Program-made: the position numbers and the translations under genes
From: Bryobacteraceae bacterium
GTDB lineage: Bacteria; Acidobacteriota; Terriglobia; Bryobacterales; Bryobacteraceae
Assembly: GCA_025055455.1 (NCBI GenBank)
Contig: JANWXD010000032.1
Coordinates: 1 to 41,430 of the forward strand
Reading direction: 5' to 3'
DNA: 41,430 bases
The notes under the pieces: generated by a model
Database searches by the model: none
What the model was told of the DNA's origin: nothing
Seen by the model: the letters and a program-made list of their open reading frames with translations, nothing else
Shown: positions 1 to 41,430 of the stretch, in pieces
Numbering within the stretch: the stretch's first letter is position 1
Layout of the letters: each line of letters starts with the position of its first letter

Positions 1-819
1 ATGCTGCCCCCGGACGCCCTGAGTCGCGTCGACGCTCAGGTCACGTTCTTGGACCCCGAGCGCTTCAGCTATCCACCTCTGCCGCCACAACTGCGGAACC
101 GTTTCCTTCCGGAACACCTCAGAGGTCCGCTGCGTCGGAACCGGTTCGGCGGCTGTGTGGCCGTACCGTTCACCAGCGACGTCGGCGAGACACGCTGGCT
201 TCTGGAGATCACCCGCGCCTGCGACATCGTACTGGGCGTGTCAGGCAGCGCCGGTGCGTCGAACGCGGCAAGGACGCTGGATGAACTGATGCGTCAGGCG
301 CACTTCAAAGCCGTCGCCCTGCGCCCGGAACGTTTGCTCGAGCCCGCGGCCCTCGCCACCCTCGAAGAGGCCGCGCGCCGAAACCTCCCCGTGGATCTCA
401 TCCTGGACTGGCAGCAGTTGCCCGACTTACCCGCGCTCTGGGATCGGATCCCGAACCTCCGAGCTGCCGTGGCGCACCTGGATTCCCTGCCGCTCGAGCC
501 GGCCGCGCTCGACCAGTGGGCCGACTGGATGGATCAGGCCGTCTCACTACCGGGCCTTTATCTGAAGCTCTCCGGTCTGCTGCGCCCCGAGGGACTTCAA
601 GCCAGCGTGGCAGCTCTGACCTCTTGCGTGCGTCTGCTCATGCGCTTGTTCGGCCCGGCTCGGCTCATGTTCGCCAGCGGGTGGCCCTTCTGCCTGCTCG
701 GCGCGGGCAAGTGGAAGGAGTCGCTGGCAGCCTTCACGCAGATGCTCGGTCCCCAGCCGATGGAGGCCCGCGAGGCCCTGCTCGGCGGCACAGCCTGCGC
801 CTTTTACCGGCTCGCCTGA
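1..819 (+). CDS. Amidohydrolase-2-like protein lacking the metal ligands
   Basis: This 272-residue protein resembles the amidohydrolase-2 / L-fuconolactonase family of TIM-barrel hydrolases. The landmarks are recognisable: the first strand (VDAQVTFLD, about residues 10-18), AHLDSLP (about 158-164), LYLKLSGLL (about 184-192), FGPARLMFASGWPFC (about 217-231) and a C-terminal LLGGTACAFYRLA. At each landmark, however, residues expected for catalysis are replaced. The family's HxH on strand 1 reads QVT, the Asp of the GSDWP motif reads Gly, and the Asp of the DHLGKP-type motif is Ala. It may therefore be a non-catalytic paralogue or a different activity on the same fold. The reading frame is open right up to the window edge, so the true start may lie upstream. 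Substrate unknown. Confidence 0.7.
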   Translation: MLPPDALSRVDAQVTFLDPERFSYPPLPPQLRNRFLPEHLRGPLRRNRFGGCVAVPFTSDVGETRWLLEITRACDIVLGVSGSAGASNAARTLDELMRQAHFKAVALRPERLLEPAALATLEEAARRNLPVDLILDWQQLPDLPALWDRIPNLRAAVAHLDSLPLEPAALDQWADWMDQAVSLPGLYLKLSGLLRPEGLQASVAALTSCVRLLMRLFGPARLMFASGWPFCLLGAGKWKESLAAFTQMLGPQPMEAREALLGGTACAFYRLA

Positions 820-878
820 GTCCGTCTCCTTGCCAAGTGGGAGCCGCAAGAGTATGCTGCATGTGGGAGTTGTTTCCT

Positions 879-1649
879 ATGCGCGCTCGAAAGATCTGGA
901 TCGTCGCCCTGGCCCTTCTCGGTCTCGGAGTCGCGCTCCCGGGCGCGGATTTCTGGGAGAAAAAGAAGTTCTCCGAGTGGACCGACAAGGAAGTCAACAA
1001 GATGCTCACCAACTCGCCTTGGGCCGCCAGCGTGGACCTGCGCGTCGGCATGCCGATGGGTCCTATGGGAGGGGGACGTTCCGGCCCGGGCGGGGCCATG
1101 GGTGGTCCCCCCGGTGGCGGAGGGGGTGGGTTCGGCGGGGAGGGAGGGGCCGAGCTTGGAGGAGGCGGGCTCGGCGGGGGCATGCCGGGAGGCTTCGAAG
1201 GTCCCGCCGCACCTCCTGCGATTCCCGTGACCATCCGCTGGCAGACGGCCCTGCCAGTGCGCCAAGCCCTCGTCCGCGCCCGCTTCGGCAGCGAGGCCGC
1301 CACCTCGCCGGAGGCGCAACAGATGCTCTCCGCTGAGCAGCAAACCTACATCATCGCCGTCGGCGGCCTGCCCCCCATGCTTCTGCGCGGCGCCGAGCCC
1401 GACAAACTCAAGACCGAGGCTGTGCTGAAGGTGAAAGGTCGGCAGCCACTGCGTGCCCAGGACGTGCGTTTCAGCCGCGAGCAGGATCGCCTGACACTGT
1501 TCCTCGTCTTTCCCAGGACCCAGCCGGACGGTTACACCATTCGGCTCGAGGACAAGGAAGTGGAGTTCAGCCTCCGACTGGCGGCCGCCGACATCAAGCG
1601 CAAGTTCAAGCTCAAGGAAATGCTGTACGACGGACGGTTGGAACTCTGA
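879..1649 (+). CDS. Exported glycine-rich protein, function unknown
   Basis: The product has 256 residues from the ATG at 879, which has a GGGAG about 10 bases upstream; an in-frame ATG at 861 would add six residues. The N-terminus (MRARKIWIVALALLGLGVALPGA) is a clear signal peptide. It is followed by a charged and aromatic segment (FWEKKKFSEWTDKEVNKML, about residues 25-43). A low-complexity Gly/Met/Pro-rich stretch covers about residues 57-108, and a more ordinary C-terminal domain of about 145 residues follows, with a VRQALVRARFG motif near its beginning. I do not recognise a characterised family. It is probably periplasmic or surface-associated, with the Gly-rich part as a flexible linker. 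The same frame runs open upstream into the preceding gene, but the signal peptide and ribosome binding site support the start given. Confidence 0.72.
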   Translation: MRARKIWIVALALLGLGVALPGADFWEKKKFSEWTDKEVNKMLTNSPWAASVDLRVGMPMGPMGGGRSGPGGAMGGPPGGGGGGFGGEGGAELGGGGLGGGMPGGFEGPAAPPAIPVTIRWQTALPVRQALVRARFGSEAATSPEAQQMLSAEQQTYIIAVGGLPPMLLRGAEPDKLKTEAVLKVKGRQPLRAQDVRFSREQDRLTLFLVFPRTQPDGYTIRLEDKEVEFSLRLAAADIKRKFKLKEMLYDGRLEL

Positions 1650-1652
1650 GGT

Positions 1653-2261
1653 TTACCGCTTGACGCTCACCTCGCGGAAGTAAACGGTGGACCGGGCATC
1701 GTGGTTTTGCAGTCCGATGTAGCCGTAATCGGGCCGCGGTCCGCGCACGGGCTCGTACCAGTGCTTGCGCTCCGGCACGGGCTGGCTGGGATCGAACTCG
1801 CTGACTTTGTGACCATTCAAGTACACGATCGTCTTTGGCCCGTCCAGGACGATATCCATCGTGTTCCATTCACCGGTGGGCTTCTGGAATCCCTTCGCCG
1901 CTTTGCTCAGCGAGTAAATCGAACCGGTGGAATGCCACTCGTCGCCGCGCTCTTCGATCTGAACCTCGTAACCGTTGTGCACCGCGTACCAGGGATCTCG
2001 AGGTGGCTCCGGCAGCCGGATGATTACGCCGGAATTGGCTGGATTCGTGGCCGTTTTGAACACCACGCGGATCGTGCAGTTACCGAACTTCTCCCGCTCG
2101 TAGTACAACAAGCCCATGCCGCCCTCGGTCTTGAGCATGCCGTCCTCGACGACGAAGCGTCCCGGGCCCACCATCTTCCAACCCGTGAGATCCTTGCCGT
2201 TGAACAGCGGCTGCCACTCGCCGGCGGCCGTCAGTGCCAGCCAGATCGCGAACCCGACCAT
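1653..2261 (-). CDS. DUF1080 / 3-keto-disaccharide hydrolase domain protein
   Basis: This 202-residue secreted protein starts with a short signal sequence (MVGFAIWLALTAAGEW). A single DUF1080 domain, now called 3-keto-disaccharide hydrolase, follows. Family hallmarks visible are LFNGKDLTGWK (about residues 19-29), NSGVIIR, GYEVQIEERG, TGSIYSL, GEWNTMDIV, VYLNG and the closing GYIGLQNH strand. The fold is a concanavalin-like beta-sandwich. Members hydrolyse or bind 3-keto-glycosides in the periplasm, and the family is greatly expanded in Acidobacteriota, Planctomycetes and Verrucomicrobia. It converges with the Gly-rich protein gene (stops 3 bases apart) and is divergent from the DUF58 gene. 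The substrate cannot be read from the sequence. Confidence 0.88.
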   Translation of the reverse strand: MVGFAIWLALTAAGEWQPLFNGKDLTGWKMVGPGRFVVEDGMLKTEGGMGLLYYEREKFGNCTIRVVFKTATNPANSGVIIRLPEPPRDPWYAVHNGYEVQIEERGDEWHSTGSIYSLSKAAKGFQKPTGEWNTMDIVLDGPKTIVYLNGHKVSEFDPSQPVPERKHWYEPVRGPRPDYGYIGLQNHDARSTVYFREVSVKR

Positions 2262-2308
2262 GGTTCCACCTCGTGTTGCCGCAGGTCTTTCTCCTCAATT
2301 GTGCCATG

Positions 2309-3400
2309 ATGCGATGGGGGCCGAACGCTCCGATGGATTGGCTGGGGAAACTTGCCTCGCGGCGCCGGGTGACGACGGGAGGCTTGGTTTTTGTTGGCGT
2401 GATCGCCGCCATGGCGTTTGCCGCAGTAGTGTCGGCCAACAACCTCTTGTTCCTGATCCTGTCCGCCCTGCTGGCCACGTTCATGGTTTCCAGCCTCATC
2501 GGCCAGCTGTCGCTGGCGGGTCTGGAGCTGGACTTCCGCCTTCCGGAGCACGTCTCCGCCGGCCGGGACACGATTGCCAGATTGGCGGTACGCAACCTCA
2601 AGCGCTGGACGCCCTCTTTCTCCGTGCGCGTTTCGGGTGCGGGCCAAAGCGTCCTCAGCGCCACCGTATACTTCCCACTGATCCGAGGCGGCACCACCGT
2701 CGAGGAGAACGTCACGGTGCGGTTCGCTCGCCGCGGGATGCACCGCCACGAAGGTTTCAAGGTTTCGACCGGATTTCCGTTTGGGTTTCTCGACCGGAGC
2801 GCCCACGTGGCTTTGCGGCGCGACATTCTCGTGTATCCTCGCCTGGACCCACACCCCGGCTTCGAGGCGCTGCTTGTGGACGTCGCCGGAGAGATCGCCG
2901 CCCACTTCAAGGGGCGGGGCCACGACTTCTACCGGATCCGCCCCTACGAGCCCCTGGAAAGCGTCCGTTACGTGGACTGGAAGGCGACCGCCCACACCGG
3001 CGAACTTCAGGTGCGCGAGTTCGCGCGGGAACAGGAGCCGCTGGTCGAAATCTTTCTGGACCTCGACGTACCGGCCGAGGCGCACGAGTGGTTCGATCGC
3101 GCCGTCGACTGCACGGCTTTTCTGGCCTGGCGGCTCGTCGAACGGGAAGCCCGTTTGCGCTTCAGCACACAGGAGTTCAAGATTTCCGTTCCGGCCACGG
3201 GCGACATCTATACTATCCTCAGGTACTTGGCCGTGGTCGCGCCGCGCCCGGCCAGGCCTCCCGCAGCGCCGGATGAGGAGCACAGCTACCGCGTCGTCTT
3301 CACCGCTCGCCCGCAGCACTTTCGCGGCGCGTGGGGTTCGGCTCGGATCGTGCATCCTGGCGTGCTCCTGCCTGCTGCGAGCCCAGTCCGCTCCGCCTGA
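2309..3400 (+). CDS. DUF58 domain membrane protein
   Basis: The product is a DUF58 protein of about 363 residues. Two adjacent hydrophobic segments lie near the N-terminus (GGLVFVGVIAAMAFAAVV and LLFLILSALLATFMVSSLIG). The conserved DUF58 core follows, recognisable as HDFYRIRPYEPLESVRYVDWKA followed by TGELQVREFAREQEP. DUF58 proteins are usually encoded beside a MoxR AAA ATPase and von Willebrand-type proteins; neither is visible here. In-frame ATGs occur at 2306, 2309 and 2333. A G-rich run at 2315-2320 would favour 2333, so the start is uncertain by a few residues. The last 128 bases overlap the next gene in another frame, so the final 40 or so residues are less secure. Confidence 0.82.
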   Translation: MRWGPNAPMDWLGKLASRRRVTTGGLVFVGVIAAMAFAAVVSANNLLFLILSALLATFMVSSLIGQLSLAGLELDFRLPEHVSAGRDTIARLAVRNLKRWTPSFSVRVSGAGQSVLSATVYFPLIRGGTTVEENVTVRFARRGMHRHEGFKVSTGFPFGFLDRSAHVALRRDILVYPRLDPHPGFEALLVDVAGEIAAHFKGRGHDFYRIRPYEPLESVRYVDWKATAHTGELQVREFAREQEPLVEIFLDLDVPAEAHEWFDRAVDCTAFLAWRLVEREARLRFSTQEFKISVPATGDIYTILRYLAVVAPRPARPPAAPDEEHSYRVVFTARPQHFRGAWGSARIVHPGVLLPAASPVRSA

Positions 3401-5228
3401 ACGGCTGCGCAGCAGCGTGACGGTTGTGGAAAGCATCTCGACCGAGACGCCCGCCGCGGTGCGGGTCCTCGAAGCCTCTCAACTGCGGCACACGCCGGGC
3501 CTGAACCTCGATGACCGACTGCGGGACGTGCCAGGCTTCAGTCTGTTCCGCCGGAGTTCGAGTCTGGCGGCTCACCCTACCACCCAAGGGGTGTCGTTGC
3601 GAGGGCTCGGCTCGACTGGGGCGAGCCGCACGCTCGTGCTCCGGGATGGCGTCCCTTTGAACGATCCCTTCGGCGGGTGGGTCTACTGGACGCGGCTTCC
3701 CCCGGAGGAAATCGAGCGCGTGGAAGTTTCCTCGGGTGGCTCGGCCAGCGCCTTCGGCGACCGCTCCCTGGGCGGGGTCATCGCTGTGTTCTCTCGTCCC
3801 CCGGAACCGAGAGCCTTTCGCGCTTCCTACCAGGCGGGCAACCGCGGATCGCAGGAGGTCTCCGGGGGCGTCTCGCATCTGGCGCGCCGTTGGGCCGCCT
3901 CCGCGAGCGCCCGCGCGTTCCGGACGGATGGTTACTACATTGTTCCGCCCCCGCTGCGCGGCGCGGTGGACCGGAAAGCGGGCGTGGACTTTGTCTGGGC
4001 CGGCGCTGCCGTCGAGCTTCCGGCGCAGCGCCGGCAGCTGACCTTCCGCATGGATCTTCTGACGGAGCAACGGCGAAACGGAACGGCCTTGCAACGCAAC
4101 TCGACGGGGCTGGGCACGATTTCCGCGCGTTACTTCGCCGAAAGCGGACTCGGTGGAGTTTCCGCCGTCGCCTGGCATACCCGACAGGAGTTTCGCAGTA
4201 CTTTTTCTTCCCTGAGCGCGGACCGCAACACGGAACGTCTCGTCTTGCGCCAGACCGTTCCGGCCCAGGCTGTGGGCGCGGCCGCAGTTTGGAATCGCGC
4301 GCAGTCGGGCTGGGCGTTTCTGGCGGGCGCGGATGTGGCCCGCACCGAGGGCCACAGCAAGGACGCGCTGATTCCCGCCGGTTGGCGCGTGGGCGGAGGC
4401 GCGTTGCTCCAACATGGCGTTTTCGGCCAGTGGCATTTCGTCCGCCGTCCGGCGCATCTCTTTCTGGGCCTGCGGCACGACTTCACCGGCCTGGGCCGGC
4501 AGTTCTTCAGTCCCAGCGCGGGAGTTGCGACCGCACGGGGCAGATGGCGCGCCCGGGCCTCGGTGTACCGCCGCTTCCGCGCCCCCACCTTGAATGAGCT
4601 GTTCCGCGAGTTTCGCGTGGGCAATGCCGTCACCCAGGCCAACCCCCACTTGCAACCTGAGCGAGTCCTTGGCGTCGAAGCGGGACTGGATTGGGCCGCT
4701 GAGACGACGCGGGCGAGCCTTACGGCGTACCGCAGCTCGCTCGCCGACCTCATCACCAACGTCACGCTCAGCGCCTCGCCGTCCCTCATCCTCCGCCGTC
4801 GGCAGAACGCCGCCGCCGCGGTAGCCCGTGGGATCGAGCTCCACCTTCGCCACCGCCGCGGGTCGTGGATGGGTGAGGCTGCGTACCTGCTGGCCGACTC
4901 TCGCTTCGTCTCGGGGGCGCGCCTGCCCCAGGTGGCCCGCCACCAAGGCGCGGCACAGCTCACCTGGCAGCGCGGCCGAACGCTGGCCTCCGCCTCGGTG
5001 CGCAGTTACGCCGCCCAGTTCGAAGACGAACGCAACCAGTTCCGGCTGCCGGGCTTCGCCACCGCACAGCTGTTTGTGCTTCGCGAGCTCCATCCCGGAC
5101 TGGCCGCATCGCTTGCCGTCGAGAACCTACTCGACCGCGAATACCTGGCTGGTTTCACTCCCACGCCGATCGTCGGCGCGCCCCGGCTGTGGCGTGTCGC
5201 GCTGCGCTGGGAAAGCGGCCGGAGGTGA
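3273..5228 (+). CDS. TonB-dependent outer membrane receptor
   Basis: A 651-residue TonB-dependent receptor. From the only in-frame ATG (3273) the protein begins with a long-headed signal peptide whose core is SCILACSCLLRAQS (about residues 27-40). A TonB-box-like SVTVVES (about 49-55) follows. The plug domain contains LDDRLRDVPGFSLFRR, GVSLRGLGSTGASRTLVLRDG, PEEIERVEVSSGG and GDRSLGGVIAVFSR. A beta-barrel then runs to the end, with YRRFRAPTLNELFREFRVGN, NPHLQPERVLGVEAGL and the terminal VENLLDREYLAGFTPTPIVGAPRLWRVALRW. It imports an unidentified ligand; size and plug resemble siderophore or cobalamin receptors more than the large Oar-type proteins. It overlaps the DUF58 gene by 128 bases, and the stop at 5228 overlaps the Shine-Dalgarno of the next gene. 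Confidence 0.88.
   Translation: MRSTATASSSPLARSTFAARGVRLGSCILACSCLLRAQSAPPERLRSSVTVVESISTETPAAVRVLEASQLRHTPGLNLDDRLRDVPGFSLFRRSSSLAAHPTTQGVSLRGLGSTGASRTLVLRDGVPLNDPFGGWVYWTRLPPEEIERVEVSSGGSASAFGDRSLGGVIAVFSRPPEPRAFRASYQAGNRGSQEVSGGVSHLARRWAASASARAFRTDGYYIVPPPLRGAVDRKAGVDFVWAGAAVELPAQRRQLTFRMDLLTEQRRNGTALQRNSTGLGTISARYFAESGLGGVSAVAWHTRQEFRSTFSSLSADRNTERLVLRQTVPAQAVGAAAVWNRAQSGWAFLAGADVARTEGHSKDALIPAGWRVGGGALLQHGVFGQWHFVRRPAHLFLGLRHDFTGLGRQFFSPSAGVATARGRWRARASVYRRFRAPTLNELFREFRVGNAVTQANPHLQPERVLGVEAGLDWAAETTRASLTAYRSSLADLITNVTLSASPSLILRRRQNAAAAVARGIELHLRHRRGSWMGEAAYLLADSRFVSGARLPQVARHQGAAQLTWQRGRTLASASVRSYAAQFEDERNQFRLPGFATAQLFVLRELHPGLAASLAVENLLDREYLAGFTPTPIVGAPRLWRVALRWESGRR
5221..5228 (+). 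promoter_or_regulatory. Strong Shine-Dalgarno setting the GTG start at 5234
   Basis: GGAGGTGA is nearly a full anti-16S complement. It sits five bases before the GTG at 5234, so it decides that start over the GTG at 5225 that lies inside it. It includes the stop codon of the receptor gene, which suggests translational coupling. Confidence 0.7.
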
Positions 5229-5233
5229 CGCCC

Positions 5234-5476
5234 GTGCAAGCTCCGTTTCACATCCGCGTGGAATGCTACTCCGGTTACAAAGCCGACCAGCGTCCACTTC
5301 GCTTCTACATCGGCCAGACGCGCTATGAGGTCCAAGAGGTGCTCGATCAATGGTACGGCCCCGAGGCGACCTGGTTTCGCGTGCGCGCCCAGGACGGGAA
5401 CCTTTACATCCTGCGGCACACCTTCTCCGAGCAACACGACTTCTGGACGCTCGAATCCTTCCGCCGGGGCGCTTGA
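5234..5476 (+). CDS. Small conserved cytoplasmic protein, function unknown
   Basis: An 80-residue protein starting at GTG 5234 (VQAPFHIRVECYSGYKADQRP). The N-terminal half is a short beta-rich segment (RPLRFYIGQTRYEVQEVLDQWYG). The C-terminal half carries WFRVRAQDGNLYILRH and DFWTLESF. It lacks a signal peptide and membrane segments. The pattern (VECYSGYKADxRP ... VxEVLDxWY ... F+VRAxDGNLYILRH) recalls a widespread family of small soluble proteins of unknown role, of the DUF6504 type as I remember it; that name should be checked. It is translationally coupled to the TonB receptor, which may reflect compaction rather than function. Confidence 0.72.
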   Translation: MQAPFHIRVECYSGYKADQRPLRFYIGQTRYEVQEVLDQWYGPEATWFRVRAQDGNLYILRHTFSEQHDFWTLESFRRGA

Positions 5477-5545
5477 CGCGGAATCCGGAGCCGTTTCGGC
5501 TGCAGCCGCGATACCGGTCTTGCCCGGCCGCCTCCGCGAAGGGCG

Positions 5546-6061
5546 TCAGAGCTCATGGACTAATTCCGGCAGCTTCCTTCTGCGGGACGGGTCGGGTTTC
5601 TCGCCCGGATAGCCCACCGGGAGAATCGCGACGGGAATCAGCTTCCCCGTGATCCCCAGCACGCGGCGCACTTCGTCATCCCGGAACGCGCCGACCCAGC
5701 AGGTGGCCAGGCCGAGGGCCGTGGCGGCAAGCATCGCGAAGGTGCAGGCGATGGTCGCGTCCTGGATGCAGTACAGCTCGACCCCCCGCCGCCCGTAGCG
5801 CCACTCGGAACGCGCGGGATGCGCGCAGAAGACCAGCACGACCGGCGCCGCGGCGATGAAGTCCTGAGCGACGGCGGCGGCGGCAAGCGCTTTGCGATGC
5901 GGTTCCTTGGTGACCAGAAAGATTTCGTAGGCTTGCAGGTTCCCGGCCGAAGGGGCGGCGTTGGCGGCCTCGAGGATGCGCTGGAGCTTGTCGCGTTCGA
6001 CCGGACGGGCGGCGTACGCCCGGATGGAGCGGCGAATCCGCACGACGTCGAAGAAGTCCAT
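5546..6061 (-). CDS. Nitroreductase family flavoprotein
   Basis: The product has 171 residues from MDFFDVVRIRRSIRAY. It is a compact nitroreductase-fold FMN oxidoreductase that would use NAD(P)H to reduce nitro, quinone or similar substrates in the cytoplasm. Visible hallmarks are the FMN-phosphate-binding RRSIR (residues 10-14), APSAGNLQAYEIF (about 37-49), the central helix with IQDATIACTFAMLAATALGLATCWVGAF, and the C-terminal ILPVGYPGEKP. The frame is open further upstream, but the sequence before MDFFDV shows no family similarity and no hydrophobic leader. It is divergent from the APC permease with 94 bases between starts. Physiological substrate unknown. Confidence 0.85.
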   Translation of the reverse strand: MDFFDVVRIRRSIRAYAARPVERDKLQRILEAANAAPSAGNLQAYEIFLVTKEPHRKALAAAAVAQDFIAAAPVVLVFCAHPARSEWRYGRRGVELYCIQDATIACTFAMLAATALGLATCWVGAFRDDEVRRVLGITGKLIPVAILPVGYPGEKPDPSRRRKLPELVHEL

Positions 6062-6155
6062 GCCATTCCCATTTTCGGATATCTGCGTATGGATTGTTCC
6101 TTCGATAGGCAACGCTCGCGTGCACCAACCGCGTCTGTGATAGCCTGCTCGTGTC

Positions 6156-7532
6156 ATGGCCGAAACACAACCTGCTCTGCACCGCCGCTTGGGAGTCCTC
6201 AACGCCACCTCGATCAACATGTCCAACATGGTCGGCATCGGACCGTTCATCACCGTGCCGCTCATCCTCGCCACGCTCGGAGGTCCTCATTCCTACCTGG
6301 CTTGGCTGGTTGGCGTGCTGATCGCGCTCTCCGACGGATTGGTCGTGGCCGAGCTGGGTGCCGCGCTGCCGGCCGCCGGCGGCACCTACGTGTTTCTGCG
6401 GGAGGGGTTCGGCCCGAGAACCTGGGGGCGCATGCTGGCCTTCTTGTTCGTCTGGCAACTGCTGTTCGCCGGTCCTTTGGAAATCGCCAGCGGCAATATC
6501 GGGCTGGTGCAATACCTGAAGGTCTTCTGGCCCTCCATGACCGAATGGCAGACCAAGTTCCTGGCGGCCGGCATCGGCGTTTTTCTCATCTTCACCCTGT
6601 ACCGCAAGATCACCGACATCGCCAAGATCATGCTCGGCCTGTGGATCACGATGATCGTCACGACGGGCTGGGTGATCGTGACCGCGCTGTTCACGTTCGA
6701 TCCGAAGCTCGCCTTCGACATTCCCCCGGGCGCCTTTCGCCTCGACCTGAATTTCCTTCAAGGGCTGGGTCAGGGAACGGCCAATGTCCTCTATCTGTTT
6801 CTCGGCTACTACCAGGTTTGTTATTTGGGCGCGGAGGTACGCGATCCGGGGCGCACGATCCCGCGCGCGGTGGTCTACTCCATCCTGGGCGTGACCGTAA
6901 TTGACGTGGCGATGTCGTTCGGCTTCATCGGCGTGGTGCCGTGGCGCGAGGCCATGGAATCAGAAAACGTCGGGGCCTTGATGATGGAGCGAGTCTACGG
7001 GCCGTGGGCGGGCAACGTGCTGGCGGCCCTGATCGTCGTCACTGCGTTCGCTTCGATTTTCGCGCTCCTGCTTGGCTACTCCCGCGTGCCGTACGCCGCC
7101 GCACAGGACGGCGTCTTCCTGCGCTGGTTCGGTGAGCTGCACCGCACCAAAGAATTTCCGCACCGCTCGCTGCTCTTGGTGGGCATCGGCGCCATTATCG
7201 CGAGCTTCTTCACCCTGCAAGAAGTGATTCTGGCCCTGATGGCCGCCCGCATCCTGATCCAGTTCAACGCCCAGGTGGTCGCGCTCTTTCTAATACGCGC
7301 CCGGCGCCCGGACATCGAGCGCCCCTTCAAAGTGTGGCTCTATCCGCTGACGCCGCTGGTCTCGCTGGCGGGCTATCTGTACGTGTTCTCCTCCCTCGGA
7401 CTGCGCTTCATCGGTTTCGGCTTGCTGACGCTGGCTGCGGGAGTGGTGGTCTATCTGATCGCGGCGCGCACCAACCGCGACTGGCCGTTCACGGCATGCG
7501 TGCCCGAACCGCGGGCAGCGACCCTGCCGTGA
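6156..7532 (+). CDS. APC-superfamily amino acid/polyamine permease
   Basis: A 458-residue polytopic inner-membrane protein with about twelve hydrophobic segments. The APC signature lies in the first helix: NATSINMSNMVGIGPFITVPLIL (about 16-38), the unwound GxG-type substrate site. A second hallmark is AELGAALPAAGGTYVFLREGFG (about 68-89). GYSRVPYAAAQDGVFLRWFGELH in the middle loop before helix 9 is also typical. It should catalyse proton- or exchange-driven uptake of an amino acid or amine; the substrate cannot be predicted. No good Shine-Dalgarno precedes the ATG. It stands alone between divergent nitroreductase and convergent MFS genes. Confidence 0.88.
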   Translation: MAETQPALHRRLGVLNATSINMSNMVGIGPFITVPLILATLGGPHSYLAWLVGVLIALSDGLVVAELGAALPAAGGTYVFLREGFGPRTWGRMLAFLFVWQLLFAGPLEIASGNIGLVQYLKVFWPSMTEWQTKFLAAGIGVFLIFTLYRKITDIAKIMLGLWITMIVTTGWVIVTALFTFDPKLAFDIPPGAFRLDLNFLQGLGQGTANVLYLFLGYYQVCYLGAEVRDPGRTIPRAVVYSILGVTVIDVAMSFGFIGVVPWREAMESENVGALMMERVYGPWAGNVLAALIVVTAFASIFALLLGYSRVPYAAAQDGVFLRWFGELHRTKEFPHRSLLLVGIGAIIASFFTLQEVILALMAARILIQFNAQVVALFLIRARRPDIERPFKVWLYPLTPLVSLAGYLYVFSSLGLRFIGFGLLTLAAGVVVYLIAARTNRDWPFTACVPEPRAATLP

Positions 7533-7573
7533 CGGCCGCTGACCTGCACCGTCGGGTTCCTGTTCCCATCGCG

Positions 7574-8941
7574 TCAATCTCGCCCCCGACGCGGAGCACT
7601 GTCTCCCGGCTTGTGAAAGGCCACGGGGACAGTCGGGGCCGCCGGCTCGCCGGCCACGGCCGTTTGCGCTAGGAGAAGCTCTCGCGCCTCGGCCCGCAGA
7701 TCGCGCCAACGCCGGTGAAACACGACGGCGCCGGCCACCGCGGCGATCCCGCCCAGCGTGACGGCCGTCGGAGCCCCGAGGCTCTGGGCGAGCACGCCGG
7801 CCGCCAGCGAGCCGAGCGGCGCCATGCCGAGGAGCATCATGGAATACAGAGCCATCACCCGACCCCGGAGCACATCCGGCGTCATCACTTGAATCAGGGT
7901 TTTGGAACTGGCCATTTGCAGCATGAGGGCACACCCAGCAGCGAACACAAGGGTCGCCGACAGCCAGTAGGAGCGCGACTGCGCAAAGAACGCCACCGCC
8001 ACACCAAAACCAGCGCAGGAAGCAGCAACCCAACGGCCGAGCCCTTTGACGCCGCGGCGCCCGGCGACCGTCAACGCTCCCGCCAGCGCTCCGGCGCCAG
8101 AAGCCCCCATCAGCAGGCCCAGACCCCTGGCGCCGCCGCCGAGCACCGAGCCTGCGAAAACCGGCATCAGCACACTGTAGGAGCTGCCGAGCAAGCTCAC
8201 GGCGCCGACCAACAGGAGCAAGGCGCGGACGGGACGCGTCTGCCAGGCGAAACGAAATCCCTCTATGATCACGGCCGAGGCGGGCGCAGGCTCCTTTACA
8301 ACGTCGACCCGTTTGGAGCGGATCGCCAAGAGGGCGGAGATCACCGCCAGATAGCTCAGGCCATTCAATAAAAAGCACCAGCCCTCTCCCACTCTTGCCA
8401 CGATAAGGCCGGCGATGGCCGGACCGACCACCCGCGCGCTGTTGAACATGGAGGAATTGAGAGCAATGGCATTCATTAGGTCTTCCCGACCCACCAGCTC
8501 GGCAAATAACGACTGCCGGGCCGGCACATCGAAGGCCGCCGCCACACCTTGCAAGGTCGCCAGCAAAATGACCTGCCAAATTTGCACCCAGCCGCCGAGG
8601 GTCAAAGCGGCGAGCGCAAAAGCCAGCAGCATCATCGCCACCTGGGCGGCCAGCACGATGCGGCGGCGCTCGAAGCGGTCGGCCACCGCTCCACCCAAGG
8701 GAGCCAGGAACAGGACGGGCAGCTGCCCAGCAAAACCTGTGGCGCCTAGCAACAGCGAAGACCCGGTCAGCCGGTAAACCAGCCACGACTGCGCCATGTT
8801 TTGCATCCACATGCCGATCAGGGAAACGAACTGCCCAGCGAGGAAAAGTCGGAATTCCCGGTGCCGCAGCGTGCGAAATATGTAGCCCAGGCGGCCGCCG
8901 GCTTCGGGTAAGGAAGTCGTACGCGGTTCCGCAGCGTCCAA
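7574..8941 (-). CDS. MFS transporter, MFS_3 / EntS-like exporter
   Basis: A 455-residue major facilitator with twelve predicted helices and a hydrophilic C-terminal tail. The first helix begins at about residue 28 (EFRLFLAGQFVSLIGMWMQNMAQSWLVYRLTGSS). The A-motif-like loop is APLGGAVADRFERRR (about 81-95). The segment VPARQSLFAELVGREDLMNAIALNSSMFNSARVVGPAIAG is typical of the MFS_3 family, which includes the enterobactin exporter EntS and many drug exporters. The start is a TTG at 8941; no in-frame ATG occurs before the first helix, so a non-ATG start is required. Exported compound unknown. It is divergent from the HAD gene. Confidence 0.88.
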   Translation of the reverse strand: MDAAEPRTTSLPEAGGRLGYIFRTLRHREFRLFLAGQFVSLIGMWMQNMAQSWLVYRLTGSSLLLGATGFAGQLPVLFLAPLGGAVADRFERRRIVLAAQVAMMLLAFALAALTLGGWVQIWQVILLATLQGVAAAFDVPARQSLFAELVGREDLMNAIALNSSMFNSARVVGPAIAGLIVARVGEGWCFLLNGLSYLAVISALLAIRSKRVDVVKEPAPASAVIIEGFRFAWQTRPVRALLLLVGAVSLLGSSYSVLMPVFAGSVLGGGARGLGLLMGASGAGALAGALTVAGRRGVKGLGRWVAASCAGFGVAVAFFAQSRSYWLSATLVFAAGCALMLQMASSKTLIQVMTPDVLRGRVMALYSMMLLGMAPLGSLAAGVLAQSLGAPTAVTLGGIAAVAGAVVFHRRWRDLRAEARELLLAQTAVAGEPAAPTVPVAFHKPGDSAPRRGRD

Positions 8942-9039
8942 CCACCCATTGTTCCATACCGGTTCCGCGGCGCATCACACCGCGCTCCGGAGCACGAGTC
9001 CCGACTCGCCAAGAACTTCTCTTAGGCGCCGGTGCTACA

Positions 9040-9699
9040 ATGGCGCGCGGCATGAAGCGCGCAGTGCTCTGGGATCTGGACGGCACGTTGGTGGACTCCG
9101 AGGAGTATCATTGGCGCGCTTGGCGCGACACCATGGCGGCCGAAGGCGTCCCGTTGACACGCGAACAGTTTCTGGCCACCTTCGGCCAGCGCAATGACTC
9201 CATCCTGCGCCTCTGGCTGGGCGAACGGGCCACGCCGGAAGCGATCCGGAGAATTGGAGAGGCCAAGGAAGCCTGCTACCGCCGACTGGTGCGTGAGTTG
9301 GGCCTCTGCCCCGCCCCCGGCGCCGCCGAGTGGATCCGCCGCCTCCATGCGGAGAATTGGGCTCAGGCCGTGGCTTCGTCTGCGCCGCGACGCAACGTCG
9401 AGACCGTGTTAGAGGTCACGGGACTGGCGCCGTACTTCGCTGCTACGGTAGCTGCTGAAGACGTCACCCGGGGCAAGCCGGACCCGGAAGTTTTCCTCGT
9501 CGCGGCCGCACGGCTCGGCGTGCCTCCGGATCGATGCGTGGTCGTCGAAGATGCCCCGGCGGGTATCGAGGCCGCCCGGCGCGCGGGTATGCGCACCATC
9601 GCCCTCAGCCGCGGGAGCGGTGCGCCCCCAGCCGATGTTGTAGTCGGCTCGCTGGGTGAACTGCCTCCCGCTGCTTTCGCGAGGCTGATCGAGCGGTGA
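9040..9699 (+). CDS. HAD-superfamily sugar-phosphatase / phosphoglucomutase-like
   Basis: A 219-residue cytoplasmic HAD hydrolase. Motif I is DLDGTLVDSEE (nucleophile and acid-base Asp at about 12 and 14). A helical cap follows (about 20-85). Motif II is ASSAPRRN, motif III the Lys in RGKPDPEVF (about 144-152), and motif IV VVEDAPAGIEAARRAGM (about 167-183). The cap type and DLDGTLVDSE place it with beta-phosphoglucomutase, phosphoglycolate phosphatase and related sugar phosphatases. Start could be ATG 9040 or ATG 9052 (MKRAVLWDLDG), since neither has a strong ribosome binding site. Its 3' end overlaps the convergent glycosyltransferase gene by 95 bases. Confidence 0.85.
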   Translation: MARGMKRAVLWDLDGTLVDSEEYHWRAWRDTMAAEGVPLTREQFLATFGQRNDSILRLWLGERATPEAIRRIGEAKEACYRRLVRELGLCPAPGAAEWIRRLHAENWAQAVASSAPRRNVETVLEVTGLAPYFAATVAAEDVTRGKPDPEVFLVAAARLGVPPDRCVVVEDAPAGIEAARRAGMRTIALSRGSGAPPADVVVGSLGELPPAAFARLIER

Positions 9700-12256
9700 A
9701 AGGTTCCCGATCCCCGCGCAGCGCTTGATACAACGCACGTTGTCGCTCTGCAATCCGATCCCAGTCGTACCGTGATTCGGCCGCCGCTCTGGCGGACCGT
9801 TCCAGCGCCCGCCGCGCCTCTTCGCTCTCCCAAAGGCTAACGATCGCGGCAGCTAGCCCCTCCGCGTCGGACGCTACCAAAACTTCGCGCCCCGGCTCGA
9901 GTTCGAGCCCATGAATCCCCGCTGGCGTGCTGACGACCGCTTTGCCCATCGCCAGAGCCTCGAGCACCTTGATGTTGGTCCCGGCCGAGGCAACCAACGG
10001 CGCAAGGACCACCGTGGCTCGCCGGTAAGCGGGTCGCACATCGGCCACGAAACCTTCGAGCTCGATACCTGGTTGGCTCAGATCCAGTTCCACTCGGTCG
10101 CGATACTGACTCAGATACCGCTGGTAGTCCTGTCCGGCAATGATGTGAAGCCGCGGCGACCAGGTCGCCAGCCGTGGCCAGACATGGTTGAGGAAGAACT
10201 CGAGGGCCAGCAGGTTAGGAAGATGCGCAAAGGATCCCACAAACAGCAGGCGTCTCGGCTCCGGTGGAGTCTCGCTGGGACGGAAGCGTTCCAAATCCAC
10301 ACCGTTCGGCACGATCCACACTGGCGCGCCCGTAACGAAGGCGCGGTCCCGCTGCGACATCACCACGACGCAATCCAGGTTCTGCCAAGCTTGCCTTTCG
10401 AAACGGCGCCACTTGGCCGCTTCCCGGCGCAGGTCGAAGCCGTGGCGGAGACGATACAACTGTTCATACAGATCGAAAGTGATGTCGTGCTCTACCAAGA
10501 TCGTCCGGGCGGGCGCACCGTCGCCGGCATACTGAGCCATCTGCGTGTACTCCAGCTGCACGGCGAAGGGCTTCCATTTGTGCGCCGCCAGACGGAGAGC
10601 CGCATGAAAGGCCGGCGAGTCGAACTCCTCCACCACGTCGGGCCGGGAGGTCGCCGGACGCGAGTGGCGCCCCACTCGGTGCACCAGCACGACCTCTGCG
10701 CAAGTTTCGAGGAGCTCGGGGGCCGGCGGCGCCAGCTCGCTCGTGAACGAGATCAGGACGAGGTCGTACTCGGTTGCGGCCCGGCGCATCAGGTTGTACA
10801 TGCGCACGGCGCCGCCATGGGCCAGCGGGAACGGAAGATAAGGGCTTGCGATCAGGATCGTGGGCCGTCCTCTGGGCCCTCTGCCGGCAAACACGCGGAC
10901 CGCGCCGCTCGTCAGTCCCACAATCTCTTGGTCAGAAAAGGCCTTCCCGGAGCGTGCTCGAACCCACAACGGAGCGCGCGCGGCCGCCCCAAGCAGCGCC
11001 ACCGCATGCGGCGGAGCCTCCTCGCGCGCCGCCAGCCGGTTCAGTTCGGCCAGCACCCGCCGCCACAGTTTCCGGCACGCGCCGAGGCCGGTGACGAGAA
11101 ATTGCAGCGCGTCGCGCCGCATCTCGGGGTTCAGCTTGACACGATGCGGGACGCAGAAGCCGGTGTCGGCCAGCTCCAGACTCGGCCAGCCACGCCGCCA
11201 CGCTCGCAGGCCTGCCTCGAGCAGCGCGAACTGCACCGTCTCCCAGCGTTCCGAAAGCCCTCCGAGCGCGAGCAGCTTCTCGACAGACCAAAGGCCGCAA
11301 TCGGACCCGAGCACGTACGAACCCTGCCCGGCCGCAAGAGGGGAGTCCGCGCCGGGGGTTTCGCTCCAGAGGACTTCTGGCAAAAAGCGCAGCCCGCGTG
11401 GCGTCACACAGAATAAGCCGGGGATTCGCTCGAAGGCCTCCAATAGCTCTTGGAGAGAACGCGGCGCTACCGTAGCGTTTGCTGGCAGCACGCACAGCCA
11501 GCGAAAAGCGGTGCGGCCTGCCACGCGGTTGATCTGGCGAATCAGTTCGCCGTCGTCGGCGCCGGTCACGAGCGTGACTTCGCAGTCGGCGACGCCCCAG
11601 TGCTGGCACAGCCTCGCTCCTAGCTCGGCACCGGAAGGAGCGTCGGCGCCATAGACCAGCACACTGAGGCCTTCCGCTCGGCGGACGGGCGCGGACACGC
11701 CAACTCCTGCCGGCAGCATTCGCGCCAACCAGCGCGCCAGGCATCCGGCGGCCAGGCCGACCGTGTAGGCCAGTGGGCGCCGAAACGCGTGCGGGTGCCG
11801 CAGCCGCCACAGAAAGGTGTACGTGCTCCCTCCGGGGTGAAACTCCCGATCCAAGAACTCGCGCGTGCGCCACCACACGTGGCGAACCATGGTCCCAAAA
11901 CACCGCGGGTGCAGACGGTAGTGGTCGAGGTTTTCGTTGAATACCAGAAGCCTCGAGCGGCCCAGCAGCAGCCCAAGGAGCGACATCTTTCGGTAGGGCA
12001 TGCGCGGCTCCAGTAACACCGCGGCCCACCGTACGCGCTTGCCGCGGAGCATTTGGCGGCACCGCAGGTAGTTCTCCCAGAAGCTGCGGTAGGGATGGTA
12101 CGGGATCCACTTTCCCTCCGGCCAAGAAAACTCCGAGACGACATACAGCGGGAGCTCCGGAGCCATTTTGGAGAAGGCCCGCAGGAAGCTCGGGTTGCGC
12201 GCGCGCGATCCGGAGGCGAAGGCGACTCGAACGTCCCGGCTCAAATCAACTCGCAT
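9605..12256 (-). CDS. Multi-domain glycosyltransferase (GT2-like plus GT4)
   Basis: An 883-residue protein starting at MRVDLSRDVRVAFASGS. Residues 1-160 form an unfamiliar domain. A hydrophobic patch (VGLAAGCLARWLARMLPAGVGV) lies at about 166-187. Residues about 196-400 look like a GT2 glycosyltransferase-A fold with weak motifs (VLPANATVAPRS; SVEKLLALGGLSERWETVQFALLEAGLRAWRRG). Residues about 465-850 are a convincing GT4 (GT-B) enzyme: LPFPLAHGGAVRMYNLM, LVEHDITFDLYEQLYR, WIVPNGVDLERFRP, LLFVGSFAHLPN, and the nucleotide-sugar site APLVASAGTNIKVLEALAMGKAVVSTPAGIHGLE. It should transfer sugars during surface polysaccharide or glycan assembly; donor and acceptor unknown. The start overlaps the upstream gene by 16 bases, implying coupled translation. 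The last 35 residues are basic and low in similarity. Confidence 0.82.
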   Translation of the reverse strand: MRVDLSRDVRVAFASGSRARNPSFLRAFSKMAPELPLYVVSEFSWPEGKWIPYHPYRSFWENYLRCRQMLRGKRVRWAAVLLEPRMPYRKMSLLGLLLGRSRLLVFNENLDHYRLHPRCFGTMVRHVWWRTREFLDREFHPGGSTYTFLWRLRHPHAFRRPLAYTVGLAAGCLARWLARMLPAGVGVSAPVRRAEGLSVLVYGADAPSGAELGARLCQHWGVADCEVTLVTGADDGELIRQINRVAGRTAFRWLCVLPANATVAPRSLQELLEAFERIPGLFCVTPRGLRFLPEVLWSETPGADSPLAAGQGSYVLGSDCGLWSVEKLLALGGLSERWETVQFALLEAGLRAWRRGWPSLELADTGFCVPHRVKLNPEMRRDALQFLVTGLGACRKLWRRVLAELNRLAAREEAPPHAVALLGAAARAPLWVRARSGKAFSDQEIVGLTSGAVRVFAGRGPRGRPTILIASPYLPFPLAHGGAVRMYNLMRRAATEYDLVLISFTSELAPPAPELLETCAEVVLVHRVGRHSRPATSRPDVVEEFDSPAFHAALRLAAHKWKPFAVQLEYTQMAQYAGDGAPARTILVEHDITFDLYEQLYRLRHGFDLRREAAKWRRFERQAWQNLDCVVVMSQRDRAFVTGAPVWIVPNGVDLERFRPSETPPEPRRLLFVGSFAHLPNLLALEFFLNHVWPRLATWSPRLHIIAGQDYQRYLSQYRDRVELDLSQPGIELEGFVADVRPAYRRATVVLAPLVASAGTNIKVLEALAMGKAVVSTPAGIHGLELEPGREVLVASDAEGLAAAIVSLWESEEARRALERSARAAAESRYDWDRIAERQRALYQALRGDREPFTARSASRKQREAVHPASRLQHRLGAHRSRG

Positions 12257-13350
12257 AGTGCCGGCTGAAAGGAACCGGCCAAGTAGCGACGCCACATTTC
12301 AACCGCCTGCAGGCAGAAAATCGTGGATGCGGGGTTGGCGAAGGGGAGCAGGTGGCCTCGTTTGCGGCCGAAGGCGAAGGCCCCGTTCACGCGGGGATCC
12401 GGGTGCTCCAGGTGGAATTGCTGAATGCGCGCCCACTCTTCCTCGGCCAGGTGCCGGTCTAACGGTGCGACCCCGAGGCCTTCTGCATAGAGGCGCAGCC
12501 GCAACAGCTGCGCCCAGACGTCGGACCGTTCGAAGAGGGACGCCAGCTCCCGCAGCCGCCGCGACACCTCCGCGAGGCCCTCCCGCAGGACTCTCGCCAC
12601 GGCCGGTTCGTCGACCGCTACCAGCAAACCCTCCAGAAAATAGCAATACGCATGCAGGCGGTCCATGCGTCGTTCCCCGGGCTCCCCATCGAGAAACGAG
12701 GTGTGCGTCGCTAGGGCGTGTCGGAGCACCTTCTCATAAAGTTGCCGCCAGCGGCCTTGCCCGGTGATCTCCGCCAGCTCTTGCCACGCCCGAGCACCCT
12801 TAAGTTGGTGACAGACAAACTGCGTGGACCATCGCGCATCCGGACCCAGCGGCTCCTTCGACGGCAGGGTCAAGCGCGCGTGCCAGCATCCGTTGTCGGA
12901 TTGAAAATCGCGGGCCATAGACTCGGCCACGGCGACAGCGCGTTCGAGAAATTCCTCCTCCCCGGTGGCGCGCCATAGGGTCAACAACCCCCGCGCTACG
13001 ATCCCCGAATCGAAAAAGTACGCGACTGCCGGTATCCCGTCCGTGCAAGGCCATTCGAAGGGCATGGCGCCCACCGAGGCATCCCATGCCGTGCGCGTCA
13101 GGAAATGCCCCGAACGCACGCCGGCAGTGCGGTACGCGGGGTCTCCGGTCAGCTTGTGGAGCCACACTAGCACCTCGGCTACGTACCCACTGATCTCCGT
13201 CGAGATCGGGGCGTAGCGTTGCGTGTCGAAGCGGTAATAGCGCGCCACGCCCCCGTCGGTATCCCGAATAGCGGAGCACAAAAACCACCGCCCCGCGGCG
13301 GCGACGATATCGGTCGTCGTCACGCGGCCGTCCTCAAAACCCTCCCACAC
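12241..13350 (-). CDS. Helical (alpha/alpha) barrel protein, possible polysaccharide enzyme
   Basis: A 369-residue soluble protein from a GTG start. It contains repeated paired helices typical of six-hairpin (alpha/alpha)6 barrels: STEISGYVAEVLVWLHKLTGDPAYRTAGVRSGHFL (about 51-85), VAYFFDSGIVARGLLTLWRATGEEEFLERAVAVAESMARDF (about 108-149), and WSTQFVCHQLKGARAWQELAEITGQGRWRQLYEKVL (about 172-208). Aromatic and acidic residues at helix ends would line a carbohydrate-sized cleft. Related folds include N-acylglucosamine 2-epimerases and GH88/GH105-type hydrolases, but I cannot assign a family. It has no signal peptide. Coupling to the glycosyltransferase by a 16-base overlap suggests a shared glycan pathway. 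Function is inference. Confidence 0.68.
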   Translation of the reverse strand: MWEGFEDGRVTTTDIVAAAGRWFLCSAIRDTDGGVARYYRFDTQRYAPISTEISGYVAEVLVWLHKLTGDPAYRTAGVRSGHFLTRTAWDASVGAMPFEWPCTDGIPAVAYFFDSGIVARGLLTLWRATGEEEFLERAVAVAESMARDFQSDNGCWHARLTLPSKEPLGPDARWSTQFVCHQLKGARAWQELAEITGQGRWRQLYEKVLRHALATHTSFLDGEPGERRMDRLHAYCYFLEGLLVAVDEPAVARVLREGLAEVSRRLRELASLFERSDVWAQLLRLRLYAEGLGVAPLDRHLAEEEWARIQQFHLEHPDPRVNGAFAFGRKRGHLLPFANPASTIFCLQAVEMWRRYLAGSFQPALCELI

Positions 13351-13776
13351 ACTCGATGAGTTCTCGTAATTTTACCAAGACGGAATTCCTGACCTAGTGG
13401 AGCGGCTGGCCTCGCCGTCTCGACCCCCGGCACGCCCGAGCTGCCACCCGTGTGCTGAGAAGCTACCCCGCCCCTCCGGTCGCGAACCGCAGCGAGGGTC
13501 GTTGACGGCTCATCTGAGCGGATCGGCCCAGCCCTGGGATTACGTTTCACGACCGCTCCAGAAACAACTCGCCGCGAGCGAATCCATCCCTTCCTTCGAT
13601 CACGAGGGCGGTGAGGAGGCCTCTGACTACGACGCCGTGCGCATGGGTTTGTTCCACAGCGGGTCTGCTTGGCTACTCGGGGTCTGGACCGACGGGCCGC
13701 TCCTGGCCCTGTGCCGGCGAGGGAGGTCCGCGCGGGGAGTCGTTTCATCCGCAGCTCTCCAGGGGGCTCGCGGTCC
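13351..13776. other. Intergenic stretch without a recognisable gene
   Basis: This 426-base stretch lies between the GTG of the helical-barrel gene and the stop of pheT. A plus-strand reading frame of 132 codons (13397-13795, GTG start) and a minus-strand frame of 142 codons (13320-13748) cross it. Both are Arg/Ser/Pro-rich and show no domain or leader, so I do not call them. Near 13365-13375 an A/T-rich patch (minus strand, TAAAAT) could be part of the promoter for the barrel/glycosyltransferase pair. Confidence 0.4.
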
Positions 13777-16107
13777 TCAGAGCCGAAAGTCGTAGCCCCG
13801 GGCCCGCATCCCCTCGATGATTCGGGCCCGGATGGCGCCCACCTCCTCCGAGGACAACGTGCGGTCCGGCGCCGCCACCGTCAAGCGAAAGGAGACGCTT
13901 TTTTTACCTTCCGGGAGGGGAGGACCGGAATACTGGCGCAAGTATGTGATGGCTTCGAGCTCCGGGGCGGCCAGATCCGCAAGCTGACGAGACAGGTTCG
14001 CGGCCAACTCCCGTCGATCGGCAATTACAGAAAGGTCAAACGCGCTTGCGGGGAAACGGCGGATGGGCCGGTAGCGCTTCCCATCCTCTTGCAACGCCAA
14101 CATTACCTGCAAATCCAGGTCGAGCACCGCCGCCCGCCCCTCGAGCAGGGAGGGATGGAGCTCGAAAAGCCTCCCCACGACCGTTCCGCGCCACACGACG
14201 GAACCGGCACGAGCAGGATGCTCGTAGGAACGCGAAAACCCGGGGCACAGCTCACAGCCCTCCATGAGGTGCTCGGCGGCGCGCTTCAACTCCATCAACC
14301 CATCCTCGACGCCCTGGCGCGAATAGATCGCCGCCATCATGTGAGGGATCTCGCGAGGCAGCCCAGCCGGCTGTTTGTGGATCTCACGCCCGATCTCGAA
14401 AATACGGAAGTGCTCGTAGTGCTTACTGTTTTCGAGGATGTTTTCGAAGATCTCCGGTAGGAGGCTGCGCCGCAGCAGGGTACGATCCGTGCCGATCGGG
14501 TTCGCCACACGGACATGGTCCGCCGGATCCATGCCGAACCGCCGCGCTTGTTCCTCGCCGACGAAGGAGTAGTTATAAACCTCGGTGAAGCCAAGCTCGA
14601 CCATGGTGCGGCGCACGGCGCGGTGGAAGAGGCGTTCTGGGCTTGGGGGAGGCGGAGCCACGACCACAGCGGGAGCCTGGGGCGCGATGGCGTCATAGCC
14701 GATCATCCGCCCGACTTCTTCGACCAAGTCATCCTTGATCGACACATCCCGGGTCGCGCGCCAGCTCGGAACGGTCACGCGCAGCGCGCCAGGCTCAGCC
14801 TCCTCCACACCGAAGCCGAGTCGCTTGAGGATGCGCGTGACTTCGGCGGGCTCGACGGCACGCCCCAGCTTGCGACACAGCCACTCGACGGGCAACAGGA
14901 TCGAGGGAGGCACCGGCAGTGGCCGGCCCGCATCGGCCACGCCACCCGCTACACGAATTCCGGGGCAAACTTGGCGGAGCAGCTCGAGGGCGCGCGCCAG
15001 CCCGCGGACCGTATTGACCGGATCCTGCGCCTTCTCGAACCGCATGGAGGCGTCGGTACGGAGCTTGTGCCGTGAGGAAGTCTTGCGGATGCTCGAGGCC
15101 TGGAAGCAAGCGCTCTCCAGCACGATCCTCCGGGTTCCTTCGTGGATCCCCGTGTCCAGGCCGCCGATCACCCCCGCTAGGGCGATGGGGCCTCGCGCGT
15201 CGGCGATCACCAGGTCGCGCTGGTCCAGCCGATACTCCTGCTCGTTCAACGCCAGCAGTCGCTCCCCATCCCGCGCCGGACGGACGCAGATCGCGGGACC
15301 ACGAAGCAGATCCCAGTCGAAGGCATGCATGGGCTGGGCCAGTTCCGCCATGACGTAATTGGTCACGTCCACCACGTTGTTGATCGGGTTCAGCCCGACC
15401 GCCTGCAGACGATACTGAAGCCACAGCGGCGACGGCCCCACGGTCACGTTTTCGAGCGCCAGGGCGCTGTAGCGAGGGCACAGCTCCAGATCCTCGATCT
15501 CCACTCGCACCGGCGCTGCTCCCTCGGGCAGCAGATCCAATCGGACTGGCTCGCGCAGGGCCGCACCCGTGATCGCCGCCACCTCCCGCGCCAAACCGTG
15601 ATGCCCCCACAAATCCGGGCGGTGCGTGATGGCCTTGTTGTCGATTTCGAGCACGTGATCCGGCTCGCAGCCCGGTAAGGGCGCGCCCGGCTCCCCGTCC
15701 AATTCGAGGATGCCGGAAGCGTCCCGGTTGATCCCGAGCTCGGCGCCGCTGGCGAGCATGCCTTCGCTCGCCACTCCGTCAATGACCGCCACGCCGATTT
15801 CACGCCCGTCCAACCGCGTGCCCGGCGGCACATACGCGCTCACCATTCCTGGGCGGCAGTTGGGGGCCCCGCACACGACGGTCTTGAGCCCATACCGCCC
15901 GGTTTCGACCAGGACCTTCTTGTTACGCCCGGAACCGATCGGCTCGACGGCGAGGACCCGCGCCACACAGACGTGAGCCAAGTGCTCGCCGTAGGCGTCC
16001 ACCCCTTCGCATTCGGCCGTTTTGGTCGTGATCAGACGGCCGAGATCCTGCGGAGAGACATGCAAGTTTTCCGTCAGTTGTCGAATCCAGTTGAAGGAAA
16101 ACTTCAA
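13777..16107 (-). CDS. pheT: Phenylalanine--tRNA ligase beta subunit
   Basis: A 776-residue beta subunit of the (alpha-beta)2 PheRS that charges tRNA-Phe in the cytoplasm. Visible are the N-terminal MKFSFNWIRQLTE, the tRNA-binding (OB-fold) domain with VVCGAPNCRPGMVSAYVPPGTRL (about 78-100), B3/B4 editing-domain segments (VDVTNYVMAELAQPMHAFDWD, ALAGVIGGLDTGI), B5 (RVTVPSWRATRDVSIKDDLVEEVGRMIGYD), the pseudo-catalytic core and the C-terminal anticodon-binding domain (FPASAFDLSVIADR ... IIEGMRARGYDFRL). Length is near the family norm. The gene lies 13 bases downstream of pheS and is clearly co-transcribed with it. Confidence 0.97.
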   Translation of the reverse strand: MKFSFNWIRQLTENLHVSPQDLGRLITTKTAECEGVDAYGEHLAHVCVARVLAVEPIGSGRNKKVLVETGRYGLKTVVCGAPNCRPGMVSAYVPPGTRLDGREIGVAVIDGVASEGMLASGAELGINRDASGILELDGEPGAPLPGCEPDHVLEIDNKAITHRPDLWGHHGLAREVAAITGAALREPVRLDLLPEGAAPVRVEIEDLELCPRYSALALENVTVGPSPLWLQYRLQAVGLNPINNVVDVTNYVMAELAQPMHAFDWDLLRGPAICVRPARDGERLLALNEQEYRLDQRDLVIADARGPIALAGVIGGLDTGIHEGTRRIVLESACFQASSIRKTSSRHKLRTDASMRFEKAQDPVNTVRGLARALELLRQVCPGIRVAGGVADAGRPLPVPPSILLPVEWLCRKLGRAVEPAEVTRILKRLGFGVEEAEPGALRVTVPSWRATRDVSIKDDLVEEVGRMIGYDAIAPQAPAVVVAPPPPSPERLFHRAVRRTMVELGFTEVYNYSFVGEEQARRFGMDPADHVRVANPIGTDRTLLRRSLLPEIFENILENSKHYEHFRIFEIGREIHKQPAGLPREIPHMMAAIYSRQGVEDGLMELKRAAEHLMEGCELCPGFSRSYEHPARAGSVVWRGTVVGRLFELHPSLLEGRAAVLDLDLQVMLALQEDGKRYRPIRRFPASAFDLSVIADRRELAANLSRQLADLAAPELEAITYLRQYSGPPLPEGKKSVSFRLTVAAPDRTLSSEEVGAIRARIIEGMRARGYDFRL

Positions 16108-16120
16108 GCGCCCCCCCTTC

Positions 16121-17143
16121 TCAAAACTGATGCAAGAAACGCAGATCCCCGCTTTGCAAGTACCGGATGTCGTCGATGCCGAAGCGCATCATCACCAGCC
16201 GGGTCAGGCCGAGGCCAAACGCGAAGCCCATCCACTCCTCCGGGTCGATCCCGCTCATGCGGAGCACGTTGGGATGGACTAGGCCGCAGCCGATCATTTC
16301 CACCCAGCCGCTGTGTTTGCAGGCCGGACAGCCGGCCCCCTCGCAGAGCAGGCACTGCATGTCCAGTTCGAATCCCGGCTCGACGAAGGGAAAATAGCCG
16401 GGCCGCAGCCGCACCGCCACCTCGCGCCGGAAGATCGCGTTCACCATCAATTTCATGAAGTAGATGAGGTGGGCCACCGAAACTTCCCGGTCCACCATCA
16501 TGCCCTCGACCTGGTAAAAGGTGTGCTCGTGCGAGGCGTCCACCTCTTCATTGCGGAAGACGCGTCCGGGGGCGATCATGCGCAACGGTGGCTTGAAACG
16601 CTCCATGCCCCGGATCTGTACGGGCGAGGTGTGGGTGCGCAGCAGATTCCCATCCGTGAGCCAGAAGGTGTCTTGCACGTCCCGCGCCGGATGGTCGGGC
16701 GGAATGTTCAGCGCGTCGAAGTTGTGGTATTCCGTTTCCACCTCGGGTCCATCCAGCACGGTGAAGCCCAACGAGGTGAAGAGGTCTTCGATTTCAGCCT
16801 GCACCTGCGTGACGGGATGAAAGTGGCCGCGCTTGGGCTCCGGCGCGGGCAACGTCAGATCCAGCCATTCCGCCTCCAGCCGACGCCGTAATGCTTCTTC
16901 CTCGAACTCCTTACGCCGCGCCTCGAAGCTTTCTTCCAGACATTGCTTGACGGCATTGAGCAAACGACCGACTCGGGCGCGCTCTTCCGGAGGGAGCTTC
17001 CCGAGTTCTTTGCTGATGTGTCCAAGGGCGCCTTTGCGACCCAGCGCTTCGACCCGCGCCGCCTCGAGCTCCTCCATCGAGCGGGCGCCGCGGATCCGCT
17101 CCAGGGCCCGCGCTTGTAGATCCTCTAGCGTCGCCTCGAGCAT
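16121..17143 (-). CDS. pheS: Phenylalanine--tRNA ligase alpha subunit
   Basis: A 340-residue class II aminoacyl-tRNA synthetase catalytic subunit. Residues about 1-85 form the N-terminal coiled coil that binds tRNA-Phe. The core contains HPVTQVQAEIEDLFTSLGF, motif 2 (RMIAPGRVFRNEEVDASHEHTFYQVEGMMVD) and motif 3 (GFAFGLGLTRLVMMRFGIDDIRYL). A Cys-rich CLLCEGAGCPACKHSGWVE segment (about 272-290) is a known variable loop of some PheS proteins. Start ATG 17143 has a GAGGG nine bases upstream and a TAAAAT motif just before that. pheT follows after 13 bases. Confidence 0.97.
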   Translation of the reverse strand: MLEATLEDLQARALERIRGARSMEELEAARVEALGRKGALGHISKELGKLPPEERARVGRLLNAVKQCLEESFEARRKEFEEEALRRRLEAEWLDLTLPAPEPKRGHFHPVTQVQAEIEDLFTSLGFTVLDGPEVETEYHNFDALNIPPDHPARDVQDTFWLTDGNLLRTHTSPVQIRGMERFKPPLRMIAPGRVFRNEEVDASHEHTFYQVEGMMVDREVSVAHLIYFMKLMVNAIFRREVAVRLRPGYFPFVEPGFELDMQCLLCEGAGCPACKHSGWVEMIGCGLVHPNVLRMSGIDPEEWMGFAFGLGLTRLVMMRFGIDDIRYLQSGDLRFLHQF

Positions 17144-17200
17144 TCGAGAAACCCTCTATTTTAGGACCGGCCACTGGGACGAACGCGCCCCACCTGCGGA

Positions 17201-18217
17201 TCACTCGGGCTCTTGCGCGGGCACTTCGGGCGCAGCGAGCGGACCATCGCCAGACGGGTCTGCCACCCGCGCCGCATGGGGAATCGGTCTGGCAACCTCC
17301 GGGGGCCACAGCCAGGAAGCCACGACCGACACGCTGAGGACGCCAGCGACGACCGCCAGCGATAGCGTGATCGGGACCTTGTAGAACTCCGAGATCAGCA
17401 TCTTCACGCCGACGAACCCCAGCACGATCGCCAGCCCGACGCGCAAGTAGTGAAACCTCGCCATCATGCCCGCTAGAACGAAATACAGGGCGCGCAACCC
17501 GAGGATCGCAAAGATATTCGATGTGTACACGATGAAGGGATCCCGGGTCACGGCGAAAATCGCCGGGATCGAATCCACGGCAAACACGAGGTCGGTCGCC
17601 TCCACGCACACGAGCACGAGCAGCAAAGGAGTGGCGCGCCACTGGCCCCCTTCTTTGACGACAAACCGTTGCCCCCGATAGTCCGAGACCGACGGAACCA
17701 TGCGCCGGAACAGCAAAAACACCGGGTTGCGCTCCGGGTGCACCTCGCTGGCTCTTTGCAGAAAGAGTTTGATCGCCGTGAAGACCAAGAACGCGCCAAA
17801 AACGTAAATCACCCAGTGGAACCGCTGGAGCAGGGCCGCGCCTACGACAATGAAGATGGCCCGCATGACGAGCGCCCCCAGCACGCCCCAAAACAGCACC
17901 CGGTGCTGGAAAGCCGGCGGCACGGCGAAGTACGAGAAGATCACCAGGAACACGAAGATGTTGTCCACGGAGAGGGCCTTCTCGATGAGGTAGCCGGTGA
18001 GGAATTCGAGCGCGCGGTGGCTGCCGAACCAGAAATATACCCCCACGTTGAAGGCCAAGGCCAAGACAATCCACACGACGGTCCAGGCCAAGGCTTCAGC
18101 CATCCGGACTTCGTGGGCCCGGCGGTGGAACACACCCAGGTCCAGCGCCAGCATGGCGAGGACGAACAGGGTGAACCCGACCCAGAGTAACGGTGTGCCG
18201 ATGGACTCCAGACCCAC
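17201..18217 (-). CDS. TerC/Alx-family integral membrane protein
   Basis: A 338-residue polytopic protein with about eight to nine helices. The hallmarks are acidic residues inside helices: LAMLALDLGVFHR (about 20-32), EKALSVDNIFVFLVIFSYF (about 79-97) and EATDLVFAVDSIPAIFAVTRDPFIVYTSN (about 204-232). FILRAL-like and GVKMLISEFYKVP segments follow. Proteins of this family are implicated in manganese export (Alx, MntP-independent) and in tellurite resistance clusters, and metal loading of secreted proteins has been proposed. No yybP-ykoY-type manganese riboswitch is recognisable upstream. The hydrophilic C-terminal tail (about 300-338) is Pro/Ala-rich. Substrate assignment as Mn is by family only. 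It lies 57 bases upstream of pheS on the same strand. Confidence 0.87.
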   Translation of the reverse strand: MGLESIGTPLLWVGFTLFVLAMLALDLGVFHRRAHEVRMAEALAWTVVWIVLALAFNVGVYFWFGSHRALEFLTGYLIEKALSVDNIFVFLVIFSYFAVPPAFQHRVLFWGVLGALVMRAIFIVVGAALLQRFHWVIYVFGAFLVFTAIKLFLQRASEVHPERNPVFLLFRRMVPSVSDYRGQRFVVKEGGQWRATPLLLVLVCVEATDLVFAVDSIPAIFAVTRDPFIVYTSNIFAILGLRALYFVLAGMMARFHYLRVGLAIVLGFVGVKMLISEFYKVPITLSLAVVAGVLSVSVVASWLWPPEVARPIPHAARVADPSGDGPLAAPEVPAQEPE

Positions 18218-18282
18218 GATGGTATCAGATCTCAGTGGGGCGCACCAACCACGAGAGTCGAAACGTATTACACTAATGGGCA

Positions 18283-18299
18283 GGAGCGTTCAACGCTCC
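18283..18299. promoter_or_regulatory. 17-bp perfect palindrome, operator-like
   Basis: GGAGCGTT-C-AACGCTCC is an eight-base perfect inverted repeat around a single C. It lies 34 bases before the ATG of the small exported protein at 18334 and 66 bases from the divergent TerC-like start at 18217. Size and symmetry fit a dimeric repressor or activator site, and it could also form an RNA hairpin in the leader of the 18334 gene. A TATTAC (18266-18271) just upstream could be a -10 element. No regulator gene is adjacent. Confidence 0.45.
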
Positions 18300-18333
18300 G
18301 AACCAACCCATCGCTCAGAGGAGGAGCACCGAC

Positions 18334-18651
18334 ATGAAGCGAGCGATTCTAGCTTGTAGCCTCACCGCATTTCTGTGGGCGGTAACCGCCTCGGCCAGCG
18401 AGTGGACTGGCTACATCTCCGACGCCAAGTGCGGCGCCGCGCACGCCGATGGCTCCGAAAAGTCGATCAAGTGCGTCCAGGCTTGCGTCAAAGGGGGCCA
18501 GGCGCCGGTGTTCGTCACGGCAGCCGACAAGAAGGTCCTCAAAATCGCCAACGCGGACAAGGTCAAGGAGCATCTGGGACACAAGGTCAAGGTCACCGGG
18601 AGCTTGAAGGGCGACACCTTGACCATCGACACCATCGCCATGGCGCACTGA
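18334..18651 (+). CDS. Small exported protein with Cys/His motif
   Basis: A 105-residue protein with a signal peptide (MKRAILACSLTAFLWAVTASAS, cleavage about residue 22). The mature part starts EWTGYISDAKCGAAH and contains Cys33, His37, Cys47 and Cys51 (KCGAAH ... KCVQAC), then PVFVTAADKKVLKIAN and a short beta-rich end (HKVKVTGSLKGDTLTIDTIAM). From memory, this pattern (GxISDxKCG ... CxxxC ... PVFV ... VKVTG) recurs in small acidobacterial periplasmic proteins of unknown role; the C-terminal half looks like a small beta-barrel. The Cys/His cluster could bind metal or form disulfides. The start is well set by AGAGGAGGAG at 18317-18326. No function is assigned. Confidence 0.8.
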   Translation: MKRAILACSLTAFLWAVTASASEWTGYISDAKCGAAHADGSEKSIKCVQACVKGGQAPVFVTAADKKVLKIANADKVKEHLGHKVKVTGSLKGDTLTIDTIAMAH

Positions 18652-18659
18652 CCCAGCGC

Positions 18660-18688
18660 GGGAGAGGCTATTGGAGCTTGCCTCTCCC
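18660..18688. terminator. Hairpin between convergent genes
   Basis: GGGAGAGGC (18660-18668) and GCCTCTCCC (18680-18688) form a perfect nine-base stem with an 11-base loop. It lies just after the 18334 gene and spans the stop codon of the convergent aldolase-like gene. It could act as a bidirectional transcription end, but no T-run follows on either strand, so it is not a classical intrinsic terminator. Confidence 0.45.
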
Positions 18689-19762
18689 GTCCACCGTCCA
18701 CACTTCCTCCACGAAGTCTCCGCGAATGCCGTAGATCCGTTCGTGGAGGTTCACCGCCACACAGACGTGATTGGGGATAATACGGATCCGATCCCCGACG
18801 CGGAAGGTTTTTCGGCACCGATCCACGCGAACGAAACCGTGTTCTTCGTTCATGTTCCAGAAGACCGCTTCCGGAGCGTCCACGACCCTGCCAAAACCGT
18901 TTTCCTCGGGGTGCACCAAACGGTCGGAGGAAAACGTCTTCGAACCACCATCGATGATGACCTGCCCCGACCGCGCCGTGGACACCACGGTGGTCAGAAT
19001 CGTGACCGCACAATCCTCCCACGCGCAGGCCCCGGAAAGCACCGTATTGCGGTCGTTGAAAATGTAAGTCCCCGGGCGGATCTCGTTCACTCCAGGCACG
19101 GTGTGGGACTCGAATAGCGTCGGCGTCGAGCCCCCCCAGACGCATCGCGGCTCGATTCCCACCCGGCGCAAAGCCACCCCCCGCACTTTGGCCGCAACAG
19201 CGACGCGGCGGAGCGCCTGGCGTCCATCCTCGTCCAAGCGCTTGATGTGGCCAGGGTAGAAGGCAATCCCTTCGAAGACCAGCCCCGGGAGCCTCTGCAA
19301 CTCCCGGGCGAGGCCGGCCAGCTCCTGGCCGGGTGAAACCCCCACTCGCCCTAAACCCACGTCCATCTCCGCCAGCACTCCGATCTCGACGCCCGCCGCG
19401 CGCGCCGCCGCGGACAGCGGCCTGGCGACGGCCAGACTGTCGAGGGCCACCGTCAAGCGGGTCCGGCGCGCCACCTTGATCAGCCGCTCCAGTTTCCTCG
19501 CCCCGACCACGGGATAGGCCAGCAGCAAATCCTTCCCGCCGGCGCACAACATCACTTCCGCCTCGCCCACCTTTGCGACTGTCAGCCCCGCCGCACCGAG
19601 CTCGAGCTGGCGGCGCCCCAGCGCCGGAATCTTGTGAGTCTTGGTATGGGGCCGCAGCCGCAGACCGTGGCGAGCGGCGTACTCGGCGGCGCGCCGGAGA
19701 TTGCGCTCCATGATGTCGAGATCCACTAAGAGGGCAGGAGTGTCCAGATCCGCGACGCGCAT
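18668..19762 (-). CDS. D-threonine aldolase-like PLP enzyme (alanine racemase fold)
   Basis: A 364-residue fold-type III PLP enzyme. The N-terminal barrel begins LDTPALLVDLDIMERNLRR (about 6-24), and the PLP lysine is in RPHTKTHK (about 37-44). Other landmarks are LLAYPVVGARKLERLI, EMDVGLGRVGVSPG (about 133-146), PGTYIFNDRNTV and, in the C-terminal beta-domain, RIIPNHVCVAVN (about 325-336), the His-x-Cys metal site of D-threonine aldolase and D-serine dehydratase (DSD1) enzymes. It would cleave D-threonine or a similar beta-hydroxy D-amino acid, or dehydrate D-serine; which one cannot be told from sequence. The gene is convergent with the small exported protein and follows the 19772 gene after 9 bases. 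Confidence 0.87.
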   Translation of the reverse strand: MRVADLDTPALLVDLDIMERNLRRAAEYAARHGLRLRPHTKTHKIPALGRRQLELGAAGLTVAKVGEAEVMLCAGGKDLLLAYPVVGARKLERLIKVARRTRLTVALDSLAVARPLSAAARAAGVEIGVLAEMDVGLGRVGVSPGQELAGLARELQRLPGLVFEGIAFYPGHIKRLDEDGRQALRRVAVAAKVRGVALRRVGIEPRCVWGGSTPTLFESHTVPGVNEIRPGTYIFNDRNTVLSGACAWEDCAVTILTTVVSTARSGQVIIDGGSKTFSSDRLVHPEENGFGRVVDAPEAVFWNMNEEHGFVRVDRCRKTFRVGDRIRIIPNHVCVAVNLHERIYGIRGDFVEEVWTVDGRGKLQ

Positions 19763-19771
19763 TCCGTCAGT

Positions 19772-20428
19772 TTACTGTTGGAATCGAATCGACAGCTTGC
19801 CGGCCGGCCCGTTATAGAGAAGTTCCAGCTGCTTGGGTTTGTGTTTTCCTTCCAGAGGGAAGTAGAGGAGTCCCCACAGCGGCTCTGAAGCCTCTTTCTC
19901 TGGCAGGACCTTCTCTTCCAACAGCGCCAACAGGGGGCTTTTTTTGTCCGTGCTGCTGGAGTGCAAGGTAGCCTGCGGGGACGCTTCGCCGACGTTGCCG
20001 AACGTTGTACCCTCCCCGCCGAGCCGACGCGGCCTACCCCCGCCCGGCCACCCGCCGATGATCGGCCCCTGCTCCTCGCTCAGGATCGCCCCGCCCCCGC
20101 CGCGCTGCGAAATCACGAGCACGCCCGAGCCCGCGATTTGGCTGGGTGCGAACGGTTGCGAACGCTGCCCGTCTTTGTCCGACCGCAGCACGAAGTCGTC
20201 TCGGCTGACCAGCAGCGGCTTGTCCCCTTTCGGCGCCAGGCGCACGGCGAGCACGACGATGTTCTCGGGAACCTCCGCGCCGATGACGCGTTTGATCGAG
20301 GCGCGGTCGCAGTAGGCCGTAGCTTCGATCACTAAAACTTCGTTCGAGGCCTTACCTGTTGCGCCGCCCGTTGCCCCACAAGCAACCCCTGCCACCACCG
20401 CCATCAGGACCGCAGCCTTTCGGGTCAT
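19772..20428 (-). CDS. Exported protein of unknown function, possible lipoprotein
   Basis: A 218-residue protein from MTRKAAVLMAVVAGVACGATGG. The N-terminus is a signal sequence with a weak lipobox (GVAC), so it may be a lipoprotein. The mature part starts with VLVIEATAYCDRASIKRVIG (about 32-51), continues with VVLAVRLAPKGDKPLLVSRDDFVLRSDKDGQRSQPFAPSQIAG (about 58-100), has a Gly-rich stretch (about 108-140) and ends LYNGPAGKLSIRFQQ. I recognise no family. It precedes the aldolase-like gene by 9 bases on the same strand. An upstream in-frame start at 20494 exists but lacks a leader. Confidence 0.68.
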   Translation of the reverse strand: MTRKAAVLMAVVAGVACGATGGATGKASNEVLVIEATAYCDRASIKRVIGAEVPENIVVLAVRLAPKGDKPLLVSRDDFVLRSDKDGQRSQPFAPSQIAGSGVLVISQRGGGGAILSEEQGPIIGGWPGGGRPRRLGGEGTTFGNVGEASPQATLHSSSTDKKSPLLALLEEKVLPEKEASEPLWGLLYFPLEGKHKPKQLELLYNGPAGKLSIRFQQ

Positions 20429-20527
20429 CTTTTTGCGCCCCCCAGGCGCATTATACGCCACCGTTCCGAAGGAGAGCGTCGCTGCCTGGCGCACAGCGCG
20501 GCCCGCGGGGCAGCTTCTCCCCCACCA

Positions 20528-21160
20528 CTACCGACTCACGCACGGATGGCCGCGGATGTAGAAGCGCAGGGGCCAGTCGGCGCAGTGGCGGACGCCGATG
20601 CGCGGGCCGACGCCAAGCTCGAAAGAGGGCTCGTTGCGGAGCGCACGCACGAGCAGGGGACCGCGCGTCAAGTCCGCGCCGTTCAATCGCCGCGTGATGC
20701 CCATGGCCTGGGTGAGCTTGCCAGGGCCGGACGCCAGCTCGTGGACCGATCGCGCCTTGGGGCGGCGCCGGCGCATGAGATCGAGTCCCGCCAGCGGCTC
20801 GAGCGCCCGGATCAAAACGCAGCCAGGAACCCCCTCCGGTTCCGCCACGAAATTCAAGCATTCATACATGCCGTAAATGAAATAGACGTAGGCATGGCCG
20901 GGCGGCCCGTACAAAACCCGTGTGCGGGGCGTCAGGCCATGCCAGGCGTGCGCGGCGCGGTCCTGCTCGCCCAAGTACGCTTCGGCCTCTACAATGCGCC
21001 CGGCGGTCCGCCCATGCACGAGGATCTTGCCTAGGATGTCGCGGGCTACCTCCACGGTGGGGCGCTCGTAGAAGCTCCGTGGCAAGATGTAAGACCTTCG
21101 TTCGATTTCCCGAAGTGCCATTTCACCGTCGGACGCGATTGCAAGTTCGCCGAAGCTCAT
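20528..21160 (-). CDS. DNA-3-methyladenine glycosylase (Mpg/AAG type)
   Basis: A 210-residue base-excision repair enzyme that removes 3-methyladenine, hypoxanthine and similar alkylated purines from DNA. Family motifs are LPRSFYERPTVEVARDILGKILVH (about 26-49), the catalytic GRIVEAEAYLGEQDRAAHAWHG (about 54-75, Glu and Tyr of EAEAY), TPRTRVLYGPPGHAYVYFIYGMYECLNFV (about 77-105), and LASGPGKLTQAMGI with DLTRGPL. Start may be ATG 21160 or ATG 21121 (MALREIERRSYIL). It is divergent from thpR with only 41 bases between starts, so the two promoters must overlap. Confidence 0.93.
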   Translation of the reverse strand: MSFGELAIASDGEMALREIERRSYILPRSFYERPTVEVARDILGKILVHGRTAGRIVEAEAYLGEQDRAAHAWHGLTPRTRVLYGPPGHAYVYFIYGMYECLNFVAEPEGVPGCVLIRALEPLAGLDLMRRRRPKARSVHELASGPGKLTQAMGITRRLNGADLTRGPLLVRALRNEPSFELGVGPRIGVRHCADWPLRFYIRGHPCVSR

Positions 21161-21201
21161 CCGACAATGTGGTACGGCCCTACTAGCATAGTGCCATCCG
21201 C

Positions 21202-21753
21202 ATGCGATTGTTCACCGGAATCGGCTTGCCTGCTGACCTCACCGCCCGCTTGGAAGCGTTGCTGGAGCGCTTCCGGCCGCTCGCGCCCTTGAAGTGGAGT
21301 TCGCCCGAAAACCTGCACGTCACGACCAAGTTCATCGGCGAATGGCCGGCCGAGCGTCTGGAGGAGCTTTCCGCCGCGCTGCGCGCCCTTCCCCCGCGCG
21401 CGCCTTTCGAAATCGAAGTGCGGGGTTTGGGCTGGTTTCCCAATCCGCACCATCCGCGCGTATTCTGGGCGGGCGTGCACGCGCCCGGCCTGGACGAGCT
21501 GGCCCGGGACACGGAGGAGGCGCTGGCCCGGCTCGGCATCCCGAAGGAATCACGCCCCTTCTCAGCCCACCTCACGCTGGCCCGTGTCAAGGAACCGGCG
21601 CCGCTCGCCGTGTTGCGGCGTGAAGTGGCGGCGCTCGACTCCGACGACTTCGGCGCGTTCGTGGCGGACCGCTTTTACCTGTACCAGAGCCAGCTCACGC
21701 CCAGCGGCTCGATTTACACTAAGCTCGTCGAGTTTCCTTTCGGCAACCCATGA
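21202..21753 (+). CDS. thpR: RNA 2',3'-cyclic phosphodiesterase
   Basis: A 183-residue 2H phosphoesterase. The two signature HxT motifs are present: HVTTKFIG (about 39-46) and HLTLARVK (about 119-126), with the conserved MRLFTGIGLP start and a closing FYLYQSQLTPSGSIYTKL. It hydrolyses 2',3'-cyclic phosphates on RNA ends, historically called LigT. The stop codon overlaps the plsY start (ATGA), and thpR, plsY and gpsA form one run. Confidence 0.92.
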   Translation: MRLFTGIGLPADLTARLEALLERFRPLAPLKWSSPENLHVTTKFIGEWPAERLEELSAALRALPPRAPFEIEVRGLGWFPNPHHPRVFWAGVHAPGLDELARDTEEALARLGIPKESRPFSAHLTLARVKEPAPLAVLRREVAALDSDDFGAFVADRFYLYQSQLTPSGSIYTKLVEFPFGNP

Positions 21754-22355
21754 GCGGTGTGTACGCCATCCTGATCGCCTATGTCTTGGGGGCGATTCCG
21801 TTCGGCTACCTGCTCGTCAAGTGGACGAGCGGGCGCGACGTGCGCGCCGTCGGCAGCGGCAACATCGGCGCGACCAACGTGGTGCGGGCGGCCGGAAGGC
21901 TGGCCGGGATCGCCACCCTGGCGCTGGACATCGGAAAAGGATTTGTGGCGGTTTGGGTGGCGGGCCGCCTCACGGGTCTGTCCCCGTGGTGGATGAGCGC
22001 CGCCGCGCTGGCCGTGATGGTGGGGCACGCCTTTCCGGTATTCCTCGGGTTCAAAGGGGGCAAGGCCGTGGCCAGTGCCGTCGGAGCGTTCGCCTGCCTG
22101 ACGCCGGGCGCCTTGGCGGCCCTGCTGCCCGTGTTCGTCGTCGTGGTCGCCGTCACACGCTACATCTCGATGGGCTCGATCGTCTCAGCCGCTTGCCTGC
22201 CGCTGGCCGTGTGGTTGCTCGCACAGCCGCCGGCTCCCGTCTTTGCCGCCTCGGTGGCCGCCGGGGCGTTCATCATCTGGCGGCACAAGTCGAACATCGA
22301 GCGCCTGCGCGCGGGCACGGAGCACGTATTTTCCTTCGGGAGCCGCCGTTCGTGA
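21750..22355 (+). CDS. plsY: Glycerol-3-phosphate acyltransferase PlsY
   Basis: A 201-residue inner-membrane enzyme that transfers acyl groups from acyl-phosphate to glycerol 3-phosphate, the first step in phospholipid synthesis. Motif 1 is GSGNIGATNV (about 36-45), motif 2 the ALDIGKG (about 58-64), and motif 3 lies in GHAFPVFLGFKGGKAVASAVGAF (about 92-114). Five or more hydrophobic segments are visible. Start overlaps thpR by four bases and stop overlaps gpsA by four bases, so the three genes are likely coupled. plsY next to gpsA puts the supply of glycerol 3-phosphate beside its acylation. Confidence 0.96.
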   Translation: MSGVYAILIAYVLGAIPFGYLLVKWTSGRDVRAVGSGNIGATNVVRAAGRLAGIATLALDIGKGFVAVWVAGRLTGLSPWWMSAAALAVMVGHAFPVFLGFKGGKAVASAVGAFACLTPGALAALLPVFVVVVAVTRYISMGSIVSAACLPLAVWLLAQPPAPVFAASVAAGAFIIWRHKSNIERLRAGTEHVFSFGSRRS

Positions 22356-23350
22356 AAACGCTCGCCATCATCGGCGGCGGCGGCTGGGGCACCGCGCTGT
22401 CGATCGTGCTGGCGCCGCGTTTCGAGCGCGTGCGCCTGTGGGTGTACGAGACAGATCTGGCCGCGACGCTCCGGCGTCGCCGCGAGAACGAGATTTACCT
22501 TCCGGGCGTGCGGATCCCCGACGAAGTCGCCGTGACGACCGAGCTGGGCGAAGCGCTCGCCGGCGCCGACGTCGTGCTCGGGGTCATGCCATCCCACCAC
22601 GCCCGGCGGTTGTACACGGAGATGCTGCCGCACTTGAACCCCGCCATGATACTGGTCAGCGCAACCAAGGGGCTGGAAGGCGGCACCTTGATGCGGATGT
22701 CGGAGGTGATCTCCGACGTGGTCCGGGCGCGCTTCGCGCCCAAGGTCGCCGTGCTCTCCGGACCTACGTTCGCTGCCGAGGTAGCGCGCGGGGAGCCGGC
22801 AGCTGTGGTCGTCGCCTCCGAGGAGGACGGCGTGGCTCGCTCGATCCAAGCAGCGTTCTCCGGGCCGACCTTCCGGCTTTACACCAATCCTGACGTTGTA
22901 GGCGTCGAGATCGGCGCCGCCGTCAAGAACGTGATCGCCATCGGCGCGGGAGTGTGCCGGGGTCTCGGACTGGGCGGCAACACGGTGGCGGCGCTCATCA
23001 CGCGGGGACTGGCCGAAATCACGCGGCTGGCCACGGCGCTGGGAGCGCAGCCGAGGACGCTGGCGGGCTTGGCCGGACTCGGCGACCTCGTGCTGACGTG
23101 CACGGGCGAGTTGAGCCGGAACCGCACGGTGGGCCTCCGCCTCGGGCGCGGCGAAACGCTCGAGGAGATCCTCGCTTCCACGCGCACGGTGGCCGAGGGA
23201 ATCCGCACCACGGACGCCGCGCTGGAACTGGCGCGGCGTTGCGGCGTCGAGATGCCCATCACCGAGCAGATGCACCAAATGCTGCGATGCGGCAAGCCGC
23301 CCCGCGAGGCGCTGCGCGAGCTCATGGAACGCTCGCTCAAGCCGGAATAG
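22352..23350 (+). CDS. gpsA: Glycerol-3-phosphate dehydrogenase [NAD(P)+]
   Basis: A 332-residue enzyme that reduces dihydroxyacetone phosphate to sn-glycerol 3-phosphate in the cytoplasm. The Rossmann motif is GGGGWGTALS (about 8-17); other landmarks are SATKGLEGG, GPTFAAEVARGEPAAVVVA, GAAVKNVIAIGAGVCRGLGLG with the catalytic Lys, NTVAALITRGLAEI, GLAGLGDLVLTCTGELSRNRTVG and the C-terminal GVEMPITEQMHQML. The GTG start at 22352 overlaps the plsY stop and has GGGAG nine bases before it. Length is typical. Confidence 0.97.
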   Translation: MKTLAIIGGGGWGTALSIVLAPRFERVRLWVYETDLAATLRRRRENEIYLPGVRIPDEVAVTTELGEALAGADVVLGVMPSHHARRLYTEMLPHLNPAMILVSATKGLEGGTLMRMSEVISDVVRARFAPKVAVLSGPTFAAEVARGEPAAVVVASEEDGVARSIQAAFSGPTFRLYTNPDVVGVEIGAAVKNVIAIGAGVCRGLGLGGNTVAALITRGLAEITRLATALGAQPRTLAGLAGLGDLVLTCTGELSRNRTVGLRLGRGETLEEILASTRTVAEGIRTTDAALELARRCGVEMPITEQMHQMLRCGKPPREALRELMERSLKPE

Positions 23351-23387
23351 CCGCCGGCGGCGACGTATCGGATATTCTGGTGGCGAG

Positions 23388-24764
23388 ATGGCGCTGACAC
23401 GGAGGAGCTTCCTGACCACCGCGGCCGTGCCGGTCGCCGCACAGCGGAGGGCCGGCGACGGGCGCCCCAACATTGTCCTGATCCTCGCCGACGACCTTGG
23501 CGCCTGGATGCTCGGCTGCTACGGCAACAAAGAAATCCGTACGCCTCACATCGACGTGCTGGCCGGCACCGGCGTGCGGTTCCTCAATCATTACGTCTGC
23601 ACACCCATCTGTTCGCCGAGCCGGGCTACGCTGTTCACCGGGCGGGTACCGCGCCAGCACGGCATCCACGATTTCCTCACCGCCAAGCCCATCGAGCACC
23701 CGCCCCAGGGGCAGGCCGAGCCGCCGGCCTCCTTCCGCGACGAGATCATGCTGTCCGACTTGCTGGCGGCGGCCGGCTATGACTGCGGCTACGTCGGCAA
23801 GTGGCACATGGGCGACGACGCCAAGCCGCAGCACGGCTACCACTTCTGGCACACGCTGCTCGGCGGATCCAGCCCCTATCAAAATCCGCGGCTCAGCCGC
23901 AACGGCGAGATCGTTCAAGAACATGGATATCTGGCCGAGATCCTCACCCAGCGGGCTGTCGAGTTCCTAGAAAACCGCCGCAAAGAGGCGCCCTTCTTTC
24001 TGGTCGTCAGCCACTTCAACCCGCACGTGCCCTATGAAGGGCACCCGCAGAAGTATTACGACATGTACGCGGACGTTCGATTCGAGACCATCGGCTGGCA
24101 GCCGCCCGCCAAGAACGCCTTGCGGGAGAAGGAATACCTGGACGACATCGTGGGCAACATTCGCAAGTGCGCCGCGGCAGTCACAGCCCTGGACGACCAG
24201 GTGGGCGCGTTGATGAACGCGCTCCAGCGCATGGGGCTGCGGGAAAACACCCTCGTCATCTTCACCGCGGACAACGGCTTCCTGCTCGGCCGCCACGGGC
24301 TGTGGAGTAAAGGGCACGCCTCGGATCCCATCAACATGTACGAGGAGGTCGTCAAGACGCCGATGATTTGGAGCTGGTGGGGAAAAATCCCGGCGCAGGC
24401 TACGCGCCCGGAGCTGGTCAGCGCGTACGATTTCCTTCCGAGCGTGTGCGAGGCTGTGGGCATCGCGCCGCCGGCCGATCGCAACCTGTGCGGGCGGAGC
24501 TATTTGGCGCTGGCGACCAACCGACCCCTTCCGAAGAACCAGCCTTGGCGAAACCTCGTCTTCGGCCACTTTCGCAACACGGAGATGGTTCGCGATGCCC
24601 GCTTCAAGCTCGTCCTTCGCAACGAGGGCGAGGGCCCTAACGAACTGTACGATCTCCGGGGGGATCCCCAGGAGCGGGTCAACCAGTACGCCAACGACGG
24701 CTTCCTGACCGTACGCGAGCGTCTCGCCCAAGAGCTGGCCGCCTGGCGCCGGCGGTACAGCTGA
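23388..24764 (+). CDS. Sulfatase (formylglycine-dependent), Tat-type leader
   Basis: A 458-residue sulfatase. The leader contains LTRRSFLTTAAVPVAA, a short twin-arginine signal. The metal-binding first strand is ILADDLGAWMLGCYGN (Asp35, Asp36). The sulfatase signature CSPSRATLFTGRVPRQHG (about 75-92) has Cys75 as the residue converted to formylglycine. Other hallmarks are YVGKWHMGDD (about 138-147), VSHFNPHVPY, and FTADNGFLLGRHGLWSKG with the second metal site. The C-terminal ELYDLRGDPQERVN is typical. It hydrolyses a sulfate ester, probably on a glycan or small molecule, in the periplasm or outside; the exact substrate is unknown. Start 37 bases after gpsA, so possibly in its transcript. No maturation enzyme is in the window. 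Confidence 0.93.
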   Translation: MALTRRSFLTTAAVPVAAQRRAGDGRPNIVLILADDLGAWMLGCYGNKEIRTPHIDVLAGTGVRFLNHYVCTPICSPSRATLFTGRVPRQHGIHDFLTAKPIEHPPQGQAEPPASFRDEIMLSDLLAAAGYDCGYVGKWHMGDDAKPQHGYHFWHTLLGGSSPYQNPRLSRNGEIVQEHGYLAEILTQRAVEFLENRRKEAPFFLVVSHFNPHVPYEGHPQKYYDMYADVRFETIGWQPPAKNALREKEYLDDIVGNIRKCAAAVTALDDQVGALMNALQRMGLRENTLVIFTADNGFLLGRHGLWSKGHASDPINMYEEVVKTPMIWSWWGKIPAQATRPELVSAYDFLPSVCEAVGIAPPADRNLCGRSYLALATNRPLPKNQPWRNLVFGHFRNTEMVRDARFKLVLRNEGEGPNELYDLRGDPQERVNQYANDGFLTVRERLAQELAAWRRRYS

Positions 24765-24817
24765 TCCGCGCTGCCTGAGAAAAACTCGCCCGGAGCGCCA
24801 CATTCTCACTAGGGACT

Positions 24818-25975
24818 GTGGAGTCGTACTGGCCCGAGGAGGGGGAACTGCGCTCGATCGAGCAGCAGGCGGCATCGATCGGCGACCCGGTCCGCAAACT
24901 CCGCTATCTGCGGGCCGCCATTCGGCTCCAGCCGCGGCTGGCGCCCCAATCTTCCCTGCGGGGCCAGCGCTATCCCAAGCCCTGGGCCTACCGGGCAGCC
25001 GCTCTCGTGGCGGCCTTGCTGGCGCTGCCGGCGCCGCCGAGCGCCGATGTCGATTCCATGCTGGTGAGCGTGCCCGCAAAGCCCAGGCCGCTAGCCGAGC
25101 CGCCGCCCACAGTCTGGCTCGTGGAACGGGCCGACGATTTCGAGCACTACAGCAACGGCCTGCGCATCGAAAACCTCTTCCAGGTGCGGGCAGAGCCGCG
25201 TGGCTATTGGCGATTCCCGCTCGACGGTCTCGAGCCGGGCGAGCCCCAGTGGTCCCGCGAACCCGCAGGCATCGTCTTTCACTCCACTGAAAGCCACGCC
25301 GCTGAGTTCGAGCCGGAGCGGACCGGCCCCTTGCGCCGTGCCGGTCTGAACCTTCTGGCCTACGTGCGCCAGCACCGCTCCTATCATTTCGTGGTGGACC
25401 GTTTCGGGCGGGTTCACCGGATCGTTTCCGAAAGCGACATAGCGCACCACGCAGGCTGGTCGGCGTGGTCCGATGGAAATTGGATCTACCTCGGGCTGAA
25501 CCAGAGTTTTCTCGCGGTGGCCTTCGAAACCCGAACCGAGCAAGGCCTGGCCTGCCTGACCGACGCTCAGGTGCGCTCCGGGCGGATGCTGACAGAGATG
25601 CTTCGCGCCCGGCATCGGATCCCAGCGGTGAATTGCGTCACGCACGCCCAGGTGTCCCTGAACCCGCACAACCGGCGGATCGCGTATCACACCGACTGGG
25701 CCTCGGGCTTTCCTTTCGCCGAACTGGGCCTGCCGAACAATTACGCCCTTTCGCCGGCCGCCGTGCTGCTGTTCGGCTTCCACTATGATGAGCGGCTGCT
25801 TGAGTCCGGGCGCCCCGGCATGTGGCAAGGTTTGCAAGCGGCCGCGCGCCGGCTCCTCGAAGAGGCCTCCGCACAAGGTTGGAGTGTCAAACAGTATCGA
25901 GCGGTGCTTCTGCGCCGCTATCAGCAATTGGTCGCGCTCGCGGCCGAGCGCGACCCGAAGGAGGCATGGCCTTGA
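24818..25975 (+). CDS. Membrane-anchored N-acetylmuramoyl-L-alanine amidase (PGRP/AmpD fold)
   Basis: A 385-residue protein from GTG 24818 (AGGGA about five bases upstream). The first 57 residues are hydrophilic and predicted cytoplasmic. A transmembrane helix (AYRAAALVAALLALPAPP, about 57-74) follows, giving a single-pass anchor. A 60-residue linker leads to the amidase-2 domain (about 140-310): IVFHSTES (zinc His155), YHFVVDRFGRVHRIVSESDIAHHAGW (about 189-214), VTHAQVSLNPH (His276) and AYHTDWASGFPF (Asp293 as likely third ligand). It would cut between N-acetylmuramic acid and the stem peptide in the periplasm. The next gene is the actin-like ATPase, with 10 bases of overlap or near contact. 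Confidence 0.83.
   Translation: MESYWPEEGELRSIEQQAASIGDPVRKLRYLRAAIRLQPRLAPQSSLRGQRYPKPWAYRAAALVAALLALPAPPSADVDSMLVSVPAKPRPLAEPPPTVWLVERADDFEHYSNGLRIENLFQVRAEPRGYWRFPLDGLEPGEPQWSREPAGIVFHSTESHAAEFEPERTGPLRRAGLNLLAYVRQHRSYHFVVDRFGRVHRIVSESDIAHHAGWSAWSDGNWIYLGLNQSFLAVAFETRTEQGLACLTDAQVRSGRMLTEMLRARHRIPAVNCVTHAQVSLNPHNRRIAYHTDWASGFPFAELGLPNNYALSPAAVLLFGFHYDERLLESGRPGMWQGLQAAARRLLEEASAQGWSVKQYRAVLLRRYQQLVALAAERDPKEAWP
25959..25964 (+). promoter_or_regulatory. AGGAGG ribosome binding site of the actin-like gene
   Basis: A perfect AGGAGG lies one base from the ATG at 25966 but seven bases from the in-frame TTG at 25972. Spacing therefore favours TTG 25972 as the functional start. The site is inside the last codons of the amidase gene, which implies coupled translation. 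Confidence 0.6.
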
Positions 25976-26976
25976 AAACGAATAGCGAACGGGTGTCCGC
26001 CGTCGGGCTGGACATCGGCACGAGCCGCATCGTCGTCGCCGCACGCGACGGCTCGGAGATCCGCTACCATGCGGACCTGAACGCCTTCGTCGCTCTCCCC
26101 TTCACGAAAATGACCGAACGCAGCCTGCGCCACGAGCAGGTTCCGCACTTGGTACAGGATGGGCAGATCTTGATCTACGGCGCCGCGTCGGAAAAATTCG
26201 CCGACCTGTTCCACCTGGAAACGCGCCGCCCGATGCGCGGCGGGCTCCTGAACTCCGCTGAGCCGGAAAGCCTCACCTTGATCGGACAGATCGTGCGCGC
26301 CCTCACCGACGGCGCCGACCGTTCGCGGCAGAAACTCTGCTTCAGCGTTCCCGCCCCGCCGCTCGGGGCCGAGGAAAGGGTCGCTTACCACGAAGCGAGC
26401 CTGCGGCGATTGCTCGAGGAGATGGGCTACGAAGTGATCTCCATCAACGAAGGGCTCGCGGTCATCTACGCCGAATTGGAGCAACACAACTTCACCGGCA
26501 TCGGCATCAGCTTCGGGGGCGGGCTGTGCAACGTCTGCCTGGCCTACCTGTCGGCGCCCCTGTTTTGTTTCAGCGTCCCCAAGGCGGGGGATTTCATCGA
26601 CGCCAGCGTCGCCGCCGTCACCGGCGAGCTGGCCACGCGCGTGCGCATCCTGAAGGAGACGTCGTTCCACTTCAACGGGAACTTCAGCCAGCAAGTCCAC
26701 CGGGCCTTGGCGGTGTACTACGACGAAATGATCCAAGCCGTGATCGCGGGCCTCAAGAACGCCTTTGCCGACGCCCGCAACGTGCCGAAGTTGGGGCGGC
26801 CGCTGCCCGTCGTGCTCAGCGGCGGCAGCGCGCTGCCGAAGGGCTTCCTCGAGCGTTTCGACAAACAACTAAAGGAGGCTGCGCTGCCAGTGTCTCTTGC
26901 GGAGGTGCGGCTGGCCAGCGATCCGCTCCACGCCACCGCCAAGGGAGCGCTCGTTGCGGCGCAAGCGGAGCTGTAG
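25966..26976 (+). CDS. Divergent actin-like ATPase
   Basis: A 336-residue protein of the actin/Hsp70/hexokinase superfamily (334 if TTG 25972 is used). Phosphate 1 is VGLDIGTSRIVVAARDG (about 13-29). Connect 1 is ISINEGLAVIYAELE (about 158-172). Phosphate 2 reads GIGISFGGGLCNVCLAY (about 177-193), where the usual Asp of DxGGGT is Ser. The adenosine motif is VVLSGGSALPKGFLERF (about 284-300). Size and lack of FtsA or MreB signature segments place it as its own branch, nearest in feel to ParM/MreB-like proteins. Cytoplasmic, no membrane helix. It is coupled to a membrane-anchored amidase with a cytoplasmic tail, suggesting a role in positioning or controlling cell-wall cutting; that is inference. 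Confidence 0.72.
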   Translation: MALKTNSERVSAVGLDIGTSRIVVAARDGSEIRYHADLNAFVALPFTKMTERSLRHEQVPHLVQDGQILIYGAASEKFADLFHLETRRPMRGGLLNSAEPESLTLIGQIVRALTDGADRSRQKLCFSVPAPPLGAEERVAYHEASLRRLLEEMGYEVISINEGLAVIYAELEQHNFTGIGISFGGGLCNVCLAYLSAPLFCFSVPKAGDFIDASVAAVTGELATRVRILKETSFHFNGNFSQQVHRALAVYYDEMIQAVIAGLKNAFADARNVPKLGRPLPVVLSGGSALPKGFLERFDKQLKEAALPVSLAEVRLASDPLHATAKGALVAAQAEL

Positions 26977-26990
26977 TCCCCGACAGGCGC

Positions 26991-28406
26991 TCACCGCCCG
27001 CCGGCTGACGCTGCCAGAGCGCGGAGGGCCGCCTGGATCTGCGGATCGCGCTGCGCCTCCACCTCATCGCCCTTGGCCACACCCAGGGCGAGATTGAAGA
27101 TTTCTGTCTTCAAGCGGTTTTCGATCCAGGGGCGAGCCGCGGACCACTCGCCAATGCTCGGCTGGATCTTGCGCTGGGCCAGAAACACCCGAAAATCGTC
27201 TAGCAGGTCTGGACTGACCTCGAACTGCTCGGTGACACCCGGGTGCGTGCGCACGTAGTCGGTTGCAAAAGCGGTGAAGGAGCCGGTGGCGTCCAGCACG
27301 ATTTGCAAGCGTGTCAGCGACTCCGGATAAGCCACGACATCCGGCTGAATTCCGCCCCGCGCCCCGGAACGCCCTTCCGCCAGACGGTGGCCGGGCAGCG
27401 GCCGCTGAATGGAACGCCCGCTCGGTGTGTAGTAGTAGGCGGTAGTCAGCGCCACGCCCGTGCCTTCGGAAAGCGGGTAGACGGATTCGACCAACCCTTT
27501 GCCGAAACTCGGCTCGCCGACGATCACCGCCCGCTTGTGATCTTGCAGGCTCCCGGCAACGATCTCCGCCGCGCTCGCCGTCCGTTCATTGATGATGACC
27601 GCGACCGGAAACCGGTAAGACCGCGCGCCGGCCGGCACCTTCTCCTCCCGAGGCTCCACCGCCCGGCCGCGAACGGTGAGGATCGTCTGGCCGGGTTGGA
27701 GGAATAGCGAGGCCGTCTCCAAGGCCGCCGGCAGCAGACCCCCGGGATTATTCCGCAGATCGAGCACCAGCCCCGTGAGCGAGTCGCCGCCGAGTTTTTC
27801 GATCGCCTCGCGGATCTGCTTGCCGGTCTCCGCATCGAAGGATGACACCCGCAAGTAGCCGACGCCGGGCTTCAGAAAAAACGCACGTTCCACGCTCGGC
27901 GCGTCCATCTCCTCTGGCGTCAGCACCAGCTGAAGGATCCGTGCGTTGCCCGGCTTGCGCACATCGAGCTTGACCTCGTGCTGTCGCGAGCGGCTCAGCA
28001 GCGCGACCAGCTGCTCCATGTCGAGGCGATCGAGGCGAATGCCGTTGATCGCCAAAATTTCATCGCCGGGCTCGAGGCCGCCCTTGGCCGAGGGCGTCCC
28101 CGGCAGCGCCTGGAGCACGATGACCCGCCCGGGCAGCACGCTCACGACGCTTCCGAAGCCCTTGGTCCGCGATTCCTGAAGCTGCTTGAGCTGCTCGAAT
28201 TGCTCCGGCGAAAAGAACACCGAATGCGGGTCGAGAGGCCGCAGCATGCCCGGAATGACGCCCTCGTAAAACACCTTTTCGGGTGCCGGCGCTTCGGCCG
28301 CCTCCCGTTCCACCGCGGCATACGCCTCGGCCACGCGTCGGATGGCTTCTTCCAAATCCGCCGGGACAGACACGGCGGCGAGCAGCAGAGCGAGAAGCAG
28401 AGCCAT
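26991..28406 (-). CDS. S41-family carboxyl-terminal processing protease
   Basis: A 471-residue exported serine protease. A short hydrophobic leader (MALLLALLLAAVSVPA) precedes a helical region. A PDZ domain (about 83-165; LPGTPSAKGGLEPGDEILAINGIRL) follows, then the S41 core with VGYLRVSSF, LVLDLRNNPGG (about 213-223), the catalytic Ser278 in NERTASAAEIVAG, and the general-base Lys303 in GEPSFGKGLVES. A C-terminal region of about 110 residues (from about 360) is helical. It degrades or trims periplasmic proteins; in other bacteria CtpA-type proteases control peptidoglycan hydrolases, which fits its place beside ddl. It starts 4 bases after the ddl stop. Confidence 0.92.
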   Translation of the reverse strand: MALLLALLLAAVSVPADLEEAIRRVAEAYAAVEREAAEAPAPEKVFYEGVIPGMLRPLDPHSVFFSPEQFEQLKQLQESRTKGFGSVVSVLPGRVIVLQALPGTPSAKGGLEPGDEILAINGIRLDRLDMEQLVALLSRSRQHEVKLDVRKPGNARILQLVLTPEEMDAPSVERAFFLKPGVGYLRVSSFDAETGKQIREAIEKLGGDSLTGLVLDLRNNPGGLLPAALETASLFLQPGQTILTVRGRAVEPREEKVPAGARSYRFPVAVIINERTASAAEIVAGSLQDHKRAVIVGEPSFGKGLVESVYPLSEGTGVALTTAYYYTPSGRSIQRPLPGHRLAEGRSGARGGIQPDVVAYPESLTRLQIVLDATGSFTAFATDYVRTHPGVTEQFEVSPDLLDDFRVFLAQRKIQPSIGEWSAARPWIENRLKTEIFNLALGVAKGDEVEAQRDPQIQAALRALAASAGGR

Positions 28407-28410
28407 AGTC

Positions 28411-29388
28411 CTATCTGGCGTAGCGGAGGGCCCGCTTGGCCCGGTGGCGCTCGAAGGCCAGCTCGATCAATCGGTCAATCAGCTTGGGATACGGCAAGCC
28501 GGAGTGCTCCCACATGCGCGGGAACATGCTGATCGACGTAAAGCCGGGAATCGTATTGATCTCGTTGATGTAGATCCGACCCGTGGCCCGCTCCAGAAAA
28601 AAATCCACTCGTGCCATTCCCTCGCACTCGACGGCTTGGTAGCAGGCCACCGCCAAGCGGCGCACCTCCTCCATCTGTGCCGGATCCAGCTCGGCCGGCA
28701 CGCGAAACTGCGCGCGGTCGAGCAGATACTTGTCTTCGTAGTCGTAGAACTCGCGCGAGGGGAGGATTTCGCACGGCAGCGAGGCCGCCGGCTCTTCGTT
28801 GCCGATCACCGAGCACTCGAGCTCCCGGCCGTCGATGGCGCGCTCCACGATGATTTTGCGGTCGTACTGAAAGGCCAGATCCATAGCCGCGACCAGTTCC
28901 TCCCGGCTGCGGGCTTTCGAAATTCCTACCGAGGAGCCCAAATTGGAGGGTTTGACGAAAACCGGGTAAGGCAACTGGCTCTCGATGCGCGCCGGGTCCG
29001 AACAGCGGCGAAACACCACCACGTGCTCCACCACTGGCAGCCCACGCTCCCGGCACACCCGTTTCATCATGTCCTTGTCCATCGAGACGGCCGAACCGAG
29101 TACGCCGGCGCCCACGTAGGGCAGGTCGGCCAGCTCCAGCAGACCCTGCACCGTGCCGTCTTCGCCGAAGGTGCCGTGCAGCACTGGGAAGACGACGTCA
29201 ATGCCCGGGTTGGCGCCCGGCTCGGGCACGATGGGCGCCGGGCGCCACTTACCACTCGGGTCGATAAAGTACTCCACGGGATCGTATCTATCGCGGTCCA
29301 TGGCGGCCAGAATGGAGCGGGCCGAGCGGAGGGAAACCTCGTGCTCGCCGCTGCGGCCGCCGTAGACCACTGCCACACGGAGCTTCAC
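28411..29388 (-). CDS. ddl: D-alanine--D-alanine ligase
   Basis: A 325-residue ATP-grasp enzyme that joins two D-alanines for the peptidoglycan stem. The first motif is VVYGGRSGEHEVSLRSARSIL (about 7-27). The core has VFPVLHGTFGEDGTVQGLLE, MDKDMMKRVCRERGLPV, VKPSNLGSSVGISKARSREEL (about 145-165), IIVERAIDGRELECSVIGN, SREFYDYEDKYL (Tyr of the D-Ala-D-Ala type) and INEINTIPGFTSISMFPRMWE (about 276-296). The Tyr-containing FYDYE loop argues for dipeptide rather than D-Ala-D-Lac synthesis. Nine bases separate it from the arginase gene upstream and four from the protease gene downstream. Confidence 0.95.
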   Translation of the reverse strand: MKLRVAVVYGGRSGEHEVSLRSARSILAAMDRDRYDPVEYFIDPSGKWRPAPIVPEPGANPGIDVVFPVLHGTFGEDGTVQGLLELADLPYVGAGVLGSAVSMDKDMMKRVCRERGLPVVEHVVVFRRCSDPARIESQLPYPVFVKPSNLGSSVGISKARSREELVAAMDLAFQYDRKIIVERAIDGRELECSVIGNEEPAASLPCEILPSREFYDYEDKYLLDRAQFRVPAELDPAQMEEVRRLAVACYQAVECEGMARVDFFLERATGRIYINEINTIPGFTSISMFPRMWEHSGLPYPKLIDRLIELAFERHRAKRALRYAR

Positions 29389-29397
29389 GCCGCCCCC

Positions 29398-30312
29398 TCA
29401 CAAGATGCGCTTGCCCATGGCGCTCATCACCAGCTCGACCGCCAGATTGGCGGTCCGGTTGGCCTCGTCAATCACGGGATTGACTTCCACCACTTCCATC
29501 GAAACCAGCTTGCCGGAATCGCAGATGATCTCCATCGCCAGATGCGCTTCCCGGTAGGTGAGGCCGCCGCGCACCGGGGTGCCCACGCCGGGGGCCTCGT
29601 GCGGGTCCACGCAGTCCATATCGAGTGAGACATGGAAGCCGGCGGTTCCTGCGGCGGCAATTTGCAAGGCTTCTTCCATCACCGCCCGCAGACCGCGCTC
29701 ATCGATGTCGCGCATGGTAAAGGCGCGCACCCCGGAGTTGCGCACGTGCGGTCGTTCGAGCTGGTCCACCTCCCGCACGCCAACCAGCGCCACGTTCTTC
29801 GGATCCACCTTAGGCGCATAGTTGTACAGATGGGTCAGCGCCCGGGGACCGATCCCGACACAGCAGGCCAGTGGCATGCCATGCACGTTGCCGCTCGGGG
29901 TCGTCTCGGGCGTGTTCATGTCCGCGTGGGCGTCGATCCAGATCAACCCCAGCGTCTTTTTCTGTCGCCGCAAGTGCCGCGACATGCCGGAAACGGTCCC
30001 CACCGCCACCGAGTGATCCCCGCCGAGCACCAGCGGCACCTTGCCTTGCCCGGCCGCTTTCTCCACCAGCCGCGCCAGCCGCGCGCAGGTTTCGGCGATC
30101 TGGGGCAGGTAGCGGGCACGGGCCGAGCCGGCGGGCAGGCGCTCGGGCTGTTCCACTTGCACGTTGCCCAGATCCTCGACCTGGTAGCCGAGCGCCGCCA
30201 GACGGCCATTGATGTTGGCCACGCGCAAGGCCGATGGCCCCATGTCCACGCCGCGGCGTCCGGCGCCCAGGTCGAGCGGCGCTCCGATAAGGGCGATGTG
30301 GGACGGGCGCAT
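29398..30312 (-). CDS. rocF: Arginase
   Basis: A 304-residue manganese enzyme that hydrolyses arginine to ornithine and urea. Binuclear Mn ligands are visible: His100 in LGGDHSVAVG, Asp127, His129 and Asp131 in IDAHADMNTPE, and Asp231 and Asp233 in SLDMDCVDP. SGNVHGMPLA (about 140-149) is the substrate-guanidinium loop typical of true arginases rather than agmatinases. Other landmarks are GAPLDLGAGRRGVDMGPSALR near the start and SMEVVEVNPVID near the end. It sits tightly between asnS and ddl; no urease or ornithine genes are in the window. Confidence 0.94.
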   Translation of the reverse strand: MRPSHIALIGAPLDLGAGRRGVDMGPSALRVANINGRLAALGYQVEDLGNVQVEQPERLPAGSARARYLPQIAETCARLARLVEKAAGQGKVPLVLGGDHSVAVGTVSGMSRHLRRQKKTLGLIWIDAHADMNTPETTPSGNVHGMPLACCVGIGPRALTHLYNYAPKVDPKNVALVGVREVDQLERPHVRNSGVRAFTMRDIDERGLRAVMEEALQIAAAGTAGFHVSLDMDCVDPHEAPGVGTPVRGGLTYREAHLAMEIICDSGKLVSMEVVEVNPVIDEANRTANLAVELVMSAMGKRIL

Positions 30313-30322
30313 CCCGATCCGA

Positions 30323-31645
30323 TCAGGGTCGCGTGCGGTAGAGCATGCGCGGGAAGGGAATGGTCTCGCGCACGTGGTCCAACCCGCAGATCCAGGCGAC
30401 GCACCGCTCGACGCCCATGCCGAATCCCGCGTGGGGTACCGTGCCGTATTTGCGTAGATCCAGATACCACTCGAAGGCCTGGCGCGGCAGGCGGTGCTCC
30501 TCCAGACGCCGCACCAGGAGCTCGTAATCGTGAATGCGCTGGCCGCCGCCGACGATCTCCCCGTAGCCTTCCGGCGCCAGCACGTCCACTCCCAGCACCA
30601 CCTCCGGGCGCTCGGGATCCGGCTGCATGTAAAAGGCCTTGACCGCGGCCGGATAGCGGTCGATCATCACCGGCCGATCGAAGGCCTCGCTGAGCAGCGT
30701 CTCCTCGTCGCCCCCGAAGTCCTCGCCCCACTGAATGGGGCTTCCCTTGGACTGCAACAGCCGCACAGCCTCGTCGTAGCTGATGCGCGGGAAGGGAGGC
30801 TGCACGGCTTCGAGCTTGGAGACGTCGCGCTCCAGCACCGCCAGCTCCGCCCGACGGTTCTCGAGCACGCGGCCGACGACGAACACGATCAGCTCCTCGG
30901 CGACCTGCTTGACGTCTTCGAGTGTCGCGTAGGCCATCTCTGGCTCCACCATCCAGAACTCGGTCAGATGGCGCCGGGTCTTGGACCGCTCGGCCCGAAA
31001 CGTCGGGCCGAACGTGTACACCTTGCCGAAGGCCATCGCCGTGGCTTCGTTATAAAGCTGCCCGGACTGCGTCAGGTACACCTTGTCGTGGTCGAAGTAG
31101 TTCACCTCGAACAGCGTCGTGGTGCCCTCGCAGGCGGCGGGAGTGAAAATCGGCGTATCGCACAGCGTGAAGCCGTGCGAGTCGAAGTAGTCGCGGATCG
31201 CCTTGACCACTTCGTGCCGGATGCGCAGGATGGCGTTCTGGCGCCGGCTGCGGATCCAAAGGTGGCGGCGGTCCAGGAGGAATTCGATGCCGTGCTCTTT
31301 GGGTGTGATCGGGTAGGGATCGGACTCCGGTACGCGCTGCACCACTTCTAAGTCCGCCACCTCGAGCTCGTAGCCGCCGGGCGCTCGCGGCTCGGCGCGC
31401 ACCGTGCCCGTGACGACGATCGAAGATTCCTGCGTGAGGTCCTTGATCGCCTGAAACACCGACTCCGGCAGCTGCGCCTTGCTCGCCACGCACTGCAAGA
31501 TCCCCGTGCCGTCCCGCAACAGGGGAAACAGGATCTTGCCGGACTCGCGCAAGTTGTACAGCCACCCCGGGATGCACACCAACTCGCCGACGTGGCGCGC
31601 CGCCTCTGCCACGGTGATGCGGCGCGGGGCCCGCGCAACGGTCAT
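30323..31645 (-). CDS. asnS: Asparagine--tRNA ligase
   Basis: A 440-residue class IIb aminoacyl-tRNA synthetase. Residues about 18-110 form the OB-fold anticodon-binding domain ([31 protein letters not shown]). The catalytic core has [37 protein letters not shown], motif 2 ([25 protein letters not shown]) and motif 3 ([29 protein letters not shown]). The length and TEFWMVEPE are those of AsnRS; bacterial AspRS would carry a large GAD insertion, which is absent. Start overlaps the isomerase gene by four bases (ATGA). Presence suggests direct asparaginylation of tRNA-Asn. Confidence 0.94.
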
Positions 31646-32475
31646 TCTCGGAGTGTCTCCAAACGCTCGAAGATGCGTTTCGCCTCCTCCAGCGGGTTCG
31701 CCATGCCGGGCACCTCGCGGAGTTCCAGCAGCAGCGGGTACTGCCCCGGCCGGGATCCGAGCAGCTTCATCGTCTCGGCCCAGTCGATGGTGCCTCCGTC
31801 GGCAAACGGGAACAGGTGGCTGTCGGAAACCCCATCGTTGTCGTGCAGGTGCGTGGATCGGATGCGCTCCTGCATCAGGCCAAACGCTTCCGCCACCCCT
31901 TCCTTCATGTTCGCATGTCCCACGTCCAGGCAGAAACCCAGGTCCAGATGCGTCTCGGCCAGGAAATGGACGAGCCGCTCGGCCGTCGAGAGCCCGTTGG
32001 GGATGTTTTCCAGGAGAATGGACACGCCGCGGTGCCGCGCGAACAAACTCAGCTCCTCGAGCGAGGTGAAGGCCGCCTCCATCTTGCGCTCGTCGTAGTC
32101 TTCGCCGCTGACCCCCACATGCTGGATGAGGTAGCGGAACGGGATGCTCTCGGCAATGTCGAGCGCGCGCTTGATTTCGTCCACCATCTGGATCCGCTTG
32201 GGCTTCACCGTTTCGGTGATGTTAATCACCGCGTTCGGCCCCGAGCGGCCCCAGACGTCGTCGCTATACATGGGCGCGTGCAGGGAACGCAGCTCCAGCC
32301 CCGAGTCGCGGAACCAGTGCTTGAGTTCGTTGATCTGGGCGCGATTGCGGTAGTCCAGGTGTTGGCGCGCGCAGAAAATCTCCACCGCCTGAAAGCCCGC
32401 TGCCTGGATCTTGTCCAACAGCGCGGTCGTCAGGCGGTGATTGACGAACAGGTGCGTGGAAAGGACATGCTCCAT
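31642..32475 (-). CDS. Sugar phosphate isomerase/epimerase family TIM barrel
   Basis: A 277-residue protein of the xylose-isomerase-like TIM-barrel family (AP endonuclease 2 fold). The start [16 protein letters not shown] has AAAGG five bases upstream. Landmarks are [19 protein letters not shown] (about 20-38), LRSLHAPMY (about 58-66), [14 protein letters not shown] (about 104-117), ILLENIPNG (about 142-150), [18 protein letters not shown] (about 166-183), [26 protein letters not shown] (about 197-222). His, Glu and Asp at these sites form the usual metal centre. Such enzymes interconvert or epimerise sugars; the substrate is unknown. It overlaps asnS by four bases and follows the GGT gene by seven. 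Confidence 0.88.
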
Positions 32476-32482
32476 AGCGCCT

Positions 32483-34147
32483 TTAGAACCCACTGGCCTT
32501 GCCTTCCGCTCTCGGATCAGCCACCCCGACCCACCAGCCCTCGTCGGCCGCAATGGCAGCGACTTCTCCGATGGAGCGCGCCTCCTCGATGCGATGGCCC
32601 TTGGCCCGAAGCAGCGCTAGGGTGTCCGGCGAAAACCCCGGCTCCACCACGATCGCGTCCGGCTTCCACTGGTGATGAAACCTGGGCCGGAGCACCGCAG
32701 TCCACAAGTCCAGGTTGAAATCAACCAGGTTCAAAAACACCTGAAGCACTGTGGTGATGATGCGCGGACCGCCGGGCGAACCCAGAACCATCGCCAGGCG
32801 GCCATTGCGGAGCACGATCGTGGGCGTCATCGAGGACAGCGGCCGTTTGCCGGGGGCGATCGCGTTCGCTTCTCCCTGGATCAGGCCGTAGTAATTCGGG
32901 GCGCCCGGCTTGACCGCGAAATCGTCCATCTCGTTGTTCAGCAGGAACCCCAGGCCGGGCACGGTCACGCCGCAGCCATAGCTTCCGTTGAGCGTGTAGG
33001 TCACCGCCACAGCGTTTCCCTGGGCGTCCACGATCGAATAATGAGTTGTTTCGGAGGACTCGGCCGTCGGCAGCTCGCCTGGGCCGAGGGATTCGCTCGG
33101 GGTGGCGCGCTCGGGGTCGATGGTGCGGCGCCGCGCCGCGACGTAGACCGGATCGAGCAGCTCCTGGACGGGGATGCGGGCAAAGTCCGGGTCGCCCAAC
33201 CAGCGGCTCCGGTCAGCGTAGTACCGCCGCATCACCTCCGTGAGGAAGTGCACGACTGCCGCCGAGCCCGCGCCAGCCTTTTCGTAGCCCGTGGTTTCCA
33301 ACATAGCGAGCATTTGCAGCAATCCGACGCCACCCGAGCTCGGAGGCGGCGCCGTAAGGATCTCCCATCCTTTGTAGGAACCGCGCAACGGTGGGCGCTC
33401 TAAAGCTTCGTAGCGGCGGAGATCCTCGAGCGTGATCAGCCCGCCGTGGGCTTGCATCGCGGCGGCCAGGCGGCGGGCCGTTTCCCCTTCGTAGAAATCG
33501 CGCGCCCCGTGCCGCGCCAGCCGTTCCAGCGTACGGGCCAGTTCTGGCTGCACTAGCCTGTCGCCCGGCTCGTAGAAGCGTCCATCGCGCTGAAAGATGC
33601 GCCGCGATTCGGGAAACTCCCCCAACACTTTGGCTTGGCGCAAGGAGCGGGCCAGAGCATAGGAGACCAGAAAGCCGTGGGATGCGAGCCGGATCGCCGG
33701 AGCCAGCAGTTCCGCCCACGGTCGGGTGCCCCACTTGCGATGCGCCAGTTCCAAACCGCGCACCGTTCCAGGCACCGCCGCGGCCCTCCAGCCGGTCAGG
33801 CTCTCGCGGGTGGGCGTGCCCTCGGCGTCCAGATACATGTTGCGCGAGGCGGCAAGCGGCGCCCGTTCCCGGAAATCGAGGAAGGCCGCACGATTGTCGT
33901 GGAACCGCACGAGCAGAAATCCGCCTCCGCCCAAGTTGCCGGCGGCCGGGTGCGTCACGGCCAGCACGAATCCCGCAGCGACCGCGGCATCCACCGCGTT
34001 GCCACCCGCCTGCAAGACCGCCAGCGCCGCATCGGTCGCGTGCGCCTCGCGCGTCACCACCATGGCGTGTCGCCCACGCGCCACCATCTGCGCGCAAGTC
34101 ACGTCGGCCGAAAACAGGCCAAACGCAAGCCATGCTGCCGCGCGCAT
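32483..34147 (-). CDS. ggt: Gamma-glutamyltransferase
   Basis: A 554-residue periplasmic Ntn-hydrolase with a signal peptide (MRAAAWLAFGLFSADVTCAQ). It cleaves gamma-glutamyl bonds such as in glutathione and is made as a precursor that cuts itself. The N-terminal part has AVLQAGGNAVDAAVAAGFVLAVTHPAAGNLGGGGFLL (about 43-79) and DFRERAPLAA (about 91-100). The processing nucleophile is Thr368 in ETTHYSIVDAQGNAVAVTYTLNGSYG (366-391). LNNEMDDFA, PGKRPLSSMTPTIVL and GSPGGPRIITTVLQV follow. The frame is open well upstream, but leader and homology start at 34147. Short gaps link it to rlmB (14 bases) and the isomerase gene. Confidence 0.94.
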   Translation of the reverse strand: MRAAAWLAFGLFSADVTCAQMVARGRHAMVVTREAHATDAALAVLQAGGNAVDAAVAAGFVLAVTHPAAGNLGGGGFLLVRFHDNRAAFLDFRERAPLAASRNMYLDAEGTPTRESLTGWRAAAVPGTVRGLELAHRKWGTRPWAELLAPAIRLASHGFLVSYALARSLRQAKVLGEFPESRRIFQRDGRFYEPGDRLVQPELARTLERLARHGARDFYEGETARRLAAAMQAHGGLITLEDLRRYEALERPPLRGSYKGWEILTAPPPSSGGVGLLQMLAMLETTGYEKAGAGSAAVVHFLTEVMRRYYADRSRWLGDPDFARIPVQELLDPVYVAARRRTIDPERATPSESLGPGELPTAESSETTHYSIVDAQGNAVAVTYTLNGSYGCGVTVPGLGFLLNNEMDDFAVKPGAPNYYGLIQGEANAIAPGKRPLSSMTPTIVLRNGRLAMVLGSPGGPRIITTVLQVFLNLVDFNLDLWTAVLRPRFHHQWKPDAIVVEPGFSPDTLALLRAKGHRIEEARSIGEVAAIAADEGWWVGVADPRAEGKASGF

Positions 34148-34161
34148 ACCGACTGATTGTA

Positions 34162-34884
34162 CTATTCGCTCTCGGCGCGCTGGCGGCGCCATTCGAACAG
34201 GACGATCCCGGCGGCGACCGAGACGTTCAACGAGCCGATCGGCCCCCGACAAGGGATGCGCACCAGAAAATCGCAGCGCGTGCGCACGTGCTCGTGCAGA
34301 CCGCGGCCCTCGGCCCCGAGCACGAATGCGGCGCGCTCGGCATATTGGAGGCGGTCGTAGACGTGCTCGCCGCGTTCGTCGAGGCCGTAGACCCAGTAGC
34401 CGGATTCTTTCAGGCGGTCCAATGCGCGGCTCAAGTTGACCACGCGGGCGACCGGCAGATACTCCAGCGCGCCGGCGGCCGCCTTCGCCACAACCGGTGA
34501 CAGCCCTGCCGAACGGCGCTCCGGAACGACGAGCCCGTCGGCGCCTGCAGCATGGGCCGTGCGGATAATGGCGCCCAAGTTGTGCGGATCCTCGACCCCG
34601 TCGAGCGCCACCAACAAGCGGGATCGTGGAATCAAGTCTTCGAAGGCGGCGTAGTGGTGCGCGGCCGCTACGGCGACAACGCCTTGATGCGGAGTCGGAC
34701 CGCTCATGCGGTCCAGCACCTGGCGCGCCTGAAAACGCAGCGGGATTCCGGCGGCCCGGCTCCGATCCAAAATTTCTTGCAGCCGGGAGGTTGACGCGCC
34801 GCGGGCGATCAGGATGCGCTCGATCGGTCGGCCCGCCCGCAGCGCCTCCAATACAGGGTGAACTCCCGCTAGAACCGTGCCCAC
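34162..34884 (-). CDS. rlmB: 23S rRNA 2'-O-ribose methyltransferase, RlmB/SpoU type
   Basis: A 240-residue SpoU/TrmH-family methyltransferase, first gene of the minus-strand run ending at 26991. The N-terminal substrate-binding domain (about 1-75) begins VLAGVHPVLEALRAG. SpoU motif 1 is LVALDGVEDPHNLGAIIRTAHAAGADGLV (about 90-118), motif 2 FVLGAEGRGLHEHV (about 189-202) and motif 3 IPCRGPIGSLNVSVAAGIVLFEW (about 209-231), forming the knotted SAM site. By family it methylates G2251 (E. coli numbering) or a related 23S position; a tRNA target cannot be excluded. Confidence 0.9.
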   Translation of the reverse strand: MGTVLAGVHPVLEALRAGRPIERILIARGASTSRLQEILDRSRAAGIPLRFQARQVLDRMSGPTPHQGVVAVAAAHHYAAFEDLIPRSRLLVALDGVEDPHNLGAIIRTAHAAGADGLVVPERRSAGLSPVVAKAAAGALEYLPVARVVNLSRALDRLKESGYWVYGLDERGEHVYDRLQYAERAAFVLGAEGRGLHEHVRTRCDFLVRIPCRGPIGSLNVSVAAGIVLFEWRRQRAESE

Positions 34885-35304
34885 ACTGCCATCCTAATCG
34901 TCCCGACCGGCTCTGGTTCAAAGGTGGATTGGGTGGAGGTCGGAGCCGAGCTTTCCGGACTCCGAAGAAGGATGGCTGAGGGGACCATGAGCTCCACCTT
35001 GCAGTGGGTTTTGACCCAGCCGCGTCCGGTCGGGTCGGGACCCTTCACCTCTCACACCGGGCCAGTTACGGTTCCGGAACCCGTTGGCGCCCCCGAACGG
35101 GAAAGCCGGAGGGCGGGACGCGTACGTGTGTCCAGCTCGTTCGGCATGACGACGCGGGCGTCGTTGCCAGGCGCGCCGCAGTACGGGAGATTTCGGATCG
35201 CCGCGGCTCCCTGATCCTGCATGTTCCCCCAGTCTGAGGCACCAACGCTGCCTCACGCACTCCGGACAGGGCGGCGCCCGCGTTCCGCCGGACAACATGC
35301 GACA
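34885..35304. other. 420-base intergenic region with one hairpin
   Basis: The stretch separates the divergent rlmB and hydantoinase genes and should hold promoters for both. A plus-strand frame of 96 codons (34924-35214) is Pro/Arg-rich and shows no domain or leader, so I do not call it. A short hairpin lies at 35235-35255 (listed separately). Nothing else is recognised. Confidence 0.4.
35235..35255. promoter_or_regulatory. Inverted repeat upstream of the hydantoinase gene
   Basis: TGAGGCA (35235-35241) and TGCCTCA (35249-35255) are exact inverse copies separated by seven bases. The repeat lies 50 bases before the ATG at 35305. It could be an operator or an RNA hairpin in the leader; no T-run follows. 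Confidence 0.35.
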
Positions 35305-37227
35305 ATGTCCAGTTCCCCGAAGATGCGCATTGGCGTGGATGCCGGGGGTACGTTTACCGACTTTGTCGTTGCGAGCGAAGACGGCCGCCTGCGGATCTTC
35401 AAGCTGCGCTCGGCCCCGGAGAACCCGGCGCGGGTGATTCTCGAAGGGCTGCGGCGCGCGGGAGGGTCCGCGGCGGAGGTCATCCACGGCTCCACGGTGG
35501 CCACCAACGCCCTGCTCGAACGCAAGGGCGCTCGGACCGCTTTCGTCACCACGGCCGGTTTCGAGGACATCATCGAAATCGGCCGCCAGAACCGTGCCGA
35601 GCTGTACAACCTCACGCCGCCGCCGCGCCGTTTGTTGGTGCCTCGGGAGTTGCGCTTTGGCGTCAACGAACGGACGTACTACGACGGCACGGTCGCTCGT
35701 CGCCCCGTCACAAGGGATTTGGAACGACTCCGCAGGAAGCTCGCACGAGCAGACGTCGAAGCCGTCGCCATCTGTTTGCTTCACGCTTATCAAAACCCAT
35801 CGAACGAGAAACGCGTCGCCGAGAGCCTCGGCTCGAAGGTCTACATCTGCGCCTCGCACGAGATTTGCCCAGAATTCCGCGAATACGAGCGGGCCTCGAC
35901 CACGGTGCTGAACGCCTATGTCGGGCCGCGGGTGACAGCGTATGTAGAACAACTGGCGGATTGCGGCGCCCCGCTGGCCATTCTGCAATCGAACGGCGGC
36001 TTCATGACCGCCCCGGAGGCGTGCCGCCACCCCGTGCGGACGATTCTTTCCGGTCCGGCCGGCGGTGTGGTCGGCGCGCTGTTCCTGGCGAGGCAGTCGG
36101 GCTTCGAGCGCGTCCTGGGTTTCGACATGGGCGGCACTTCCACGGATGTGAGCCTGGCGGTGGGTGCGCCGCGCCAGACCACGGAGGGGTACGTCGACAC
36201 CTTCCCGCTCCGGGTGCCCATGCTCGACATTCATACCGTAGGCGCCGGCGGGGGATCGATTGCACGGGTGGATGAAGGCGGGCTGCTTCGAGTCGGGCCG
36301 GAGAGTGCGGGGGCAGACCCGGGACCGGCTTGCTACGGGGTCGGAGACTTGCCGACCGTCACCGACGCGCATGTGGTGCTCGGCCGGATCGCCCCGGAAC
36401 AATTTCTCGGTGGGGAGATGAGGATTGACCCGGCAAGGTCGGCCCGCGCCATCGAGGCATTGGCCGGGCAGCTGGGCTTGAGCCTCACCGCGGCGGCCGA
36501 AGGCATCCTTCGCGTGGCCAACGCCAACATGCAGCGGGCCATCCGCGTGGTCTCGGTGGAGCGGGGCTACGACCCCCGCGACTTTGCGCTCGTGGCGTTC
36601 GGCGGCTGCGGCGGGCTTCACGCCTGCGAGTTGGCCGAGGGGCTCGGGATCCAGACCGTGATCGTTCCCCGCTACGCGGAAGCCCTCTCGGCCCTCGGCA
36701 TGCTCGTGGCGGACCGCGTGCGCGACTACGCCGCCGCCGTGCTGGGCCGTTCGGATTACGAGGATCGCTTCGCGGAACTCGAGCGGCGGGCGCGGCAAGA
36801 TCTGCCGGGGGCACAATTGGAACGCTTCGCCGATTTGCGCTACGCAGGTCAGAGTTACGAGCTCACCGTAGCTTGGGACAGCCGGAACCCCGCCAAACCG
36901 TTCCATGAGGCCCACCGGCGCGAATATGGCTACGCCACGCCGGAGCGAACGGTCGAAATCGTTACCTTGCGGCTCCGGGCCACGGTGCCCACGCCCAAGC
37001 CGAAACTCGCCCCTTTGCCGAGATCCCTTGAGGACCCGCATGCGGTGCGGCGTGTGCGCACGGCCGGCCGGTGGCTCCGCACCCGGGTGTATAAACGTGA
37101 AAGCGCTCCTCGGCGACGCACCCGCGGCCCGGCCTTGGTGCTCGATTACGGGGCCACGACGCTAGTGCCCCCGGCATGGAACTTCCGGGTGGACGAAATC
37201 GGGAATCTGATCCTGGAGACCGATTAG
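35305..37227 (+). CDS. Hydantoinase/oxoprolinase A-type subunit
   Basis: A 640-residue ATP-dependent enzyme of the HyuA family. The first phosphate loop is RIGVDAGGTFTDFVVA (about 8-23). HGSTVATNALLERKGARTAFVTTAGFEDIIEIGRQNR (about 58-94), ILSGPAGGVVGALFLAR (about 242-258), LGFDMGGTSTDVSLAVG (about 265-281), GAGGGSIARVD and FGGCGGLHACELAEGLGI (about 432-449) all match. The family cleaves or carboxylates cyclic imides, 5-oxoproline or acetone and normally needs a B subunit encoded next door; no HyuB is present before or after, only a pseudogene. Start ATG 35305 or ATG 35323. Confidence 0.9.
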   Translation: MSSSPKMRIGVDAGGTFTDFVVASEDGRLRIFKLRSAPENPARVILEGLRRAGGSAAEVIHGSTVATNALLERKGARTAFVTTAGFEDIIEIGRQNRAELYNLTPPPRRLLVPRELRFGVNERTYYDGTVARRPVTRDLERLRRKLARADVEAVAICLLHAYQNPSNEKRVAESLGSKVYICASHEICPEFREYERASTTVLNAYVGPRVTAYVEQLADCGAPLAILQSNGGFMTAPEACRHPVRTILSGPAGGVVGALFLARQSGFERVLGFDMGGTSTDVSLAVGAPRQTTEGYVDTFPLRVPMLDIHTVGAGGGSIARVDEGGLLRVGPESAGADPGPACYGVGDLPTVTDAHVVLGRIAPEQFLGGEMRIDPARSARAIEALAGQLGLSLTAAAEGILRVANANMQRAIRVVSVERGYDPRDFALVAFGGCGGLHACELAEGLGIQTVIVPRYAEALSALGMLVADRVRDYAAAVLGRSDYEDRFAELERRARQDLPGAQLERFADLRYAGQSYELTVAWDSRNPAKPFHEAHRREYGYATPERTVEIVTLRLRATVPTPKPKLAPLPRSLEDPHAVRRVRTAGRWLRTRVYKRESAPRRRTRGPALVLDYGATTLVPPAWNFRVDEIGNLILETD

Positions 37228-37240
37228 CCCTCTGCGCCGG

Positions 37241-37722
37241 ATGCCCACCGCGCTGACCGCGGCTGTTGCGCTCGGTCAGTTCGATACCGGGCAAATCTCC
37301 AGCTTCGTCCGGAATAGTGGCGGGTTGGTTGTGCCCGGCGCCACGGCCACGGCCACCAACGAGGGCAACGGCTAGCCGCGCACCACGAAGACCAACGAAG
37401 AGGGCTATTAGGCCTTTCCCAACCTCTTGGTGGGCAGCTACAGTGTCTCCGCCGAAATGACCGGGTTCGAGCGGTTCCTTCAAACAGGGATCCGGCTCAG
37501 CGCAGCGGCCCGAATGACGTGGATGCCGTGCTCGAGGTCGGGGAGGTCACTGAAACGATCGAAGTCCGAATTTCACCGGTCGCGGTGCAACCGGAAACGC
37601 CCGTCCTCGGGCACACCGTTACCGAACGGAATGCTCTACTGTTTCTCAGCCGAGGAGCCCCAGGCAGTGGCGGATACGCGACGCCATTGCCTGGGAGCAC
37701 AATGGCTTCTTTCCGCGCCTGA
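37241..37722 (+). pseudogene. Remnant of an Oar-like carboxypeptidase-regulatory/TonB receptor
   Basis: From ATG 37241 the frame reads MPTALTAAVALGQFDTGQIS, a leader-like start followed by a typical GQIxGxVxDxSGxVVPGA segment (here GQISSFVRNSGGLVVPGATATATNEGNG). An in-frame TAG follows at 37373-37375. PRTTKTNEEGY then reaches a second TAG at 37409-37411. AFPNLLVGSYSVSAEMTGFERFLQTGIRLSAAAR continues to about 37512, where the frame changes. In the new frame, DVDAVLEVGEVTETIEVRI and PVAVQPETPVLGHTV match the conserved end of this N-terminal domain (VDAVLEVGxVTETVEV). The receptor's plug and barrel are missing; the frame ends at 37722. It is a decayed 5' part of a large Oar-type outer membrane protein, with two stops and one frameshift. 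Confidence 0.8.
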
Positions 37723-37734
37723 GGCCGGCCGCTG

Positions 37735-38025
37735 CTACTGAATGACCGTCGCGCTGGCCTGCGGCTCCAGCCGGATCTCCCCGAACGTGCTTTCGTACTG
37801 CTGGATGTGCTGCTGGAGCACGTTGGTGAGGGCCTTGGCCTGCTGGGGGCTCAGATAAATGCCCTGAAAATTGTGGATGGTCACGCTGTCCGGCGCCGTT
37901 TGGCTAATCGTGCCGAACATCAAGAAGAAATCCCACAAGTTGGCCCGGACCTGAACGCTGTTGGCATAGTTTTCCCGGTAGTCCGAGGTCTGCGTGAGTT
38001 CGATCTTGGGTGGCTGCGGCTGCAT
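37735..38025 (-). CDS. DUF3467 protein
   Basis: A 96-residue soluble protein starting MQPQPPKIELTQTSDYRENYANSV, with AGGAG ten bases upstream. The body matches the DUF3467 pattern: YANSVQVRANLWDFFLMFGTI (about 19-39), then TIHNFQGIYLSPQQAKALTNVLQQHIQQYESTFGEI (about 49-84). The second segment is typical of this family of small proteins of unknown role. No signal peptide. It begins 29 bases after the efp stop and is probably in the same transcript. No function assigned. Confidence 0.85.
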   Translation of the reverse strand: MQPQPPKIELTQTSDYRENYANSVQVRANLWDFFLMFGTISQTAPDSVTIHNFQGIYLSPQQAKALTNVLQQHIQQYESTFGEIRLEPQASATVIQ

Positions 38026-38054
38026 GCGGCTGAGGCTCCTTTGTAGCGGTGGGA

Positions 38055-38630
38055 CTACGGCTTGCCGGCCCCCTTGGCGCGGTCCACGTATTTCAGATTT
38101 TCCACGTCTAGCCGAATCATGTCGCCAGTCTTGATGAACTGCGGCACCATGATCTGCACGCCGTTTTCGAGCACGGCTTCCTTCCAAGTGCTGTCCTGCT
38201 GGGCGTGGGTCGGAGGCGCCGTGTCGGCTATGCGCACTTCGATGATGTCCGGGAACAACACGCTGACAGGCTGGCCCTCGACGAACTCCACCTGAAGCCG
38301 CATTTCTGGACGCAAGAAACGGGCCTGTTCGCCGATCACCTTCACCGGTACGGCCACCTGCTCGAACGTGTCCGGATTCATGAAGTAGCAGGCGTCCGCG
38401 TCGGTGTATAGGAACTCCATCTCCTGCTTCTCTACGGGCAAGTCTTCGAGCTTGAGATCCGAACGAAAACTGTGCTCCCACAGCGCGCCGGTGGCCAGAT
38501 TTTTCAGGCGCGCATGTGTGGTGCCCCCCATCTTGCCCTGTCCGGGATGATAATCCGCCACCAGAACCTTGTAGACTTGGCCCTCGTAGCGCACGGCCAT
38601 TCCGGCCCGCAGCTGCGATGCAGGTACCAT
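38055..38630 (-). CDS. efp: Elongation factor P with extended tip loop
   Basis: A 191-residue translation factor that helps ribosomes through polyproline. Start MVPASQLRAGMAVRYEGQVYK at 38630 has GGAG nine bases upstream; an in-frame ATG at 38651 would add seven residues. Domain I carries DYHPGQGKMGGTTHARLKN (about 26-44). The tip that in E. coli reads PGKGQ with modified Lys34 is here PGQGKMGG, two residues longer, so the Lys is shifted to position 33. Domain II has FLYTDADACYFMNPDTFEQV and VEFVEGQPVSVLFPDIIEVRIADTAPP; domain III has ENGVQIMVPQFIKTGDMIRLDV. This resembles a divergent EF-P type I associate with Acidobacteriota. No modification enzyme is in the window. Confidence 0.92.
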   Translation of the reverse strand: MVPASQLRAGMAVRYEGQVYKVLVADYHPGQGKMGGTTHARLKNLATGALWEHSFRSDLKLEDLPVEKQEMEFLYTDADACYFMNPDTFEQVAVPVKVIGEQARFLRPEMRLQVEFVEGQPVSVLFPDIIEVRIADTAPPTHAQQDSTWKEAVLENGVQIMVPQFIKTGDMIRLDVENLKYVDRAKGAGKP

Positions 38631-38739
38631 CGTGGGAGTCTCCGTGTGCATCAACAGGATACTACAGGGCGGAGGCGGGCGAGCAGAGGGGAAAGCTTTC
38701 GGCTCGAGCCAACCAAGGCCAAGGGCCTCGGGTGCCCAA

Positions 38740-38816
<77 letters not shown>

Positions 38817-39475
38817 GCGGGCTCGGCGACGCTGGCAGAGGGCCCAAGGCTTCTGGACCTTGCCTCCGCCGCTACTGTCTCCAATGTACCACGTTTCGGC
38901 CTACGCCTGGCCCCGCCCGTGCCGCCCCACGCTCGAGCCACGCCAGGGCGCGCTCGCGTCGCCGGACCTCGACTTCGGTCAACCAGCCGAGAGCCCTGGA
39001 CTGCAAGAAGGAGATTCAGACCACAGGAAGGATGCAGGAAACGACTTCAAAGCACGCCACACGCGTGGCCGGCGCCTCAGTCTCCCTGCTGCCTCGCGCT
39101 CCGCCACTCGCGGAACGGCCACCACCACCCCTCAGGCCGCGGTGGAACGCTTCTGGAGATTTGGGCATGGATTTGACGTCCCGCCCCGTTTGTTCGCGCC
39201 GCTTCTCGCAGAGCCCTAGCTCCTCCTCGAAACGCTTCGCGCGCATGCGAAACTTTTCGGTGACAGATTCGCGTGTCGCGATTCCTTTGTAGTTTGCTGG
39301 CCCTCACCTCGTACGTGCGCCTAAGAGCGGCAAGGTGGGGCCCAACTCAAGTATCGATTCTTGTTCGCACGGCGGCAGCGAGCCATAGGGTAGTCGTTCC
39401 CACCGGGAACCGCCACGCGGCGTCGCGGCGATTGTCGGCGGCGTATCCTTCCGTACCTTCGGACGGTTTGGGGCT
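38817..39475. other. 659-base region between two tRNA genes
   Basis: No gene with recognisable homology is seen. The only candidate is a 76-codon minus-strand frame at 39016-39246 (listed separately). On the minus strand near 38878-38895 a TACATT could be a -10 element for tRNA-Asp. No repeat or mobile element signature is visible. Confidence 0.4.
39016..39246 (-). CDS. Possible small basic protein (weak candidate)
   Basis: A 76-residue frame that begins MRAKRFEEELGLCEKRREQTGRDVKS, a charged helix, continues with PKSPEAFHRGLRGGGGRSASGG and ends in a short hydrophobic tail. No family is recognised and there is no convincing Shine-Dalgarno. The first half looks protein-like in composition, the second half does not. 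It may be spurious or a remnant. Confidence 0.2.
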   Translation of the reverse strand: MRAKRFEEELGLCEKRREQTGRDVKSMPKSPEAFHRGLRGGGGRSASGGARGSRETEAPATRVACFEVVSCILPVV

Positions 39476-39550
39476 TGGTAGCGCTAACGGGATTCGAACC
39501 CGTATTTGAGCCTTGAGAGGGCTCCGTCCTAACCCTTAGACGATAGCGCC
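39476..39550 (-). tRNA. tRNA-Glu (anticodon CTC)
   Basis: On the minus strand the 75-base gene folds as a tRNA: acceptor GGCGCTA/TAGCGCT (first pair G-T), D-arm GTCT/GGAC, anticodon stem GAGCC/GGCTC around loop CTCTCAA (anticodon CTC, reading GAG), T-arm ACGGG-TTCGAAT-CCCGT, discriminator A and encoded CCA. Divergent from the glycosyl hydrolase that starts at 39661. Confidence 0.96.
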
Positions 39551-39660
39551 GTGCTTCCTTTAGTATACCAATGCCCGAGCCTCGGGCGAGGGGACTCGCC
39601 GCCGGCGCCACCCAGTGCCAACGGTATACTGCATCTTTTCACCGCTCGCCGGAGGACTAT

Positions 39661-41430
39661 ATGCCGGATTTGATCCGCCGCGACTTTCTGAAACTGGCTG
39701 CCTCGGCCGGGGCGTTCGCATCCGCCGCGGCGCCCCCGCCTCAGGCCGAACCGCTCGATCAGGGCATTCCGCTGCGATTCCGCCAGATCCACCTGGACTT
39801 TCACACCAGCGAACACATCGCCGACGTCGGCGCCGCCTTCGACCCGGACGAATTCGCCTCCATTCTCGTCAAAGCGCGCGTCAACTCGGTGACCTGCTTT
39901 GCCCGCTGCCATCACGGCTGGATCTACTTCGACACGAAAAAGCACCCCGAGCGCCGGCATCCCCATCTCAAGCGCAACCTCTTGGCCGAGCAGATCGAAG
40001 CTTGCCACCGGCGCAACATCCGCGTGCCGATCTACATCACGGTGGAATGGGACCACTACTCCGCCACGCGCCACCCGGAGTGGCTCATTCTCGATGAAAA
40101 GGGCAACCCCACCGGCACGCCGCTCTACGAGCCCGGCTTCTACCGCAACCTCTGCCTCAACTCTCCCTACCGCGACTTTCTGCGCGAGCACGTCGAAGAG
40201 GTGCTGACGACCCTTCCGGTGGACGGCATCTTCTTCGACATCACGCACCCGCGGGAATGCAACTCCCATTGGTGTCGCCAGCTCATGGAGAAAGCGGGCC
40301 TGGATCCGACCAAGCAAGCGGATCGGCTCCGGCATGCGCTCGAAACGGTGAACGAATTCAAGCGCGAGTTCAGCGCCCTGGTGCGGCGCTATCATCCCAA
40401 GGCGACGATTTTCTACAATTCCGGGCATATCGGGCCGCGGCACCGCGCGGTAGCGCCGCTGTTCACCCATTTCGAACTCGAATCCTTGCCAAGCGGCGGC
40501 TGGGGCTACCTGCACTTCCCGCTTACGGCGCGCTACAGCCGCACCCTCGGCGTGGAAGTGCTCGGCATGACGGGCAAGTTCCACACCTCCTGGGGCGACT
40601 TTCATTCCTACAAGAACCGCGCCGCCCTGGAGTTCGAATGCTTTCAGATGCTCGCCCTGGGCGCCAAGTGTTCCGTCGGGGACCAGCTCCACCCGTCGGG
40701 AAAGATGGATCCCGTCTCGTACGAGTTGATCGGCGCGGTCTACGCCGAGGTAGAAAAGAAAGAGCCGTGGTGCTGCGATGCCCGGGCGGTGACGGAAATC
40801 GGCGTGCTCAACCCGGAGGAGTTCGCGCCCACCTTTCAGCGCACCGCCTACCCTTCCGTGTACGGTGCCGTGCGCATGCTGCAGGAGTTAGCGCATCAGT
40901 TCGACGTGCTCGATTCGAAGAGCGATTTCAGCCGGTACAAACTCATCGTCCTGCCCGACGAGATCCCGGGAACGCCGGAATTGTCGGCCAAGCTCGATGC
41001 GTACGTGCGCACCGGGGGCAGCGTTTTGGCCTCGTTTGCCAGCGGCCTGGATCCGAGCCGCGAGCGCTTCGCACCCGCCGCTCTCGGCGTACGCCTCAAA
41101 GGGGAGGCGCCCTACAGCCCGGACTTCGTCTTGCCTCGGGGCGCCCTTGCGCGAGGCCTGCGCGAGACCGAGTACGTCATGTACCTGAGGGGAAAGGAAG
41201 TCGAGCCGCTGGCGGGCAGCGAAGTGCTGGCGGAAACCGTTCTTCCCTATTTCAACCGGACCTGGCGGCACTTCTGCTCCCACCGCCACACCCCCTCGGC
41301 CGGCAAGCGCGGCTATCCCGCTGTCGTGCGCCACGGCCGCGCGATCTATTTCGCGCACCCGGTCTTCACGCAGTACTACCGCAACGCGCCCCGCTGGGTG
41401 AAGACTCTGGTGGGCAATGCGATCGCGGTG
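39661..41430 (+). CDS. Tat-exported hypothetical glycosyl hydrolase (incomplete at window end)
   Basis: The first 590 residues are visible and the frame is open at the edge. GGAGGA six bases upstream sets the ATG. The leader MPDLIRRDFLKLAASAGAFASAAA is a twin-arginine signal. The catalytic TIM barrel (about 38-360) begins FRQIHLDFHTSEHI and has VNSVTCFARCHHGWIYFDTKKHP, RVPIYITVEWDHY, and PVDGIFFDITHPREC, whose Asp is the likely nucleophile; this resembles hypothetical glycosyl hydrolase 6 and fucosidase-like families. From about residue 400 a GH42-type trimerisation domain follows (YPSVYGAVRMLQELAHQFDVLDSKSDFSRYKLIVLPD, then DAYVRTGGSVLASF). It would act on an exported or imported glycan; sugar specificity unknown. 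Confidence 0.85.
   Translation, partial: MPDLIRRDFLKLAASAGAFASAAAPPPQAEPLDQGIPLRFRQIHLDFHTSEHIADVGAAFDPDEFASILVKARVNSVTCFARCHHGWIYFDTKKHPERRHPHLKRNLLAEQIEACHRRNIRVPIYITVEWDHYSATRHPEWLILDEKGNPTGTPLYEPGFYRNLCLNSPYRDFLREHVEEVLTTLPVDGIFFDITHPRECNSHWCRQLMEKAGLDPTKQADRLRHALETVNEFKREFSALVRRYHPKATIFYNSGHIGPRHRAVAPLFTHFELESLPSGGWGYLHFPLTARYSRTLGVEVLGMTGKFHTSWGDFHSYKNRAALEFECFQMLALGAKCSVGDQLHPSGKMDPVSYELIGAVYAEVEKKEPWCCDARAVTEIGVLNPEEFAPTFQRTAYPSVYGAVRMLQELAHQFDVLDSKSDFSRYKLIVLPDEIPGTPELSAKLDAYVRTGGSVLASFASGLDPSRERFAPAALGVRLKGEAPYSPDFVLPRGALARGLRETEYVMYLRGKEVEPLAGSEVLAETVLPYFNRTWRHFCSHRHTPSAGKRGYPAVVRHGRAIYFAHPVFTQYYRNAPRWVKTLVGNAIAV

Follow-up and report, generated by a model that had tools for sequence, protein, structure and literature searches.

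A Volactin-Family Actin Paired with a Probable Bitopic Amidase in Acidobacteriota: a Candidate Cross-Membrane Wall-Remodeling Module

Introduction

Does the overlap between a gene for a putative membrane-anchored amidase and a gene for an actin-like protein reflect a functional link, in which an actin inside the cell controls a wall-cutting enzyme on the other side of the membrane? This question is raised by a 41,430-nucleotide stretch of DNA (referred to here as the window), which lies on contig C71 of a 3.95-Mb genome from a member of Acidobacteriota that is close to Bryobacterales. An earlier note on this DNA had described the two genes and suggested that a cytoplasmic filament or switch might place or gate the enzyme through its inner tail. 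The pair is co-inherited, with the inner tail of the amidase nearly unchanged, in many soil bacteria of the phylum Acidobacteriota. This pattern suggests that the enzyme is held or controlled from the other side of the membrane by a filament inside the cell.

Organization of the Locus

The earlier note had an amidase gene followed by an actin-like gene at positions 24818 to 26976, and both genes sit there, on the forward strand, and overlap. The first gene (24818..25975) starts with GTG and encodes a probable bitopic N-acetylmuramoyl-L-alanine amidase of 385 aa that matches the Amidase_2 family (PF01510) with an E value of 2.9e-12. The second (25966..26976, counted from an ATG) encodes an actin of the Volactin family. 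A ribosome binding site had been noted in the last codons of the amidase gene, and direct reading of the sequence finds it there, as the Shine-Dalgarno motif AAGGAGG at 25958..25964 of the forward strand; it was the start codon downstream that needed correction. This motif lies 1 nt from ATG 25966 and 7 nt from TTG 25972, which overlaps the TGA stop codon of the amidase gene (as TTGA). Because its Shine-Dalgarno spacing fits, TTG 25972 is the better start and may be the true one; the two genes overlap whichever of these codons is used.

The wider surroundings of the pair vary. Of the open reading frames of at least 120 aa between positions 18000 and 36000 of the window, setting aside the pair and the frames that overlap it, none recurred, at an E value of 1e-15, in over two of the volactin loci compared (best 80 of 280). 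The ddl and S41 protease genes, previously reported as convergent next door, are indeed present, but they are incidental neighbors that do not recur near the pair in the 80 loci. On the same grounds, ddl, S41, and sulfatase genes could be ruled out as parts of a wider wall-related cluster. A comparison with sites in genus g25 that lack the pair found the surroundings not conserved. The commonest neighbor after the pair itself is a likely secreted protein of ∼270 aa, encoded directly upstream of the amidase in one locus (L027:2882-3703); 16 of the named loci (best 80 of 280) hold a relative of it. The PADLOC defense models gave no match at an E value of 0.1, which ruled out an anti-phage defense system.

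The Amidase and Its Probable Membrane Anchor

The window protein scores 47.5 bits against the Amidase_2 profile (cutoff, 26 bits) and is the sole match to that profile in its own genome at an E value of 0.001. In the AlphaFold2 model, two head helices are followed by a low-confidence linker (residues 40 to 51), a hydrophobic helix (residues 56 to 69; 24983..25024, + strand), a low-confidence stalk, and the amidase domain. The outer part (residues 98 to 330; 25109..25807, + strand) comprises, judging from the model and its fold matches, a W-x-V-E...YSNGLRIE region and the amidase fold. Structure comparison identified AmpD, AmpDh2, AmiD, and endolysin amidases as the nearest folds of the amidase domain, with Z scores of 16.0 for the endolysin amidase 6srt and 15.1 for AmpD (2y28). 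Across 66 aligned amidases, H155, H276, and D293, which we take to be candidate zinc ligands, are invariant, and E237 is kept in at least 90%. Of these four, only H276 and E237 are covered by the alignment to AmiD, where H276 aligns with a His residue and E237 with a Glu of the G-I-E-L-E stretch. All four are candidates for zinc binding or catalysis.

The layout of a cytoplasmic head, one transmembrane helix, and an outer amidase domain that had been proposed for this protein is supported by the AlphaFold2 model as far as the order of the parts is concerned, but the hydrophobic segment is short and only moderately hydrophobic, and the anchor is less than certain. According to the model and to hydropathy, this helix is a probable single membrane anchor; its best 19-residue mean hydropathy is 1.52, and its longest run free of charged residues and proline spans 11 residues. 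The corresponding hydropathy value is at least 1.6 in 72 of 92 amidases; among the phylum-wide relatives, one (L120) is also weak, at 1.44, and four (L119, L127, L129, and L130) have long hydrophobic helices, as judged by eye. An A-x-A motif is found near the helix in 31 of the 92 amidases, and a script search found none near that of the window amidase. The window amidase is likely, if not certainly, membrane anchored, and the anchor is the weakest point of the proposed layout.

A Conserved Cytoplasmic Head

The part of the amidase that precedes the linker, its putative cytoplasmic head, is predicted by AlphaFold2 to form a helical hairpin (residues 8 to 36; 24839..24925, + strand), with helices at residues 8 to 19 and 24 to 36 and pLDDT values of 93 to 94 for residues 11 to 30. 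Its conserved core (residues 14 to 32) has the consensus I-E-x-x-A-x-x-I-x-D-P-V-x-R-L-R-Y-L-R, in which L28 is invariant and P24 is found in over 90% of the sequences in the 66-row alignment. In the same alignment, residues 13 to 33 carry 2.55 bits per column, nearly as much as the amidase domain (2.81 bits), versus 0.83 before the head, 0.84 in the linker, 1.45 in the hydrophobic helix, and 0.97 in the stalk.

The head pattern was found in 90 of the 91 amidases with a readable N-terminus (83 of 84 without identical sequences; the set includes duplicates from the same genome) and matches 0.4% of shuffled N-termini. These 91 are the 94 amidases with an assigned start minus three that are N-terminally truncated (L028, L030, and L074); 11 partial model matches and L090, whose stretch holds N, were left out of the count. 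On re-reading, nine of the 11 partial amidases proved to have the pattern, and L090 has the motif in another frame. L124 and L074 carry it with a different residue before the Pro. A looser form of the pattern caught a chance stretch in L069, and a tighter one again gave 90 of 91. The only exception is the amidase of genome G021 (L136), which lacks the motif in any upstream frame.

Conservation of the head had been expected if it served the actin-like protein, and it is borne out by these counts. The further expectation, that the head would be kept only alongside the actin gene, also agrees with the data, in that the only uncut amidase from a genome in which no volactin was found, that of G021, is headless, although this is a single genome, with an assembly that is 87% complete. 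Judging from reading frames, the downstream neighbor of the G021 amidase is a convergent sulfatase-like gene. When a profile of the head was run against 21 genomes, scoring at most 150 candidates per genome, it picked up the amidases in each of the 8 genomes that carry them, with E values of 6.3e-8 or better, and no other protein at a significant level; the next hit (E value of 0.0017) was a 40-residue frame. No convincing head-like motif was seen near eight loci that have unpaired volactins or are related to such loci, or near L064, in a search with a pattern that also missed true heads.

The Actin-Like Protein Is a Volactin

The product of the second gene had been described as actin-like, which Pfam confirmed and made more specific. 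It matches the Volactin family (PF25216) with an E value of 5.8e-79, scoring 266.3 bits (cutoff, 35 bits) over positions 2 to 321 of 321; the MamK, salactin, and syringactin models of NCBIfam match below their thresholds. Its structural model (pLDDT 92.5) has the actin fold, with the closest matches to MamK (Z score of 28.8; rmsd of 2.9 over 296 aligned residues), BeeR (Z score of 28.6), and MreB (Z score of 26.7). Of these, BeeR is described in the available text of its report as a three-stranded bacterial actin (PMC11929497). Among the matches listed, the nearest named relatives of the gene come from Bryobacterales and other Acidobacteriota, and a Haloarcula homolog shows 38% identity across 96% of the query length. 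A tree was built from 71 proteins; it has several long branches and is unsure in its details. In it, 60 paired and five unpaired volactins separate from two haloarchaeal, two phage, and two unpaired ones; the positions specific to the paired group follow relatedness. The residue at the phosphate-2 position, usually Asp in actins, is Ser in 59 of 60 paired, both haloarchaeal, and all 51 viral volactins examined. Because of this replacement, nucleotide cycling may differ in volactins.

The volactin is distinct from MreB. It did not match MreB_Mbl (PF06723) at E values up to 1, and the MreB of the window's genome is encoded on another contig (C79). MreB was found in 40 of 41 relatives regardless of the presence of the pair, so replacement of MreB by volactin was ruled out.

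Co-inheritance and Arrangement of the Two Genes

The earlier note had made conservation of the pair in relatives a touchstone, and the pair is conserved well beyond the window. Among 237 genomes of the family, 150 carry both genes, 82 carry neither, three carry the amidase only, and two carry the volactin only (Fisher test, 2.5e-57, with relatedness ignored). In this sample, five of the 158 amidase matches (those in G336, G491, G497, G498, and G504; E values of 1.5e-6 to 3.1e-4) were set aside as weak and counted as absent. The exceptions are mostly fragmentary. In two of the amidase-only genomes (G005 and G420), the gene is broken at a contig end and has the head; the third is G021, with neither head nor volactin found. 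The volactin-only cases are a fragment at a contig start (G023) and a weak match (G523; E value of 2.2e-16), and a second search of both genomes found no amidase. In a set of 41 genomes (the window's own and 40 relatives), volactin was detected in 18 (including G016, a fragment below the cutoff), the amidase in 19, and both in 17. The two genes also come and go together within genera: g197, g198, and g25 each include genomes with both genes and genomes with neither, and in g12, G011 lacks both genes, while G480 and G482 have both.

Positions were listed for 125 of the 150 pairs. The genes are adjacent in 123 of them, 99 in tandem, with the amidase directly upstream, and 24 divergent; in the other two they lie on different contigs, with the volactin gene within 120 bases of a contig start. 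Among the named loci (best 80 of 280), 77 have the amidase upstream of volactin; two of these amidases (L028 and L030) are cut, three extend over more than one frame (L074, L090, and L092), and that of L064 lies about 1 kb upstream of volactin.

The pair is found in other families of the phylum as well. In a sample of 297 genomes from across Acidobacteriota, 17 had a volactin above the cutoff, 14 had a strong amidase match, and 13 had both, adjacent in 12 cases; in the remaining one (G306), the two genes are kept on different contigs, head included. Weak matches (14 of 31 for volactin and 18 of 32 for the amidase) were set aside, and the amidase profile was applied to six candidates per genome, a depth at which an amidase could be missed. 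The one amidase found alone (G188) is a fragment at a contig start. The four genomes with volactin but without such an amidase (G102, G186, G305, and G329; G305 and G329 are 72% and 65% complete, respectively) were re-searched with all candidates scored, and no strong amidase match was found; G102 has a weak partial one (E value of 2.1e-5). Since these four of the 17 volactin genomes and some individual loci (L040, L053, L055, and L138) are unpaired, volactin can evidently do without the amidase.

Volactin genes with no adjoining amidase were seen in L020/L138, L021, L040, L053, and L055; L138 is very divergent, and the bins of L053 and L055 contain paired loci as well. Records titled Bordetella parapertussis (L085) and Acidimicrobiia (L048) carry the Acidobacteriota pair and are probably mislabeled metagenome bins.

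Because the two genes co-occur and the motif is conserved, chance is a poor account of the association. Hitchhiking in an operon is likewise insufficient by itself to explain it, because 24 pairs are divergent and G306 has kept both genes unlinked.

Proposed Mechanism and Alternatives

In our judgment, the two genes probably form a two-gene cross-membrane wall-remodeling module, in which volactin, as a filament or switch, attaches to the head of the amidase. As in its haloarchaeal relative, volactin would probably assemble into nucleotide-driven filaments in the cytoplasm, and the helical-hairpin head, of about 30 residues, would dock on it. Linker and anchor would pass this coupling across the inner membrane to the AmpD/AmiD-like amidase domain, so that the filament could place, cluster, or activate wall cutting at selected sites, and the amidase could in turn tether the filament to the membrane. 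We infer head-volactin binding, filaments in bacteria, membrane anchoring, and enzymatic activity, as well as the process served: as the pair is frequently missing from genomes that retain MreB, it would be an accessory module with a role in cell shape or cell separation rather than in core elongation.

Linkage by itself does not show contact, and the 24 divergent pairs among the 125 listed would also fit two co-regulated genes that serve one process without touching each other, the head binding a third cytoplasmic protein instead. This arrangement appears unlikely, though it is the most credible of the alternatives: the head is missing precisely in the sole uncut amidase without volactin, no additional gene adjoins the pair in over 16 of the loci compared (best 80 of 280), and G306 has retained the two genes apart from each other. 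A lesser chance attaches to the view that the head and the hydrophobic stretch form an unusually long export signal, with the amidase released and its link to the actin only indirect. The 11-residue hydrophobic run of the window protein is indeed more like that of a signal peptide, the low hydropathy of the phylum-wide relative L120 points the same way, and so does A-x-A by the helix in a third of the amidases (31 of 92). However, a cleaved leader would have no need of a motif whose conservation comes close to that of the enzyme domain, the variable linker sets this motif apart from the hydrophobic part, long helices were seen by eye in the four phylum-wide amidases listed above, and the window amidase itself has no A-x-A by its helix that could be found.

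Actins and sugar kinases share a fold. The closeness of the amidase fold to AmpD and the phosphate-2 Ser of volactin could be read as signs of a peptidoglycan recycling pair, in which a sugar-kinase-like enzyme of the ASKHA group, comparable to AnmK, acts on the products of an AmpD-like amidase. We consider this highly improbable: the second protein belongs to the volactin family, whose haloarchaeal member forms filaments, its nearest folds are actins (MamK, BeeR, and MreB), and a hydrophobic helix and a conserved head would make little sense in a cytoplasmic recycling pair.

Relation to Known Systems

The proposed module of volactin and amidase has partial parallels. In the MreB-RodZ elongasome, an actin filament is coupled to the wall machinery via a bitopic protein, and the MreB-RodZ entry 2wus is among the fold matches of the volactin model; MreB, however, is encoded by a separate gene, which is present in 40 of 41 relatives whatever the state of the pair. 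Haloarchaea have no peptidoglycan. Their volactins belong to the same Pfam family, and the plasmid-borne homologs are 36 to 38% identical to the window volactin over 96% of its length, but in the two plasmid loci read they have a gene for a DUF7139 protein upstream rather than an amidase gene. FtsN and PilN are not hydrolases. Each is, according to the available text, a bitopic inner-membrane protein with a short cytoplasmic N-terminus that is bound by an actin-fold protein, FtsA or PilM, respectively (PMC7613929). The tail is held there in the cleft between subdomains IA and IC, with the IC subdomain present in FtsA and PilM (PMC7613929), whereas the volactin model best matches MamK, BeeR, and MreB.

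The statement in the earlier note that no two-gene system of this kind had been described was too wide, as BacA-LmdC (PMC10945521) and MreBH-LytE (PMC3817527) have been published. The bactofilin BacA is bound by the cytoplasmic N-terminus of the bitopic M23 peptidase LmdC, a conserved region through which the hydrolase is recruited, as stated in the accessible part of the report (PMC10945521). The two systems share adjacent genes for a cytoskeletal protein and a wall hydrolase and a conserved cytoplasmic N-terminal motif, in a protein that is bitopic by prediction in the present case. They differ in that the BacA-LmdC system joins a bactofilin, which does not belong to the actins, to an M23 peptidase that has a β-hairpin motif, whereas the pair described here combines an actin with an Amidase_2 enzyme that has a predicted helical hairpin. 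As far as its sequence goes, the pair would work like BacA-LmdC but is no member of that system, given that Pfam assigns one protein to Amidase_2 and the other to Volactin as its first match. In Bacillus subtilis, the published text at hand reports an interaction of MreBH with LytE, which depends on MreBH for its distribution (PMC3817527). There, as in Mbl-FtsEX-CwlO (PMC3817527), an actin homolog governs a wall hydrolase, which is what we propose for volactin; however, those actins are of the MreB type and LytE is an autolysin in the wall. The portion of that paper available to us gives no account of an inner head of LytE as a docking site (PMC3817527). The volactin pair works like BacA-LmdC, FtsA-FtsN and PilM-PilN, and MreBH-LytE and is a member of none of them.

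No description of a volactin-amidase pair was found in the full-text literature searched, which is weak evidence of novelty, as preprints and most subscription journals lie outside it. In the same literature, the papers that name volactin deal with Haloferax or mention volactin among other actins, and the string "Acidobacteri" is absent from their main text as far as it was accessible.

Volactins beyond the Pair

In Haloferax, according to the parts of the report that were available, volactin forms dynamic filaments with tips that touch the membrane, matters for cell shape, and affects the change from rods to disks (PMC10869688). In both distinct haloarchaeal plasmid loci that were read, a gene for a DUF7139 membrane protein lies directly upstream of volactin (L139:2917-3825 and L140:2977-3900). 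The N-terminus of this protein has YIGEP before its first helix, which faintly resembles the amidase head and may be a matter of chance. Volactin relatives also turned up on 73 IMG/VR viral contigs and in two very large phage records, 485 and 595 kb long (L158-L230, L141, and L142). An upstream frame lies within 250 bases of volactin in 61 of these 75 loci; a hydrophobic segment is present in 25 of the 61, versus 10.5% of 607 other frames, with the caveat that related contigs do not count as independent. The frame upstream of volactin lacks such hydrophobicity in many other viruses. None of the 75 viral and phage loci yielded an amidase of this kind.

A broader reading takes volactins as a general filament class that is coupled to a membrane partner whose gene lies just upstream. 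The partner would be the bitopic amidase in Acidobacteriota, where the filament would drive or gate the enzyme directly via its head, the DUF7139 protein in haloarchaea, and a small single-helix protein in many viruses. We put this forward tentatively and regard it as somewhat less likely to be true than false. If it is true, actin and hydrolase would form a dedicated machine that has no intermediate of the FtsEX kind.

The best-known task of bacterial actins is to guide wall synthesis, and their known links to wall cutting, MreBH-LytE and Mbl with FtsEX-CwlO, operate via the MreB system. An actin devoted to a single amidase, acting via the enzyme's own short tail, would be a simpler wiring, if it proves true. 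The putative docking motif, of 20 residues, is open to mutation, so that the mechanism can be tested directly. With the pair, a family of filaments that owes its name to archaea gains a concrete partner in a phylum of walled bacteria.
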